NCBI GenBank assembly: GCA_021737275.1
Contig: JAIPEE010000006.1
Location: forward strand, 1 to 64,000
Direction: 5' to 3'
Length of the DNA stretch: 64,000 nucleotides
Source: Desulfobacterales bacterium
Lineage (GTDB): Bacteria; Desulfobacterota; Desulfobacteria; Desulfobacterales; JAIPEE01
Part shown: piece by piece, positions 1 to 64,000 of the stretch
How the letters are laid out: each line of letters starts with the position of its first letter
How positions within the stretch are numbered: position 1 is the first letter of the stretch
The notes under the pieces: model-generated
Told to the model about the DNA's origin: nothing
The model's input: only the letters and a program-made list of their open reading frames with translations
The model's database searches: none
Program-made: the position numbers and the translations under genes

Positions 1-44
1 CTTTCACGCCGGCAACAGGGGTTCGAATCCCCTTGGGGACGCCA
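1..44 (+). tRNA. tRNA-Glu (TTC), 3' part only
   Basis: The window opens inside the anticodon loop (CTTTCAC, anticodon TTC). The 3' anticodon stem, variable loop, T arm with GTTCGAATC and the acceptor strand TGGGGAC follow, then discriminator G and an encoded CCA. The pattern matches bacterial tRNA-Glu. The 5' half lies outside the window, so the D arm cannot be checked. Confidence 0.93.
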
Positions 45-58
45 CTTTAAAAGCAATA

Positions 59-88
59 GGTTAGCACTCATCAGTGTTAGCCTTTTTT
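59..88 (+). terminator. Rho-independent terminator after tRNA-Glu
   Basis: A 9-bp stem (59-67 with 74-82, two G-U pairs) with a 6-nt loop is followed directly by six T residues (83-88). It lies 14 nt after the tRNA and should end that transcript. Confidence 0.85.
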
Positions 89-381
89 GTTTCAGGAGTA
101 CCGTTTTCGGGCATCAGATTCTTAGATTTGATTTTTATCAAGATTAATGAGCAACAGTTTTGTAATTAATATATTCATCCCTAACAAAGAAAACTCAGCC
201 AACACAAAAAACCGCGCGACTGATCTGAAACGTTTGCTGGCAAATAAGAACATAGGGTGATATGATAACAAAATTGACGCTATTGCGGCCCGGCCTTTTT
301 GTCTGGTTATGTTCCTCGTTGGGCTATTGAATACCGGGAATTGTGAAAATTAACACTTTATAAATTAGATATAGGCATATC
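89..381. other. Intergenic region, no gene seen
   Basis: AT-rich spacer between the tRNA terminator and the first coding sequence. No open frame, repeat or structured RNA stands out. The promoter of the downstream methyltransferase must be here, but no clear -35/-10 pair could be assigned. Confidence 0.5.
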
Positions 382-1032
382 ATGTCATCATTACGCATTC
401 GTTATCAAACCATTGAGTTTGATGATGTAGATATTCATGTCCGCACTTTACGTGACAAGCAGCAATACTGTGATGATGATAATATCGCTGAAAAATTGGG
501 AATTTCATCAGCAACATGGCCATTATTTGGAATTGTCTGGAATTCAAGTTTGGTGTTAGCTCATCATATATTTGATTTTAACATTAATGGGAAGCGGATT
601 TTGGAAGTAGGTTGTGGCATTGGACTGGCGAGCCTTTTATTAAATCATCGACTTGCAGATATTACTGCGACAGATTATCATCCTGAAGTTGAAAATTTTC
701 TTCTCGAGAATATAAAATTGAATAAAGGAAAAAACATACCATTCGTTCGGACAGGCTGGGAAGACAAAGAGAGTGGTCTGGGCAGGTTTGACCTTATTAT
801 TGGCAGTGATCTTTTGTATGAAAGAAATCATGCAGAGCTTTTATCCGGTTTTATCAATCAGCATGCCAAAGCTATTTGTGAAGTAATAGTAGTCGATCCC
901 GGACGTGGTAATCATGCGAAGTTCAGCAAAAAAATGGTTAAATTAGGTTATTCTCATACTCAGAACAGACCTGACACCGCAGAATATCTGATGAAGCCGT
1001 TTCGCGGGCAAATTTTACGTTATAATAGATGA
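382..1032 (+). CDS. Class I SAM-dependent methyltransferase (METTL21/Methyltransf_16-like)
   Basis: A 216-residue Rossmann-fold methyltransferase, probably cytoplasmic. Motif I is ILEVGCGIGLA at about residues 74-84, the SAM-binding loop. The acidic post-I motif is ATDYHPE, and DLIIGSDLLY at about 136-145 resembles the SD-x-x-Y signature of the METTL21/PF10294 family, many of whose members methylate protein lysines or N-termini. Bacterial relatives mostly have unknown substrates. The ATG at 382 has only a weak Shine-Dalgarno sequence (ATAGG). It stands alone between a tRNA terminator and a gene on the other strand, so context gives no substrate. Family is fairly sure, substrate is unknown. 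Confidence 0.75.
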   Translation: MSSLRIRYQTIEFDDVDIHVRTLRDKQQYCDDDNIAEKLGISSATWPLFGIVWNSSLVLAHHIFDFNINGKRILEVGCGIGLASLLLNHRLADITATDYHPEVENFLLENIKLNKGKNIPFVRTGWEDKESGLGRFDLIIGSDLLYERNHAELLSGFINQHAKAICEVIVVDPGRGNHAKFSKKMVKLGYSHTQNRPDTAEYLMKPFRGQILRYNR

Positions 1033-1071
1033 TAATTTTTGACAAATTTAAGCGCAGTGTTTTTTTACGAT

Positions 1072-2883
1072 CTAAATTATCGGTATTGCAAAACCGCCCA
1101 TGGCTGTTGTTAGTCTCGCCTGCATTGCCTTGGCTGACATATTAATACCGGGAAATGCGCCCATATCTTTATAATGTTTCCAGAAATCGGGATGATTTCT
1201 GGAAACAGGTTCCATTCCTTCATTTAATTCATAGCTGGTACAATACCTGAACGGCCAGATATCAAAAACCGGCAGGGCTCGTGAAATACTACCGATAATG
1301 CCGCTGAAATATGAGATGATCGGCACTTGCCTCTTTCTGGAAATGAGCCAGCTGTTTTCCGGTAAAGTATCCCTTAGTATGTTTTCCTCCAGTGCTTTCG
1401 CAACAGCCTCATCCCAGATAATAACGGCTAATTCCGTATTATAATTTGCTGATCTTGGATCGAAGTTATGCGAGCCGATCCATGCAATTTTGCTGTCAAT
1501 GACGAATGATTTGGCATGAATACCGACTACAGGGCCCTTGGTTTCCGAAATAATACTTCCATCATCACTCTTTCCCATCGCTATTTTTTTTTGTGTCAGG
1601 ATATCATAACGCCGAACCATATCATGCACATCTTCGGGTGTCGGTTTGAGTTCGTAAATATTAAACTTCAGGTTTTTGACCAGCTTTTTTTTCTGCTTAT
1701 AAGCAATTGAATAAACCGCCATATGATCTGCTGCAGGAAGGCTGTTGGTTGAGGCAATTATTTTGAAATCCGGATTATGTTTCCGCAACTTTTTTAAACC
1801 TTTTAAAGCTGCTTTACTGAATACCAGATAGGGTGTCTGTATAATAAGTGATGTCTCAGCACTATATATGGCTTTTTCAGCATCACTATCAGTACTTTTG
1901 GATTTGGGATCATCATTTTCCGTTTTACCGGGCTCGTCTGCTACAAAAGCAATTCGTCCTTTAACTTCAAATACGTTATCTATAAAGTTTTTTTGGATAT
2001 AATCATCATCAGATGCCAACCTGTCAAAATCTTTCAATACAGGATTGATCGGTGCGTCAATAAATTTTGCCACAGCCGGTATCGATTGAATCTCCGTTAA
2101 TTCAAGGGCAACATCGTGAAGTTCAGAAAGATATACGGTTTTATCATAATTCCAGTATTCATAAAAAGAGTATACCATCTTTTCTAAAGTGCGGCCAATA
2201 ACAAGAATATCCCTGTCCTTGAATGTATAATCCGGCGCAAGATCAAAATACTTGTTGCCGATGTTGCGACCACCTGTAATGGCAATCATGTTATCAATGA
2301 TCAGAACTTTGTTATGCATTCTCTGGTTAACATCGCCAAATTGCACAATACCTGCCCTTGCAAGGTCAATGGTAGAACTCTGGGCTTTATCATATGTGGG
2401 GTTATAAACTTTAAATTCAACGTTTGAATGTGATAAAACAGCCAGCGCACTGGTCTCGTTATTATGCCGTATACCAAGCTGGTCGACGATAATTTTGATT
2501 TTTACGCCTCTTCTGGCAGCGATAAGCAATTCTCGAAAAAAGAAATTGGCAGATTCATCGTTCTGCCAGATAAAAGTCTGAAAAAGGATGGTTTTTTGTG
2601 CAGAGCGGATCAAATGAATACGTGAAATAAAGGCATCGTCTCCATGATTGATAATATTAACAAAGTGAGGTGGCGTGATGCGCTCTTTTTCAAAGGCAAG
2701 ATCTACTAGCGGCTTGAATGGTGAATCGTTAAATATTTCAGGGTCTTCAAAAAAAGCACGCTCTATTGAGGTATCAGCATAAAGTCTGATTGTTTCTGCT
2801 ACTTTGGCTGGATCCGGTTTTGGGGTCGAACAACCGGTTAACGCAATCATAAGCATTACAAAGGGAATGTAAAAATGTTTCAT
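1072..2883 (-). CDS. Phospholipase D / cardiolipin synthase-like lipoprotein
   Basis: 603 residues. The N-terminus is a lipoprotein signal with lipobox LTGC at about residues 15-18, so the protein is probably membrane-anchored and faces the periplasm. Two HKD active-site motifs are present: HNKVLIIDN followed by GGRN at about 190-205, and HAKSFVIDS followed by GSHNFDPRS at about 455-475. Two HKD motifs are the hallmark of phospholipase D enzymes. The arrangement and lipoprotein signal resemble ClsC (YmdC)-type cardiolipin synthases, which are shorter. It may transfer or hydrolyse phosphatidyl groups. It stands alone, convergent with the methyltransferase gene. The superfamily is certain; the exact reaction is inferred. 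Confidence 0.85.
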   Translation of the reverse strand: MKHFYIPFVMLMIALTGCSTPKPDPAKVAETIRLYADTSIERAFFEDPEIFNDSPFKPLVDLAFEKERITPPHFVNIINHGDDAFISRIHLIRSAQKTILFQTFIWQNDESANFFFRELLIAARRGVKIKIIVDQLGIRHNNETSALAVLSHSNVEFKVYNPTYDKAQSSTIDLARAGIVQFGDVNQRMHNKVLIIDNMIAITGGRNIGNKYFDLAPDYTFKDRDILVIGRTLEKMVYSFYEYWNYDKTVYLSELHDVALELTEIQSIPAVAKFIDAPINPVLKDFDRLASDDDYIQKNFIDNVFEVKGRIAFVADEPGKTENDDPKSKSTDSDAEKAIYSAETSLIIQTPYLVFSKAALKGLKKLRKHNPDFKIIASTNSLPAADHMAVYSIAYKQKKKLVKNLKFNIYELKPTPEDVHDMVRRYDILTQKKIAMGKSDDGSIISETKGPVVGIHAKSFVIDSKIAWIGSHNFDPRSANYNTELAVIIWDEAVAKALEENILRDTLPENSWLISRKRQVPIISYFSGIIGSISRALPVFDIWPFRYCTSYELNEGMEPVSRNHPDFWKHYKDMGAFPGINMSAKAMQARLTTAMGGFAIPII

Positions 2884-3045
2884 CCGTTATTCCGTATATG
2901 TTGAATTTATTATAATTGTGGATCACAGGAACAAAAACAGATATAGCAAAAAAAAGAAAATTACGAAACTGAAGAATCAAAACATGCGTCAATTTTTGAT
3001 AAATTTAATATATCTATAATTATAAAACCAAAAATGATTTTAATA

Positions 3046-3074
3046 TTTTGCTTTTTATTGTTGCAGATTATAAT
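3046..3074 (+). promoter_or_regulatory. Possible promoter of the outer-membrane protein gene
   Basis: A perfect TATAAT lies at 3069-3074, about 57 nt before the start at 3132. The -35 region (TTTTGC at 3046-3051) is poor, so this rests mainly on the -10 box in very AT-rich DNA. Confidence 0.35.
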
Positions 3075-3131
3075 ATAATATTTATGTGATTTAATCCCAT
3101 CAACAAATCTTTTGCTTTTCTGGAGTGGATA

Positions 3132-3965
3132 ATGAAAAAAACAATCAGTCTTTTTTCCATGATTTTATTAACCTGTCTGTTTTTCAGTCCTGCATTAGCC
3201 GATACCGAAATAGAAGAAGATCTTCCATGGGAGAAATTTAGTTTTAATCTTGGCGGATTTGTAGCCAGTCTTGATAGTGATGCGCAAATAAGTCCAGACG
3301 GATTAGGAGTGGGTGTAACCGTTGATATAGAAGAAGCACTGGGTCTTGAAACTTCAATAAATGTTTTCAGACTGGATTCATTTTATAGATTTGGAAGAAC
3401 CAACCGCCATCGTTTTGATTTTTCCTACTTTGATTTCAGACGGAGCAGTGAAAAGATCCTGCAAAAAGATATTGATATTTTTGATAACACATACACTGTT
3501 GGTACAACTGTTGATAGTTACTGGAACCTGCGAATTTTTAAAGGTGAATACAGCTACTCTTTTTTTCAGGATGAACGGATTGATATTGCCGGTTCTCTTG
3601 GGTTGTTTGTAATGCCATTAGAAATTGGTATTAATGCTGCTGGTTCCGGATATGAAGAGCAAGAAATTACCGCTCCGTTGCCGACTTTAGGTATTCGCAC
3701 AGATTTTGCGATTACACCAAAGCTTTTTCTGAAACAAAGTATTGATGTGTTCTATCTTGAATATGATAGTTTCAAGGGCTCACTTGTGGATCTTTTAATC
3801 GCCATAGAATATAATATCTGGGATCATGTTGGCCTTGGCCTTGGTTATAATGTTTTTGAATTCAACCTCGAAACAGAGGATGAAGATTATCCGGAAATTG
3901 ATTTTACCGGAGAGATCGGTTTTCATTATAATGGGTTGTTACTCTATGGGAAGATATTTTTTTAG
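3132..3965 (+). CDS. Outer-membrane beta-barrel protein, function unknown
   Basis: 277 residues with a clear signal peptide (MKKTISLFSMILL, hydrophobic core, cleavage likely after SPALA). The rest alternates short amphipathic strands with turns such as RFGRTNRHRFDFSYF, and the chain ends in an aromatic residue (LLLYGKIFF). That is the usual C-terminal signature of proteins inserted by the BAM complex. There are no catalytic motifs. The start is supported by GGAG upstream (CTGGAGTGGATA before ATG). It is probably a small outer-membrane barrel; its ligand cannot be told. It is monocistronic and convergent with cheW. Confidence 0.72.
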   Translation: MKKTISLFSMILLTCLFFSPALADTEIEEDLPWEKFSFNLGGFVASLDSDAQISPDGLGVGVTVDIEEALGLETSINVFRLDSFYRFGRTNRHRFDFSYFDFRRSSEKILQKDIDIFDNTYTVGTTVDSYWNLRIFKGEYSYSFFQDERIDIAGSLGLFVMPLEIGINAAGSGYEEQEITAPLPTLGIRTDFAITPKLFLKQSIDVFYLEYDSFKGSLVDLLIAIEYNIWDHVGLGLGYNVFEFNLETEDEDYPEIDFTGEIGFHYNGLLLYGKIFF

Positions 3966-4013
3966 TCGATCAATTGGACAAATATTATTCAGTTAAACAA
4001 AGCGGGTGCATTT

Positions 4014-4053
4014 AAAAAATGCATAAAGAGCTTTCAAGAGCTCTTTATGCATT
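4014..4053 (-). terminator. Terminator of the cheW-like gene
   Basis: A perfect 15-bp stem (4018-4032 with 4039-4053) has a 6-nt loop. On the minus strand it is followed by six T residues (the A run at 4014-4019), so it suits the minus-strand gene ending at 4092. The plus side lacks a T run, although it may still slow transcripts from the outer-membrane gene. Confidence 0.85.
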
Positions 4054-4091
4054 AAAATGTGTTTGCAATTTTCAGCGATAAAACAATATCT

Positions 4092-4607
4092 TTAGGATAC
4101 AACTTTTCCAAACATATCAAGCTCTTCTGAATTAAAGACCCGATCAATATCCAGGAGGATTTTAACACCGCCTTCCATTTTGGCCATGCCCAGGATAAAT
4201 TCCGTATCAACATCCGTTCCAAAAGAAGGTGTCTTTTCAATATCATCACCTTTAATATTCATAACTTCCGATACGGAATCCACAACCGTACCCATGAGAA
4301 TTGTATCTGCATCATCGCCAATTTCTGCAACAATAATACAGGTTCGATCATTATAGTCCATAGCGGGCATACTGAAACGAAGCCTCAAATCAACAACAGG
4401 AATAACCTTTCCGCGAAGGTTGATAACGCCTTTCATGAAATCCGGTGTCTGGGGTACGGAAGTGATCGGCATCATACCAATAATCTCCTTTACTTTCAAA
4501 ATACTGATGCCGTACTCTTCTTCATTAAGCGTGAAGGTAAGGTATTTGCCTTCCTTTGCAGTTATGGATTTAACTTCAGTATTCAATGCTTCGGCTTGTT
4601 CGTCCAT
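4092..4607 (-). CDS. cheW: Chemotaxis coupling protein CheW
   Basis: 171 residues, a single CheW SH3-like domain from about residue 18 to 165. Recognisable blocks are YLTFTLNEEEYGISILKVKEI, then VPQTPDFMKGVINLRGKVIPVVDL, then GTVVDSVSEVM. CheW bridges chemoreceptors to the CheA kinase in the cytoplasm. No cheA, receptor or cheY lies nearby, so this is an orphan copy that may serve a receptor array encoded elsewhere. Its ATG follows AGGGGGC at good spacing. A roughly 17-residue N-terminal extension precedes the domain. Confidence 0.92.
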   Translation of the reverse strand: MDEQAEALNTEVKSITAKEGKYLTFTLNEEEYGISILKVKEIIGMMPITSVPQTPDFMKGVINLRGKVIPVVDLRLRFSMPAMDYNDRTCIIVAEIGDDADTILMGTVVDSVSEVMNIKGDDIEKTPSFGTDVDTEFILGMAKMEGGVKILLDIDRVFNSEELDMFGKVVS

Positions 4608-4701
4608 CTAAATGCCCCCTGTAAGATAAAAGTCTTATTATTCAAATTTCCTATCAAATAGAAAAAAAGGATGAAATTTAATTAGTTAATACATTTTATT
4701 G

Positions 4702-4729
4702 ATAATACAAATTCCAAGTCTAAATTCAA
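4702..4729 (-). promoter_or_regulatory. Candidate sigma-70 promoter of cheW
   Basis: On the minus strand TTGAAT (4724-4729), a 16-nt spacer and TATTAT (4702-4707) lie about 95 nt upstream of the cheW start. Motif match only. Confidence 0.45.
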
Positions 4730-5063
4730 GTGTTTTTGACAGGCAAATTATACGTTGGCAGGCTGTGCCTGACGATTAAGTTGTTGATAAATAATGCCTG
4801 TTTTTATAACAATATCTTGCACATGTCAAATAAATTAAAGTAAAGCCCGTAAAGTGGTTTTTGATATCGAACCCGGCGCTATTTTTACTTTTAATATTCG
4901 AAATTCAAATATATTTCAGTAGTTAAAAATATGACAGGTCTTAAATATGTGTTGAACTGCTGATTTTTTGTTTGATGTAAAAAGCTTAAATTATCGAAAA
5001 TTATATTTTGACGCAACTTATTGAGATAAAAGAAAATATTTTGATTAATAAAAATCGGTTTGA

Positions 5064-5092
5064 TTGACACAGATGGTTGGCTGGGGTATATC
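5064..5092 (+). promoter_or_regulatory. Sigma-70-type promoter of der-rarA
   Basis: TTGACA (5064-5069), a 17-nt spacer and TATATC (5087-5092) lie about 54 nt before the der start. The -35 is perfect and the -10 near consensus. Confidence 0.65.
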
Positions 5093-5145
5093 TTTAAATT
5101 TTAAAGTATAAGAAAATCAACTATTGAAATAGATAGAGAAAACAG

Positions 5146-6498
5146 ATGAAACCAGTTGTTGCTATAATTGGCCGGCCTAATGTGGGTAAGTCGGCATTTT
5201 TTAACCGCATAACCAAAACCAAAGCTGCGATTGTGGATGACGTTCCGGGTGTAACCCGTGACCGGCACTATGGTGAGGCGCGATGGGACGGCATTGATTT
5301 CAGCATTGTTGATACCGGCGGTTTGATTGTCGGAGATGAAGATGATTTCGCCGTTCAGATCAGATACCAGGTTGACCAGGCTGTTGCTGATGCAGATATT
5401 ATCATACAGATGTTTGACGGCAAGCATGGCATCTCTCCCTTTGATCGCGATATTGTAGAAATGCTTCGGAATGTAACAAAGCCTGTTTATTATGTGGTCA
5501 ACAAGATTGATAGCGAGCCGCAGGAAAATATTATTTATGAGTTTTACGGGCTTGGTCTTGATAAGCTTTACCCGGTTTCTTCAGAGCATGGGTATGGGGT
5601 ACCGGATTTTCTCGATATTTTAACGAAAGATTTACCTGAATCGGAAGGAGATGAATCCCAGCAAACTGTCAGGGTCGCTATCGTTGGTCGGCCCAATGTC
5701 GGCAAATCATCATTAACTAACTGTATTATGGGTGAAAACAGGGTTGTTGTCAGTGATGTGCCGGGCACAACAAGGGATCCAATCGATACGCTATGCCATG
5801 TTAATGGTAAATCCTATCTTCTTGTGGATACGGCAGGCATACGCCGTAAAGGAAAAGTTTCAAAAAAAATTGAAAAGTTTTCTGTCATAAAAGCACTTCA
5901 GAGTCTGGATCGCTGTGATATAGCCCTGATTATAATTGATGCGAATGAAGGGATTACAGAGCAGGATATTAGTATTGCCGGTTATGCTGATGAACGGAAA
6001 TGCGGTTGTGTGATGCTGCTGAACAAGTGGGATATGGTTGAAAAGGACAGTAAAACAGCTAAAAAATATCTTGAAGAGTTGAGAATGGCCTCAAAATTTT
6101 TAAATTATGCACCCGCCATGACCATTTCAGCTAAAACCGGTCTTCGCGTTCCAAGGATCTTCACACTTGTTGATGAGGTCTATGAGCAATATTGCTTTCG
6201 AATTGGTACGGGCCGGCTTAACAGAATTATAGAAAAGGCCACAACACGGACTGAACCATCCCTGCACAAGGGGAAAAGGATGAAGTTTTATTATGCAACA
6301 CAGGTGTCTACAAAACCGCCCACGTTTGTCTGTTTTGTTAACTACCCTGACGGGGTTCACTTCTCATACAAGCGATATCTTTTAAATCAGATAAGAGAGA
6401 CTGAGGGATTAGACAAAACACCGATTCGTCTTTATTTTAGAAAACGGTCAGGAAGGCTTACCGAAATTTTTGAAGAGAGAAAAGGAAAACGTAAGTAG
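5146..6498 (+). CDS. der: Ribosome-assembly GTPase Der (EngA)
   Basis: 450 residues, the usual length. Der has two tandem GTPase domains followed by a KH-like RNA-binding domain and helps mature the 50S subunit. Both G1 motifs read GRPNVGKS, at about residues 9-16 and 180-187. Switch II blocks are DTGG and DTAG, and the NKxD motifs are NKID and NKWD. The KH-like end holds [15 protein letters not shown] and FRKRSGR. The ATG start gives the conserved N-terminus directly before the first P-loop. It is followed after 8 nt by rarA, probably in the same transcript. Confidence 0.97.
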
Positions 6499-6506
6499 GT
6501 TAAAAA

Positions 6507-7886
6507 TTGGATCTTTTTGATTATCAGGCTGAAAATTCAGCAGATACATTTAAACCTCTTGCCGAGCGGATGAGGCCCGGAAAGATTGATGATATTGTAG
6601 GCCAACAGCATATTGTCGGTCCTGATGCGCTTATCCGTCAGGCTATAGAGCAGGACAGAATCTTTTCCATGATTCTCTGGGGGCCTCCCGGTTGTGGGAA
6701 AACGACGCTCGCAAGAATTATTGCCCATGAAACCAAAGCTTTTTTTGAACAGTTCTCTGCTGTTCTTTCAGGTGTAAAAGATATCAGGGCCGTCATTGAA
6801 GAAGCAAAAAACCAGCGTCGGTTGCACCGGAAAAAAACAATCCTTTTTGTTGATGAAATCCATCGTTTCAACAAAGCGCAGCAGGATGCGTTTTTACAGC
6901 ATGTTGAAAGCGGACTGATCACACTGATTGGTGCCACAACAGAAAACCCCTCCTTTGAAGTGATTGCCGCGCTTATGTCCAGATGCCGCGTATTTGTTTT
7001 AAATCCGCTTTCAACAGAGGATATGACGACTATTCTCAGGCGCGCACTTCAGAATAAAGAGCAGGGTTTAGGTAATACCGGTTTTTTGATTTCAGATGAT
7101 GCACTTACACATCTTGCAGAGATTGCAGATGGCGATGTGCGGTCTGCCCTTAACGGACTTGAGATTATTACATCCATGATGCTTGCAGAAGGTGAGACTG
7201 AAAAAAGAGAAAAAACGGAGATCAGTCTTTCAGAAGTTGAAAATGCACTTCAAAAGAAGGCGTTGCGGTATGACAAGGGCGGTGAAGAAAAATATAATCT
7301 GATTTCCGCATTTCATAAAAGTTTGAGGGGAAGTGATCCGGATGCAGCTGTTTACTGGCTGGCCCGGATGATATCAGCCGGAGAGTCGGCACTTTATGTC
7401 GCACGGCGTATGGTTCGGTTTGCTTCGGAAGATGTTGGTAATGCAGATCCAAATGCATTGACAATAGCAATGAATGCAATGGAATCATTCAGATTTCTGG
7501 GGCACCCTGAAGGTGAGCTGGCGCTTGTTCAGGCAGCGGTTTATCTGGCCACGGCGCCCAAAAGTAACAGCCTGTATATGGCTTATAATAATGTTAAGGA
7601 AATTGTAAAGAAAACCGGTACATTACCGGTTCCCATGCATATCCGAAATGCACCGACATCTTTGATGAAAACGCTTGATTACGGCAAGGGTTATAAATAT
7701 GCCCATAACTATGAAGGCGCCTATGCTCCCCAGGATTATTTGCCTGAAAAACTTCAGGGGGAACGGTTTTATCATCCGGTTGACCGGGGATATGAAAAAA
7801 CAATCAATGCCAGACTGGATGGTTGGCGAAGTTTGAAGAAAAAAGTATCAGATAAAAATGATAAAGCCGGCACAGATAAAAAATAA
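6507..7886 (+). CDS. rarA: Replication-associated recombination protein A (RarA/MgsA, AAA+ ATPase)
   Basis: 459 residues. RarA is a clamp-loader-like AAA+ ATPase that acts at stalled or broken replication forks. Walker A is GPPGCGKT at about 52-59, Walker B with sensor context is LFVDEIHRFN at about 114-123, and an arginine-finger region (MSRCRVFVL) follows. The C-terminal helical and tetramerisation region is full length (PMHIRNAPTSLMK, YKYAHNYEGAY). The start is TTG at 6507, giving MDLFDYQAE; an ATG alternative would cut into the conserved N-terminus. It lies 8 nt behind der. The AAA core and C-terminal region together separate it from RuvB. Confidence 0.95.
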   Translation: MDLFDYQAENSADTFKPLAERMRPGKIDDIVGQQHIVGPDALIRQAIEQDRIFSMILWGPPGCGKTTLARIIAHETKAFFEQFSAVLSGVKDIRAVIEEAKNQRRLHRKKTILFVDEIHRFNKAQQDAFLQHVESGLITLIGATTENPSFEVIAALMSRCRVFVLNPLSTEDMTTILRRALQNKEQGLGNTGFLISDDALTHLAEIADGDVRSALNGLEIITSMMLAEGETEKREKTEISLSEVENALQKKALRYDKGGEEKYNLISAFHKSLRGSDPDAAVYWLARMISAGESALYVARRMVRFASEDVGNADPNALTIAMNAMESFRFLGHPEGELALVQAAVYLATAPKSNSLYMAYNNVKEIVKKTGTLPVPMHIRNAPTSLMKTLDYGKGYKYAHNYEGAYAPQDYLPEKLQGERFYHPVDRGYEKTINARLDGWRSLKKKVSDKNDKAGTDKK

Positions 7887-7959
7887 TTACTGCAAACCAT
7901 GTTTTGCCTGATTTGCCTTAAAAATAAAGAAACGCTCCTAACCATGCACGTTTTCATGC

Positions 7960-7988
7960 TTGACCGGAATTAAAAAGTCCAGTATAAT
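7960..7988 (+). promoter_or_regulatory. Strong sigma-70-type promoter before the kinase-like gene
   Basis: TTGACC (7960-7965), a 17-nt spacer and a perfect TATAAT (7983-7988) lie 35 nt before the start at 8024. This is one of the best promoter matches in the window. Confidence 0.72.
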
Positions 7989-8023
7989 TTAACAAAATTC
8001 TCATCTCACTAAAGGAGTTTCTC

Positions 8024-8641
8024 ATGTCAGTACTTACAGTTTCAAGGCAGTTCGGTGCCGGTGGAAAAACATTAAGCAAGTTAGTTGCTGAAAAAATGAA
8101 TTATACATTTGTAGACGAGGAAATTATCCAACTTGTGGCTGAAAAAGCCAGGGTTTCAACGAACTGGGTTGAATCCATTGAAAAGGAAGCCGGAGGGAAA
8201 CTCCACAAGTTTTTGTCCGGTCTTGTGCCTAAAAGTTTTGTCGAAAGAATTTTGGATGATGACCGGGGATATATTGACGAAGAGATTTATGTCGATGCAC
8301 TGCAAAGTGTTATTACAAAAATTGCCGAAACGGACAATTCCGTTATTCTCGGTAGAGGCGGGCAGTATATCCTCAGGGATCGTGAAGATACGTTTCATAT
8401 TATTTTAATGGCTGATAAGGATGATCGGGTCAGGTTTATGGAAAAGCATTATAATCTGAGCCCGTCCCAGGCCCTTCAGACAGTTAACGGCAATGATAAG
8501 CGCAGGATGAATTTATACCGAAAGTTCGGCAGGGAGGATTATAACAGTCCCCATCTTTATCACCTTGTATTAAATACAAGCAAGCTTTCTATTGAAAAGG
8601 CTGTTGAGCTTGTTTGTGACCTTATAAACAGAAATCAGTAA
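8024..8641 (+). CDS. Cytidylate kinase-like family protein
   Basis: 205 residues. The N-terminus VSRQFGAGGKTLSKLVAEKM is the modified P-loop of the Cytidylate_kin2 family (PF13189), where GxGG replaces the classical GxGGKGT order of Cmk. Further family blocks are the FVDEEII strand, ILGRGGQYIL, and an R-rich lid ending in KFGREDYNSPHLYHLVLNT. Such proteins are common in Desulfobacterota, with undetermined substrates; nucleotide phosphorylation is presumed. The start is backed by AAAGGAG nine nt upstream. It is monocistronic with its own promoter and terminator. Confidence 0.85.
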   Translation: MSVLTVSRQFGAGGKTLSKLVAEKMNYTFVDEEIIQLVAEKARVSTNWVESIEKEAGGKLHKFLSGLVPKSFVERILDDDRGYIDEEIYVDALQSVITKIAETDNSVILGRGGQYILRDREDTFHIILMADKDDRVRFMEKHYNLSPSQALQTVNGNDKRRMNLYRKFGREDYNSPHLYHLVLNTSKLSIEKAVELVCDLINRNQ

Positions 8642-8650
8642 TGACGTTTT

Positions 8651-8703
8651 ATCTCCGGAATTGAATCTGAAGATTCAGTTTCGGAGATATTTGCATTTTT
8701 TTT
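8651..8703 (+). terminator. Terminator of the cytidylate kinase-like gene
   Basis: A 17-bp stem with two G-U pairs (8651-8667 with 8672-8688) and a 4-nt loop is followed by an 8-T run at 8696-8703. Confidence 0.87.
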
Positions 8704-8910
8704 GAATTTGGTATAGATATTTTTAAGATTAAAATTTAAGTGTTCAGTTTTGTCACATAAATAATTTCAAAATTTCTACCCGCCGGTTTATAAAATGATT
8801 TACAGGACCTGTGTTAATACAGAGTCTTTAAATATAATACGAACCAAAATCCATATTTTTAGAGGCATATTTAATCGGATCGTAAATTACTTTTGCCGGG
8901 AGGGACTGAT

Positions 8911-9480
8911 TTGACGGATCTGACAGGAGACAGCCAGAAACCGGATGATGCCGCTTATCTGGTGGATGAATTAGAGAATACCAGTCATAAAAAATCAATA
9001 TCCTCTATTATAGTTACTTTTTTCATATTAATGGCAATCTGGGTACTGTTGTCCGGAAAATTTGATACCTTTCATATAACGCTGGGCATCATATCCAGCG
9101 CAATCATTGCCTTCTTTTTTAGTGACCTCCTGTTTAGAAATTTGATCCTTGGAAGATTACCTCGTGTCTGGTTCAGGTTTATTGTCTATATCCCCTGGCT
9201 GATTTACCAAATTTTCCTGGCAAATATTCACGTGTTATATCTTGTTTTTCATCCGAGAATGCTGGAGTTGATTGACCCAAAGATCATCGAATTCAGAAGC
9301 AAACTTAAAAAAGAGATGTCTATTCTTACTTTTGCAAATTCAATAACACTTACACCGGGTACAATTACAGTAAGTGCGACCGTACTGGGTAAATTTGCCG
9401 TTCACGCAATTGATGAGACCTCCGGCAGGGCATTGCCCGGCGAGATGGAAAAAAGAGTGGAAAGGATATTTGAAGACTGA
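8911..9480 (+). CDS. mrpE: Na+/H+ antiporter subunit E (MrpE/MnhE-like)
   Basis: First gene of the cation/proton antiporter operon. A hydrophilic N-terminus is followed by about three membrane segments (IIVTFFILMAIWVLL, ITLGIISSAIIAFFF, WFRFIVYIPWLIYQIF) and the MNHE-domain end with ANSITLTPGTITVSA, the family's most conserved stretch. MrpE is needed for assembly of Mrp complexes; in Mbh hydrogenases the same position is MbhA. I chose TTG at 8911 because GGGAGGG stands 6 nt before it; an in-frame TTG at 8893 would add six residues but overlaps that ribosome site. Its stop overlaps the next start (TGATG). Confidence 0.9.
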   Translation: MTDLTGDSQKPDDAAYLVDELENTSHKKSISSIIVTFFILMAIWVLLSGKFDTFHITLGIISSAIIAFFFSDLLFRNLILGRLPRVWFRFIVYIPWLIYQIFLANIHVLYLVFHPRMLELIDPKIIEFRSKLKKEMSILTFANSITLTPGTITVSATVLGKFAVHAIDETSGRALPGEMEKRVERIFED

Positions 9481-9779
9481 TGGATGATTTTTTTTTATAT
9501 GCCAGTCTGTTTTTATGTCTGATTATGATGATCTCACTGTATCGGGCCGTATTCGGGCCTACGGTTCTGGATCGGTTGATCGGCGTTAATGCGATCGGCA
9601 GTAAAACAACAGCGCTTTTGATACTGATCGGGATTATCTATCACCGTGTGGAAATGTTTGTAGATATTGCCCTTGCGTATGCATTATTAAACTTTATTGC
9701 CGTTCTGGCGGCCTCCAGATATTTTCAAAAGATTAAGGGGCTTTATGATGAGCCACAGGAAAGCCTGAAAAGAAAATAA
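9480..9779 (+). CDS. mrpF: Na+/H+ antiporter subunit F (MrpF/MnhF-like)
   Basis: 99 residues, the usual size for the family, with three hydrophobic segments. The signature GPTVLDRLIGVNAIG is the loop found in MrpF/MbhB, followed by MFVDIALAYALLNFIAVLA. It is an integral inner-membrane part of the antiporter. The ATG overlaps the mrpE stop, so translation is likely coupled. Confidence 0.92.
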   Translation: MDDFFLYASLFLCLIMMISLYRAVFGPTVLDRLIGVNAIGSKTTALLILIGIIYHRVEMFVDIALAYALLNFIAVLAASRYFQKIKGLYDEPQESLKRK

Positions 9780-9807
9780 AATTGCTCTCAAACAATAGAA
9801 AGGTAAT

Positions 9808-10140
9808 ATGAGTGTTATCATTATTATATTTCTGGCTACTGGGCTGGTTTTTTTTGCCGGCGGCGCCATTGGCATTATCCGGTTTCCTGATTTTTATTCC
9901 AGGCTGCATCCGGCCGGGAAACTGGACACCGCAGGCCTTTTCATGACAATGATTGCACTGGCGCTTTATACCATCTATGAATTTAATGTTGATAACCTGA
10001 TTACAGCGTTAAAGATTATTCTCATTGTTGTGTTTGTTTTTCTTACAAGCCCGGTAGCAACACATGCTATTGTTGATGCCGGTGTCAGGGCAGGCCTTAA
10101 GCCGTGGACGAAGGAGAAGGAAAAGGAGGACAATAAATGA
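9808..10140 (+). CDS. mrpG: Na+/H+ antiporter subunit G (MrpG/MnhG-like)
   Basis: 110 residues with three membrane segments. GAIGIIRFPDFYSRLHPAGK is the family hallmark, and LTSPVATHAIVDAG is the conserved third helix. The C-terminus is charged (KEKEKEDNK). It follows mrpF by 28 nt with its own ribosome site (AGAAAGGTAAT) and overlaps the next gene by 4 nt. Confidence 0.92.
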   Translation: MSVIIIIFLATGLVFFAGGAIGIIRFPDFYSRLHPAGKLDTAGLFMTMIALALYTIYEFNVDNLITALKIILIVVFVFLTSPVATHAIVDAGVRAGLKPWTKEKEKEDNK

Positions 10141-10382
10141 TCTGGCAGCTTGATATCATTATACTTTCCTTTGTCGTTATCTGCGGTATTGCCGCAATTA
10201 CCGTCAGAGATTTGCTGGGTGCCGCCATTCTTTTTGGCGCATACAGTTTTATGATGTGTCTGCTCTGGGCTGAAATGGGCGCTGTTGACGTTGCATTCAC
10301 TGAGGCATCAGTGGGGGCCGGTGTCAGTACGGTTCTGTTTGTTGCTGCTGTATTTCGTACCTCAAGGAGATCGAAAGATTGA
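10137..10382 (+). CDS. MbhD-like (DUF4040) antiporter subunit
   Basis: 81 residues with three membrane segments. The block TVRDLLGAAILFGAYSF plus AVDVAFTEASVGAGVSTVLF matches the MbhD/DUF4040 family, which corresponds to a piece of the C-terminal part of MrpA in Mbh hydrogenases and related complexes. Its start overlaps mrpG (ATGA), and its stop overlaps the next TTG start. Here the MrpA C-terminal module is therefore a separate small protein, as in Mbh. Confidence 0.87.
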   Translation: MIWQLDIIILSFVVICGIAAITVRDLLGAAILFGAYSFMMCLLWAEMGAVDVAFTEASVGAGVSTVLFVAAVFRTSRRSKD

Positions 10383-11209
10383 AAAAACTTGGTCTGATAA
10401 TAGTCCTGATATGTGGCAGTCTGATGCTTTACGGCACGATTGATTTTCCTGACTGGGCAGATCCGTCATCTCCGGCCAGTACGCATCTTTCGCCATATTT
10501 TATTGAAACAGCAATGCATGATACGGCGGTGCCTAACATTGTGACAGCGGTTCTCGCCGATTATCGCGGTTACGATACAATGTTTGAAACCACGGTTATT
10601 TTTGCAGCCGGACTGGCCTGTTTTTTTCTGCTAAGAAGATTTCAGCGCAGGGCCCCGGATGTTAATCTTTTCCGGCATATGCCTACCGGCATAACGCTTC
10701 GAATTAAAAAAGGCGGCAAGGTGCCTGTTGATTCATCAGAGTTTGAAAGGATCGATTCCATATGGGTTCCTTATGATCTTATCATCAAAACAACCTGTCG
10801 TTTGCTGATTCCGTTTATATTACTTTTTGCACTTTATGTTATTGCACATGGACACCATAGCCCTGGCGGCGGGTTTCAGGGTGGCGTTATTCTTGGTGCA
10901 GGCATTATTCTTTACGCCATCTCCCACAATCTCAGAGCTGCCAAGGCGCGGATTAAAGAGAGGTTTGACGCATATATGTGTTCAGCCGGTGTTTTTATAT
11001 ATGTCGGAACAGGTGTGCTCTGTCTTTTGATGGGTGCAAATTTTCTGGATTACAGTGCACTGGCGCCCTTATTGGGGACAGACCCGATCATGGCAAGGTC
11101 TCACGGTATACTGATTGTAGAAATCGGTGTGGGGATTGCCGTAATGGCAGTAATGATATGCCTCTATTATAACCTGTCATCAGCCGGTCGCCAGGATGAA
11201 GGGCTTTAA
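10379..11209 (+). CDS. MbhE-like / MrpB fusion antiporter subunit
   Basis: 276 residues with two parts. Residues 1-100 resemble MbhE, the end of MrpA: NIVTAVLADYRGYDTMFETTV, where the DYRxxDT motif is typical. Residues about 125-270 are an MnhB domain: HGHHSPGGGFQGGVILGAG is the MrpB hallmark, followed by further membrane helices. In Mbh operons these are usually two genes (mbhE, mbhF), so this looks like a fusion. The start is TTG at 10379 behind AAGGAG, overlapping the previous stop. Confidence 0.86.
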   Translation: MKKLGLIIVLICGSLMLYGTIDFPDWADPSSPASTHLSPYFIETAMHDTAVPNIVTAVLADYRGYDTMFETTVIFAAGLACFFLLRRFQRRAPDVNLFRHMPTGITLRIKKGGKVPVDSSEFERIDSIWVPYDLIIKTTCRLLIPFILLFALYVIAHGHHSPGGGFQGGVILGAGIILYAISHNLRAAKARIKERFDAYMCSAGVFIYVGTGVLCLLMGANFLDYSALAPLLGTDPIMARSHGILIVEIGVGIAVMAVMICLYYNLSSAGRQDEGL

Positions 11210-11212
11210 AAA

Positions 11213-11608
11213 ATGAATGAGATTGCATCTTTCATTATCGCAAAATATAATTACTGGATCTATATCGTTCTCATGATGATCGGTCTTTATGCCATGATTG
11301 TTAAGAATAATCTGGTAAAAAAAATAATCGGGATGAATATTTTTCAGACAGCTATTATTCTGTTTTATGTGTCTATCGGCACAAAGAGGGGGGCTACTAT
11401 TCCGATTATTTATCATGGTCATGGTGACGGCAGCCATGCTGTTCATGCCACGGATTATATAAATCCACTACCGCATGTGCTTATGCTGACCGCCATTGTG
11501 GTTTCTGTTGCAACATTGGGTGTCGCCCTTGCTATAGCACTTAAGGTTTACAGAAGATACAACACGCTTGAGGAAGATGAGATTTTTACTCAGATAAGGA
11601 GAAAATGA
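11213..11608 (+). CDS. mrpC: Na+/H+ antiporter subunit C (MrpC/NuoK-like)
   Basis: 131 residues with three hydrophobic helices. The sequence resembles NuoK/MrpC: MIGLYAMIVKNNLVKKIIGMNIFQTA is the conserved first loop, and DYINPLPHVLMLTAIVVSVA precedes the last helix and matches the MrpC block PLPQALVLTAIVI. The loop between helices 2 and 3 is His-rich (HGHGDGSHAVHATD), which is unusual. It overlaps the next gene by 4 nt. Confidence 0.92.
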   Translation: MNEIASFIIAKYNYWIYIVLMMIGLYAMIVKNNLVKKIIGMNIFQTAIILFYVSIGTKRGATIPIIYHGHGDGSHAVHATDYINPLPHVLMLTAIVVSVATLGVALAIALKVYRRYNTLEEDEIFTQIRRK

Positions 11609-13095
11609 CACAACATCTGCCGGCGATAATTATTGTTGTACCATTACTGTCTGCACTGCTGGTGGCTGTCTTTGGCTGGATTAAGAAAACGATATGTTTT
11701 GTGATTGCATTGCCGGCAATGGGCATCGTTTTTTTATCTTCGATAGTTCTGTTTTATAAAGTTATTACAGAAAATCAGCCAATCATCTACTTCCTTGGCG
11801 GTTGGTCTCCTCCTGTTGGCATTGCATATAATATTGATCATTTAAGCAGCCTTGTACTCGTTCTTATTTCAGGCGTTACCCTGGCCCATCTCATCGCAAC
11901 ACGTCAAACCGTTATTGAAGAATTTACAAACAAGGTCAGCGCCTTTTATACGCTTTATATTTTATTTGTAACCGGCCTGATGGGTATTGTCGCCACCGGA
12001 GATGCGTTTAATCTTTATGTGCTGCTGGAAATTGCCTCTATTACCGGATACGCGATGATCGGTATGAATTCCGGAAGGGCATATCTCGCCTGCTTTAACT
12101 ATATTATTATCGGTACAATCGGTGCCTGTTTGTATCTTCTCGGCGTTGGCTATATTTATCTTGTTACCGGCTCATTAAATATGCTTGATATTGCTTCCAT
12201 ACTGCCGGGGTTGGTTGACAGCAAAGTTGTACCGGCCGCGTTTATTATCTGCATGGTTGGACTCATGGTTAAAATGGGACTGTTTCCTTTACACGGCTGG
12301 CTCCCCAATGCGTATACATATGCACCGTCTTCAGTCAGTACCCTGATGGCACCATTAACCACGAAGGTTATGATATATGTTATGGTGCGCGTCGCTCTTT
12401 ATGTATTTACACCGGTACTTTCCTTTTCTGTGATAAAACCGGGTAATGGATTTACATGGATTGCCGTTGCCGCAATTATCATGGGATCGCTGATGGCGCT
12501 TTCCCAACAAAATATTAAGAAAATGCTTTCCTATATTGTTATTGCCGAGGTCGGATATATGGTCGGCGGCCTGTGGCTGGGAAACAGAATGGGCATAACA
12601 GGCGCTATTCTGCACATTGTTAATGATGCCGTAATGACCCTCTGTATATTTCTTGCGGTAGTGAGTTTCAGCAGTTATAAAAAACGTGATAAACTGTCTG
12701 ATTTTCAGGGTGCATTTAAAGAGATGCCTGTAACTGCTGCTGTATTTTGTGTGGCGGCAATTTCCATTATCGGTGTGCCGCCGACATGCGGTTTTTTCAG
12801 TAAATGGTACCTTATATCAGGCGGTCTCGCTGCCGGACATTATGCTTTTGTTGCTGCACTGCTGTTCAGCAGTCTTATAAATATGGTTCTTTTTTTCAGG
12901 ATTATTGAGATTGCTTATTTTGAACCGTTTTCTGACCACCACGGTAAAAAACATCATGTTAAAATAGCCGAAGCTTCACCCGGCCTGTTGATACCGCTTA
13001 TAATTGTTGCCTGTATGCTTATTATTCTCGGGCTTTATACTGACGAGCTGGTTACCCATGTGATCAGCCATGCGATTCCTGCAGAAATTGTGTGA
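11605..13095 (+). CDS. mrpD: Proton-conducting antiporter subunit D, first copy (MrpD-like)
   Basis: 496 residues, about 14 membrane helices of the proton-conducting transporter family (PF00361, shared with NuoL/M/N). The membrane glutamate stands in YVLLEIASITGYAMI. The TM7-type lysine is present in GLMVKMGLFPLHGWLPNA, and the TM8-type lysine in MAPLTTKVMIYVMVRV. These residues carry protons in relatives. By order and sequence it is the standard MrpD/MbhH partner of subunit C. The ATG overlaps the mrpC stop. Confidence 0.93.
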   Translation: MTQHLPAIIIVVPLLSALLVAVFGWIKKTICFVIALPAMGIVFLSSIVLFYKVITENQPIIYFLGGWSPPVGIAYNIDHLSSLVLVLISGVTLAHLIATRQTVIEEFTNKVSAFYTLYILFVTGLMGIVATGDAFNLYVLLEIASITGYAMIGMNSGRAYLACFNYIIIGTIGACLYLLGVGYIYLVTGSLNMLDIASILPGLVDSKVVPAAFIICMVGLMVKMGLFPLHGWLPNAYTYAPSSVSTLMAPLTTKVMIYVMVRVALYVFTPVLSFSVIKPGNGFTWIAVAAIIMGSLMALSQQNIKKMLSYIVIAEVGYMVGGLWLGNRMGITGAILHIVNDAVMTLCIFLAVVSFSSYKKRDKLSDFQGAFKEMPVTAAVFCVAAISIIGVPPTCGFFSKWYLISGGLAAGHYAFVAALLFSSLINMVLFFRIIEIAYFEPFSDHHGKKHHVKIAEASPGLLIPLIIVACMLIILGLYTDELVTHVISHAIPAEIV

Positions 13096-13099
13096 TTGA

Positions 13100-14584
13100 A
13101 TGGAAATGATTGAATCTATAAAACCATTACTGGCCGTACTTATTTCAGTTGTTGTTGTTGTTCCGTTGATTATTATCAGCCGGCGGCCAAACACCCGTGA
13201 AGCATGGACGTTTGTTGCGGCTGTCGGTAAATTTATCCTGGTTGCATCAATGCTGCCTGTTATTCTTGATGGTAGTGAAATTACCTGTACCGTTGCCTCT
13301 GTTCTTCCCGGACTTGATATTGCATTTCGTGTCGATGCTTTTGGAATGCTTTTTGCGCTTGTATCATCAAGCCTTTGGATTGTTACTTCCGTTTATTCAA
13401 TCGGTTATATGCGCGGGCTGGATGAGCACAGCCAGGCCCGGTATTTCAGTTTTTTTGCACTTTCACTATCCGCCACAATCGGTGTCGCTTTTTCAGCAAA
13501 TTTGCTGACCCTTTACCTTTTTTATGAAATGCTCTCCTTTGCAACGTATCCGCTTGTCACCCACCATCAGGATATTGAAGCAAGGCGATCGGGACGAAAA
13601 TATCTCTTATATATTGTCGGTTCATCAATTGCCCTGGTTCTCCCTGCAATGATTATTACCTGGCAATTGACCGGTACACTTACATTTTCACCGGCAGGAA
13701 TACTGGGCGGCCAGGCGTCACCCGCCGTAGTTACGATGTTGTTATTTTTTTTCTTATATGGGTTTGCAAAGGCCGGTTTAATGCCTTTTCACTCGTGGCT
13801 TCCTGCTGCAATGGTTGCACCGACCCCTGTCAGTGCTTTGCTTCATGCCGTTGCCGTCGTTAAAGTTGGGGTGTTTTGTATTTTAAGAGTTTTAACCGGT
13901 GTCTTTGGCATAAAGCTATTGGCTGACCTTAACCTGGGAACAGTTGTTGCCGTCCTTGCCTCCATTACCATTATTACTTCTTCTCTGATTGCCATGTCAC
14001 AGGATGGCCTGAAGCGGAGGCTTGCATTTTCGACAATCAGCCAGCTCTCCTATATTATTCTCGGAGCTGCAATTCTTTCACCCAAAAGTATGACCGGAGG
14101 AATGGTGCATATTGCCATGCATGCTTTTGGCAAGATTACCCTGTTTTTTTGTGCCGGAGCCATATTTGTGGCGACCGGTAAAAAATATATCAGCGAGATG
14201 GCCGGTATCGGTAAACAGATGCCGATCACCATGACCGCATTTTTTATCGGTGCATTGAGTGTTATCGGTCTGCCACCCTGCGGTGGGATAATCAGTAAAT
14301 GGAATATTGCCGTCGGCACACTTGAAACGCATCAGGCCGGGTTTCTGGTCGTTTTGCTGGTCAGTTCGATTCTTAATGCAGCTTATTTTCTGCCGATTGT
14401 CTATAAGGCTTTTTTCTGTGGACCTGAGGAGACACTATTTCCAGACAAGATAAAAGAAGCGCCCCTATGGTGTGTCGTGCCGCTGGTCGTTACAGCTGTT
14501 TTATCGATATTGATGTTTATTTTTCCACAACCCTTTTTAACACTGGCCAAATTAAGTGTTGGCACTTTATTTATAAACCCTTAA
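13100..14584 (+). CDS. Proton-conducting antiporter subunit D family protein, second copy
   Basis: 494 residues with about 14 membrane helices. The acidic membrane residue is in YLFYEMLSFATYPLV; lysines are in YGFAKAGLMPFHSWLPAAM and HAVAVVKVGVFCILRV. It differs clearly from the first copy (PTPVSALLHA instead of PSSVSTLMAP) and resembles the NuoL/M-type members of the family. All expected charged residues are present, so it should be an active pumping channel. It begins 4 nt after the previous stop. Confidence 0.9.
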   Translation: MEMIESIKPLLAVLISVVVVVPLIIISRRPNTREAWTFVAAVGKFILVASMLPVILDGSEITCTVASVLPGLDIAFRVDAFGMLFALVSSSLWIVTSVYSIGYMRGLDEHSQARYFSFFALSLSATIGVAFSANLLTLYLFYEMLSFATYPLVTHHQDIEARRSGRKYLLYIVGSSIALVLPAMIITWQLTGTLTFSPAGILGGQASPAVVTMLLFFFLYGFAKAGLMPFHSWLPAAMVAPTPVSALLHAVAVVKVGVFCILRVLTGVFGIKLLADLNLGTVVAVLASITIITSSLIAMSQDGLKRRLAFSTISQLSYIILGAAILSPKSMTGGMVHIAMHAFGKITLFFCAGAIFVATGKKYISEMAGIGKQMPITMTAFFIGALSVIGLPPCGGIISKWNIAVGTLETHQAGFLVVLLVSSILNAAYFLPIVYKAFFCGPEETLFPDKIKEAPLWCVVPLVVTAVLSILMFIFPQPFLTLAKLSVGTLFINP

Positions 14585-14593
14585 GGGGACGGG

Positions 14594-14830
14594 GTGGAAA
14601 TGAAGCAACCGGATAATTCAAAAAAACAGATGAAAATCCTTGCTGTGTATTTAGCTGTTTTGTTTATACTGGCGGCTGCAGATTTTTTTATTCATAAGCA
14701 TACAGAGACTTCGCTCGAGGGATTGCCGCTTTTTTATGTGATATTCAGCATTATAACAGGCGCAGCCATGGTGGTGATGGCGTTGACTTTACGGTTATTC
14801 TTTTCAAGAGATGAGAGGTATTATGAATAG
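14594..14830 (+). CDS. Small two-TM membrane protein of the antiporter operon, unknown
   Basis: 78 residues. Residues about 14-31 (ILAVYLAVLFILAAADFFI) and 44-67 (FYVIFSIITGAAMVVMALTL) are membrane helices; the ends are charged. I recognise no family. It is flanked by two D subunits and overlaps the third D gene, so it is probably an accessory subunit of the same complex. GTG at 14594 has AAGGGG upstream; an ATG two codons later is also possible. Confidence 0.7.
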   Translation: MEMKQPDNSKKQMKILAVYLAVLFILAAADFFIHKHTETSLEGLPLFYVIFSIITGAAMVVMALTLRLFFSRDERYYE

Positions 14831-16598
14831 CATCTATCACCCCGCCTTTATTTTGATTATTGGTGCTTTTATCGTTCCTTTGATAAGGGGCAGGGGAAGA
14901 TCGTTATTTTTAACGGCACTGCCTTTACTTGCGTTTGCAGGCATATTGAGTCTGCCGCCGGGTAATTTCCATGCGATCGATATAGCGGGACACCGGTATT
15001 TTTATATGCATGTTGATAAGCTCAGCCTTTTATTCGGCTATGCATTTTCAATTGCACTTTTTATCGGCATGTTGTTTGCGTTTAAAGTAGAAGATACCCT
15101 TCAGCACGTTTCAGCATTAATTTATGCAGGCGGTGCTTTCGGTGTGATATTTTCAGGCGGTTACTTCGGGCTTTATATTTTCTGGGAGCTCATGGCCGTC
15201 AGTTCAACTTTTCTGATTCTGGCCAGGCGTACTCAAAGGGCCTATGGTGCGGCATTTCGTTATATTCTTGTTCATATCTTCGGCGGCTTGTGCCTTCTTG
15301 CAGGCATTTTGATTCAATTCAATAATACCGGATTAATGATAGTGGGCTTCCTCGAGTTGAATTCGCTTGCACCGGTTTTGATATTTATCGGCATCGCTGT
15401 GAATGCCGCTATCTATCCTCTTCATGCATGGTTGAAAGATGCCTATCCTGAAGCAACCATTACCGGAACTGTATTCTTAAGTGCTTTTACCACCAAGACA
15501 GCCATTTATCTCATGGCGCGCGTTTTCCCTGGAGCAGATATTTTGATCTGGCTTGGTGCCATGATGGCTGTGGTACCTGTTATTTATGCGCTACTGGAAG
15601 ATGATGTGCGGCGTATTATTGCATACAGCCTTATCAATCAGGGTGGCTTTATGATATGCGGCATCGGAATCGGTACACCTTTAGCCCTTAACGGTGCTGT
15701 CTCTCATGCTTTTTGCTGTATAATTTATACGGCGTTGCTTTTTATGGCTATAGGGGTCGTGATAGAGAAAACCGGCAAAACAAAATGTTCTGAACTGGGC
15801 GGACTGTTCAGGAAAATGCCGCTAACAGGTATTTTTTGTATTATAGGTGCCATGTCAATTTCGGCACTTCCACTGTTCAGCGGGTTTGTTAGTAAATCCA
15901 TGGTGATTTCCGCCTCAAGCCATGGGCACCTGACAATTATCCGGTTACTGCTTCAGGCCGCTTCGGCATGCGCCTGTTTTCACGCCGGAATGAAGGTACC
16001 GTATTATACTTTTTTTAATAAAGACTCAGGGCTTGATGCCGGTGAGCCTTCTTTTAATATGCAGCTTGCTATGGGTATCGCAGCCGTGTTGAGCGTATTT
16101 ATTGGAATATTTCCCAACACGTTGTATCAGCTGCTTCCTTTTCAGCCTGCTGAATATATACCTTATACCGCTGCCCATATTGTGGGACAGCTTCAGGTGG
16201 TACTGTACGGTGCAGCCGTATTCATTTTATTAATTGCCTACAATAAATATCCTGTCAGTGCCGGTAAAATTTATCTTGATACGGACTGGTTTTATATTAA
16301 AGGCGGGCGCTTATTTTATCTTATAATGGATAAAACACTGAACAGCATTAATCGATGGTGTGATAAACTGCTTGCATGCGGTTTAAGTGAAATGGCAGGG
16401 AGGGTAGCCCGGAATGCACCAACACGGCTATCCCTCTATATTATGATACCATTAAAAAGTGTTTCCGGTGCGAAACGATTCAGTGTTGCAAAGTTAGACA
16501 GGAATATCAGAACCGCATTTGAAACCGGTTCCGTACCGGTTGGCGTTAGCGCTGCGGCTGCTGTATGTTTTATCACGTTATTCTTTTTGTTGAGTTGA
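14823..16598 (+). CDS. Proton-conducting antiporter subunit D family protein, third copy
   Basis: 591 residues with about 14 membrane helices and a longer C-terminus ending in another helix. The acidic residue of helix 5 is kept (YIFWELMAVSSTF) and the TM8-type lysine is kept (SAFTTKTAIYLMARVF). The TM7-type lysine is missing, however: IGIAVNAAIYPLHAWLKDA has Asn where relatives have Lys. An extra soluble segment (residues about 480-570) lies before the last helix, recalling long NuoL/MrpA-like members. I prefer ATG at 14823, with GAGAGG 4 nt upstream, over ATG at 14811. It overlaps the small protein gene by 8 nt. Confidence 0.87.
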   Translation: MNSIYHPAFILIIGAFIVPLIRGRGRSLFLTALPLLAFAGILSLPPGNFHAIDIAGHRYFYMHVDKLSLLFGYAFSIALFIGMLFAFKVEDTLQHVSALIYAGGAFGVIFSGGYFGLYIFWELMAVSSTFLILARRTQRAYGAAFRYILVHIFGGLCLLAGILIQFNNTGLMIVGFLELNSLAPVLIFIGIAVNAAIYPLHAWLKDAYPEATITGTVFLSAFTTKTAIYLMARVFPGADILIWLGAMMAVVPVIYALLEDDVRRIIAYSLINQGGFMICGIGIGTPLALNGAVSHAFCCIIYTALLFMAIGVVIEKTGKTKCSELGGLFRKMPLTGIFCIIGAMSISALPLFSGFVSKSMVISASSHGHLTIIRLLLQAASACACFHAGMKVPYYTFFNKDSGLDAGEPSFNMQLAMGIAAVLSVFIGIFPNTLYQLLPFQPAEYIPYTAAHIVGQLQVVLYGAAVFILLIAYNKYPVSAGKIYLDTDWFYIKGGRLFYLIMDKTLNSINRWCDKLLACGLSEMAGRVARNAPTRLSLYIMIPLKSVSGAKRFSVAKLDRNIRTAFETGSVPVGVSAAAAVCFITLFFLLS

Positions 16599-16623
16599 AT
16601 ATAATAGTGTTGAGAGGTAAAAT

Positions 16624-17100
16624 ATGGTTACACTGAATGAATTAAAAGATATCGTAATTTTAAGTTATCTCACTGATGAGATGCTTGAAAAAATGCTTCC
16701 GATTACAAACCTTTTAATGTTTGATGAAGGTGAAACCCTTTTTAAGGAAAATGACCATGCGGAATGGTTTTATATGCTCAAAAGGGGCAAGGTTCTTCTG
16801 GAACAAAAAATTTCAGACGATATTACTGTATTTGTAGGATCTATAAAACCCGGCTATTCTCTTGGATGGTCGTCGATGCTTGATGGTGAGCATTATACGT
16901 CAGATGCAGTTTGTGCGGAAACGTGTGAAGTCTTAGCTGTTAAGGGTAGTAAACTTAAAGACTTGCTGGATAATGATTTTGATATGGGATACAGGCTGAC
17001 CCAGCGTCTTTTGCGTGTCATAAAGAAACGAATGGATTATCGAAAGGAACAGCTTCTTCGGGTCATAAAACATCACCCGGATATTAAAAATCTTCTTTAA
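16624..17100 (+). CDS. Cyclic nucleotide-binding domain protein without output domain
   Basis: 158 residues, a single cNMP-binding beta-roll (about residues 15-130): ITNLLMFDEGETLFKENDHAEWFYMLKRGKV is a good match to the start of CRP-type sensor domains. The phosphate-binding loop is unusual (GYSLGWSSMLDGEHYTSDAV), with no GE-x-A-L and no Arg at the usual place, so cAMP binding is doubtful. There is no helix-turn-helix. It starts 25 nt after the antiporter operon with AGAGGT upstream, so it is likely co-transcribed and may sense the state of the antiporter or its substrates. Confidence 0.83.
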   Translation: MVTLNELKDIVILSYLTDEMLEKMLPITNLLMFDEGETLFKENDHAEWFYMLKRGKVLLEQKISDDITVFVGSIKPGYSLGWSSMLDGEHYTSDAVCAETCEVLAVKGSKLKDLLDNDFDMGYRLTQRLLRVIKKRMDYRKEQLLRVIKHHPDIKNLL

Positions 17101-17309
17101 CATTATCTGTAATCCCTTCATAAAATCTGTTTTTTATATAATATACAGATACTTCAAGTTGACATATGCACCCATATGTTTTAAAAAACGCCATATTATT
17201 TGATTTTTTACGGCAACAGATAAATGATGCCACTTTATATTTTGAAACATGATTTTTTATGTTTTTATCCATAGAGATATCAATTACAAAATGCCGACCG
17301 GAGTAAATT

Positions 17310-18167
17310 ATTAAGTTAATCTGCAATATACAGGAAATGCAGGAATATGCTGACTGTTTTCGGGTAAGGGGTAAAAAAATTGCCTTTGTTCCGACCATGG
17401 GTTTTTTCCATGAAGGCCACCTTTCATTAATGCGAAAGGCGCGTGATCTGGCTGACGAACTTGTGATCAGTATCTTTGTAAATCCATTACAGTTTGCACC
17501 CACGGAAGATCTCTCGTCATATCCAAGAGATACGAAAAGCGATTTGGCTTTTGCCGAACAAACGGGTGTTGACATCGTTTTTATGCCGGAAGCAGATTCG
17601 CTTTATCCCGGGGCATTTCAAACCCGGGTGTCACTTGATCAACTTCCCCGGCATCTTTGTGGTATCAACAGACCTCAGCTTTTTAACGGCGTAACAACAG
17701 TAGTCTCAAAGCTTTTTAATATTGTAAAACCCCATGTTGCTGTATTTGGGGAAAAAGATTTTCAGCAGCTTCTTATAATAAGACAGATGGTGAATGATCT
17801 GAATATTGATGTGAAAATAGAATCTGCGCCTACGGCTCGTGATCCGGACGGACTTGCAATGAGTTCAAGAAACAGTTATCTGACAGCAGATCAGCGAGAA
17901 AATGCTCTTGCAGTTTACCGGTCGTTGCAAAATGCAAAAGATCTGCTCGAAAAAGGGGTAAGGGATTCCACCGTTATTATCGATGAGGCAAAAAAGATTA
18001 TTTTAAGTTATCCCGGAAACACGGTTGATTATATTGAGATTTGTGATGTAGAAACACTTGATGATGTAAATATGATTGATAAACCGGTCCTGATGGCCGT
18101 TGCCGCTTTTGTCGGCAAAGTTCGCCTGATAGACAATATGGTACTTGTACCTGATAAACAGAAATGA
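17310..18167 (+). CDS. panC: Pantothenate synthetase PanC, probable ATT start
   Basis: Pantoate-beta-alanine ligase, which joins pantoate and beta-alanine with ATP in CoA synthesis. Motifs are PTMGFFHEGHL (the HIGH-like nucleotide site), FGEKDFQQL and MSSRNSYLT. The first ATG (17337, MQEYADCF) leaves the protein nine residues short of the first beta strand. In-frame codons upstream read IKLICNIQE, which fits the usual N-terminus and gives the E. coli spacing of 26 residues before VPTMG. No ATG, GTG or TTG occurs there; ATT at 17310 lies 6 nt after GGAG (17300-17303). I therefore infer ATT initiation; ATT at 17307 is the other choice. It is followed by metK. Confidence 0.9.
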   Translation: MKLICNIQEMQEYADCFRVRGKKIAFVPTMGFFHEGHLSLMRKARDLADELVISIFVNPLQFAPTEDLSSYPRDTKSDLAFAEQTGVDIVFMPEADSLYPGAFQTRVSLDQLPRHLCGINRPQLFNGVTTVVSKLFNIVKPHVAVFGEKDFQQLLIIRQMVNDLNIDVKIESAPTARDPDGLAMSSRNSYLTADQRENALAVYRSLQNAKDLLEKGVRDSTVIIDEAKKIILSYPGNTVDYIEICDVETLDDVNMIDKPVLMAVAAFVGKVRLIDNMVLVPDKQK

Positions 18168-18202
18168 TGTTGATCATTTAATTTTTAATAAAGGAGCTGA
18201 CC

Positions 18203-19372
18203 ATGAGGAATGAAACCTATTTCTTTACTTCTGAATCGGTAACAGAGGGGCACCCGGACAAGGTTGCCGACTCGATTTCCGATTCCATTCTCGATGCCAT
18301 AATGAGGCAGGATCCGGCATGCCGCGTTGCCTGTGAAACACTCGTCACAACGGGTATGGCATTTATTGCCGGTGAGATTACGACAGATTGTTATGTCGAT
18401 ATTCCCCAGATTGTCCGCGAAAGAATAAAGGACATCGGATACAGCTCTTCCCGTATGGGCTTTGATTATGAAACATGCGCGGTAATGACCAGTATTGACC
18501 ACCAGTCACCGGATATTGCCCAGGGTGTTAATCATGGTGAAGGTCTTTATAAGGATCAGGGTGCAGGCGATCAGGGTTTGATGTTTGGTTTTGCCTGTAA
18601 TGAAACTGAAGAGTTGATGCCGTCACCGATTATCTTTGCGCACAAGCTTTGCAAACGCCTTGCAACGGTCAGAAAAAACGGTGCACTGGATTTTTTAAGG
18701 CCGGATGGCAAATCACAGGTTACGATCGAATATAAGGAGGGTCAGCCCAAACGTGTTGATACCGTTGTTATCGCAACCCAGCATAAACCGGATGTTTCCC
18801 ATGAAGAACTCAAAGAGGCGGTCATTGAAGAAGTAATTAAAAAGGTTATTCCGGTAAAATTGATTGATGGCGATACAAAATACCTGATCAATGCAACCGG
18901 CAAGTTTGTTATCGGCGGCCCCATGGGTGACTGCGGACTTACAGGCAGAAAAATAATTGTAGATACATATGGGGGGCAGGGCAGCCATGGCGGTGGTTGC
19001 TTTTCAGGCAAGGATCCTTCCAAGGTGGACCGCAGTGCATCATACATGGCGCGTCACGTTGCAAAAAATATTGTGGCAGCCGGTCTGGCAAAAAAATGTG
19101 AAGTGCAGGTGGCATATGCCATTGGTGTTGCGGAACCGGTTTCCGTAATGGTGGATATGAAGCAAACCGGTAAAATCTCTCAGACGAAAGCAGAATCGCT
19201 TGTAAAAGAGGTTTTTGATCTACGGCCGGCTGCTATTATCGAATACCTTGATCTTTTAAGGCCTATCTATACCCCGACTTCTGCCTATGGCCATTTTGGT
19301 CGTAACGGGGAGGGGTTTACCTGGGAAAAGACCAACATGGTGGATACGTTAAGAGAAAAAGCAGGTTTATAA
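18203..19372 (+). CDS. metK: S-adenosylmethionine synthetase MetK
   Basis: 389 residues, full length. It makes SAM from methionine and ATP. Signatures are [16 protein letters not shown] at the N-terminus, [12 protein letters not shown] at about 115-126 and the P-loop-like [16 protein letters not shown] at about 257-272, where a Cys replaces the usual Ala. The ATG follows AAGGAG at 7 nt. The gap to panC is 35 bp, too short for a SAM riboswitch, so the two may be co-transcribed. The genes for SAH hydrolysis and its regulator lie just downstream on the other strand. Confidence 0.98.
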
Positions 19373-19379
19373 AACTTCA

Positions 19380-19422
19380 GGGATTAGACCCTTAATCCAG
19401 ATCAGGTTAAAGGCCTAATCCC
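19380..19422. terminator. Shared hairpin between convergent metK and ahcY
   Basis: A long imperfect stem (GGGATTAG at 19380-19387 with CTAATCCC at 19415-19422, continued inward with one bulge and G-U pairs) fills the 56-bp gap. T-rich stretches on each side are short, so termination strength is uncertain. It probably serves both genes. Confidence 0.65.
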
Positions 19423-19428
19423 GTTTGT

Positions 19429-20853
19429 TCAGTATCTGTAATGGTTAGATTTATAAGGCCCTTCTATGGGTATATCAAGATAGTCAGCCTGCTCCTGTGT
19501 GAGCGTTGAAAGACTTACACCTAATCTTCCAAGGTGAAGTCTGGCTACCTCTTCATCAAGTTTCTTTGGAAGTGTAAAAACTTTCTTTTCAAAGTCATTC
19601 GTTGCAAGTTCAATTTGAGCAAGAACCTGGTTTGTGAAGCTGTTACTCATAACAAAACTGGGGTGACCGGTTGCACAGCCGAGGTTTACAAGGCGTCCCT
19701 CAGCAAGAACGATAATTGAATTTCCTGATTTTAGTGTCCATTTATCAACCTGGGGCTTAATGGTGAGTTTTGTACATCCATCCGTTTTTTCAAGGTACGA
19801 CATTTCGATTTCATTATCAAAATGACCAATGTTGCAAATTATGGATTCATCTTTCATCTCTTCCATATGGGCGCCGGAGATGACATGATAGCATCCGGTA
19901 GCCGTAACAAAAATATCACCTTTTGAAGCGACCTCTTCCATTGTTCTTACTTCATAGCCTTCCATGGAAGCCTGAAGTGCACAGATCGGGTCAATTTCAG
20001 TTACGATAACACGGGCACCATAGCCTTTCATTGAAGCGGCACAGCCTTTTCCTACATCTCCGAAACCACATATAACAACCACTTTACCGGCAAGCATTAT
20101 ATCCGTTGCTCTTTTTATGCCGTCAGCAAGAGATTCCTGGCATCCGTAAAGATTGTCAAATTTTGATTTTGTAACAGAATCATTGACGTTAATTGCGGGA
20201 AAAAGAAGTTCATTATTTCCGGCAAGTTGATAAAGCCTGTGAACACCTGTGGTTGTTTCTTCAGACACACCCCGAATTTTTTCACCAACCTTATGCCAGT
20301 GCTGGGGATCTTTTTCATAAGTTGCTTTAAGACGTTTCATAAGAATTCTCATATCAGGCGAGTCATATGTTTTTTCAAGAAGTGACGGATCATTTTCAAC
20401 CTTAACACCCTGGTGAACCATAAGTGTGGCGTCCCCACCATCATCAACAATCATATCCGGTCCGGAGCCGTCAGGCCATGTAAGTGCCATTTCCGTACAC
20501 CACCAGAAGTCCTCAAGCGTTTCACCTTTCCAGGCATAAACGGCGGCAGATTTTTTATCTGCAACAGCCGCAGCCGCATGATTCTGTGTTGAAAAAATAT
20601 TACATGTCGCCCATCTCAGGTCAGCACCAAGCTCTTTTAAAGTATCAATAAGCATCGCTGTCTGGATTGTCATATGAAGACTGCCCGTAATTTTGAAACC
20701 TTTTAATGGTTTTTCTTTTCCATATTTTTCCCTTGCCGCCATCAAACCCGGCATCTCTTTTTCTGAAAGCTGCATCTCTTTATGGCCAAATTCAGCTTCT
20801 TTCAAATCTGCAACCTTGTATTCCAATGATAAGTCTAATTCCTGAACGCTCAT
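19429..20853 (-). CDS. ahcY: Adenosylhomocysteinase AhcY (SahH)
   Basis: 474 residues. It splits S-adenosylhomocysteine into adenosine and homocysteine with bound NAD and so relieves product inhibition of methyltransferases. Seen are [16 protein letters not shown] at the substrate domain, [13 protein letters not shown], the NAD-binding [12 protein letters not shown] at about residues 260-271 and the C-terminal end KSNHYRY typical of the family. The length with its insertion fits the long bacterial form. Its ATG overlaps the stop of the upstream regulator gene by 4 nt, so both are one operon. Confidence 0.98.
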
Positions 20854-21773
20854 TTATAAATCTCCTTTTTTGATTTAAATATATTTAATTTTAAGGATTG
20901 TTGTAAATCGTATGATTTAATGTTTTCCAATATAAAGCCATTATTATTAAGGATGGTTTCAATCTCTTTTTTTGAAAAACCCAGCCACCTGTCTCCATAT
21001 ATTTTTCTCATGGATTCATTATTGTGTTTTCCAAAATCCGTTATGATGAAAACACCATTCTTTTTAAGGATTCTGGAAGCTTCCGATATTGCTTTTACCG
21101 GTTCCGGCAGATGATGAAGAACCATTGACATAACCGCTAAATCGGCCTCTCCATCACCAACAGGCAAGTGTTCAAGTTCACCCAGTCTTAAATTTATTTT
21201 ATTACTATCTTCCTTAAAATGTTTTCTTGCCTCTTCTAACATCTTTGAAGAGCTGTCTATGCCGACACAATACTGTGCTTTTTTACCTAAATGTTTTAAA
21301 AATTCTCCGGTTCCACACCCCAGATCAACTGCAAATTCACTTTTTTCAGCATTTTCCAAAATGGTTTTGTTAACATCGAAATCGCCGGTTATAAGGTTTT
21401 TCAGTTGATCCCACCGGGGTGCAATGGCGTTGAAAAACTGCTTTGATTCTCTTTTCCTCTCTTCAATTATATTGGACGCTCTGTTTAAATCACCTTTATA
21501 AACAGTTTCTTCTTTAAATAAAAACCTGATTGAATCATTGAACCTTTCCTCAATGCCGCTTTTAGCAGCAGAATAAAAGGCCCATACACCATCTCTTCTG
21601 CATTCAACCAGGGACGAGTCGGTAAGTATTTTAAGGTGCCGTGATATTCTTGACTGACCCATATTCATCAGTGTTACTATTTCATTAACACTTAATTCAT
21701 AGTTGAGCAGAATATTAAATAATCTTAACCGGGTTTCATCGGCCAGCGCTTTAAAATAATTTATTGTTTTCAT
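20850..21773 (-). CDS. sahR: ArsR-family regulator fused to methyltransferase domain (SahR-like)
   Basis: 307 residues. Residues 1-90 form an ArsR winged helix ([28 protein letters not shown]). Residues about 125-290 form a SAM-type methyltransferase domain with motif [16 protein letters not shown] and [14 protein letters not shown]. This architecture next to ahcY is that of SahR, described in Proteobacteria as a SAH-responsive repressor of methionine-cycle genes; here the methyltransferase fold is thought to bind SAH. An alternative is a plain ArsR/SmtB-methyltransferase of another role. No Shine-Dalgarno sequence is visible; a near-perfect palindrome sits 5 nt before the ATG, suggesting autoregulation and perhaps a very short leader. 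Confidence 0.83.
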
Positions 21774-21778
21774 ATTGG

Positions 21779-21800
21779 TATATCTATATATATTGATATA
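21779..21800. promoter_or_regulatory. Palindromic operator candidate of the sahR-ahcY operon
   Basis: A 22-bp dyad, TATATC and GATATA arms around an AT-only centre, symmetrical at 20 of 22 positions. It lies 5 nt upstream of the regulator's start codon, as expected for an autoregulated ArsR-type gene. AT richness makes chance symmetry possible. Confidence 0.55.
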
Positions 21801-21985
21801 TGGATAATGTCAAATATTAATCACAGATATTAATATTTATTAATGTATTCAAATCTATAGGATTAATAATGTTGGCAGGGGTGAGTTTTTTTTGGGCCTG
21901 TCCTTAAATGGGCATCTGCTTTTTAAAGAATATTTTAATATTCATTTTCTGAAAAACCGACAAACAGATTAAAATTTTGCTTACG

Positions 21986-22732
21986 TTATTCTGCCGCATC
22001 AAAAGATAAATTCCAATCAACCCAGTTGGACATGTCGCTTTTTAGTGTAAAACGAAAAGGTGCTGTTGGTGTGCAATCAGGACGAATAATGCTTTGATAC
22101 ATCTGATTGATGGAATAATGCCATTTACCTGGAAAGGCGGCATTATTTGCCGGGTGAATTTTCTCTGCATCGTTATTTTTAGAGAGTTTCTGTTCCGGCG
22201 ACAGATTTTGTATCTCTGCACCGCCCTGGTATACCTTGACTGAGGCAAAATCATCTTTGGTTATTTCAACCTTGAAAACAGTTATACCATTATGTGTATT
22301 AAATGGTTTTGTTTTAATGCTGAAACATTCTTTAACAATAAAATATGAAGATGTTGTCCAGAAATTTCCTGTGAACAGACTTATAGAAACGCTATTGTCT
22401 TCAAATTGATCCGGTTCCTTTATGGATGAAATTTTAAAAAAAGAATTTTCAGCAACCCGGATATATGAGCCGTCCGGCATTGTGATCTCAAGTCTTGTAT
22501 TATTATCAGTCCGGATGTGATCACCGGAATCAAGAAAGTCATTCAGGAAAAGCGGGCCGGGTTCTGAAGCGCCTGCTTTGGTGATGGAAGCATTTCCATT
22601 GAGCATTGTAACTGTTGGGCTTTCGAAATTGAAGTCCGCAGCGTTGCTGTTTGTTGAATTTAAAAATATTATCAGAAAGACAAAGAGAGATATTTTGATA
22701 AATCTATAATAAATAACTATTTTAACAATCAT
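21986..22732 (-). CDS. Secreted FecR-domain protein
   Basis: 248 residues. The N-terminus has a hydrophobic signal segment (ISLFVFLIIFLN) with likely cleavage after SNAA. The body is a FecR-like domain (PF04773): VTMLNGNASITKAG, then FLDSGDHIRTDNNTRLEITMPDGSYIRVAENSFF, then VKVYQGGAEI. Unlike FecR of iron signalling it has no anti-sigma N-terminus and no partner sigma factor nearby. The role is unknown, possibly a periplasmic structural or sensing protein. It lies downstream of the LPP20-like gene on the same strand, 156 bp away. The start could also be a Met further in; only one ATG precedes the signal peptide. Confidence 0.78.
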   Translation of the reverse strand: MIVKIVIYYRFIKISLFVFLIIFLNSTNSNAADFNFESPTVTMLNGNASITKAGASEPGPLFLNDFLDSGDHIRTDNNTRLEITMPDGSYIRVAENSFFKISSIKEPDQFEDNSVSISLFTGNFWTTSSYFIVKECFSIKTKPFNTHNGITVFKVEITKDDFASVKVYQGGAEIQNLSPEQKLSKNNDAEKIHPANNAAFPGKWHYSINQMYQSIIRPDCTPTAPFRFTLKSDMSNWVDWNLSFDAAE

Positions 22733-22888
22733 GGCTAATATTGGGGTCGCCTCTAAAATTATTTTCCGGATATGATTACTGTGTTATAAGAAAATGGTAA
22801 TTCTTAATATATTCATCTGGTTAAACCTGATATAAGAGCGTCAGGTTTGGACCTGAATCGAAATCCTGATTTTTTCCGATAGTCTTAA

Positions 22889-23779
22889 TTAATCATTAAT
22901 TACAATCATAACCCGGCACTCTTTGAGGATGGACAGGTTTTCAGATGCGCTATTGATTCTTAATGCATCTGCATTACTGATAACGATATCTGTCATGCTG
23001 CTTTCCAGCGTTCTGAGTCCTTTTACAACAAAAGGGATCTCAGAATGACAGCTGTCAGGCTGTGTTTCCTGAAGATTAGTCCGGAATCCGCTCATGCCCT
23101 GATGTACGGCAAATTCACGACTTGCAAAGGCCGGTCCATAAACTTCGTTTCCGGCTTCATCCGTAATTTTAGGTGCCATACAGGGCTTCGCATTAATACC
23201 GCGTGCATCAACAATTAACCCTGTGAAGATATCGTTTTTCCGGTTATCTGGTGCCGTCGGCAGATCAGAATTTTTTGAAACAGGCTCCGTGCCGGATGTG
23301 TTTACGGATTTTATGGTTTCAATCTGCTTGATTTCCATCGGCAAAAGTAGCTGTGAAAATCCGCCGTAAATACTCATACGAACCGTAATGACAGCCGTAC
23401 CATCAGAGAGAAACTCCTGAGCGGCAGCGTCGGTGTTTTCAATCAAATCAATCAGGTTGCGTTTCAGTGTATCATCATTGGAGATAATATCGTTTACCGT
23501 ACACACTGAACTGATACGCAGATTTTTTGAGACTTCAAAAAGATTGAGCTGGGCATCTCTTCTGGCGCTGCTTATTGCAGCCTGCCGGGATGCAGTCGGA
23601 TCAGATGTGTTGTTTTCAGGTATGCCGTTGCCCTTTGCTTCAATTATGCCGAGAGTCCAGTTAATTATACCATTATTATAGGTCTCAACCAGATCGGCTG
23701 AATCAGCATAGCTGAATGAAAAAAGCATGATATTGAATAAAGTAGTGTAACATAAAATCCTGAAAATCCGGATTTTCAT
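22889..23779 (-). CDS. LPP20-like secreted protein
   Basis: 296 residues. A signal peptide (residues 1-25, cleavage likely after SYA) precedes a domain like LPP20/FlgT-N: INWTLGIIEAKGNG then AARQAAISSARRDAQ-like ASRQAAISSARRDAQLNLFE and GTAVITVRMSIYGGFSQLL. That pattern is shared by Helicobacter LPP20 and by FlgT. A second part (residues about 185-296) holds GLIVDARGINAKPCMAPKI and a conserved C-terminal region, also known next to LPP20 domains. Probably outer-membrane or periplasmic. Divergent from the Mla-like operon. Function unproven. Confidence 0.78.
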   Translation of the reverse strand: MKIRIFRILCYTTLFNIMLFSFSYADSADLVETYNNGIINWTLGIIEAKGNGIPENNTSDPTASRQAAISSARRDAQLNLFEVSKNLRISSVCTVNDIISNDDTLKRNLIDLIENTDAAAQEFLSDGTAVITVRMSIYGGFSQLLLPMEIKQIETIKSVNTSGTEPVSKNSDLPTAPDNRKNDIFTGLIVDARGINAKPCMAPKITDEAGNEVYGPAFASREFAVHQGMSGFRTNLQETQPDSCHSEIPFVVKGLRTLESSMTDIVISNADALRINSASENLSILKECRVMIVIND

Positions 23780-24034
23780 AGCAACTCCTAAATGAACTAT
23801 ATAAAATCACAGGTTACCCTGACGAAATATTTTTAATATTATCTTCTATCGGTTAAATTGTCATAAAAAATATTTTCTGCCAAATGAAAATGCTAAAAGA
23901 GTTGGCATTTTCATGTATTTATCTATAATTGTTGACCTTTTATCACTTTATATTGTAAGAATGCCCATAAGTCAATAATCAGACGTTGAACACATTGCTT
24001 TTGAAAGACTTAACCTCCATAAACTATTCATATT

Positions 24035-24811
24035 ATGCGTGATATTACCGGTCACATCGGAAGATATGCATTAAAAAATGCCAGCCATAGTGGTAATTTT
24101 TTTGCACTGCTGTTTTTTCTTTTTCGTTCCCTGTTTAGCAGAGAGACACTGAATAAAGCCTTGTTCAGAAGGATCACGCTTGAACAGATTTATTTTACAG
24201 CCATTCAGAGTCTGATAATCATTATTCCCATTGCATTTATGATCGGCAGCATGCTGATTATTTATTTTTCCAAGTTGTCCGGTCAGTATAATCTTGGAAA
24301 AACGACAGTCCTTCTTGTTATAAGGGAGCTGGCACCCATCATTACAGCGCTTCTTGTAATATTGCGTTCGGCAACAGCTGTTACAATTGAGATCAGTTAT
24401 ATGAATGTACTCCATGAGATTGAAGCCATTGAGATGACAGGGATCGATCCGGTCCGGATCGTATGTTTGCCCCGCCTGCTTGGAATTATAGTTTCAATGG
24501 TTTGCCTCTTTATTATTTTTGATCTTGTGTCCATTATTGGCGGTTATTATATTGTCTGGTTTATGACGGATATCCCGCTGGGTAATTTTTTGAGGCAAAT
24601 AGGCAAGGCAATTACGATTGCCGACATTATTGTCAGTATTATAAAGTCTATCTGTTTTGGAATTGTCATATCGGTGACATGTCTTGATCATGGCTTCAGG
24701 GAAAAAAGGCGCATTACTGTGGTACCTGTTGTGACATCACGGGCCGCTGTGGAATGTTTTTTTTACTGTCTGATAATTGATATTGTTGTATCGATAATGT
24801 TTTATGTTTAA
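24035..24811 (+). CDS. MlaE-family ABC transporter permease
   Basis: 258 residues with about five membrane helices. The MlaE permease domain (PF02405) is recognisable from GKTTVLLVIRELAPIITALLVILRSATAVTIEI, where ELAP is the hallmark, and IEAIEMTGIDPVRIVCLPRLLG, the coupling-helix region. In the Mla and Mce systems this permease moves phospholipids across the inner membrane together with an ATPase and an MCE protein. Both partner positions follow here. It starts an apparent three-gene operon; the start has no strong ribosome site. Confidence 0.9.
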   Translation: MRDITGHIGRYALKNASHSGNFFALLFFLFRSLFSRETLNKALFRRITLEQIYFTAIQSLIIIIPIAFMIGSMLIIYFSKLSGQYNLGKTTVLLVIRELAPIITALLVILRSATAVTIEISYMNVLHEIEAIEMTGIDPVRIVCLPRLLGIIVSMVCLFIIFDLVSIIGGYYIVWFMTDIPLGNFLRQIGKAITIADIIVSIIKSICFGIVISVTCLDHGFREKRRITVVPVVTSRAAVECFFYCLIIDIVVSIMFYV

Positions 24812-24826
24812 GATCAGGGAAAAAGT

Positions 24827-25498
24827 ATGATTTTGCTTGAAATGACAGACTACAGACTACCTGTCAACGCTTATGAGGAGCGCTTTGATGATTTCTGCTT
24901 TTCCATTTCCAGGGGAGATATCTGTTCTATTCAGACTGAACTCGTCAGCAGCGCATCATTGTTTTTAAGGGCAGTTGCCACACTGGTTTATCCTGTTGGC
25001 GGAAAATATTTTTATAAAGACCAACAGCTGGATTTCTCAAGCTACAGGAATCTGCTTGATTACAAAAAAAGAATTGCATATATCGCACCGGAAGCGGCCA
25101 TGATCAGCAACAAAACACTACGGGAAAATTTGCTGTTCAGAAGACAGTATTTTGAAAACTCTCTTTCCATAACGCTTTCCGAACACACGCAGAACCTTTG
25201 CCGGCGTTTTAATATTGCTGATAAGCTTGATATGAATCCGGCGGACCTTACCTTGCAGGATGTCCGTTTTGCCATTGCTATTCGTGAACTTGTCAAATCA
25301 CCCGAACTTGTTTTACTTGAGCGGCCGGAGGATTATATCGGTCATGCACAGTTTTCAATCTTTGAAGAAGAGTTGGAAAAAATTATCAGATCGGGCACGC
25401 CGATTATTTATCATTCCAGTATACAGGCGTTTGCAGCGAAATATGCCAATAAAAAGTTGTTGATTTCCGGAAATAAAATTACGACAGTTAACCAATAA
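24827..25498 (+). CDS. Degenerate MlaF-like ABC ATPase
   Basis: 223 residues in the place of the Mla ATPase. The overall order of an ABC domain can be traced: ISRGDICSI for the strand before the P-loop, RIAYIAPEAAMISNKTLRENLLF for the Q-loop region, and KSPELVLLERPEDY for Walker B. Key residues are missing, however. There is no GxxGxGK(S/T) P-loop after ICSI, the LSGGQ signature reads LTLQD, and the Walker B Glu after Asp is shifted (LERPED). It therefore probably cannot hydrolyse ATP by itself. It may be a structural subunit, perhaps paired with an active ATPase from elsewhere. Starts 15 nt after the permease. Confidence 0.72.
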   Translation: MILLEMTDYRLPVNAYEERFDDFCFSISRGDICSIQTELVSSASLFLRAVATLVYPVGGKYFYKDQQLDFSSYRNLLDYKKRIAYIAPEAAMISNKTLRENLLFRRQYFENSLSITLSEHTQNLCRRFNIADKLDMNPADLTLQDVRFAIAIRELVKSPELVLLERPEDYIGHAQFSIFEEELEKIIRSGTPIIYHSSIQAFAAKYANKKLLISGNKITTVNQ

Positions 25499-25522
25499 CC
25501 TTATGAGACTTTCTGTGGAAAA

Positions 25523-26518
25523 ATGGAATTAAACTTCAGTAAAAAAGAGAAGATTACCGGCACATTTCTGATTATTATTTCAGTACTGCTTTTTACAACC
25601 GTTATTATTATTGGCCGGGGGCAATACTGGTTCAGGACATATCTTACTTATTATACGGTGTTCGACGAGAGTTATAATCTTCAGATCAATGCCGAAGTAA
25701 AGTTTCACAATGCGGCGATCGGGAAAGTCAAAAAAATCTCTCTGGTGGGAGATAAGGTCAGGGTCAAGCTTGCGATCCTTGAGGGTTATGCGACCAGGAT
25801 TCGAACAGACTCTGTTGCGATTGTTGAAAGTCCGACATTTATTGGATCAGAACATGTTGCTATAAAACCAGGCAGCATGGATTCACCCATGATTCAGGAA
25901 AATGGTGAAATTCCTTCTCAGGCAAAAAGATCCATTGAAGATCTGCTGACGAAATTTAAGGTTGAAGAGACGGCAAAAATGGTTTTCCTGGCAATTGAGG
26001 ATCTGTCTGAAATTTTAAATTTCCTCAGGGATCCTGAAGGCCCGCTTTATTCTTCGCTAAGTCATGTCAATCATACCCTGGCTAATTTAGATGAAATTGT
26101 TAGTGATGTGGGGGCGGGAAAGGGTACGTTCGGTGAGATATTAAGATCCAGAGCGCTAATTGACAAGATTATCTACCGGCTTGATACGACCGGAGAAATT
26201 TTGACTAATATAGAAGACGCATCAGAAAATGCACCCCAAACCATGGAAAATATTAACCGGTTAGTTATTAGTATAAACGACGGTATGTCTGAAATCGAAG
26301 AGGCTGTCAGGGCGCTTAAGGTTGTTTTTTTTAATATGGAAACCGGTAGTTATGAAATTCCGGAAGTTGCAAGAACAGCCCGAGAGAGTATTCGGGAGGT
26401 CAGGGATAGTGTTGAAGAGGTGGACAGGGTTGTTAAATCGCTTCAGAAAAATATTCTGATCCGAGGCAATCTTCCGCCAAAACCCGAGGTTGAAAGTATT
26501 GAAGCCGATATAAGATGA
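25523..26518 (+). CDS. MlaD-type MCE domain protein
   Basis: 331 residues. One N-terminal membrane anchor (GTFLIIISVLLFTTVIIIG), then an MCE domain (PF02470) at about 40-120: YTVFDESYNLQINAEVKFHNAAIGKVKKISL is the typical first half and SPTFIGSEHVAIKPG the second. The rest is mostly helical with repeated spacing, as in MCE proteins whose helices form a tunnel across the periplasm. Expected in the inner membrane facing the periplasm as lipid carrier partner of the MlaE-type permease. Starts 24 nt after the ATPase-like gene. Confidence 0.9.
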   Translation: MELNFSKKEKITGTFLIIISVLLFTTVIIIGRGQYWFRTYLTYYTVFDESYNLQINAEVKFHNAAIGKVKKISLVGDKVRVKLAILEGYATRIRTDSVAIVESPTFIGSEHVAIKPGSMDSPMIQENGEIPSQAKRSIEDLLTKFKVEETAKMVFLAIEDLSEILNFLRDPEGPLYSSLSHVNHTLANLDEIVSDVGAGKGTFGEILRSRALIDKIIYRLDTTGEILTNIEDASENAPQTMENINRLVISINDGMSEIEEAVRALKVVFFNMETGSYEIPEVARTARESIREVRDSVEEVDRVVKSLQKNILIRGNLPPKPEVESIEADIR

Positions 26519-26595
26519 TTTTAATTATATGATTTTGAAATAGGGCATGAGGTGGCAACAGGTCGCCCATGCCCATAATTTTTCAGGCAAACGTT

Positions 26596-28323
26596 ATGTT
26601 CGGATGGTGTGGGAAAATACTTAAAATTGATCTTTCTGAAGGCTCATGGAAGATTGTTAAGCCGCCTCGGGAAATATTTGAGAAATATATTGGCGGGCGT
26701 GGACTGGGGGGATACTTTCTAAAAAAGTATATTACCCTTGACTGGAACGACCCGGCTATGCCGCTGATGTTTTTGACAGGCCCTCTTGTTAATACGATTT
26801 CTCCAACATCCGGGCGTATGACCATCATGTCCCGTTCTCCACTTACCGGTACAGTCGGTGATTGTTCTGTCGGGGGGTCCCTGGGAACTGAACTGAAAAG
26901 AGCCGGTTTTGACGGCATAATCGTTACCGGCAAATCACAAAAGCCCTGTGGAATTGAAATTGATAACGGTATTATAAAAATTACTTTCTCATCTCATTTA
27001 AAAAATATGACGGTCAGCAGGGCTACAAATTTGCTGAAGGGAAAGGGAGCGGTTGCTGTTTCCGGACCTGCTGCCGCACACGGCGTTCTTTTTTCCAATA
27101 TAATGATTGATGGCCGTTTCTCTGCCGGGCGAAACGGGCTCGGAATGGTATTTGCTGCTAAAAATTTGAAATATTTAACGGTAAAGGGATCCGGAAAAAC
27201 AGAAGTATTTGATTCCAACACTTTGATACGTGCACGGGAAGATGTAATGCGTCTGATTTCTGCAAGTCCGGCAATTTCAGGCAGCTTTGGTATTTCCAAA
27301 TTTGGGACAGGGGCGCTTTATGATTTGTTGGATGCCCGCAGGATGATGCCGACCGATAATTTCAGAAAAATACAATTTGAATATGCCTCAAAAATGAACG
27401 CTCATGCATTTCAGAAGCGATATAATCCAAAAAGCACGGGTTGCAAGGGATGCCATATTCTTTGTAAAAAAAGGACTTTGGGAGGAACAGATATTCCGGA
27501 ATTTGAAACGATGTCACATTTCAGTGCACTTCTCGGGAATTACGATCTGGAAACGGTTCTTGAGGCAAACAGAATATGCAATGATCTGGGTATGGATACT
27601 ATCTCAGCTGCTGCATCACTTTCCTGTTATGCTGAGCATATCGGAGAGACATTGTCTCCTGAAAAGATTATTTTGCTATTAAATGAAACAGGCAATGGAA
27701 AAGGAATTGGAAAAGATTTAGGAAAGGGCGCTTTTCGATATGCGGCAGATGTCGGCAACCCGGACATATCAATAACCGTCAAGGGACAGGCTCTGCCGGC
27801 ATATGACCCGAGAGGTGCATATGGAATGGCGTTGGCGTATGCAACATCAACAAGAGGCGCATGCCATCTTCGGGCATACCCCGTCAGTCATGAGATATTG
27901 AGAAAGCCGGTTGCCACAGACCGCTTTTCATTTCAGGGGAAAGCGCGCATGGTAAAAATCGGTGAGGATCTGAACGCGGTTGTGGATTCACTTACAGTGT
28001 GCAAGTTTGTTTTTTTCGGGGCATCTATTGAAGAGTATTCACACATATATACTGCTGTTACAGGGAAGGAAACAACCGGTCACGACCTGCTCAAAGCCGG
28101 AGAACGCATTTACTACAACGAACGTATTATGAATTTTGAAAATGGCTTTTCAGCGATTGATGATGATTTGCCAATGCGGTTTTTTAAAGATTCCGAAACA
28201 GGGATAAGCCCGATCAACAGAGATGATTTCATAGCAGCCCGGAAAAATTACTACCGGGTAAGGGGCCTGGACAGGGATGGAAAACCGCTTCAGAAAAAAA
28301 TAGATGAGCTGGGAATTGAATGA
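26596..28323 (+). CDS. Aldehyde:ferredoxin oxidoreductase (AOR family, tungsten enzyme)
   Basis: 575 residues from the chosen start. AOR enzymes oxidise aldehydes to acids, or the reverse, with a tungsten-pterin cofactor and a 4Fe-4S cluster. N-terminal domain: MFGWCGKILKIDL, GGRGLGGYFL, TGPLVNTISPTSGRM and GDCSVGGSLGTELKRAGFDG. Cluster ligands are C283-x2-C286-x3-C290 and C469 (in DSLTVCKF). The ATG at 26596 matches the family N-terminus; an upstream ATG at 26569 would add nine residues. Its stop overlaps the next gene (ATGA), so both are translated together. Substrate unknown; somewhat shorter than many AORs. Confidence 0.92.
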   Translation: MFGWCGKILKIDLSEGSWKIVKPPREIFEKYIGGRGLGGYFLKKYITLDWNDPAMPLMFLTGPLVNTISPTSGRMTIMSRSPLTGTVGDCSVGGSLGTELKRAGFDGIIVTGKSQKPCGIEIDNGIIKITFSSHLKNMTVSRATNLLKGKGAVAVSGPAAAHGVLFSNIMIDGRFSAGRNGLGMVFAAKNLKYLTVKGSGKTEVFDSNTLIRAREDVMRLISASPAISGSFGISKFGTGALYDLLDARRMMPTDNFRKIQFEYASKMNAHAFQKRYNPKSTGCKGCHILCKKRTLGGTDIPEFETMSHFSALLGNYDLETVLEANRICNDLGMDTISAAASLSCYAEHIGETLSPEKIILLLNETGNGKGIGKDLGKGAFRYAADVGNPDISITVKGQALPAYDPRGAYGMALAYATSTRGACHLRAYPVSHEILRKPVATDRFSFQGKARMVKIGEDLNAVVDSLTVCKFVFFGASIEEYSHIYTAVTGKETTGHDLLKAGERIYYNERIMNFENGFSAIDDDLPMRFFKDSETGISPINRDDFIAARKNYYRVRGLDRDGKPLQKKIDELGIE

Positions 28324-29492
28324 AAACAATTTTTAATAAATATGAAGAAAAATTCTGGCGAAACGGCCTTACAGAAAGAGGTGCGCCGCTGATCGGCTTT
28401 CGTGATGCTGAAATCCAGTGGAATAAAAATGATGAGAAACGTGTTGTTCTGGAAACTGTTTTCGAAGAACTTGATATCAATGCCATTATTTTTTCAAAAC
28501 CATCTCAACTATATAGCGATATAATCGATTCACTATCTGCTGTTTCAGACGGGTCTATTCGCCCGGTTGATTGTGAGACAAGAACATTTTTTCATGAACT
28601 GCCGGTTATTAAAAGTTTGGATCCGGATGCCATTATAGCATCACTTAAAGCTCGAAAATGTGTCATTATTCAGGGAACAGGTATTATTGCTTACGGCACG
28701 GTCAGTATTGAACAGGCTTTTATAACATTCTCATCAGTCTGTTTTGCATGCTTTGTAAAATTTTTTCTGGATATACTGATCCATGTAAAAAAATATTTTC
28801 ATCAGGGTACATTTAAAACTGTATTTGAAAATGTGATTAAGCAGCTTCCGCCATTGCCGATTATGGATACAACCCTTAAGACAGGGCCTTTTACAAATGA
28901 GGCAGATGTTTTACAGGCAATCAGTGAAGCCGGTAAATTGACCGTTCAAAAACGATTGGTTGACTCTTTTTTCGGCAATATTTCATATTTATTCAACGAG
29001 AAACTTTATATCAGTCAAACCGGCAGTTCACTGGATGAACTTGACGGGTGTATCGATCCTTGCCCGATTGACGGTTCATCCTGTGTCGGGATAACTGCAT
29101 CCAGTGAATATCCGGCACACTTTCAAGTGATTAAACAAACTGAGAACAGAGCCGTTCTTCATGGACATCCGCTTTTTTCGGTTATACTTTCAATGGACTG
29201 CGATAAGCCATGTTGTGAATTTGAAGGGCAGTGTCACCTGAAATGCCCTGATAACCGAAGTGTTTGCGGTATTCCTATTGTGCCTGGGGAAGTCGGCAGC
29301 GGTAAATTTGGTCTGTGGCATACAGTGCCGGATGCTTTAAAACAAAATCCAGGCGTGATCGTCTATGGACATGGGCTTTTCACAACAGGTAAAGAGGATT
29401 TTAATGAGGCATTTCATCATTTGCTGGCAATTGAAAATGCCTGCAGGAAAGAATATTTTAATAAAATTAAACGGCTATCCATTTCACAATAA
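28320..29492 (+). CDS. Class II aldolase/adducin-like protein, cysteine-rich, possibly duplicated
   Basis: 390 residues. The C-terminal half (about 205-375) is a class II aldolase fold: FFGNISYLF, ITASSEYPAHFQVI with the catalytic-type Glu263, HGHP with His281 and His283, and IVYGHGLFTTGKEDFNEA with His351. These are the zinc ligands and base known from fuculose-phosphate aldolase. Inserted after the HxH is a cluster of six cysteines (294, 298, 299, 305, 309, 316), and three more lie at 244, 248 and 255. The N-terminal half (about 80-155) looks like a second, degenerate copy (IIQGTGIIAYGTVSIEQAF with GTG for GHG). Translationally coupled to the AOR gene. Confidence 0.75.
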   Translation: MKTIFNKYEEKFWRNGLTERGAPLIGFRDAEIQWNKNDEKRVVLETVFEELDINAIIFSKPSQLYSDIIDSLSAVSDGSIRPVDCETRTFFHELPVIKSLDPDAIIASLKARKCVIIQGTGIIAYGTVSIEQAFITFSSVCFACFVKFFLDILIHVKKYFHQGTFKTVFENVIKQLPPLPIMDTTLKTGPFTNEADVLQAISEAGKLTVQKRLVDSFFGNISYLFNEKLYISQTGSSLDELDGCIDPCPIDGSSCVGITASSEYPAHFQVIKQTENRAVLHGHPLFSVILSMDCDKPCCEFEGQCHLKCPDNRSVCGIPIVPGEVGSGKFGLWHTVPDALKQNPGVIVYGHGLFTTGKEDFNEAFHHLLAIENACRKEYFNKIKRLSISQ

Positions 29493-29499
29493 CTGAATT

Positions 29500-30183
29500 T
29501 TATAGCTGTTTGCCGGCATCCTCACATATTTTTTCAATAAGATCGTACCCTTTTTCTGAATGGTCCATCATCTCTTTCATACATTCTGCATTAATGCCAA
29601 TTCGCCCGAGTAATTCCCGTTGTAACAGAACAATTCGTTCCCACTCCTTTTGTGCCCTGAAGAAGTGGTCAATTTTACTATCAATCTGTTGAAGATGTTT
29701 GTAGAGTTCATCGTCGGAAAGGCTACCCCTGTTCTCAAGCAGATACAGTATTTCGTTGTGAAATGTTTTGTATATATGGATGGTATTGTCCGGATTGATA
29801 AACTGCTTATATTCAACAATCCGTTCGATTTTAAGTTTAAGATCATTAATTGAAAAGGGTTTTGTAATATAGTCAAAAGCACCCAGTTTCATCGCTTCTA
29901 CTACAGTTTCAATGGAGGCATAACCGGTCATCATGATGACTTCAGTATTAGGTAGATGTTCCTTGGTATACTTTAATATTTTCATTCCGCCCTCATTGGA
30001 ATTTTCAGTGTCCGGCATATTTTTATCGGTAATAATAATATCGTATTGGCGGGTTTTCAGCAATTCCAGGGCAGGTTTAACACTTTCAGCAACATCAAGC
30101 CGGTAGCCAAATCTGTGAAGCGCATCAGCGACTAATGTACGGGAATTTTTGTCATCGTCAATTACCAGTAATGTGGCGTCCAT
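29500..30183 (-). CDS. Response regulator receiver protein without DNA-binding domain
   Basis: 227 residues. The receiver domain spans about 1-125 with acidic pocket D9-D10-D11, phospho-acceptor D53 (IIITDKNMPD), T86 (MMTGYAS) and K108 (YITKPF). The remaining 100 residues are charged and helical (HLQQIDSKIDHFFRAQKEW) without a helix-turn-helix, GGDEF or HD motif. It probably acts by protein contact, or the helix is an unknown output module. No histidine kinase is adjacent. Its 3' end lies 7 bp from the aldolase-like gene on the other strand. Confidence 0.88.
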   Translation of the reverse strand: MDATLLVIDDDKNSRTLVADALHRFGYRLDVAESVKPALELLKTRQYDIIITDKNMPDTENSNEGGMKILKYTKEHLPNTEVIMMTGYASIETVVEAMKLGAFDYITKPFSINDLKLKIERIVEYKQFINPDNTIHIYKTFHNEILYLLENRGSLSDDELYKHLQQIDSKIDHFFRAQKEWERIVLLQRELLGRIGINAECMKEMMDHSEKGYDLIEKICEDAGKQL

Positions 30184-30663
30184 TATGGATCCCTTTCATT
30201 GCGGCATAAAGCAGGTGTTTTGAGCCATAAATATTAATTTTATCGAGTTGGCTCCGGATGTTGAATAGCTACAGAAAAACAATTGATATCATCAATGTAG
30301 ATATAAATATTTATTTATACACCTTTTGTTTGAATGTTTCAACAATAAGTTGAGGCGGATGAAAAATGCTTAATTTTAATTAAAATAATTATAAATATAA
30401 TTTGCTACACCTGTTTATAAAATTTCATTAAAAATCTGGGGTGTGATTACGTTTACGGAAATTATCATAATGCTGAGATACCATTATATTTATTCAAAAA
30501 TTTGTTTTCCGGCAAAACGTAAAGAAATATCCCAATAGTGTAAAGGCTGTTAAGGTTTTAGAAAATAATTATAACAGTTGTAAACTGGGCATAACGTATT
30601 ATTTTATAAATTAATTAAATTAACGATTACAATAATTCTGAAAACAACCTTAAGGATTGAAAT
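30184..30663. other. 480-bp AT-rich intergenic region
   Basis: Spacer between two divergent genes. No open frame, repeat family or RNA was recognised. A small dyad ATTGAT-ATC-ATCAAT (30292-30306) could be a regulator site for the response regulator gene. Confidence 0.45.
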
Positions 30664-30861
30664 ATGCATGGATTTAGCGGATATAAGATGGCAAAGTTTT
30701 ATGGTAACCATAATGATGAGGAAAATTGCAAAAAATGGTTGATTCGCTGTCAAAAAGAGGGGCTTTTGCCTGACTGTGAGAATTTACATAATGACCATGC
30801 ACTTGACAGCATGCGCGGCAAACCATGGTTTGAAGAGATTATAAAAACTGCTTGCCCCTAA
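30664..30861 (+). CDS. Small TPR-tail-like protein, unknown
   Basis: 65 residues. The sequence KMAKFYGNHNDEENCKKWLIRC then GLLPDCENLHNDHALDSMRGKPWFEEIIK resembles the last helices of tetratricopeptide proteins, where a repeat is followed by a segment like HNDPDLDSLR-D-PRF. The rest of such a protein is not upstream, so this is either a stand-alone small protein or a relic. The ATG is preceded by AAGGA at 8 nt. Confidence 0.55.
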   Translation: MHGFSGYKMAKFYGNHNDEENCKKWLIRCQKEGLLPDCENLHNDHALDSMRGKPWFEEIIKTACP

Positions 30862-31298
30862 TAAAAGAAGAGAACAAAAAAAGATTCGTAAGTGCAACAA
30901 CGCTTCAAAGTGGAAGGCGGTTACATGGAGTATCAAAGCCGAAATCAGATCTTGCCGTTATGATGGTGAATAAACATAGATTGTCTTTAGGCGAAACTGC
31001 CCGTTTGGTGTATCGACATCGGCAATTATCCATATGGAGAACAAGTTAATTAATGCAATTAGTAAACAATGTCCCTGTAAATCTTTCACCCGGTCTTTTC
31101 GCTACTAATTGGTCTGGTCTCGCCGGAATTGATTGTTTTTAAATTTTACGCTGTTCGATAGCTAAGTTTTATTTAAAGGGAAGTCATCTGCCGGCGACTT
31201 CCCTTTTTTAAAATTGTATTGCCGGGCTCAGTGTTCTTTAGTACAGTCTCAAAAAAAAATACGAACGAAAACGATACTCAAAATCAGGACTGATATGT
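30862..31298. other. 437-bp region with a terminator, no secure gene
   Basis: A TTG-start frame crosses 30852-31049 but has no family likeness or ribosome site. The clearest element is a terminator hairpin at 31175-31209. Possibly a leftover of a lost gene. Confidence 0.45.
31175..31209 (+). terminator. Rho-independent terminator
   Basis: A 10-bp perfect stem (31176-31185 with 31196-31205) with a 10-nt loop and a T run to 31209. It lies about 310 nt after the small TPR-like gene and before the next transporter gene. Confidence 0.82.
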
Positions 31299-34200
31299 AT
31301 GTCTGAAAAAGCTACCAGAGACAAATTTAAATTTATAATGGCTGTCTGCCTTCACCTGATCTGTGTGTCCTGTATTGTGCTGACTCGAACTTATGTTGAT
31401 TTATTGTTTCTGTCCAACTATCCGGCCTCCTGGCTTCCTTATTTCTTTTTCGGTACAACAGCTGTAATTATGTTGTCTGCGTTCTGTGTCACGCCGCTTG
31501 TCTCTAAAGGCTCAAACAGGGCAAGCTTTGTCATTCTTGTCGGCATGGCTCTGTCGATAGTACTTTCCAGGGTCGTGCTAAACTTTAAGATAACAGGGCT
31601 TCCTTTTGTTATTTCACTCTGGTTAACAGCGGCCTCGGTTCTTATTGGTGTTATTTCATGGAACACGGTGGGTGATGCATTTGACGTTCGCAAGTTTAAA
31701 AATCTGGTAAAGTGGATTAACGGTGCCGGATGTGTCGGCGGCTTGCTGATGGGGTTATGCATTCCGTTTATCATTTCTTTTGCCTCATCCGACATGCTCC
31801 TTTATGTGCTCGGTTCTTTAGTAGCCCTGTCATCATTTTGTGTATTAGCTCTGAAGCCGATTCCGGTTTTGCACAAAAAAATCAAAGAACAGGTTTCCCT
31901 CTTCAAATTTCCTTTGTTCAAATGCCTTTTTGCAAGTGTATTAATCCTGATGGTGGTGGATACATTTGCAGATTATACCTTAAAATCCCAGGTAGGGGCT
32001 GTTTTTTCCAAAGATGAAATCGGAAAATTCATGGGGCCTTTTTATGGTCTGGCCAGTGTATTGAGCCTTGTCGTTCAATTTGGGGGAACAGGCCCTCTTC
32101 TTAAATATTTTGGAGTAGCTTTTTTGTTGGTTGTTCTTCCGTCATTTTCCATCCTGGCCAGTATCGGCATCATTGTCTCCCCCGGGCTTTGGCTGGCGGC
32201 AATTTTCAGAATGGGAGAAAACGTCTTCAAGTACAGTCTCGACAATATCGGATGCGAAATTGTCGCCAACCCTTTACCGGGAAAAATCAGAAGAAAGGGA
32301 AAGATTACCTTAAAAGGAGTTGCTGCTCCGCTTGGCACCTGTATTGGCGCTCTGGTCCTCTGGGGGATAGCCGACCGATTCGGGCTTCGCGGCGTTGCCC
32401 TGGTAACCATTGCGGCCTGTGTGATATGGTTACTAACCATCTTTAAAATTAACAAAGCATATCAGGCAACCTTAAAGGATGCCATAAAATTAAAACGTTT
32501 TGGAACTCAAGGCAGTCAAATCACTGAAGCGGATATACTGGCAGCCGGGAAACTGGCTCTGAGCGCCATTCGGGAAAAAGATCCTGAAACCATCCGGTTC
32601 GGCCTGAAGGTGCTTGAAAATCTTTCTACAAAAAGATTACCTGAAGATGCCTTAATGCTTATAGATTCCGAGAATAAAGATATCAGAGCTGCGGTCGCCA
32701 TGACCGCAGGGCGCGTAAAGGATAAATATGCGGCCTTATCTCTGGTTAAAAGGCTGGATATGGAAACCGACAATGAGGTGTTATGGCGGATTCTGGAAGC
32801 CTTATCCATTATTGAACCGAATCCGGCAATTTTAAAATCAACCGAACTTCTGAAAAGCAGTGTACCCAACATCAGGGCCGGGGCCATACTTGTCCTTCTG
32901 GCCGCCGGAGACCTTGATGCCCTGATAGAAGCCGGAACTGCTTTGAGAGAGATGGTATACAGTCCTGATCCTGACATGAGAGAAGGGGCTGCACGGGCCA
33001 TTGGCACCTTTAAGGCAGGCAAACTGGAGAAAGAGCTAAAGACCCTGCTTGGGGATACCAGTGAGAAAGTCTGCATTGCAGCGATTCGGTCTATCAACTT
33101 ACGAAAAACAATATCTCTGACAGAAGATCTGGTATTAAAACTTGGCTCCGGAAAAGTATCGCATTATGCCAGCCGAACACTTACAGGTTTCGGTCTGCCG
33201 GCAATAGAAAGCCTCGAAAAAGCCGTTCTCCAGGAAAGGCATTCAAGGTCCCGTGCTGCGATCCGGACCCTGGCGCTGATCGAGGATCCCGAAGCTGAAA
33301 AAGTTCTGTCAACTGCTGCCGGGTCAAATTTTACTACTATTAAAACCTTTCTGGCTGAAGAGTCTGCTTTGCGGGCCAGACGCCAGTCAGTCAGCCATGA
33401 ATTTAAAACCCGGGCTCACGATTTTGCCTTGGATGAATTTAAAACCATCCGGATTCTTCTTTCTGTAAAGAACCATCACTCATTATCCGAATATGCCAAA
33501 TCTGAAATCCATGCGAGACAACAAATTCATAAAAAGAACTACCTATGCTGGTTTTCCGTTTGTACAGCGTCTTCCGACGTTCCGGATATTGCAAAAATAC
33601 TCTTGTCAGAAACAACCTCTCCGGCTGAATTGTCCCGACAGGCTACAGCCCTTGAACTTTTAGACACGCTGGCACCAGACAAGGAATTAAAACAAACGAT
33701 CAGTATCTTTGAAAACAAACATCTTTCCTCCGCCCAAAATGCACTCGAAAAATTGGAAAAGCTGGAGGACCCATGGTTAAAGAAAATTATTTTAACCAAA
33801 GATGTTGATTTCAATGGAGGACAAATGGACATTACACAAAAAGTAATTCTTTTGAGAAAAACGACCCTGTTCAGAAATCTGCCCAGTGAGATTCTTTTAA
33901 TCATTGCTGAAGAAGTTATGATTAGGGAAATGGTAATGGATGAAAAAATATTTTCCCAGGGAGATTCCCCGGATGGGTTATACATTGTTGCTACAGGAAC
34001 AGTCATCATTCGAAAAGGCGATGTGGTCATTTCCAAACTGGGAGAAGGCGGATTTTTTGGTGAGATCGGCCTTTTTGACAATTCTCCAAGGATGGCGGAT
34101 GCCATAGCCGAAACCAATGGCAGCTTATTGGTGATTGATAATGAAACGTTCAACAGTATAACTCAGGACCTGCCGGAGATACTCAGGGAAGTGGCCAAAA

Positions 34201-34541
34201 CGGTTATCGGTTATTTAAGGCGGCAACGAAATTCAGTAAGGGTCGATCCGTCTATTAATGAACCGGTCAGTTTGTTGGTGGAACAGGCCAGATATCAAAT
34301 GAAAAATATATCCACAGGGGGGTTCTGTATCCCGTTTAATAAAGAGTTTGAGAGATTAAAAACAGGAAAAAGGTATACATGCTCAATCTCCCTGCCTGAA
34401 CACACCGTTGACACTTTTGTCCGCATACTGGACATTTCAGAAGATGCCTATCATTGTGAGCTGGTTGATCTCAGTAAAAAAGACCGGGATGAAATCCATT
34501 TATACATATTGAATCGACAAAAAGAGGACCTGATGTTATGA
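31299..34541 (+). CDS. Npt1-like transporter fused to HEAT, cyclic-nucleotide-binding and PilZ-like domains
   Basis: 1080 residues. Residues about 10-400 have 11-12 membrane helices of the Npt1/Npt2 (ATP/ADP translocase-like, MFS-related) type. Residues about 410-820 are helical HEAT-type repeats (EDALMLIDSENKDIRAAVAM, DPDMREGAARAIGTFK, SEKVCIAAIRSI). Residues about 850-985 form a cNMP-binding domain: LFRNLPSEILLIIAEEV, GLYIVATGTVIIRKG and FFGEIGLFDNSPRMADAI. The last 95 residues resemble PilZ (YQMKNISTGGFCI, YHCELVDLS) but lack the RxxxR motif in a clear form. It is probably an inner-membrane protein whose cytoplasmic part senses nucleotides. Its 3' end overlaps the convergent gene by 6 bp. 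Confidence 0.8.
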   Translation: MSEKATRDKFKFIMAVCLHLICVSCIVLTRTYVDLLFLSNYPASWLPYFFFGTTAVIMLSAFCVTPLVSKGSNRASFVILVGMALSIVLSRVVLNFKITGLPFVISLWLTAASVLIGVISWNTVGDAFDVRKFKNLVKWINGAGCVGGLLMGLCIPFIISFASSDMLLYVLGSLVALSSFCVLALKPIPVLHKKIKEQVSLFKFPLFKCLFASVLILMVVDTFADYTLKSQVGAVFSKDEIGKFMGPFYGLASVLSLVVQFGGTGPLLKYFGVAFLLVVLPSFSILASIGIIVSPGLWLAAIFRMGENVFKYSLDNIGCEIVANPLPGKIRRKGKITLKGVAAPLGTCIGALVLWGIADRFGLRGVALVTIAACVIWLLTIFKINKAYQATLKDAIKLKRFGTQGSQITEADILAAGKLALSAIREKDPETIRFGLKVLENLSTKRLPEDALMLIDSENKDIRAAVAMTAGRVKDKYAALSLVKRLDMETDNEVLWRILEALSIIEPNPAILKSTELLKSSVPNIRAGAILVLLAAGDLDALIEAGTALREMVYSPDPDMREGAARAIGTFKAGKLEKELKTLLGDTSEKVCIAAIRSINLRKTISLTEDLVLKLGSGKVSHYASRTLTGFGLPAIESLEKAVLQERHSRSRAAIRTLALIEDPEAEKVLSTAAGSNFTTIKTFLAEESALRARRQSVSHEFKTRAHDFALDEFKTIRILLSVKNHHSLSEYAKSEIHARQQIHKKNYLCWFSVCTASSDVPDIAKILLSETTSPAELSRQATALELLDTLAPDKELKQTISIFENKHLSSAQNALEKLEKLEDPWLKKIILTKDVDFNGGQMDITQKVILLRKTTLFRNLPSEILLIIAEEVMIREMVMDEKIFSQGDSPDGLYIVATGTVIIRKGDVVISKLGEGGFFGEIGLFDNSPRMADAIAETNGSLLVIDNETFNSITQDLPEILREVAKTVIGYLRRQRNSVRVDPSINEPVSLLVEQARYQMKNISTGGFCIPFNKEFERLKTGKRYTCSISLPEHTVDTFVRILDISEDAYHCELVDLSKKDRDEIHLYILNRQKEDLML

Positions 34542-35105
34542 TTTTCTCTTCCGTACAACTTTGATAATGATGACAATAATACTCACAAACACATAATAGC
34601 CGAAGAAAAGTATCCCCAAAGATAAGATAGTAAAACGATCCATTACATGGATTTGGCGCCACTCGTTGGCAAGATTACGGATCTCTTCCGGCGCTTTGGT
34701 AAAATCTGTTTTGAGGACCTGGCCTCCTGAAAAATCCAACATGTAACTTTTATCATATTCGTGGCTACCCCATGCAACCAATTCAAGTTCCTGGTCGCTA
34801 TCGGCCTGAACGGCTTTGACAAATCCGCCGCCAAACATGTCTTTATCAATGATAAATTCATCTTTTGAGAGGATTTGTCCGCCATTTTTGAATAGTGTAA
34901 TCTCGTAAGCAGACTGTTCGTCAAAGGAGGTTTGATTCACAAGGATAGTGATTTGCTCATCATCACTTCCCCATACCACTTCATTCGGGTTACTCAATTT
35001 TATTGCAACATTTTTTTTGTCGAAAATATTATTGCCAATTAAATAAACCATTACCAGAATCGGCCATATGAAAATAAAAATTTTGAATGCGCGTTTGATG
35101 GGCAT
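34536..35105 (-). CDS. Two-TM protein with periplasmic domain, unknown
   Basis: 189 residues. An N-terminal helix (FKIFIFIWPILVMVYLIG) and a C-terminal helix (ILSLGILFFGYYVFVSIIVIIIKVV) flank a roughly 130-residue hydrophilic domain (IKLSNPNEVVWGSDDEQITIL, KAVQADSDQELELVAWGSHEYDKS). The ends KRAFK and KVVRKRKS are positive, so both termini are likely cytoplasmic and the domain periplasmic. I recognise no family. It is the last gene of the four-gene operon, with AAGGAGA before its ATG, and overlaps the convergent transporter gene by 6 bp. Confidence 0.75.
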   Translation of the reverse strand: MPIKRAFKIFIFIWPILVMVYLIGNNIFDKKNVAIKLSNPNEVVWGSDDEQITILVNQTSFDEQSAYEITLFKNGGQILSKDEFIIDKDMFGGGFVKAVQADSDQELELVAWGSHEYDKSYMLDFSGGQVLKTDFTKAPEEIRNLANEWRQIHVMDRFTILSLGILFFGYYVFVSIIVIIIKVVRKRKS

Positions 35106-35120
35106 GGTTCTCCTTATTAT

Positions 35121-35348
35121 TTAAATTTTCGTACCACAGCCAGTGCAGAAACAATTGTTTGCATCCAGAGCCACGCCACAGTTTGTGCAGAACCTCGGAC
35201 GGGATGTTGCTGCTTTTGGCGTGGTAATCCGGTCACCAAGGGCGCCGTTACAGGCAAGACAAAGCGTCTGTTTGCCTATGTTTGTACGCCCACATATAGA
35301 GCAGTATTGCTTTAGATTGGTTTCTTTTGTCATTGTCGTTGTATCCAT
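35121..35348 (-). CDS. Small double zinc-ribbon protein
   Basis: 75 residues from the chosen start (MDTTTMTKE). Four Cys pairs make two zinc ribbons: YCSICGRTN with LCLACNGAL, and FCTNCGVALD with FCTGCGTKI. Such ribbons bind zinc and usually mediate protein contacts. The chosen ATG lies 11 nt after the stop of the giant gene; a longer frame to 35375 would overlap it. It shares the ribbon theme with the first gene of the operon, which suggests a common partner. Confidence 0.75.
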   Translation of the reverse strand: MDTTTMTKETNLKQYCSICGRTNIGKQTLCLACNGALGDRITTPKAATSRPRFCTNCGVALDANNCFCTGCGTKI

Positions 35349-35359
35349 TTTTCCGGTCC

Positions 35360-38300
35360 TCATTTGGTTGGCCACGGGGATTTTTGATAGCTCAGTATGA
35401 GTGCCTCTCTTTTTGCCATATCCTCACCTTTGGCGGCGCCACTGCGGAATTTTTCGATACCTTCTTTTTCACCATACTTGTTGATGTAATTATTTAATGC
35501 TCCCTCTTCACCACCGCCGAGGATGTCCGCTTTATCGCCAGACCAGGATCGAACAATGTCCGGCCTTCCTGCTTTTGTCTGTTGCTGAATCCACTCTTCT
35601 TCAGTGTAAACGGTCTGCCTGTCCTGCATGCCCTGCCAATAGTCGATGACGAACCGGTCTCCGTTTGGCGTGATAACACGGGTCGCATTATGGTTTGACG
35701 TGCCCGATTCTGCGGTGATCTGCGTCATAATCGTGCCTTCTCCAAAGGTGTCCTTGCATGCCTTTTCAGACCACTTAATTCCCCACTCACCATATTCTCC
35801 GCACTGTCCGCCGGTCCAGCCCATGGCCCCGTCAACAGGAGAACCAACCCAATTGCCGATGTTATTGATCGCCTTATTGCCGGCCCACAGGGCTTGATCA
35901 ACAACGGGGAGGACATCAAACTCGCGGTTGCGAACATAATACCCTTCCATTTTTTTATCATCAACGGTTTCCTGGATTTTGTCTTTTAGCGTCGCCACCT
36001 GTTCCGGGGTGGTCGGGCCAGGTGGTTTATACGGCTCGGGTTCATCCGGCAGAAGTTCATCATTGTGTCGGTCCACATCCGGCGGACGATCGTCGTCTAT
36101 CTCTTCCTGGACTTCTTGCTGTGTATCCTTAGTCGGCTCTTTTGTCGAATGCACTTTTTCATCTGATTGTTGTGTGTCCTGAACCTGATTTTCTGCTGCA
36201 TCAACTTTTTGAGTATCGGTCCGGTCTTCCTCTGACTGCTGTTCCTTGTTTTGAATTTCCGGTTCTTGCTGTGCCGGTTCGCCACGAGAAATCAGAATGA
36301 CTGAATCAGTCATGTCGCCATTTGCGCCTTCATAACCGGCAATTCCGTGGAGGGACCCCCGATCAGGGTTCTTCTGCCAATCCTGGAAAAGGAGGGTGGG
36401 CTGGCCATTTTCGTACAGATAGCCATTTTTAATCAGCCAGGCTTGCGCTTCCGTACCATCAAGCATTTCTGTCCATCCCTGTGCAGATGAAGGATCCTGT
36501 CCATCATGTTTTTCCTCTCTCTCATGACGGCTTTCCAGTTCTTTCTGAATAGACTGTTCTGCCTTTTCACGGGTCATCCATTCAGTTTTACCATCATACT
36601 CTACGCCGAAAAGTCCTTCATCGTTACTCTCCCACCGCTCACCATTTTCATCGATCAAAAAATTCCTATCCTGTACATCAGGTTGAGAATATAGTTCTTG
36701 TTGCGCCTCGCTCACAGAAGCATCTATGGCTGCAGCAACATCAATGGCTGATATATATGCAGCTGTCATTCCCAATCCACCTAACAGCTGGATAATCGCA
36801 ATTGTAAGACCTGCAGCAACTGCTCCTTCAGAAAAACCGATATTCTGAACGGATTGCTCAATGGTATTCAATACCTGCTCAATAGCTGAGAGCAAATCTT
36901 CATCATTTTGATCCGTCTGAAGCCTGTCCTGGCTGCTTTTTGTTTCTGAAGGTTCACTTCTGGATATCTCATTCTTTGTATCTTCAACGTCAGGCGCCGG
37001 TTCGATTTTATTACTCCCGACTGCCTTATGCTGCTCAAAAAGGATATCGTAGTATGCCGGCAGATAATATTGGGATTCTACAAAGCGTAATTGGTTTGTA
37101 AAAGGCCGTGCATATACACGGACAAGAATTGAATCATTATCCCAGGGAATCGCCTGCCATTGGACGCTCACCGGTTTGCCTTTGAATGCCACAGGATTGA
37201 AGGTTGTCAGAGAAGAATCATGTGAACTTGCTAAAGGAACTCTTTTATTTTGATACGAATAGTTCAGTTCTCCATCGGCAATATATTGGAAAGCGGATGC
37301 GTTGAATGTTATTTTTCCACTTTCGCTTTTCACAGGACTGAATGCTTCACTTGTGGTATTTTTCCATGCCCCATTGTATGTCAGGATATCCCATCGTATT
37401 AAGAATGGGGAGAGTGTCGCTTTTCTCTTGTCCCAATCTACCTTGAGTTCTGCACCTTCACAGACAGCATTTCGCAGGGCAGCACAAATTTTTGCCGCAC
37501 TATTCATATCATTGGGCGAAGGCGCTGCCCTCAAAAAACGCCCTTTGTATACCTTTGTGCCGGTAACATCTCTCTTTGTCCAACTTGAATTTTGCGGTTT
37601 TAGTTCACTTATGAGATGAGGTGTAGCAGGTTCACGGCCGATAGTTTTGACTGGAACAAATGAAAACTCTTTGTCACGGTAATCTGCAGGTCTTAGTTCT
37701 TCAGCGTTAATAGCCTTAAGCGCATTATCCAGTACAATTAAACATCCGAACGCCGTCTCCATTACACCCTGTTCTATTGCAAAATTTTCCCGGAAGTAGT
37801 TTCCTTGTTGAAGTTGCATCAAGAGCGTATTGTTACCCGAAACTTTTCGATTTGACTTGTCTCCAGCAGATTTAGGGAAATTATTAGTTATGTGAAAATC
37901 AGTTTGTCCAATACCATGATATACTGGTTGTTTTAAATACTGTCCGTTGGAGTTAATTTCCCTATCAGAAGTGTATCGGCTTGACATGTAACCATCACCT
38001 ATAATTACCGGGTAACCAAAGCCGTGCATGACAGGGAGCATATTTGAATACCCTCCGTTGCCACTGGTATCAACACCAAGCATATTTAATGAGTTTCCAC
38101 CATCACTTTGTTTTTTTAATGAAAGCTCTACCGAAGATTTGAAATATTTTATCTTTCCAGGGTCATAGTCGTATTGAGCTGCTGTGATACAAGAAAAATA
38201 GATAGGCTCTAAGGTTGCAATTCTTTTATCCCAATCGACAATTAGTCGTCCGCCGGAAAAACTCCAGTTTACCAGCAGATTTTTTTTCCCCGTCGAGATT

Positions 38301-39100
38301 TTACTATTAAACCATCTCTTTTTCCTGGATTCCAGAAGATTTGCAACCCTTGGGTTTAATATTGCTTTATACTCAGTTTGTCCATATCGCACACCTGAGC
38401 CGTTTACAGTTGGCGGTTCACCGTGGAATGTCCCCAGACTACTGGCATTTCCGGAGGAGAATGTAGTCTCTGCTGAAATACCTGTCCCCCATAAAAACAT
38501 AGCAAAAATTATTGTACAAACAGGTATTATGACATTAATAAATTGACCTGTACCCACATTTATTTTTTTTATTGTGTTTGCTTTTTTCACAAGAAATAAT
38601 GATAAAATAACCGCCATTGTCGTGGAAAATCCGTTCAGTAAAAATCCGAATTCTGTTATTTTACGTAGTCCCAGCAGCGTTGAGCCCTGGATAAAGAGGA
38701 GAGAAGCCGCCCAGATCAGAATATAAAAATAGGTGCGCTTGGCGTAGGGCTTGCCATTTTTAATAGAGATCTGATGCCCGCGTGCCATCAGAAAACCGGG
38801 CGCAATACCAAGAATAATTCCGATCAATGGCATCATTGGCCTGTAAACGCCTATGAACCATAACATAAAAAGAAAGCAGCAGAGTGATATCGTTCCGGGA
38901 AGAATAGCGGTAATTTTACCCAGCGGCATTTCATTTTTAGAGCTCTTGATGACCATCCAGCTGGAATAAAGCATCATCAGGATAATACCGAGACTTCTGT
39001 TAAATTGCATGACCAGCATGGACAGCATTAGAATTGCGCCGGTTATCATCAGTTTTTTCGACATTTTGCGGGCAACATTCAAGGCGATTTTAAAAGTCAT
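35360..39100 (-). CDS. 1246-residue membrane-anchored giant protein with putative papain-like C-terminus
   Basis: I do not recognise the whole protein. Residues 1-208 have about seven hydrophobic segments; the last (188-208) ends in GISA-ET like a signal-peptide end. A large polar region follows with two related blocks: LIVDWDKRIATLEP (286-299) and LKVDWDKRKATLSP (552-565). Near 765-815 lies a hydrophobic, Ala/Gly-rich stretch (GAVAAGLTIAIIQLLGGLGM). A charged low-complexity linker (about 930-1030, rich in Q, E, D, P) comes next. The final 150 residues hold GGQCGEYGEW (Cys1100), SNHNATRVI (His1137) and RFVIDYW (Asp1153), the order and spacing of papain or transglutaminase folds. GGAG precedes the ATG. 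Confidence 0.8.
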   Translation of the reverse strand: MTFKIALNVARKMSKKLMITGAILMLSMLVMQFNRSLGIILMMLYSSWMVIKSSKNEMPLGKITAILPGTISLCCFLFMLWFIGVYRPMMPLIGIILGIAPGFLMARGHQISIKNGKPYAKRTYFYILIWAASLLFIQGSTLLGLRKITEFGFLLNGFSTTMAVILSLFLVKKANTIKKINVGTGQFINVIIPVCTIIFAMFLWGTGISAETTFSSGNASSLGTFHGEPPTVNGSGVRYGQTEYKAILNPRVANLLESRKKRWFNSKISTGKKNLLVNWSFSGGRLIVDWDKRIATLEPIYFSCITAAQYDYDPGKIKYFKSSVELSLKKQSDGGNSLNMLGVDTSGNGGYSNMLPVMHGFGYPVIIGDGYMSSRYTSDREINSNGQYLKQPVYHGIGQTDFHITNNFPKSAGDKSNRKVSGNNTLLMQLQQGNYFRENFAIEQGVMETAFGCLIVLDNALKAINAEELRPADYRDKEFSFVPVKTIGREPATPHLISELKPQNSSWTKRDVTGTKVYKGRFLRAAPSPNDMNSAAKICAALRNAVCEGAELKVDWDKRKATLSPFLIRWDILTYNGAWKNTTSEAFSPVKSESGKITFNASAFQYIADGELNYSYQNKRVPLASSHDSSLTTFNPVAFKGKPVSVQWQAIPWDNDSILVRVYARPFTNQLRFVESQYYLPAYYDILFEQHKAVGSNKIEPAPDVEDTKNEISRSEPSETKSSQDRLQTDQNDEDLLSAIEQVLNTIEQSVQNIGFSEGAVAAGLTIAIIQLLGGLGMTAAYISAIDVAAAIDASVSEAQQELYSQPDVQDRNFLIDENGERWESNDEGLFGVEYDGKTEWMTREKAEQSIQKELESRHEREEKHDGQDPSSAQGWTEMLDGTEAQAWLIKNGYLYENGQPTLLFQDWQKNPDRGSLHGIAGYEGANGDMTDSVILISRGEPAQQEPEIQNKEQQSEEDRTDTQKVDAAENQVQDTQQSDEKVHSTKEPTKDTQQEVQEEIDDDRPPDVDRHNDELLPDEPEPYKPPGPTTPEQVATLKDKIQETVDDKKMEGYYVRNREFDVLPVVDQALWAGNKAINNIGNWVGSPVDGAMGWTGGQCGEYGEWGIKWSEKACKDTFGEGTIMTQITAESGTSNHNATRVITPNGDRFVIDYWQGMQDRQTVYTEEEWIQQQTKAGRPDIVRSWSGDKADILGGGEEGALNNYINKYGEKEGIEKFRSGAAKGEDMAKREALILSYQKSPWPTK

Positions 39101-39157
39101 AACACGAGGCTCCCAACTGATGGCGGATTTAGGCCGCTGATTCTTACTTAAGATATT

Positions 39158-39943
39158 CTAAAAAAACATAGCCACTATTACACCGATGAGGCTGCAAGCG
39201 GCCCAGCCGATAGCAAGGGATTTCTTTTCTTTTGTTGTTGCAGAAAAGTCATATTTTTTTTCGAGCAATATAGTGGCAAGGCCGGATACTATGAGCCCTC
39301 CAAAAATCATAGCAAAAATGGGTATGATGATTATGAGAGTGCCGTCATCAATGTATTCTTTAAAAAATATTGTCATAACCCCAAGAATGCTTCCCCACAA
39401 AAGCGCCCAGACCAGAGCTGGAAAAGTGCCCAAAATACCGGGATTGAGTTCTTTTTCGTTCACAACTTTATAAATCAATATCCCGGCAAGAAAACCACTT
39501 AATAAAGATCCGATACCAAAGGATGTCAGCATGCCAGGTAAGGTGGTGTTCCAGGTTCGGGGATACTGGCTGTAGAATTCAGGGTTTCCGGCTCGTATAT
39601 TGTCATAAAATCCGGAAAACAAAACTCCTATAGGAAGCCAGCCTATAAGCCATATTATGGCCCATTGGCAGCCTGAAGCAATTAAATTTTTTAATAAGAA
39701 TGAATCGCTATCCGCGGCGGTTTTAGCAGGTATCGGACGAAAAGGTATCGCTTTTTCAGGCCGAGAAAATTTTTGTTTATTAATTTTTTTTGGTGTAGGG
39801 TTCACCCGGCGGGGCCGGGGTTTGACTTCTTCGCTTTCAGACTCAGGTGGAGCTATAGGAGCGCCACATTTTCCGCAGAATTTTATTCCCTCAGGATTTA
39901 CAGGGGAGCCACACTTGCCGCAAAATTTTGGAGTTAGATTCAT
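39158..39943 (-). CDS. Zinc-ribbon membrane protein
   Basis: 261 residues. N-terminal zinc ribbon FCGKCGSPVNPEG with FCGKCGAPI (residues 8-29), then a Pro/Lys-rich linker, then about five membrane helices (WAIIWLIGWLPIGVLF, LLSGFLAGILIYKV, FPALVWALLWGSILGVMTIFF, LIIIIPIFAMIFGGLIVSGL, GWAACSLIGVIVAMFF). The ribbon should face the cytoplasm. Function unknown. It is the first gene of the four-gene operon, with GGAGA before the ATG and 57 bp before the giant gene. Confidence 0.78.
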   Translation of the reverse strand: MNLTPKFCGKCGSPVNPEGIKFCGKCGAPIAPPESESEEVKPRPRRVNPTPKKINKQKFSRPEKAIPFRPIPAKTAADSDSFLLKNLIASGCQWAIIWLIGWLPIGVLFSGFYDNIRAGNPEFYSQYPRTWNTTLPGMLTSFGIGSLLSGFLAGILIYKVVNEKELNPGILGTFPALVWALLWGSILGVMTIFFKEYIDDGTLIIIIPIFAMIFGGLIVSGLATILLEKKYDFSATTKEKKSLAIGWAACSLIGVIVAMFF

Positions 39944-40053
39944 AAAAGTCTCCAGCCTGACTACATGGTTATTTAAAAAAAAATATGCTGAACAGCATTC
40001 GAATATAGTTTAATATGTTTTTGTTACAATATAGTTCTGGTCTTTATGTTTTT

Positions 40054-40129
40054 TGGTACGCCCGGCAGGATTCGAACCTGCGATCTTCAGCTCCGGAGGC
40101 TGACGCCCTATCCCCTGGGCTACGGGCGC
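40054..40129 (-). tRNA. tRNA-Arg (CCG)
   Basis: A complete 76-nt cloverleaf on the minus strand. Acceptor GCGCCCG pairs with CGGGCGT (one G-U). The anticodon loop is CTCCGGA, anticodon CCG, which reads CGG. The T loop is GTTCGAATC, and discriminator A and CCA are encoded. It lies 45 bp behind folC on the same strand and may be read in the same transcript. Confidence 0.95.
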
Positions 40130-40174
40130 AAATTGTGATGATGTGAGAAGAAATAGATCATCATTGTCCGCAAG

Positions 40175-41473
40175 TCAAGCCAGAAAGATTTCCGGATTAT
40201 CTTTGGAAAGGGCCGCTTTGGCTTCACCCACCAGATAGAGAGAGCCGGCAATGCATACGGCATCATTTTCTGAAGCGGAATTAATGGCGTGGTGCACGGC
40301 TTCTCCAACATCTGAAATTATCGTAATATCCGAAATCATATCTTTTGTGATTTTATAGATTTTTTCCGGCGGAATGGACCGGTCAATTTCAGGTTGAGTC
40401 AATACCACTTTATCACATACCGGGATAAGGCATTTAAGAATTGCATCTACCGGCTTATCATCGCACATGCCGATAACCAGTGTAACCTTTTTGTCTTTCA
40501 GATGATCTGATATAAAATTTCCCAAAAGTCTTGCCGCATTAAGATTGTGAGCGCCGTCAATAATAACAAACGGTTTTTTAGAAATAACTTCAAGACGTCC
40601 GGGCCAACGGGTTTTTAATAACCCCTTTCTGATATGATCTACAGAAAGATTTTCTTTTTTTCTGGAAAGTATTTCGCAGGCAGCAAGCGTTAGTGCTGCA
40701 TTATCAACCTGATAATTTCCAAGAAGTCCGGTTTTCATATCTCGCCATGTTTTATTAATACCAAAATATGAAAAGGTGCCATTTTTATTTCGTCTGACTT
40801 TGAAATCTCTACCCGAATGATAAACGGTTGCAGACTTTGACACCGCAACCTGAGAGATAACATCAAGAGCTGTTTTTTGTTTTACACCGCTAATGACCGG
40901 TGTTTTGTTTTTAATGATACCCGCTTTTTCACCTGAAATTTCCGCAATGGTGTTACCCAGATATGCGGTGTGCTCAATTGAAATATTTGTAATGATGGAC
41001 AGCTCCGGTTTAATAATATTGGTTGAATCCAGTCTGCCGCCCATACCGGTTTCGATAACGGCCCAGTCAACATTATGCGTTGCAAATATATAAAAGGCCA
41101 TGGCGGTATTAATTTCAAAAAAAGTAGGTTCACGATCTCCCTTTTCTTCGGTATTAACAGCATTATAGGCATCTACCACTTCACTATCGGATATCTGTTT
41201 ATTGTTAATACAGATCCGTTCATTAAATTTAATAAGATGGGGTGAGGTAAACAGCCCGACTTTGTACCCGGCTTCATGAAGTATGGTTGAAAGCGATGAT
41301 GCAATGGATCCTTTGCCGTTTGTACCGGCTATATGGATGCATTTAAATTGTTCGTGCGGATTCCCAACGCCTTTTAACATGCGCTTGATGGTATTAAGTC
41401 CGAGCTTTATCCCGAAACGTCTCAGCCCGTACATGGACTGGAGGCATTTATTATATTCTTTGTTTTCTGCCAT
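40175..41473 (-). CDS. folC: Folylpolyglutamate / dihydrofolate synthase FolC
   Basis: 432 residues. It adds glutamate to folates and may also make dihydrofolate from dihydropteroate. The Mur-ligase P-loop is IAGTNGKGSIASSL at about 48-61, followed by GYKVGLFTSPHLIKFNERI, the FolC hallmark. ETGMGGRLDSTNII and ITNISIEHTAYLG form the middle. The C-terminal domain has WPGRLEVI and VIDGAHNLNAARLL. Full length. It lies behind the rpsU terminator and ahead of tRNA-Arg. Confidence 0.95.
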   Translation of the reverse strand: MAENKEYNKCLQSMYGLRRFGIKLGLNTIKRMLKGVGNPHEQFKCIHIAGTNGKGSIASSLSTILHEAGYKVGLFTSPHLIKFNERICINNKQISDSEVVDAYNAVNTEEKGDREPTFFEINTAMAFYIFATHNVDWAVIETGMGGRLDSTNIIKPELSIITNISIEHTAYLGNTIAEISGEKAGIIKNKTPVISGVKQKTALDVISQVAVSKSATVYHSGRDFKVRRNKNGTFSYFGINKTWRDMKTGLLGNYQVDNAALTLAACEILSRKKENLSVDHIRKGLLKTRWPGRLEVISKKPFVIIDGAHNLNAARLLGNFISDHLKDKKVTLVIGMCDDKPVDAILKCLIPVCDKVVLTQPEIDRSIPPEKIYKITKDMISDITIISDVGEAVHHAINSASENDAVCIAGSLYLVGEAKAALSKDNPEIFLA

Positions 41474-41483
41474 GCTGCCTGAA

Positions 41484-41520
41484 AATAAAAAACCCGGCAG
41501 ATTATAAGGTCTGCCGGGTT
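41484..41520 (-). terminator. Terminator of rpsU
   Basis: An 11-bp GC-rich stem (41491-41501 with 41510-41520, arms AACCCGGCAGA / TCTGCCGGGTT) is followed on the minus strand by six T residues. It separates rpsU from folC. Confidence 0.9.
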
Positions 41521-41540
41521 ATTGGACGATCTAATAGTTT

Positions 41541-41750
41541 TTAATATCTTCTGTTTCTGCTACGTGATGCTGCAATTCGCAATCTTCTGAATGCTTCGCG
41601 CTGTTTTCTGCGTTTGTATTCACTTGGTTTTTCGTAGCTTTTTTTGAGCTTCAATCGTTTAAAAAGACCGTCATTCTGAATTTTTTTCTTCAGAATCCGC
41701 ATTGCCTTTTCAAGGTCGTTGTCAAATACTTTTACCTCAATAGCTTTCAA
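41541..41750 (-). CDS. rpsU: 30S ribosomal protein S21
   Basis: 69 residues from the chosen start. S21 is a small basic protein that helps 30S subunits pair with mRNA. Seen are IEVKVFDNDLEKAMRILKKKI, then LKKSYEKPSEYKRRKQREAFRR. A longer frame opens with GTG at 41774, but codons 3-5 of that frame spell the Shine-Dalgarno AAAGGAG, 9 nt before a TTG at 41748-41750. Starting there gives MKAIEVKVFDND, which is the normal S21 N-terminus. It has its own promoter and terminator. Confidence 0.93.
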   Translation of the reverse strand: MKAIEVKVFDNDLEKAMRILKKKIQNDGLFKRLKLKKSYEKPSEYKRRKQREAFRRLRIAASRSRNRRY

Positions 41751-41828
41751 ACTTCTTCGCTCCTTTCTTTCCACCAGGTGAGGTTTCGCTGATGGTTATT
41801 TACAGCGCCCGAATCTGCTGATCAAGGC

Positions 41829-41857
41829 AATATATAATCAACTTATTAATTGTGCAA
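41829..41857 (-). promoter_or_regulatory. Promoter of rpsU
   Basis: On the minus strand TTGCAC (41852-41857), a 17-nt spacer and TATATT (41829-41834) lie about 79 nt before the rpsU start. An A/T-only tract just upstream could serve as an UP element. Confidence 0.6.
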
Positions 41858-41955
41858 GCAAAAAAATAAAAAATAAAAAAAATATAAAGCCTTGTCAATT
41901 ATGTATATCCGGTTACCTCTCCCGGAAAGGGATGCTTTTAAGGCTTAACAACATA

Positions 41956-42630
41956 TTAAAGCTTTGAGATAAGCTCTTCAGTAACAGCTTTTACACTCGG
42001 CTCACCATCCAGGGTGATATATTTGATGTTGCCTTTTTTTTCAGCAAGATCTTTAAAATAGTAAGCAGAAGCAAGTGTGCCTTCTTCAGTGTTATAATAG
42101 ATGGCATGACGTTTACTGATAGCATCTTCATCCTGATCATCAGCTCTTGTTTTCAGATCGCCGCCGCAAACACGGCATTTATCACCATCAGGTTTGATAA
42201 CATCAATAAAAATATTATTGGGATGGTTGTTGTCATTTACACAGAGACGACGACCCATAATTCTGTTTTTTGCAATTTCACGGTCCAGAAGAATCTCAAC
42301 AACAATATCAAGCGCCATATCGGCTTCTTTGAGCGCCTCATCCAGTTTGATGGCCTGATTCTTATTTCTTGGGAATCCATCCAGGAGCCAACCATCTTTA
42401 CAGTCTTCTTTTTTCAGTCTGTCAAGGATCATCGGAATTGTGATTTCATCCGGTACGAGATCACCTTTATCGATATACCCTTTGGCTTTTGCACCGAGTT
42501 CCGTACCATTGGAGATGTTGTCACGGAAAATGGCACCTGATTCGATATGAGGTGTATTATATTTATCCTTTAAAATAGCACCCTGGGTACCCTTACCACT
42601 GCCGTTAGGTCCGAAAAATAAAATGTTCAT
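41956..42630 (-). CDS. adk: Adenylate kinase, metal-binding LID form
   Basis: 224 residues. It interconverts ATP and AMP with two ADP. The P-loop is FFGPNGSGKGTQ at residues 5-16; the AMP site includes ESGAIFRDNI and DGFPRNKNQA. The LID runs RRLC-x5-H-x15-C-x2-C and ends in GGDLKTRADD. Cys-x5-His-x15-Cys-x2-Cys is exactly the metal site described for the Desulfovibrio gigas enzyme, which can hold zinc, cobalt or iron; the common form has four cysteines. The C-terminus is normal. GGAG before the ATG supports the start. Confidence 0.96.
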   Translation of the reverse strand: MNILFFGPNGSGKGTQGAILKDKYNTPHIESGAIFRDNISNGTELGAKAKGYIDKGDLVPDEITIPMILDRLKKEDCKDGWLLDGFPRNKNQAIKLDEALKEADMALDIVVEILLDREIAKNRIMGRRLCVNDNNHPNNIFIDVIKPDGDKCRVCGGDLKTRADDQDEDAISKRHAIYYNTEEGTLASAYYFKDLAEKKGNIKYITLDGEPSVKAVTEELISKL

Positions 42631-42753
42631 TACTTACTCCTTTCATATTTATAATTTGTGGGCCCTTTTGCCGGAACCCAATATAATCAATTAATAAAGA
42701 TTGCCTCTCAACCTGGAGAATATCAGGCAAATCTATAACAAATATAAATGGCG

Positions 42754-42782
42754 GTTCTATATAAATACGGTCGGGTTGTCAA
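42754..42782 (-). promoter_or_regulatory. Candidate promoter of adk
   Basis: On the minus strand a perfect TTGACA (42777-42782) is followed after 15-17 nt by TATAGA or TAGAAC (42754-42761), about 125 nt before adk. The -10 is ambiguous. Confidence 0.45.
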
Positions 42783-42812
42783 GAAATGGATTTTAAAAAT
42801 GGAATTGAGAAC

Positions 42813-44192
42813 TTAAGTGCTTTTTTTAGCCATATCCGAAGCTACAGAGATCGCATCTCTTCTGCTTGTAATTTTACCTGAAAGGCGCTCTTCCTCAACA
42901 TGGTGGAGAATCTCACTGAATAAAGGCGAGGGGCGTAAACCAAGTTCCTGCATAAGATCATTGCCTGAAATCAGTGGTTTTTTTGATTTTTTCGGCAGAT
43001 AATTTTTTATATAGTTTTCAAAAATGCTATTAATAAAACGGATATGAGCTCCGGATACGGCATCCGTACCTTTTTGTTTTCCGTAAGTATCTGCAATAAA
43101 ATGGAGCAACAGATCAGGCGTTAATTCATTAAATTTCATGAAAAAACGGGTAATCGTTCTTCGGGTCAGCTCATTTTGGCAATATGCATTGAAAAGTCCC
43201 AATGGTCTTAAATGGTAATGGATAATAGTTTCAAGATATGTCTTTTCAAGGTTTGAAAACCGGAGCCGGCTGCCAATATCGGCTGCTATTTCAGCACCTC
43301 TGGTGGCATGGCGATAGAAATGGATGTGATTATCTCTGTCTGTTGTTCGGGTAACCGGTTTTCCAAGATCATGAAACAGCATGGCACATTTTAAAATAGC
43401 AGGCATGAAAGGCTTTTTTCGAGACCTTATATAGTCAATAAGCGGGGTTATCGATTCAAGCGGATTGTTTATAATATTTTCAAGATATGCATAAGACCTC
43501 ATTGTATGCCCGTATACATCAAAGTCATGGTATCTGTTCTGGCGGCATCCCGCCAGAGGCGTTATTTCCGGAAAAATGGTAAACAGCAAAGATGTTTCCG
43601 CCATTTGTTTCAGATATGAATATGAATCAGTGGTACTGAGCAGCTTGAAGAACTCTGAGCTGATTCGCTCTCCTGCAGTATTTTTGATGAGTTCGGCGTC
43701 TTTTTTTATGGCATTACAGGTTTCCGGATCGATTTCAAAGTTAAATGTTGCCCCGATTCGGAAAGCACGAAACAGTCGAACCGGATCGTTTTGGAAAACA
43801 AATTTTGAAACCATCCGGATTTTCTTGTCGGCAATATCCGAAAGACCGCCGGTGACATCGATTATTTTTCCATGGCTAATATCATAAGCCAATGCATTTA
43901 TTGTAAAATCACGTTGTTCCAGATCTTCCTGGATACAAGAGCCATTGATCGACGTGATGTCATACAGGCGGTTTTTTGCAGATACCCTGATTATTTTTTG
44001 TTTGTCTTTACCGAGCTCAACCCAGTGACCATTTGACATAATGGCCAGTTTTTTGGCATACTCTTCTGGATTTCCGGATACGGCAATGTCATAATCGGCA
44101 GGTGTCCGACCCAGTAAAAGATCTCTTACAGGGCCACCGACAATGTAAGTGCCGGTTTCTTTTGGGAGGCATTTTATATCAATATGGATCAT
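42813..44192 (-). CDS. tRNA nucleotidyltransferase / poly(A) polymerase family protein with HD domain
   Basis: 459 residues. Class II nucleotidyltransferase head: TYIVGGPVRDLLLGRTPADYDIAV with the DxD pair, then QRDFTINALAYD and DPVRLFRAFRIGATF. An HD phosphohydrolase domain follows with LFHDLGKPVT at about 265-275. Enzymes of this make-up usually add CCA to tRNA ends, or act as A-adding or C-adding partners. Both tRNAs here carry an encoded CCA, so repair is the likely role. The HD part may remove phosphates. Which nucleotide it adds cannot be told. Confidence 0.88.
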   Translation of the reverse strand: MIHIDIKCLPKETGTYIVGGPVRDLLLGRTPADYDIAVSGNPEEYAKKLAIMSNGHWVELGKDKQKIIRVSAKNRLYDITSINGSCIQEDLEQRDFTINALAYDISHGKIIDVTGGLSDIADKKIRMVSKFVFQNDPVRLFRAFRIGATFNFEIDPETCNAIKKDAELIKNTAGERISSEFFKLLSTTDSYSYLKQMAETSLLFTIFPEITPLAGCRQNRYHDFDVYGHTMRSYAYLENIINNPLESITPLIDYIRSRKKPFMPAILKCAMLFHDLGKPVTRTTDRDNHIHFYRHATRGAEIAADIGSRLRFSNLEKTYLETIIHYHLRPLGLFNAYCQNELTRRTITRFFMKFNELTPDLLLHFIADTYGKQKGTDAVSGAHIRFINSIFENYIKNYLPKKSKKPLISGNDLMQELGLRPSPLFSEILHHVEEERLSGKITSRRDAISVASDMAKKST

Positions 44193-44298
44193 GTGTCGCT
44201 CTTGTGTTCCTGAATTATTATTAACTTGATAAGTTTATCATCTTTATGGCGGGCTGTCCACGCCGATAAAATTTTTCAGTTTAAGGTAATTATACGCT

Positions 44299-44994
44299 AT
44301 GACCCACAACAAAAAGGACGAGCGGGAATCGACCTCACAACGCCCGATAACAATTGCTGTTACGGGTAATGCAGGATCCGGAAAAAGTGTTGTCTGCGAG
44401 TATTTTTCAGATATGGGCGCTACGGTAGTTAGTGCGGATGCACTTGCACGTGAGGTGGTTGAACCCGGAACCGAATCTTATGGCCGGATTGTTGAGTATT
44501 TTGGTGATGAAATTCTTTCAGACGATAAAACACTTGACAGGCCAAAGCTTCGAAGACTCATCAGTCATGACGATACCGCAAAGAGCGCGCTGGAAAGTTT
44601 TACGCACCCTGAAATAATCAAAAGAATGCATCTTCATGCTACGGAAGCCGGAAGAGCCGGTAAGGATATTGTTGTTCTTGAGGTACCGCTTCTTTTTGAA
44701 TCAGGACTTGAATCGCAATTTGATTATATTGTTCTGGTGACTTCTGATCAGGATATAAGACTTGAGCGGCTTGTAAAACGTGATCATGTTTCTGTTAAGG
44801 CTGCTGAAGAGCTTATTTCAATCCAACTGCCTGATGAGAAAAAAAAGATTTTTTCAGACTTTATTATTGAAAATAACAGTGATTTAAAACATATTCTGAA
44901 AAGTGTTAAAAATATACTGGCAGCGGTTCTTCCGGATCGCAAAAGCAAGCGTAATTCCCATCGGCTTACTCGGTGGGGAGTGAATGAACAATAG
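44299..44994 (+). CDS. coaE: Dephospho-CoA kinase CoaE
   Basis: 231 residues. It carries out the last step of CoA synthesis. The P-loop is AVTGNAGSGKSVVCEYF at about 18-34; DMGATVVSADALAREVVEPG follows as the dephospho-CoA site, and VLEVPLLFESGLE as the lid region. The first 15 residues are a polar extension, and the C-terminus carries about 25 extra basic residues (RKSKRNSHRLTRW). It stands divergent from the nucleotidyltransferase gene. panC, an earlier step of the same pathway, lies 26 kb away. Confidence 0.95.
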   Translation: MTHNKKDERESTSQRPITIAVTGNAGSGKSVVCEYFSDMGATVVSADALAREVVEPGTESYGRIVEYFGDEILSDDKTLDRPKLRRLISHDDTAKSALESFTHPEIIKRMHLHATEAGRAGKDIVVLEVPLLFESGLESQFDYIVLVTSDQDIRLERLVKRDHVSVKAAEELISIQLPDEKKKIFSDFIIENNSDLKHILKSVKNILAAVLPDRKSKRNSHRLTRWGVNEQ

Positions 44995-45408
44995 TGATAT
45001 TGCTCCATGCAATTGAAGATCTCGGACCGTTTGCAGCAAGGGGAATTCAAAAAAACATGACAATCCAAAAATGCTTGACATCCTTAAAATAATATCATAA
45101 TGCAATAAAAAATGTATGGCTCTCGCCATTTGGAGAAAATGCCTTTAAAATTCTAATCAAAAACATAATATAAGCATATTCTTCCAGAATAACCGTAAGG
45201 GTCCGTTAAAAAAATCGAAACGAGGTATTGTATAGCAAAGCAGAGTATGGCTGCATGAATTGGCATGTTTATAGCCATCGGATCACATATCATTTTATAA
45301 AGTTCTGTTTGTTGCACTACCCTGCAGGCAATACCATCAGATTTTTATGGAATCTTGAAAAAATCCGAAAAATTTATAAATAAAGATAACTTAGAGTGAG
45401 GTATATTT
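44995..45408. other. 414-bp region with the long leader of rho
   Basis: No open frame was recognised. A promoter candidate at 45075 would give rho an untranslated leader of about 300 nt. Long leaders of rho are autoregulated by Rho in several bacteria, so that is possible here, but no specific structure was identified. Confidence 0.45.
45075..45103 (+). promoter_or_regulatory. Candidate promoter of rho
   Basis: A perfect TTGACA (45075-45080) is followed after 15-17 nt by CATAAT or TAATGC (45096-45103). It would produce a leader of about 300 nt before rho. Confidence 0.42.
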
Positions 45409-46656
45409 ATGAACATTGTTGAGCTGAAGGAAAAGAAAATCAGTGAACTAACCAGCATGGCCAAAGGTTTTAAGATTGATGGCGCTGCAGGAATGCGTAA
45501 GCAGGAGCTGATTTTTGCTCTGCTCCAGGCTCAGATCGAAAAAGACGGGTCGATTTTTGGTGAAGGTACACTTGAAATTTTACCGGACGGGTTTGGCTTT
45601 TTAAGAGCCCAGAGCTATAATTATCTGCCCGGACCTGATGATATTTATGTCTCACCTTCACAGATTCGAAGATTTAATCTTCGAACCGGCGATACGGTTT
45701 CCGGCCAGATCAGGCAACCCAAAGAATCTGAACGATATTTCGCACTGCTGAAGGTTGAAGCTGTCAACTTTGAAGATCCTGAAATTGCGCGTGAAAAAAT
45801 TCTTTTTGATAACCTGACGCCACTTTATCCGGATGAAAAAATAAATCTTGAGTTTGATGCCGATAATTATTCAACACGAATCATGGACCTGATGACGCCT
45901 GTTGGTTTTGGTCAGCGCGGCCTTATCGTTTCTCCACCCCGATCCGGTAAAACAATGCTGTTGCAGTTTATTGCAAACAGCATCACGTCCAACCATAAAG
46001 ATGTTGTGCTTTTTGTCCTTCTGATTGATGAACGTCCTGAAGAAGTTACCGATATGGCACGTTCGGTTGACGGTGAAGTTATCAGCTCAACCTTTGATGA
46101 GCCGGCTGAACGTCATGTTCAGGTTGCTGAAATGGTTATTGAAAAAGCCAAACGCCTTGTTGAACATAAGAAAAAAGTGGTCATTCTGCTGGATAGTATT
46201 ACCAGGCTGGCCCGTGCGTATAATTCTGTTATGCCGCCAAGTGGAAAAATTCTTTCCGGTGGTGTTGATTCCAACGCTCTGCAGCGTCCGAAAAGATTTT
46301 TTGGCGCAGCAAGAAATATTGAAGACGGCGGCAGCCTGACAATTATTGCTACAGCACTGGTCGAAACCGGTAGCAGGATGGATGATGTTATTTTTGAAGA
46401 GTTCAAGGGTACCGGTAACATGGAAATTCAGCTTGATCGTCGCCTGGCTGATAAACGTCTGTTCCCGGCTATTGATATTAACAAGTCCGGAACACGTAAA
46501 GAAGAACTTCTGATGGACGAGCTTACACTTAACCGTGTGTGGATATTGAGAAAATTGCTTTCTTCACTTAATCCGATCGATGCACTTGAATTTTTACTTG
46601 ATAAAATGAACGGAACAAGAGATAATAAAGAATTTATGGAATCAATGAATTCTTAA
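45409..46656 (+). CDS. rho: Transcription termination factor Rho
   Basis: 415 residues, the usual length. Rho is a ring-shaped RNA-dependent ATPase that ends transcripts. The N-terminal helical part is [20 protein letters not shown]; the cold-shock-like RNA-binding domain has [19 protein letters not shown] and [19 protein letters not shown]. Walker A is [11 protein letters not shown] at about 180-190, Walker B is [14 protein letters not shown], and the Q/R-loop region [21 protein letters not shown] follows. The ATG has GAGTGAGG upstream. Confidence 0.98.
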
Positions 46657-46703
46657 AAATAGATATTTTATTGAATAATATAATTATTAGGGGGTTTTTA
46701 AAG

Positions 46704-46922
46704 ATGAAAGAGAAAATTCATCCTGAGTATGCTCAGACAACACTCAGATGTGCCTGTGGCAGTGAAATCCAGGCCGGTTCAACAAAAAAGGATATTAATG
46801 TTGAAATCTGTTCAAAATGTCATCCTTTTTTTACGGGTAAACAGAAACTGATTGATACGGCTGGCCGTATTGAGCGGTTCCGTAAAAAATATGAAAAGTT
46901 TCAGACGCCTCAGGCAAAATAA
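46704..46922 (+). CDS. rpmE: 50S ribosomal protein L31 (zinc-binding form)
   Basis: 72 residues from the chosen ATG, which lies 9 nt after AGGGGG; an upstream TTG frame adds 11 residues without family likeness. [18 protein letters not shown] and [30 protein letters not shown] are the L31 blocks. Four cysteines (CAC and CSKC) mark the zinc-type, not the zinc-free YkgM type. It directly follows rho. Confidence 0.95.
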
Positions 46923-46951
46923 GCTAAAATTTATCGTTATTTGTCTTAAAG

Positions 46952-46986
46952 TGCCCATTCGGAATTTATTTTAATCCGGATGGGCA
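46952..46986 (+). terminator. Terminator after rpmE
   Basis: A 12-bp stem with one G-U pair (46952-46963 with 46975-46986) and an 11-nt loop. The following tract is T-rich but broken (TTATTTGATTT), so strength is moderate. Confidence 0.65.
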
Positions 46987-47126
46987 TTATTTGATTTCGA
47001 TTACAGATTAGTATGGTTCTTCATTGGAACCTTTCTCAAAAATATTCTCAGCTATAATAGTTAAGGTATATTTTTAAGACAGGTTGTTGATCTATTTGAT
47101 ATTTTTAAGTTTAGCGGTACTTCATA

Positions 47127-48224
47127 ATGCTTGATAAGTTACAAGGTGTAGAAGAGCGGTTTCAGGAGCTGGAAAAGCTTTTAAGCGATACTCAGGTTGT
47201 TCAGGATCGCGAAGCATATCAGAAGTACAGCCGTGAACACGCTGAGCTGAGTAAAATTGTATCGGTTTACAGGGTTTATCAGGAGACTGATAATAATCTT
47301 ACCGGCAGTCTTGAGCTCCTCAAGGATGATGATCCTGAGATGAAAGAACTGGCTCGCCTCGATGTCCAGAAACTGACAGCAGAAAAAGATAAACTTGAAA
47401 CAGAACTGAAAAAACTGCTTATCCCCAAAGATCCCAATGATGAGAAGAATGTGCTCATTGAAATCCGTGCCGGTATTGGTGGTGAAGAGGCCGGCCTTTT
47501 CGGGAGCAACCTTTTCAGAATGTACAGCCGGTATGCAGAAAGAAATGGCTGGAAGGTTGAGATCATGAGCCATAATACAACCGGTGTAGGCGGGTTAAAA
47601 GAAATTATCGCCATGGTTCATGGAAAAGGTGCATATAGCCGCTTGAAATATGAAAGCGGTACACATCGTGTCCAGCGTGTTCCTGCAACAGAGGCACAGG
47701 GCCGGGTTCATACCTCGGCCGTAACGGTTGCTGTTTTACCTGAAGCAGAAGAAGTTGAACTTAAAATTGAACCAAATGAAGTCAAGGTAGATGTTTATCG
47801 ATCATCAGGTCCGGGCGGCCAGTCTGTTAACACAACAGATTCCGCTGTTCGCCTGACACATCTGCCAACCGGTCTTGTTGTTACATGTCAGGATGAAAAG
47901 TCCCAGATAAAAAACAAGGCGAAGGCCATGCGTGTTCTCAGGGCTCGCCTTTTTGATCTTATCCAGGGAGAGCAAGATGATAAACGATCTGAAGACAGGA
48001 AAAGTCAGATTGGTAGCGGGGACAGGAGTGAACGAATCCGGACATATAATTTCCAGCAGGGCCGGGTTACCGATCACCGTATCGGGCTGACATTATACAA
48101 GCTTGAAGCGGTTCTTGATGGAGAGATTGATGAAGTCGTAGAGCCGTTGACAACCTTTTACCAGAGCCAGGCATTACAACATGCAGAATCAGAAAACCGA
48201 CAGGGACAGATGGATAATTCTTGA
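47127..48224 (+). CDS. prfA: Peptide chain release factor 1
   Basis: 365 residues. RF1 reads UAA and UAG. The recognition tripeptide is PAT ([18 protein letters not shown]), as in RF1 and unlike the SPF of RF2. The peptidyl-hydrolysis GGQ stands in [19 protein letters not shown] at about 240. The coiled N-terminus is complete. It overlaps prmC, the enzyme that methylates this very Gln, by 44 nt. Confidence 0.98.
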
Positions 48225-49080
48225 CCTGGTTAAGTGGGCCACCTCATATTTTAAATCCCATAATATTGAAAACCCGAGGGCATCTGCCGAACTTCTTCTG
48301 GCGCATACGCTGAAGTTGAGGCGGATAGATCTGTACCTGCAATATGACCAGCCGCTAGAAAAGCCTGAGCTTGCCGCTTTCAAGTCTTTTATCAAACGCC
48401 GCGTAAATAAAGAGCCGGATGCATATATTCTTGGTGTCAAAGAGTTCTGGTCCATGGCATTGACAGTAACGCCCGATGTTCTGATTCCAAGGCCGGAAAC
48501 AGAATTTCTTGTTGAAAAGATTCTTGAAACGTTTAAGTCGAATTATGGAAATGAGCCTTTAAATATTCTGGATCTGGGCACCGGGAGTGGTGCAATAACA
48601 ATTGCACTGGCATCGGAGTGCCCGGCAAATGTCTTTTTTGCTTCGGATAAATCCGTTCGGGCGCTTGGGATTGCAAAAAAGAATGCAATGCAACATGTAC
48701 CTGACCGGAATATTAATTTTTTATGCGGCAATTGGCTGGACTCTTTTAAACAACCGGGTGCGCAGTTTGATATAATTATTTCAAATCCGCCATATATTGA
48801 AAGTGGAATTATTTCCGGTCTTGAACCGGAAGTGTGCAAATATGAACCCCATACGGCACTGGATGGCGGTGAAGATGGCCTTGATGATATCCGAAAGATT
48901 ATTGAATCAGCCCATTTATTTCTCAAACCCGGCGGATGGCTTTTTCTCGAAATGGGCTTTGATCAGCAGCCGGGTGTCAGCAAAATTGTTGCGGCGGTCG
49001 GCAGATATGATCATCTTAACTTTTCGAAGGATTACAGCGGTCATGACAGAGTTGTTGAAATGAGAAAAAATAAGGGCTAA
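48181..49080 (+). CDS. prmC: Release-factor glutamine methyltransferase PrmC
   Basis: 299 residues. It methylates the Gln of the GGQ loop of release factors. The N-terminal helical domain ([32 protein letters not shown]) is followed by motif [19 protein letters not shown] and the catalytic SNPPYIESG at about 200. [13 protein letters not shown] is another family block. The ATG at 48181 lies inside prfA; the 44-nt overlap ensures coupled production of enzyme and substrate. Confidence 0.96.
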
Positions 49081-49307
49081 ACACCGATATTATTTTAAAA
49101 ATTGTATAAAAACTATTGCGATTCAAAAGGTTATTTGTTAGCTAAAGAGGATTTTAAACATGAAGCACTTGCATATCTCATAAACAGATGTGGATGTGCA
49201 TTAAAACTCACACGCTTTTGGACCTTTTTCCTGGTGCTCTCAATGGCTGAGAGTCGGAAACAGGGATGACAAAGGCGGTGGACAAACCAATTTGTAAAGG
49301 AGAAAAA
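49081..49307 (+). other. Leader region of rpsB
   Basis: A 227-nt gap containing a small hairpin, CTCTCA-ATGG-CTGAGAG-like, near 49238-49255. S2 mRNAs are leader-regulated in some bacteria. The sequence here gives no firm match to a known leader class. Confidence 0.3.
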
Positions 49308-50210
49308 ATGGCTTATGTAACAATGAAAGAGCTTCTGGAAGCAGGTGTTCATTTTGGTCACCAGACCAGGCGTTGGAACCCGAAGATGAAACCTTATATC
49401 TTTGGCGCAAGAAATGGTATCTACATTATCGATCTTCAAAAAACGGTTCGCATGTTCAAAGGTGTTTATGACTTTGTTGTAGACACTGTTGCAAGCGGAA
49501 AGTCGGTTCTTTTTGTCGGAACCAAAAAACAGGCCCGTGATTCCGTATATGAAGAGGCTAATCGTTGTGAAATGTACTATGTTCATAACAGATGGCTTGG
49601 CGGTATGTTGACCAACCTCCAGACAGTCAAGAAAAGTATTGATCGACTGAACTATCTCAACACCATTGAAAATGATGAAACAATAAACATGTTTCCCAAA
49701 AAAGAGCGTTTGAAGATGGGTAAGGAACGTGTTAAACTGGATAATACCCTTGGCGGTATCCGTACCATGAGTGCACTTCCAGGTGCAATTTTTGTTGTTG
49801 ATCCTAATAATGAAACGATTGCCGTACGTGAAGGACGTCGTCTGAATATTCCGATTGTATCCATTGCAGATACGAATTGTGACCCCGACCTTATTGATTA
49901 TATTATACCCGGTAATGACGATGCGATCCGGGCCATTCGTCTGATCACCTCAAAGATTGCTGATGCCGGTATTGAGGGTAAAGAGCGCTATGAGGCAAAG
50001 CGTCGTGCAGACGCCGACAAACAGGGTGATGAGGAATCAGAAGTCTCAACTGCAGCGGCAGATATGAAACCGGGTGAACGCAAGGTGATTTCCGATGGAG
50101 CAGAAGGACCGGTAATTGAAATCATTAAACGATCAACAGAACCCACAGAAGGTACTGTTGAAGAAAATACAGCAGCAGAAACACAGGAGAATGAAGATGG
50201 CAGTAATTAA
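49308..50210 (+). CDS. rpsB: 30S ribosomal protein S2
   Basis: 300 residues from ATG at 49308, with AAAGGAG 5 nt upstream; an in-frame ATG at 49266 is not supported. [31 protein letters not shown] is typical S2, as are [18 protein letters not shown] and [10 protein letters not shown]. The last 60 residues are an acidic, Glu/Ala-rich tail ([14 protein letters not shown]) longer than in E. coli. It opens the classic rpsB-tsf-pyrH-frr cluster and overlaps tsf by 14 nt. Confidence 0.97.
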
Positions 50211-50793
50211 TGCTTCAATGGTAAAAGAGCTTCGTGATAAAACCGGAGCCGGTATGATGGATTGTAAAAAAGCACTGTCTGAAAATGACGGTGATATGGA
50301 TAAAGCTGTTGATTTTTTGAGAAAAAAAGGTATTGCGACAGCTGAAAAACGTTCCGGCAGAGCGATGTCGGAAGGTACAATTCAGTCTTATATTCATATG
50401 GGCGGCAAAATTGCAGCTATGGTTGAAGTTGGATGTGAAACAGATTTTGTTGCAAAAAACGAAGACTTTCAGGAGTTTACAAGAAACATTGCTATGCATG
50501 TTGCTGCAACCTGCCCTGCAGGTATTTCCCAGGACGATATTCCGGCAGAAGTTATTGAAAAAGAGATGACGATCTACCGTGATCAGGCTAGAGAAATGGG
50601 CAAACCTGAAAATATTTTGGACAAAATTGCCGAAGGTAAACTGGGCAAGTATTTTAAAGAAAACTGTCTGCTTAATCAGGATTATGTAAAAAACCCGGAA
50701 TTGACAATTCAGGATCTTCTGAATGAGCTGATAGCAAAAATGGGTGAAAATATTTCCATTAAACGTTTTGCCCGCTTCCAGGTAGGAGAATAA
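50197..50793 (+). CDS. tsf: Elongation factor Ts, short form
   Basis: 198 residues from ATG at 50197, with AGGAG 7 nt upstream. EF-Ts recharges EF-Tu with [32 protein letters not shown] is the UBA-like N-terminus and [23 protein letters not shown] the core hallmark, containing TDFV. It is much shorter than the 283-residue E. coli protein because one half of the core and the coiled coil is missing, as in Thermus. It overlaps rpsB. Confidence 0.96.
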
Positions 50794-50799
50794 AACACA

Positions 50800-51516
50800 T
50801 TGGCTCTTCCACAATATAAAAGAATAATGCTTAAATTGAGTGGAGAGGCCCTGATGGGCGATCAGGGTTTTGGGATCAGCCCGGATATTATTCAATATGT
50901 TGCCGAAGAAATTCGGTCCGTATTTGATCTCGGAATCCAAATAGCCATAGTTGTTGGTGGCGGCAATATATTTAGAGGTGTAGCAGCGACATCCTATGGT
51001 ATGGATCGTGTTTCAGCAGATCATATGGGAATGCTGGCCACGGCTATTAACAGCCTTGCGCTCCAGGATGCACTTGAGAAAAAAGGGGTTCAGTCACGAG
51101 TGCAATCAGCCATTCAAATGAATGAAGTGGCTGAGCCTTATATCAGAAGAAAAGCAATCCGGCACATGGAAAAGGGCCGGGTTGTGATATTTGCAGCCGG
51201 AACCGGCAGCCCGTATTTTACAACGGATACGGCTGCCGTTTTGAGAGCTCAGGAAGTTCATGCCGAGATTTTGCTCAAGGCAACCAAGGTTGACGGGCTT
51301 TATGATTCTGATCCGGTGGTGAACAAGGATGCAAAATTTATCCATTCCATGAGCTATATGGAGGTTATCTCCAAACAGCTCCACGTGATGGATATGACGG
51401 CAATTTCACTTGCCATGGATAACCAGCTTCCCCTTGCTGTTTTCAACCTGAAAAAAGAAGGGAATATCAGGAGCGTTGTCTGTGGTAAGAAAATTGGGAC
51501 ACGAATTACGGTGTGA
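50800..51516 (+). CDS. pyrH: UMP kinase PyrH
   Basis: 238 residues, usual length. It phosphorylates UMP to UDP and belongs to the amino-acid kinase fold. [52 protein letters not shown] and [17 protein letters not shown] are the family blocks. The start is TTG at 50800, 6 nt after the tsf stop; AGGAG within the end of tsf serves as ribosome site. Confidence 0.97.
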
Positions 51517-51584
51517 ACCGTGAGATAAGGATAGACCTGTTTCCCCTTTTATAATGATATCTAATTAGCTTTGAGGTGAATGAG

Positions 51585-52142
51585 ATGATTGAATCGGTAT
51601 ATCAGGAAGCCAGGGACAAAATGGGCAAGGCAATTATTGCCCTTGGAAATGAATTTAAAAGGGTTCGCACAGGCCGTGCTTCATCAAGCCTTCTTGACGG
51701 AATTCGGGTTGATTATTATGGTACCCAGACGCCGCTTAATCAGATGGCATCTGTTTCCATACCTGAAAGCAGACTAATAAACATTCAACCCTGGGATGCC
51801 ACTGCCATTAAAGATATTGAGAAGGCTATTTTAAAATCGGACCTCGGCCTGACGCCTTCAAGTGATGGCAAACTTATTCGTATTGCTATACCGCCACTTA
51901 CTGAAGAGCGAAGAAAGGATCTTGTAAAGGTTGTCCACAAGATGGCTGAAGAGCATAAGGTTGCGGTCAGGAATATTCGCCGTGATGCTAATGATTTGCT
52001 CAAGGAGTTCAAAAAAACCGGCGAAATTTCAGAAGATGATGCTTTCAAGGCACAGGACAAGGTTCAGAAAATAACTGACGAGCATATCAAAAAGATTGAC
52101 GAGTGCTCTGAAGAAAAAGAGAAAGAGATCCTTGAGTTCTAG
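51585..52142 (+). CDS. frr: Ribosome recycling factor
   Basis: 185 residues, exactly the family length, from ATG at 51585 with GAGG 8 nt upstream; a GTG at 51576 would add three residues and sits on the ribosome site. It splits post-termination ribosomes with [26 protein letters not shown], then [12 protein letters not shown] and [26 protein letters not shown] are hallmarks. The end overlaps the presumed uppS start. Confidence 0.97.
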
Positions 52143-52890
52143 CAATAGCGCTTCCGGTGATATTGACATCGATAAAGAGAAGCTCCCGACCCATGTTGCC
52201 ATTATTATGGATGGCAACGGCAGGTGGGCCCAAAAACACCTGTTCAAGCGTGTAAGGGGCCATGAAAAGGGCGCTGAAACAGTTCGCACCATTATCAGAA
52301 CATCCCGTTCAATAGGTATTCCCATTCTGACATTATATGCGTTTTCCACTGAGAACTGGCAGCGGCCAAAACATGAAGTTATGGCGCTGATGTCACTTCT
52401 TAAAAAGTTTTTGATATCTGAATGCCAGGAGATGGTGGATAATAATATTCGCCTGAATGTCATCGGGCAGGTGGAAAAACTGCCAAAGGATGTTCAGGAA
52501 ACTATCAGTGAGACTAAAGCTGCAACAGCAGGAAATAATAACCTTCTGCTTAATCTTGCATTAAGCTATGGCAGCAGGGCTGAAATAGTAGAGTCGGTTC
52601 AGAGAATTGCTGCAAAAGTAAAAAACGGCGATATTGATGTTGAAGCCATTACACCTGATTTAATTTCCGACCATCTTTATACCGGTGGAATGGCTGATCC
52701 GGATCTTTTGATTCGGACAAGCGGTGAGATGCGTATCAGTAATTTTCTGCTCTGGCAGATTGCATATTCGGAAATATATGTTACTGAAACACTGTGGCCG
52801 GATTTTTCAAAAGAGGAGTATCTGGAGATACTCAAATCTTACCGGAATCGTGAAAGACGGTTTGGCAAGGTACCCTTACAAGGTAAATAA
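52132..52890 (+). CDS. uppS: Undecaprenyl diphosphate synthase (isoprenyl transferase)
   Basis: 252 residues from TTG at 52132. It builds the C55 lipid carrier for cell wall synthesis. [14 protein letters not shown] is the catalytic loop with the Asp; [24 protein letters not shown] and [20 protein letters not shown] with ISEIY-like [14 protein letters not shown] are further family blocks. Another TTG at 52096 is possible but has no ribosome site. The gene overlaps frr by 11 nt. Confidence 0.95.
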
Positions 52891-52933
52891 ACAAGTAGCA
52901 TGGATCAAAAAGATCTGTGACGAGAAATATGAT

Positions 52934-53746
52934 ATGCATTTAAAACGATGGATAACAGCAATAATTGCGCTCCCATTATTATACTTCCTTATTGGAAAAG
53001 GCTCTTCTGAAATATTTTCAATTATAACCGGTTTAATCTGCATCCTCTCTCTACGGGAATACTTTCGGATTGTTTATAATAACAACAAAGGTAAAAAACC
53101 GTTTTCAATAATTTTATGGGGTTTTATTATCGGGCCTGCCATTGTTTTTGCAATGCACATCAGATCATTTGAAATGGTTTTTGGCCTGATCATTTTTTCT
53201 TTTATAGTGCCGGGTTTCTTTTCACTATTTTATTTCAAGAACGATAAAAAAGCACTGGAATTTGTCTTTAAAAATACGCTTGGTATGATTTATATTCCGT
53301 TGCTTTTATCTTGCCTTGTGCTGCTTCGAAATGGAGACAATGGCTCAAGCTGGATTTTTCTCCTGCTGGCCGTTGTCTTTGCCGGTGACAGCGGTGCTTT
53401 TTATGCCGGCTCTTACCTTGGACGCCATAAACTTTGTCCGGCGGTTAGCCCCAATAAAACCATTGAAGGCTCTATTGGCGGTTTGGTTTCCAATGTTGCG
53501 GTCGGGTTTCTGTTCAGCTATCTGCTTTTGCCGGATCTGCATCCTGGATTACTGGTGCTGTTTTGTCTCACTGTAGGGGCAGCGGCACAGGTTGGCGACC
53601 TGTTTGAGTCGGAGCTAAAAAGATCCGCCGGCATTAAGGATTCCGGCAATATTCTGCCTGGCCATGGCGGTATTCTGGACAGGATTGATGCCCTGCTTTT
53701 TGCGCTTCCAGTGGCCTATTTTATTAAGGAATATATAATTTTTTAA
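52934..53746 (+). CDS. cdsA: Phosphatidate cytidylyltransferase CdsA
   Basis: 270 residues from ATG at 52934. The longer open frame from 52724 lies inside uppS and is not supported. The enzyme makes CDP-diacylglycerol at the inner membrane. About eight membrane helices are seen, and the signature LKRSAGIKDSGNILPGHGG with ILDRID near the end is the family pattern. It lies between uppS and dxr as in many Gram-negative bacteria. Confidence 0.95.
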   Translation: MHLKRWITAIIALPLLYFLIGKGSSEIFSIITGLICILSLREYFRIVYNNNKGKKPFSIILWGFIIGPAIVFAMHIRSFEMVFGLIIFSFIVPGFFSLFYFKNDKKALEFVFKNTLGMIYIPLLLSCLVLLRNGDNGSSWIFLLLAVVFAGDSGAFYAGSYLGRHKLCPAVSPNKTIEGSIGGLVSNVAVGFLFSYLLLPDLHPGLLVLFCLTVGAAAQVGDLFESELKRSAGIKDSGNILPGHGGILDRIDALLFALPVAYFIKEYIIF

Positions 53747-53757
53747 ATAAATTTATA

Positions 53758-54921
53758 ATGCAAAAACAACTTTCCATACTCGGCTCAACCGGCTCCATAG
53801 GCTGCAATACACTGAAAATTATTGAGATGTTTCCAGATAAGTTTTCTGTCAGGGCTCTTGCTGCAAGAAATAATATTCCATTGTTGTCCGAGCAGATCAG
53901 GAAATTTAACCCTGATATCGTTGCTGTATTTAATGAAGAGCTTGCTGAAGAGCTGACATCTGCTTTGCCTGCTGATTTTAACCCTGAAATTGTTTATGGT
54001 ATCGAAGGATATAAAAAAGCAGCTATACTGGAATCGATTGACATGGTTGTTACGGCAGTGGTTGGTTCTGCCGGCCTCATACCGACACTGGCAGCCATTG
54101 ACGCCGGTAAAAATATTGCACTGGCCAACAAGGAAACCCTTGTCATGGCGGGTGATATTGTCATGAAAATGGCTGCAGAAAAAAATGTTAAGATTTTACC
54201 GATTGACAGTGAGCACAGTGCCATATCCCAGTGCCTGGAAGGATACCGGAAAACCGATCTTGAAAAAATTCTGCTTACAGCATCGGGTGGTCCTTTTCTA
54301 AATAAATCTGCAGAAGAATTTTCTCTGGTCAAACCGGAAGATGCGCTCAACCATCCGACTTGGGCCATGGGTGAAAAAATCAGCATTGATTCAGCCACAT
54401 TGATGAATAAAGGGCTGGAGGTTATTGAAGCCAAATTTCTGTTTGATGTACCCCATGATATGATCAAAGTGGTTGTACACCCCCAGAGTGTGATCCATTC
54501 CATGGTTTCTTATATCGATGGCTCTGTTATCGCGCAGATGGGTATTCCGGACATGAAAGGGGCGATTGCATATGCACTGTCATACCCGGAGCGATTACCT
54601 TTGAAACAGCCGATCCCGGATTTTGCAGAGCTGGGATCTTTAACATTTGAAAACCCGGATCTGGAGAAATTTCCCTGTCTTGACCTGGCCTTTCAGGCCT
54701 GCAGTGCCGGCGGTACAATGCCCGCTGTACTGAATGCGGCCAATGAGATAGCTGTTCATGCATTTTTAAAATGTCATATCAGCTTTGACCGGATTCCGGT
54801 CATGATAAAAAAAACAATGGCACAACATACTGTTATCAATGACGCTTCCCTTGATGAAATTATTGAAGCGGATGAATGGGCAAGAAAGTTTGTAGAAAAT
54901 CTTGTCAAATCCGGGCGTTGA
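53758..54921 (+). CDS. dxr: 1-deoxy-D-xylulose 5-phosphate reductoisomerase
   Basis: 387 residues. It carries out the first committed step of the MEP isoprenoid pathway with NADPH. LSILGSTGSIGCNTLKII is the dinucleotide site, ALANKETLVMAG and LPIDSEHSAISQCLEG the substrate/metal site, and VHPQSVIHSMVSYIDGS the flexible loop. Its product line feeds uppS, two genes upstream. The gap to cdsA is 11 nt. Confidence 0.97.
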   Translation: MQKQLSILGSTGSIGCNTLKIIEMFPDKFSVRALAARNNIPLLSEQIRKFNPDIVAVFNEELAEELTSALPADFNPEIVYGIEGYKKAAILESIDMVVTAVVGSAGLIPTLAAIDAGKNIALANKETLVMAGDIVMKMAAEKNVKILPIDSEHSAISQCLEGYRKTDLEKILLTASGGPFLNKSAEEFSLVKPEDALNHPTWAMGEKISIDSATLMNKGLEVIEAKFLFDVPHDMIKVVVHPQSVIHSMVSYIDGSVIAQMGIPDMKGAIAYALSYPERLPLKQPIPDFAELGSLTFENPDLEKFPCLDLAFQACSAGGTMPAVLNAANEIAVHAFLKCHISFDRIPVMIKKTMAQHTVINDASLDEIIEADEWARKFVENLVKSGR

Positions 54922-54985
54922 TATTATTGTTTCTAAATCTTAATATTAGATTATAAATAAATTAATATGAGGTTATTAAATTTTT

Positions 54986-56053
54986 ATGATTAATAATGTT
55001 TTTGCATTTGTCGTAGTTCTCGGCATTTTAATATTTTTCCATGAACTTGGCCATTTCCTGGTTGCCAGGCTTTTTGGTGTGGGCGTAGAAAAATTTTCCC
55101 TGGGTTTTGGCCCTAAAATTATTGGGAAAAAATTTGGAATGACAGACTACCGGATTTCAGCCATTCCGTTGGGTGGATATGTCAAGATGGTCGGGGAAGA
55201 ACCGGATGCTGAACTTTCCCCTGAAGATATTCCTTATTCATTTACACATAAGCATGTTTTGAAAAAGATGTTGATTGTTGCTGCAGGACCATTTTTTAAT
55301 TTGCTGCTGGCAGTAATTATATTCTTTTTCATATTTCAGTTTAACGGGAATGTTATATTAAAAGCGACTGTTGGCGGTGTGGAAGAGGGGACACCTGCTT
55401 TCGAAAGCGGTGTTCAGGCAGGAGATGAGATTGTCGGCATTAATGGTAGCCCGGTTAAGAGCTGGGATGAAATGGCCGTTCTTATCACAGAAAGTAACGG
55501 CAATGTGCTTGTATTTGATGTGATGAGAGGCAATGAAGTCATTGCCCTTGAGATTACACCGTTAAAAAAAGCTGCTAAAAATCTTTTTGGTGAAGATATT
55601 GATCGTTATGTTATTGGGGTAACCTCAGCCGGTGAGATCTACACTGAGGCGCTCAATCCATTCCAGGCTGTTTCACAAAGTATAGCGCAGACATATAACA
55701 TAACAAAATTGACCATTGTCAGTATTGTGAAATTGATTCAGGGAAGAATTTCTGCAAAAACGTTGGGCGGGCCCATTATGATTGCAGAAATGGCAGGGCA
55801 ACAGGCTGAAGCCGGCAGTTTAAACTTTGTTTTTTTTATCTCTCTTTTAAGTATTAATCTGGCTATTTTAAATTTTTTACCGATTCCTGTACTGGATGGC
55901 GGCCACCTCATGTTCTTTTTTATCGAACTGATTATCCGGCGCCCGATAAATACAAGGGTAAGAGAAATTGCCCAGCAAACAGGCATGGTGATACTTTTAA
56001 CCTTGATGATATTTGTTTTTTATAATGATATAACGCGTGTTTTTTTCGAATAA
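54986..56053 (+). CDS. rseP: Site-2 membrane protease RseP
   Basis: 355 residues. An intramembrane zinc protease, known to cut anti-sigma factors and signal-peptide remnants. HELGHFLVARLFG holds the HExxH site in the first helix; a single PDZ domain follows (VEEGTPAFESGVQAGDEIVGINGSPV), and NFLPIPVLDGGHL gives the third zinc ligand. E. coli RseP has two PDZ domains and is longer; one PDZ is common in other phyla. Last lipid/envelope gene of the cluster. Confidence 0.95.
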   Translation: MINNVFAFVVVLGILIFFHELGHFLVARLFGVGVEKFSLGFGPKIIGKKFGMTDYRISAIPLGGYVKMVGEEPDAELSPEDIPYSFTHKHVLKKMLIVAAGPFFNLLLAVIIFFFIFQFNGNVILKATVGGVEEGTPAFESGVQAGDEIVGINGSPVKSWDEMAVLITESNGNVLVFDVMRGNEVIALEITPLKKAAKNLFGEDIDRYVIGVTSAGEIYTEALNPFQAVSQSIAQTYNITKLTIVSIVKLIQGRISAKTLGGPIMIAEMAGQQAEAGSLNFVFFISLLSINLAILNFLPIPVLDGGHLMFFFIELIIRRPINTRVREIAQQTGMVILLTLMIFVFYNDITRVFFE

Positions 56054-56084
56054 AATTTTAACAGATTAACCTGAGAATTGACCT

Positions 56085-59000
56085 ATGAGTAAGCCAAACA
56101 GACTTGAAGTAACGCTGAAATCCGGCCTGTTCGATGCCGAGGGTGATGGGGTTCGCAAGAAGGCTGGAAAGTATTTTGGAATTGATACGGATAGTATCAG
56201 ATCAATAAATGTTCTGACCATTGATGTGGATTTAACGGATGAACAGTTGATAAAAATCCAGACGGATATTTTTACAAATCCTGTTACCCAGGTATCATCC
56301 TATACACCACTGGATATTGATTTTGACTGGTGTATCTGGGTGGGCTTCAGGCCGGGCGTTAGGGATAATGCCGGTAGTACGGCTGTGGAAGCCATTGAGG
56401 ATATGCTTTCTGTCAAGTTTGGTGAGAATGATGCCGTTTATACTTCCAAACGATACTGTATAAAGGGTAGCGGCATGACGGCCGAAGATGTGGATAAAAT
56501 TGCAGGTGAACTGCTGGCCAATGATATTATCCAGCAGTGGAAAATTTTCAGTAATAAAGAGTGGAGTGCCAAAACAGGTGTCGGTATTATAATTCCCAAA
56601 GTGATGCTTGATCATGTCCCGGCTGTCACTACGATTTCAATTGATTCCGATGCTACGCTTGCAAAAATTAGTGATGAACGTAATCTTGCATTAAATCCAA
56701 ACGATATTCCTACCATCCGGTCATATTTTTTAAATGAGGATGTGCTGGCTGACAGAAAAAAAGTAGGGCTTTCAGAGCCGACAGACCTGGAACTGGAATA
56801 TATTTCCCAGGGTAGAAGTGATCATTGTAATCATAATACTTTTCAAGGATTGTTCAGGTATAAAGGCAGTGCTGAAAGTGATGAAGAGATAATCGACAAC
56901 ATTTTCAGAATATGTATCAAGGAGCCTACCCTTGAATTGAAAAAAAAGAAAGACTGGGTTGTTTCCGTATTGTGGGACAATGCCGGTGTCGGCAAGTTTG
57001 ATGAGAACCATTACTATGTCATTACCGGTGAAACACATAACTCGCCTTCTAATATGGAAGCATATGGTGGCGCGATTACCGGTATTGTCGGTGTTTATCG
57101 TGACCCGCTCGGTACAGGGCTGGGCTCAAAGCTGGTAATGGGCAGTTACGGTTTTTGTGTGGGGCACAGAGATTATCAAGGTGATCTGTCTCCGCGACTA
57201 CATCCCCGCCGATTGCTTGATGGCGTTATCGAAGGTGTTCGGGATGGCGGTAACAAAAGCGGTATTCCTACGCCATTCGGCCAGGTTCTTTATCACGATG
57301 GTTATATGGGCAAATGCCTTGTTTTTGTTACTGCGCTTGGTATTATGCCGGCCAGGGTCTGTGGCGCACCTGCTGAACTGAAGACAACATCACCGGGTGA
57401 GCTGATTATTATGTGTGGCGGCCGTGTAGGCAAAGACGGTATTCATGGTGTAACGGCGTCTTCGGAGGTTTTTTCTGAAAATACACCGGCCGGTCATGTT
57501 CAGATTGGAGATCCTTATACCCAGAAAAAAATGCATGACTTTCTGCTTGAAGCCCGTGATGAATGTCTGATTCCATTTATTACGGATAACGGTGGCGGCG
57601 GCTTATCTTCATCTGTGGGTGAATCCGCCCGTTTTTCAAATGGCTGTGAAGTTGATCTTGATAAGGTACCGCTGAAGTATGAGGGGCTTGATCAGTGGGA
57701 GATCTGGATTTCTGAATCCCAGGAACGGATGACCGTTGCAGTTCGCCCTGAAGATCTTGACCGGTTCATGTCACTTTCAAAAAAACATGCAGTTGAAAGT
57801 ACTGTTATCGGTAAATATACTGATTCAGGGAAACTTCATATTAAATATAATGGTAAAACCTGTGCATACATTGATATTGATCTGCTTGAATCAGGCTTCC
57901 CCCAGTGGGAGTTTGACGCGGTCTGGAAAACACCGGAGGAGAGAGGTCTTCTGGAACCGGTTATAAAATCACCTTCAGATTTTAATGCACTCCTTCCGGA
58001 TATGTTATCACGGCCTAATATCTGTTCCAAAGAGTGGATATCTCGTCAGTATGACCATGAAGTGCAGGGCACCAGTGTTATAAAGCCGCTTGTCGGTGTT
58101 GACAGGGATGTGAACAGTGATGCATCCGTTATACGTCCGGTTCTTGAAAGTAATCGCGGCCTGGCTTTTTCTCAATCCCTGCTTCCCGCCTATTCAATCA
58201 TCGACGCTTACCACATGACAAGCTGTACCATTGATGAAGCCGTAAGGCGACTCATTGCAGTGGGCGCTGACGTTGATCAAATTGGCGGTGTGGATAATTT
58301 CTGCTGGCCCAATATTCAATATGATCCGCTTAATAATCCGGACGGAAAGTTTAAGGCGGCACAACTTGTTCGATCATGCAAGGCACTCAAGGATGTCTGT
58401 GAGGCTTATGAAATACCGTTACTTTCAGGAAAAGACAGCATGTATGTGGATGGCCACCTGGCAGGACGATACGGTGAAACACATAAGGTTTCAGCGCCTG
58501 AGACGATCCAGTTTTCTGCATCTTCTGTAATCAGTGATGTGGCCATGTGTGTGACGATGGATAGTAAAGTACCCGGGGACCTGGTATATGTAGTGGGGAT
58601 AACCCGCGATGAGTTGGGTGGTTCCGAATATTATGAACATTTTGGTTATACGGGGCTAAATATACCGCAAGTTCAAACTGAATCATTTTCAGCGCTTTAT
58701 CGGTCATTAAGCGGTGCTATTGAAAAAGAGATTGTTGCTTCTGTTCATGGTGTTTATCGTGGCGGTCTTGGGGTTCATCTTTCAATGGTGGCTATGGGCG
58801 GTGGACTTGGAATGGCTGTTGATCTTTCAAAAGTTCCAGCAGAAGCTGTTACTCGAAATGATACTATTTTGTTTTCAGAATCGGCCGGACGTTTTATTGT
58901 TACAATAGCACCTGGCCATAAGGATGGATTTGAAGCGAAATTCAAAGGTTTGCCGTGTGCATGCATCGGTAAGGTTACTGAGAACCGGAAGTTAAACATT

Positions 59001-59087
59001 ATGGGTATAGACAAGAAAACACTGGTTGACCTGACGGTGGGACAGCTTAAAGATGCATGGAAGAAACCGCATGGAGGACTTATATGA
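56085..59087 (+). CDS. purL: Phosphoribosylformylglycinamidine synthase, PurS-PurL fusion
   Basis: 1000 residues. It makes FGAM in purine synthesis using ammonia from PurQ. Residues about 6-80 (RLEVTLKSGLFDAEGDGV) and 82-170 (WVGFRPGVRDNAGSTAVEAI) look like two PurS units, normally a small separate protein. The PurL part starts near 215: ISQGRSDHCNHNTF is the substrate loop, GETHNSPSNMEAYGGAITGI the Mg/ATP site, and DNGGGGLSSSVGESA and PLLSGKDSM later blocks. The glutaminase domain of the large E. coli PurL is absent and encoded next door. The stop overlaps the purQ start. Confidence 0.94.
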   Translation: MSKPNRLEVTLKSGLFDAEGDGVRKKAGKYFGIDTDSIRSINVLTIDVDLTDEQLIKIQTDIFTNPVTQVSSYTPLDIDFDWCIWVGFRPGVRDNAGSTAVEAIEDMLSVKFGENDAVYTSKRYCIKGSGMTAEDVDKIAGELLANDIIQQWKIFSNKEWSAKTGVGIIIPKVMLDHVPAVTTISIDSDATLAKISDERNLALNPNDIPTIRSYFLNEDVLADRKKVGLSEPTDLELEYISQGRSDHCNHNTFQGLFRYKGSAESDEEIIDNIFRICIKEPTLELKKKKDWVVSVLWDNAGVGKFDENHYYVITGETHNSPSNMEAYGGAITGIVGVYRDPLGTGLGSKLVMGSYGFCVGHRDYQGDLSPRLHPRRLLDGVIEGVRDGGNKSGIPTPFGQVLYHDGYMGKCLVFVTALGIMPARVCGAPAELKTTSPGELIIMCGGRVGKDGIHGVTASSEVFSENTPAGHVQIGDPYTQKKMHDFLLEARDECLIPFITDNGGGGLSSSVGESARFSNGCEVDLDKVPLKYEGLDQWEIWISESQERMTVAVRPEDLDRFMSLSKKHAVESTVIGKYTDSGKLHIKYNGKTCAYIDIDLLESGFPQWEFDAVWKTPEERGLLEPVIKSPSDFNALLPDMLSRPNICSKEWISRQYDHEVQGTSVIKPLVGVDRDVNSDASVIRPVLESNRGLAFSQSLLPAYSIIDAYHMTSCTIDEAVRRLIAVGADVDQIGGVDNFCWPNIQYDPLNNPDGKFKAAQLVRSCKALKDVCEAYEIPLLSGKDSMYVDGHLAGRYGETHKVSAPETIQFSASSVISDVAMCVTMDSKVPGDLVYVVGITRDELGGSEYYEHFGYTGLNIPQVQTESFSALYRSLSGAIEKEIVASVHGVYRGGLGVHLSMVAMGGGLGMAVDLSKVPAEAVTRNDTILFSESAGRFIVTIAPGHKDGFEAKFKGLPCACIGKVTENRKLNIMGIDKKTLVDLTVGQLKDAWKKPHGGLI

Positions 59088-59905
59088 GTAATGAAGTAAA
59101 GGTACTTGTACTGGCCGGTTATGGATTGAACTGTGATAATGAAACGGCTCATGCCTTTTCTCTTGCCGGCGCTGTGCCTGAAAAAATTCATATTAATGCA
59201 CTTATTGATGGTTCAGTAGATCCTTCAGATTTTCAGATCATGGCATTTGGCGGTGGCTTCAGTTGGGGTGATGATCATGGCGCCGGTGTTGTTCAGGCGG
59301 TACGAATGAAAACAAACCTTGGTGATAAACTGCTGAAGTTCATAGATACCGGAAGCCTGGTGATCGGGATATGTAATGGTTTTCAGACACTTGTTAATCT
59401 GGGGCTGCTTCCCGGGTTGGATAATGATTATCAGAAGCGATCAGTGGCCCTGACGTTTAATGACTGCGGTAATTTCAGAGATGACTGGGTTAAGCTTTCG
59501 GTAAATTCATCATCCAGTTGTGTTTTTACAAATGGGATAGATACACTGGATCTGCCTGTAAGGCATGGTGAAGGTAAATTTTATGCTGATGATACGGTTC
59601 TTGACCGCATAGAAAAGGATAATCAGGTTGTTTTAAGATATGCTGATAAAAACGGCATGCCGGCAAATGGTCGTTTTCCGGATAATCCAAACGGCTCTGT
59701 AAATGATATTGCCGGTATCTGTGATCCTACAGGCCGCGTATTTGGACTTATGCCCCACCCGGAAGCGTTTAATCACTGGACAAACCATCCGGACTGGACA
59801 AGGCAAAAAGAGATATCAAGGCGTAAAGGAGAAAGTGTGTCCGGCAAACAAACAGATGGGAATAAAATATTTACGAATGCGGTGAATTTTGTGAGAGCGC
59901 AGTAA
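59084..59905 (+). CDS. purQ: Phosphoribosylformylglycinamidine synthase glutaminase subunit PurQ
   Basis: 273 residues from ATG at 59084, with GGAGGA upstream and a 4-nt overlap with purL; an in-frame ATG at 59057 is inside purL and not supported. Class I glutamine amidotransferase: AGYGLNCDNETAHAF, AFGGGFSWGDDHGAG, nucleophile Cys in GICNGFQTLVNLG at about residue 96, and LMPHPEAFNHW with His and Glu of the triad. Longer than Bacillus PurQ by about 45 residues, like forms that pair with fused PurSL. Confidence 0.95.
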   Translation: MSNEVKVLVLAGYGLNCDNETAHAFSLAGAVPEKIHINALIDGSVDPSDFQIMAFGGGFSWGDDHGAGVVQAVRMKTNLGDKLLKFIDTGSLVIGICNGFQTLVNLGLLPGLDNDYQKRSVALTFNDCGNFRDDWVKLSVNSSSSCVFTNGIDTLDLPVRHGEGKFYADDTVLDRIEKDNQVVLRYADKNGMPANGRFPDNPNGSVNDIAGICDPTGRVFGLMPHPEAFNHWTNHPDWTRQKEISRRKGESVSGKQTDGNKIFTNAVNFVRAQ

Positions 59906-59935
59906 GCGTCTGAGAAATAAAAACTTGAATAAATA

Positions 59936-59963
59936 AAAAGCCCCGCCATTTGGCGGGGCTTTT
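59936..59963. terminator. Bidirectional terminator between purQ and the LysM gene
   Basis: A 12-bp stem (AAAAGCCCCGCC with GGCGGGGCTTTT) with a 4-nt loop. T-rich tails follow on both strands, so it can end both convergent transcripts. Confidence 0.9.
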
Positions 59964-59990
59964 AGTTTTAATAAGAATACGCTGTCTGTG

Positions 59991-61028
59991 TTATTTTGCC
60001 ATTGCAACCGGTGTGCGAATCACAGTGCCTGGCATTACAGATTTATCTGCCTGTGTAACCAGTACAGTTGCAGTGGTTTCCTCGGTGTGTAAAACAATTA
60101 TTGAGCCATAGTCCATTGCCGCAAGGTTTACAGTATTATTGGTACCAGGGATAGCCTTTTTATTCTGATAAAAGATGCTGTATTGCTGCCCTACCTTGAT
60201 ACCGTCTTTTTTTCCTTTATTAATAAAAGCGATATTACCGTCACCAAAGTAATTTCTATGGTCCTCTTCGATAATAAACTCGCCTTCCAACCACTTAACA
60301 CTTTCCACTATCGGAATCTTTGCAGATCTTTCCTTAAAAGGCATTACAAGATCACCGTTTTCAATCGTTCTGATTGCTTTAGTGACTTTTGCAATGGCGT
60401 ATGTTTTATATTCTCCGGGAGATGTTTCAACAACTTCAACAGACGTGACCTCTGCAATACCGGTAAAGTAGTGCTGATAACCGGCAATCTCTTTAGCGTC
60501 TTTCATTTTTACCTGGGGCGGTTTTTCATAAATAATATATTTTTTACCAACTGCGAATGTAGCACCTGGTGACGGTTTGATATAAATTATATCACCCTGA
60601 CCGACCAGGAATTTATCGTCATCAACAAAGTAGATATGTCCATCGGGTTCAACAGGTTCTTCCCGAATAAAACCAACCGCATTAATCGGTTTATAAAGGA
60701 AAAAGGGTGCTTCACCTGTTTCAGGTACCGCAATGGTACTCTCTGTCCACTTTTTATTAAACAGACGGATTCTGTTTCCGGGATAAATCCAGTGCGGATT
60801 GGGAATCTGGTTATTTTCCTGCCAGAGTTCCGGCCATTGCCATGCGGAATCAAAAAACTGATTTGAAAGGTCCCAAAGCGTGTCGCCTTTCTGGACGGTG
60901 TAGTAAAAGCCCGCTTCATGTTCCAGAGGCATTGCCCCTTCTTCGGCAATGGCATTAAAAGGAACAAGGCAAAAAGCGGTGAGTATAGCCATTAATGTGA
61001 TAAAACGGATTTTTTTTGTGGAAAGCAT
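59991..61028 (-). CDS. Secreted LysM-domain protein
   Basis: 345 residues. Signal peptide (residues 1-28, FITLMAILTAFCLVPFNAIA). A LysM domain at about 41-92 (YYTVQKGDTLWDLSNQFF, NPHWIYPGNRIRL) should bind peptidoglycan. The remaining 250 residues have repeated beta-rich blocks (GQGDIIYIKP, GKKYIIYEKP, ENGDLVMPF, VGQQYSIFYQNKK) as in a family common in Desulfobacterota with unknown role. GAGAGG stands 6 nt before the ATG. Confidence 0.88.
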   Translation of the reverse strand: MLSTKKIRFITLMAILTAFCLVPFNAIAEEGAMPLEHEAGFYYTVQKGDTLWDLSNQFFDSAWQWPELWQENNQIPNPHWIYPGNRIRLFNKKWTESTIAVPETGEAPFFLYKPINAVGFIREEPVEPDGHIYFVDDDKFLVGQGDIIYIKPSPGATFAVGKKYIIYEKPPQVKMKDAKEIAGYQHYFTGIAEVTSVEVVETSPGEYKTYAIAKVTKAIRTIENGDLVMPFKERSAKIPIVESVKWLEGEFIIEEDHRNYFGDGNIAFINKGKKDGIKVGQQYSIFYQNKKAIPGTNNTVNLAAMDYGSIIVLHTEETTATVLVTQADKSVMPGTVIRTPVAMAK

Positions 61029-61289
61029 CTGAGGCCTCTCTTCAAGTTGCTGTTATCATTTAAACAAAAATATTTAAATTTTTATTTATACTTCTAACTA
61101 ACCATTTGAAACGATGTAAATTGTAAGTGAATGAAAGTGCCATATAGATGTGGCAGTTGCTATCTGTACAACCATTAATCTGGTTGATATGTTAAACTAA
61201 ACCTTAAATTATTAATATATAAAGAGTTCAACATTTTTTTAATACACTTCTTCATAACAATTTGTCAAGTTTTTCAAGCATTTTTGCAT
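61029..61289. other. Intergenic region upstream of the LysM gene
   Basis: AT-rich spacer between the start of the LysM gene and the terminator of groEL. It should hold the LysM promoter on the minus strand; a TATAAA is visible but no convincing -35 box. No gene or RNA recognised. Confidence 0.45.
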
Positions 61290-61321
61290 AAAAAAAGCCC
61301 CCATGCATTTGCATGGGGGCT
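61290..61321 (-). terminator. Terminator of groES-groEL
   Basis: A 12-bp stem (AGCCCCCATGCA with TGCATGGGGGCT, 61296-61321) is followed on the minus strand by seven T residues. It lies about 31 bp after the groEL stop. Confidence 0.93.
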
Positions 61322-61352
61322 AAATTTTATTTGTAAGGTGAAAAGGGAAGGG

Positions 61353-63062
<1,710 letters not shown>

Positions 63063-63350
63063 TTATCCGATAATGCCGAGAACATCGTCTTCGCGCATGA
63101 TCAGGTATTCTTCGCCTTCAATTTTCACTTCTGTGCCGGAGTATTTGCCAAAAAGTACTCGATCGCCTTTCTTTACTTCAAGAGCAATACGTTTGCCGTC
63201 ATCGCTAACTTTACCGTTGCCGATTGCAACAACTTTTCCCTCAGCCGGTTTTTCTTTTGCGGTATCAGGAATAATAATACCACCTTTTGTTGTTTGCTCT
63301 TCTGGAACACGCTGTACCAAAATTCGATCCTGTAATGGTGTGAGTTTCAT
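63063..63350 (-). CDS. groES: 10 kDa co-chaperonin GroES
   Basis: 95 residues, usual length. It caps the GroEL ring. [35 protein letters not shown] contains the mobile loop, and [33 protein letters not shown] is the roof and last strands. GAAGTTAGG-type sequence with AAAGGAG lies upstream of the ATG. First gene of the chaperonin operon. Confidence 0.98.
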
Positions 63351-63787
63351 CGCCTAACTTCTCCTTTCGATTTTGTTCGTTTAAGAATTTTAAAACAAAA
63401 ACCGTAATAATTATTTAATGCAAAAGCCTTTAATATGGCAGCTGCACTGGATACCGGCATACTTACCGGATTTAAAGTAGGTGCCGGTTTTACTGTCTTA
63501 TGTTGTGCGCTCTTGCGCCTACGTAGGAAATAATAACCACCCTTTTTTGTTTGTAAAGGGGAGCCCGGGGAATAAATGCATTTTTTTGATTGATTTTTTC
63601 AGCTATGCCATCAGCGAAAATCCATACGTTACTTTGTTATACAGGTTGATTTGAAAACCCTGACTATTAATTGATCCGAAACAGCGGAATTACATATTTT
63701 GAGCACCTTTTAAAAAACAACACTATATAATAAGGATAACACTAAAAGATTAGTGGAAGCATAATATAAACAGCTTTAACTGAAAGA

Positions 63788-63821
63788 GCGAATGGATTTA
63801 AATGTTATAAATCGCATTCGC
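63788..63821 (-). terminator. Possible terminator of the FmdB-like gene
   Basis: A 13-bp stem with one bulged base (63788-63800 with 63808-63821) lies about 50 nt after the stop of the minus-strand gene. The tail is TCTTTC, so the T run is weak. Confidence 0.45.
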
Positions 63822-63858
63822 CCGAATAGTATCTTACACCCCGAATAGTATCTTATAC
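63821..63858. repeat. Tandem 19-bp direct repeat, two copies
   Basis: CCCGAATAGTATCTTA plus C/T-AC occurs at 63821-63839 and again at 63840-63858, differing at one position. It lies just downstream of the FmdB-like gene. Probably a replication-slippage duplication. Confidence 0.9.
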
Positions 63859-63871
63859 AAAGATAACCTGA

Positions 63872-64000
63872 TTATAGAGATTTATCAGCTTTTTCCTTGG
63901 GCTGTTTTTTCGTATCAGTCGTTGTTTTTACCGCTGAAGCAGAGGTTCCGCTTGAATTTGAAGAGGTGGATTTATTAGCGTAATCCGTTACATACCAACC
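63872..64000 (-). CDS. FmdB-family zinc-ribbon protein, C-terminal 42 residues
   Basis: The frame runs from the window edge to TAA at 63872-63874. It begins GWYVTDYANKS and continues as a Ser/Thr/Lys-rich tail (KTTTDTKKQPKEKADKSL). A GWYVTDY block followed by a low-complexity tail is typical of the end of small FmdB-family zinc-ribbon proteins, whose CxxC pairs would lie upstream and are outside the window. The start is not visible. Confidence 0.65.
   Translation of the reverse strand, partial: GWYVTDYANKSTSSNSSGTSASAVKTTTDTKKQPKEKADKSL

What the first reader, a model, noticed from the sequence alone, without database searches (positions are those of the whole stretch)
34536..39943. Four-gene membrane operon of unknown function around a 1246-residue protein
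Genes run in one direction with gaps of 57, 11 and 15 bp: zinc-ribbon membrane protein, giant membrane-anchored protein, small double zinc ribbon, two-TM protein. None matches a system I know. Two members carry paired CxxC ribbons and three carry membrane helices, which suggests one envelope complex. It is the strongest candidate here for an undescribed system. A secretion- or toxin-related role is only a guess.
Basis: partly seen in the sequence, partly recalled or inferred. Interest (0 to 1): 0.75.

Follow-up and report, generated by a model that had tools for sequence, protein, structure and literature searches.

The report
Surface thiol-hydrolase operon with zinc-ribbon partners
This four-gene operon encodes a very large membrane protein ending in what looks like a thiol (cysteine) hydrolase, flanked by zinc-ribbon proteins; the same hydrolase, usually beside a zinc-ribbon partner gene, turns up in a few distantly related anaerobic bacteria and methane-making archaea, so it appears to be a rare, undescribed cell-surface module.

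Summary
The four ORFs are real, same-strand and at the stated coordinates and gaps. The C-terminus of the giant (residues 1050-1246) is its conserved part: a domain with an evenly spaced Cys-His-Asp triad (C1100, H1137, D1153), unknown to Pfam, NCBIfam, PADLOC and PHROGs, with a transglutaminase/papain-like order of elements in a fair AlphaFold model but no significant structural match. Ten copies were found in Desulfobacterales, Syntrophomonas-type Bacillota and Methanomicrobia. Nine of ten are followed directly by a zinc-ribbon gene. In the archaeal class the partner domain occurs in exactly the 3 of about 230 genomes that carry the hydrolase. A Methanoregulaceae locus has the window's order (zinc-ribbon membrane protein, hydrolase, zinc-ribbon protein), and in Syntrophomonas the first two are fused. 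Most likely the giant displays a thiol hydrolase outside the membrane, after a signal-peptidase-like site, with zinc-ribbon proteins on the cytosolic face. Activity, substrate and side of the membrane are inferred. It is a new variant of a known kind (tethered TGase-like hydrolase), not a demonstrated toxin or secretion system.

The parts
39158..39943 (-). ZR261: N-terminal zinc ribbon (CxxC at 8 and 23) followed by 5-6 membrane helices; counterpart by position and layout of the Methanoregulaceae 311-aa ZR-TM protein
35360..39100 (-). Giant protein, 1246 aa: membrane module, ectodomain, hydrophobic Gly/Ala-rich segment, acidic linker, C-terminal thiol-hydrolase-like domain
38468..39100 (-). 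Giant residues 1-211: about 7 membrane helices, N-terminus in; the last is followed by a signal-peptidase-like I-S-A | E site (residues 208-211)
36842..38470 (-). Giant residues 211-753: large soluble, predicted extracytoplasmic region, no relatives found
38204..38254 (-). First copy of an internal motif (GGRLIVDWDKRIATLEP, residues 283-299)
37406..37456 (-). Second copy (GAELKVDWDKRKATLSP, residues 549-565), 71% identical to the first
36710..36841 (-). Giant residues 754-797: Gly/Ala-rich hydrophobic segment, marginal as a membrane helix (score 0.45 against -0.5 to -2.6 for four of the five N-terminal helices scored, 1.18 for the fifth)
35954..36709 (-). Giant residues 798-1049: strongly acidic linker
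35363..35953 (-). Giant residues 1050-1246: conserved C-terminal domain ('CHD'), C-H-D thiol-hydrolase-like, with a C-terminal helical tail ending in ..SPWPTK
35801..35803 (-). Codon of predicted nucleophile C1100 (GGQCGEYGEWG)
35690..35692 (-). Codon of predicted H1137 (NHNAT)
35642..35644 (-). Codon of predicted D1153 (VIDYW)
35121..35348 (-). DZR: 75-aa double zinc ribbon in the position of the zinc-ribbon partner gene; lacks the W-rich N-terminal domain of partners elsewhere
34536..35105 (-). P189: two membrane helices around a ~120-aa predicted extracytoplasmic domain; no family match

Best explanation
The operon builds a membrane assembly that displays a thiol (Cys-His-Asp) hydrolase of the transglutaminase/papain-like kind on the outer side of the cytoplasmic membrane. 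The giant's multi-helix N-terminal part anchors and exports the chain; its last helix acts like an internal signal peptide (I-S-A|E); the ectodomain and acidic linker project the C-terminal hydrolase outward, where it probably cuts or cross-links surface proteins of the cell or of a contacting neighbour. The zinc-ribbon proteins (ZR261, DZR) sit on the cytosolic face as assembly or control partners; P189 adds a second ectodomain. SHOWN: operon; conserved triad and spacing; conserved neighbourhood with zinc-ribbon genes; fusion of ZR-TM module and hydrolase in Syntrophomonas. INFERRED: fold class, catalytic activity, extracytoplasmic location. GUESSED: substrate.
For: C-H-D triad spaced 37-38 and 16 residues in 8 of 10 homologues, in a domain shared by Desulfobacterales, Syntrophomonas-type Bacillota and Methanomicrobia. 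AlphaFold model (pLDDT 77.8, pTM 0.78): Cys at the start of a helix, His at the start of a strand, Asp at the end of the next strand; several papain-like hydrolases appear among the weak PDB hits (viral tegument-type DUBs, Tae2, ComA peptidase, BpJOS, VASH1, USP14), none significant. A zinc-ribbon gene lies directly downstream in 9 of 10 loci; partner domain and hydrolase in the same 3 of about 230 archaeal genomes; all 5 partner copies in 63 Bacillota genomes lie beside a hydrolase. The Methanoregulaceae ZR-TM protein aligns nearly full length with the N-terminal module of the fused Syntrophomonas giants (E down to 8e-11). Outside location: signal-peptidase-like site after the last strong helix in the window, L007, L023, L008, L015, L016 and L009; the following hydrophobic segment is not a convincing membrane helix in Syntrophomonas (3.5-4.9) and is followed there by DxDG-type repeats typical of extracellular calcium-binding stretches; L009 has a plain signal peptide and no other membrane segment.
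Against: No significant fold or profile match to any thiol hydrolase. The hydrophobic segment in the window is borderline and could cross the membrane, putting the hydrolase in the cytosol, where the zinc-ribbon partners are. One homologue (L016) has lost the cysteine. The window's DZR lacks the partner's W-rich domain, and none is found elsewhere in its genome. No substrate is indicated.
Confidence: 0.45

Rival explanations
1. Transmembrane receptor with a cytosolic hydrolase: the ectodomain senses something outside, the hydrophobic segment at 754-797 crosses back, and the cytosolic thiol hydrolase acts on a cytosolic target together with the zinc-ribbon partners.
For: The strict linkage of hydrolase and a cytosolic zinc-ribbon partner is easiest if they touch; the segment is borderline membrane-like in the window, L008 and L015 (0.45-0.89); zinc ribbons need a reducing compartment (general knowledge).
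Against: L009 exports the same domain with a plain signal peptide; in Syntrophomonas the segment is not membrane-like and is followed by DxDG repeats; no positive charges follow the segment closely.
Confidence: 0.28
2. Contact-dependent effector: the exported C-terminal hydrolase is a toxin-like tip used against neighbours, and the downstream zinc-ribbon protein is its immunity or holding partner.
For: C-terminal enzyme domain with a gene immediately downstream in 9 of 10 loci; two diverged copies in some genomes; one homologue gave a weak match to the papain-like toxin domain family PF15645 (E 0.06).
Against: No known delivery module; the C-terminus is not variable and the partner is one conserved family rather than a diverse immunity repertoire; L009 has no zinc-ribbon partner; the window's partner lacks the W-rich domain.
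Confidence: 0.13
3. Surface-protein processing or adhesion control of the LapG/BTLCP type: the hydrolase trims or releases adhesins or pili.
For: C-H-D triad as in LapG; DvhG of Desulfovibrio is a membrane-anchored, long-linker C-H-D protease that releases adhesins (PMC13090378); L009 lies inside a Tad pilus gene cluster.
Against: No Pfam match to that family in any of 10 members; the D-C-E calcium motif of LapG/DvhG is Q-C-G-E here; no adhesin or c-di-GMP receptor gene was recognised beside the window operon.
Confidence: 0.12

Closest known systems
Bacterial transglutaminase-like cysteine proteases (LapG, DvhG)
   Same: C-H-D triad; DvhG is also membrane-anchored through a long linker (PMC13090378)
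   Different: No profile match; no D-C-E calcium motif; different neighbours (zinc ribbons instead of adhesin, T1SS and c-di-GMP receptor)
Papain-like / transglutaminase-like thiol hydrolase superfamily
   Same: Order of elements: Cys at start of helix, His at start of strand, Asp at end of next strand in the model
   Different: No significant sequence or structure match; own conserved signature CGExxxxG..NHxAT..VxDYW and a C-terminal three-helix tail
Polymorphic toxin systems
   Same: Large surface-type protein, C-terminal enzyme domain, small gene immediately downstream
   Different: C-terminus conserved and N-terminal part variable; no delivery module; partner is a single conserved zinc-ribbon family
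Zinc-ribbon/membrane proteins with outer domains of Methanomicrobia (DZR-TM-PKD and similar)
   Same: Cytosolic zinc ribbon, membrane helix, outer domain; several sit next to the archaeal hydrolase genes
   Different: Those proteins lack the hydrolase domain

Membership tests
Polymorphic toxin system | Variable C-terminal toxin domain on a conserved N-terminal part | tested here: not met
   C-terminal domain shared by 10 loci in three phyla while N-terminal parts differ; in Syntrophomonas it is about as conserved as the membrane module
Polymorphic toxin system | Recognisable delivery module (RHS, LXG, PAAR, two-partner secretion and the like) | tested here: not met
   No such Pfam or NCBIfam match in the giant nor such a Pfam match in the homologues tested
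Polymorphic toxin system | Cognate immunity gene directly downstream | tested here: inconclusive
   A conserved zinc-ribbon gene is there in 9 of 10 loci, but its function is unknown
LapG/BTLCP (Peptidase C93) | Profile match to the family | tested here: not met
   10 members scanned against Pfam, no such match at E <= 1
LapG/BTLCP (Peptidase C93) | C-H-D catalytic triad | tested here: met
   Conserved with spacing 37-38/16 in 8 of 10; 47/17 in L009; Cys lost in L016
LapG/BTLCP (Peptidase C93) | Acidic calcium motif around the Cys (D-C-E in DvhG, PMC13090378) | tested here: not met
   Window has Q-C-G-E
Papain-like / transglutaminase-like fold | Cys at helix start, His and Asp on neighbouring strands | tested here: met
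   AlphaFold model m9399c6240b49, pLDDT 77.8; model only, from 4 sequences
Papain-like / transglutaminase-like fold | Significant structural match to a solved member | tested here: not met
   Best PDB hit E 0.34, TM about 0.2
Papain-like / transglutaminase-like fold | Thiol-dependent hydrolase or transamidase activity | not testable with these tools
   needs biochemistry
Known anti-phage defence systems | Match to a PADLOC model | tested here: not met

The most novel reading that the evidence does not exclude
A contact module exchanged among members of anaerobic syntrophic communities (Syntrophomonas-type bacteria, Methanomicrobia, Desulfobacterales): a surface-displayed thiol hydrolase with cytosolic zinc-ribbon partners that modifies or recognises the surface of neighbouring cells across the bacteria-archaea divide.
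Probability: 0.08. Interest if true: 0.8.

Novelty: new variant of a known kind. Interest (0 to 1): 0.5.

Why it matters
It defines a previously unlabelled enzyme-like domain with a testable active site and a genetic partner, present in both bacteria and archaea of anaerobic communities. If active, it would be a new tethered surface hydrolase or transamidase and a handle on how such cells modify their surfaces or neighbours. It also gives an annotation to proteins that match no family in the libraries searched.

Tried and rejected
Searches with the whole giant in genome, plasmid, phage and viral collections found nothing beyond its own genome; the Desulfobacterales sample gave only the C-terminal domain of L002/L009, and two Desulfobacterota samples (345 and 287 genomes) gave none. 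Tested and dropped: (1) a tRNA-linked island: no repeat of the tRNA 3' end and native codon use. (2) A W-rich domain inside the giant's linker replacing the partner's domain: profile score no better than shuffles. (3) Descent: the tree of the 10 domains is unresolved, with long branches, so transfer is suggested only by the patchy distribution. (4) A first AlphaFold run with the window sequence on top was poor (58.6); the second, led by L007, was better. Viral-contig scans gave no relatives, so no phage link. The paper searches turned up no description of this gene pair.

Full report
OBSERVATION. The four ORFs exist at the stated places on the minus strand, with gaps of 57, 11 and 15 bp. The 261-aa protein has one zinc ribbon and 5-6 helices, the giant about 7 N-terminal helices plus a marginal hydrophobic stretch at 754-797, the 75-aa protein two zinc ribbons, and the 189-aa protein two helices around an outer domain. 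Codon usage of the giant is native. The flanks are ordinary chromosome: mla genes, aldehyde ferredoxin oxidoreductase, rho, prfA, dxr, an M50 protease and purL by profile, and folC, adk, a CCA-adding-type enzyme and coaE by reading. A tRNA-Arg is just upstream, without an att-like repeat.

LIBRARIES. The giant has no match above cut-off in Pfam, none in NCBIfam, PADLOC or PHROGs, and no significant one in the PDB by sequence. Whole-protein searches of genomes, plasmids, phages and viral contigs found only itself and, in one same-order genome, its C-terminal part.

THE CONSERVED PART. Aligning that C-terminal match and rescanning gave three loci: a Syntrophomonas MAG (L007), a Methanoregulaceae MAG (L008) and a Desulfobacteraceae MAG (L009, same contig as L002). 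A four-sequence profile then found two more Methanomicrobia (L015, L016) among 232 genomes of that class and two Bacillota genomes with two copies each (L021-L024) among 349 of that phylum. No other Desulfobacterota genome in a sample of 287 carries it. The domain shows CGE....G, NHxAT and V(V/I/L)D(Y/F)W motifs; C-H and H-D distances are 37-38 and 16 in 8 of 10; L009 has 47/17 and L016 lacks the Cys. AlphaFold (4 sequences, L007 first) gives pLDDT 77.8 with Cys at a helix start, His at a strand start, Asp at a strand end and a three-helix C-terminal tail. Foldseek finds nothing significant, but several papain-like hydrolases are among the weak hits. I infer a transglutaminase/papain-like thiol hydrolase; this is not demonstrated.

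THE PARTNER GENES. Downstream of the hydrolase gene, same strand and mostly overlapping or within about 20 bp (178 bp in L021), is a zinc-ribbon gene in 9 of 10 loci, the window included. Outside the window it also has a ~90-aa W-rich domain. That domain occurs in exactly the 3 of about 230 archaeal genomes that have the hydrolase, and its 5 copies in 63 genomes of the Syntrophomonas class all lie beside a hydrolase. The window's DZR has the ribbons but not the W-rich domain, and none is found elsewhere in that genome. In L008 the order is ZR-TM (311 aa), hydrolase (771 aa), double-ribbon protein (197 aa), as in the window. The L008 ZR-TM protein aligns over nearly its whole length with the N-terminal ribbon-and-helix module of the Syntrophomonas giants (E 8e-11 to 4e-4): a split in one lineage and a fusion in another, which links the two functionally. 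The window's own ZR261 matches these only in the ribbon, so its equivalence is by position and layout. L015 and L016 carry a further zinc-ribbon-TM protein with an outer domain after the partner, comparable in layout to P189.

TOPOLOGY. After the last strong helix comes a signal-peptidase-like site in every architecture: ISA|E (window), LLA|DD (L007, L023), VHA|A (L008), VVA|DD (L015), AVA|G (L016), VFA|ED (L009). The motif is short, so each single case is weak. The next hydrophobic segment scores 0.45 (window), 0.89, 0.5 and 1.7, but 3.5 and 4.9 in Syntrophomonas, where the strong helices score between about 0 and -2.6 on this rough scale. In Syntrophomonas it is followed by about 380 residues of GYDxxG repeats with many DxDG motifs, which elsewhere bind calcium outside cells (general knowledge). 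L009 is plainly exported. I therefore favour an outside hydrolase, with the cytosolic alternative still open.

POLYMORPHISM TEST. Between Syntrophomonas orthologues the C-terminal domain is 81-87% identical against 90-94% for the membrane part, and between paralogues about 50% against about 60%. One local exception is the tail of L022, 46-51% identical to its orthologues. What varies between phyla is the membrane part and ectodomain.

CONCLUSION. The window operon is one member of a rare, patchily distributed module: a membrane-tethered, probably exported thiol-hydrolase-like domain with zinc-ribbon partner proteins. The closest working analogy is the membrane-anchored protease DvhG (PMC13090378), but the family tests for that group fail. 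Substrate and biological role are unknown; surface-protein processing or neighbour contact are the leading guesses.

Noticed in passing
window 31299-34541 (+): 1080-aa protein combining a multi-helix carrier-like N-terminus (read by eye), HEAT repeats, a cyclic-nucleotide-binding domain and a PilZ domain; its stop overlaps the end of P189 tail to tail.
   Followed up: partly
L008 1537-3192: Methanoregulaceae protein with TIR domain, zinc ribbon, membrane helix and three STIG1-like cysteine-rich repeats, in the same neighbourhood as the hydrolase operon.
   Followed up: no
L007 8798-9934 (protein residues 450-828), also L021-L024: About 75 five-residue GYDxx repeats with many DxDG motifs between membrane part and hydrolase; no Pfam match.
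   Followed up: partly
L009 4062-5177: A secreted version of the hydrolase domain inside a Tad pilus gene cluster (Flp pilins, TadE-like, CpaB/RcpA-like, secretion ATPase), without zinc-ribbon partner (neighbours read by eye).
   Followed up: partly
L016 589-2166: Homologue that keeps His and Asp but has lost the catalytic Cys region, perhaps a pseudo-enzyme.
   Followed up: no
L022 4972-8124: C-terminal tail of this copy is only 46-51% identical to its orthologues while the rest is 78-95% identical, suggesting recombination.
   Followed up: no
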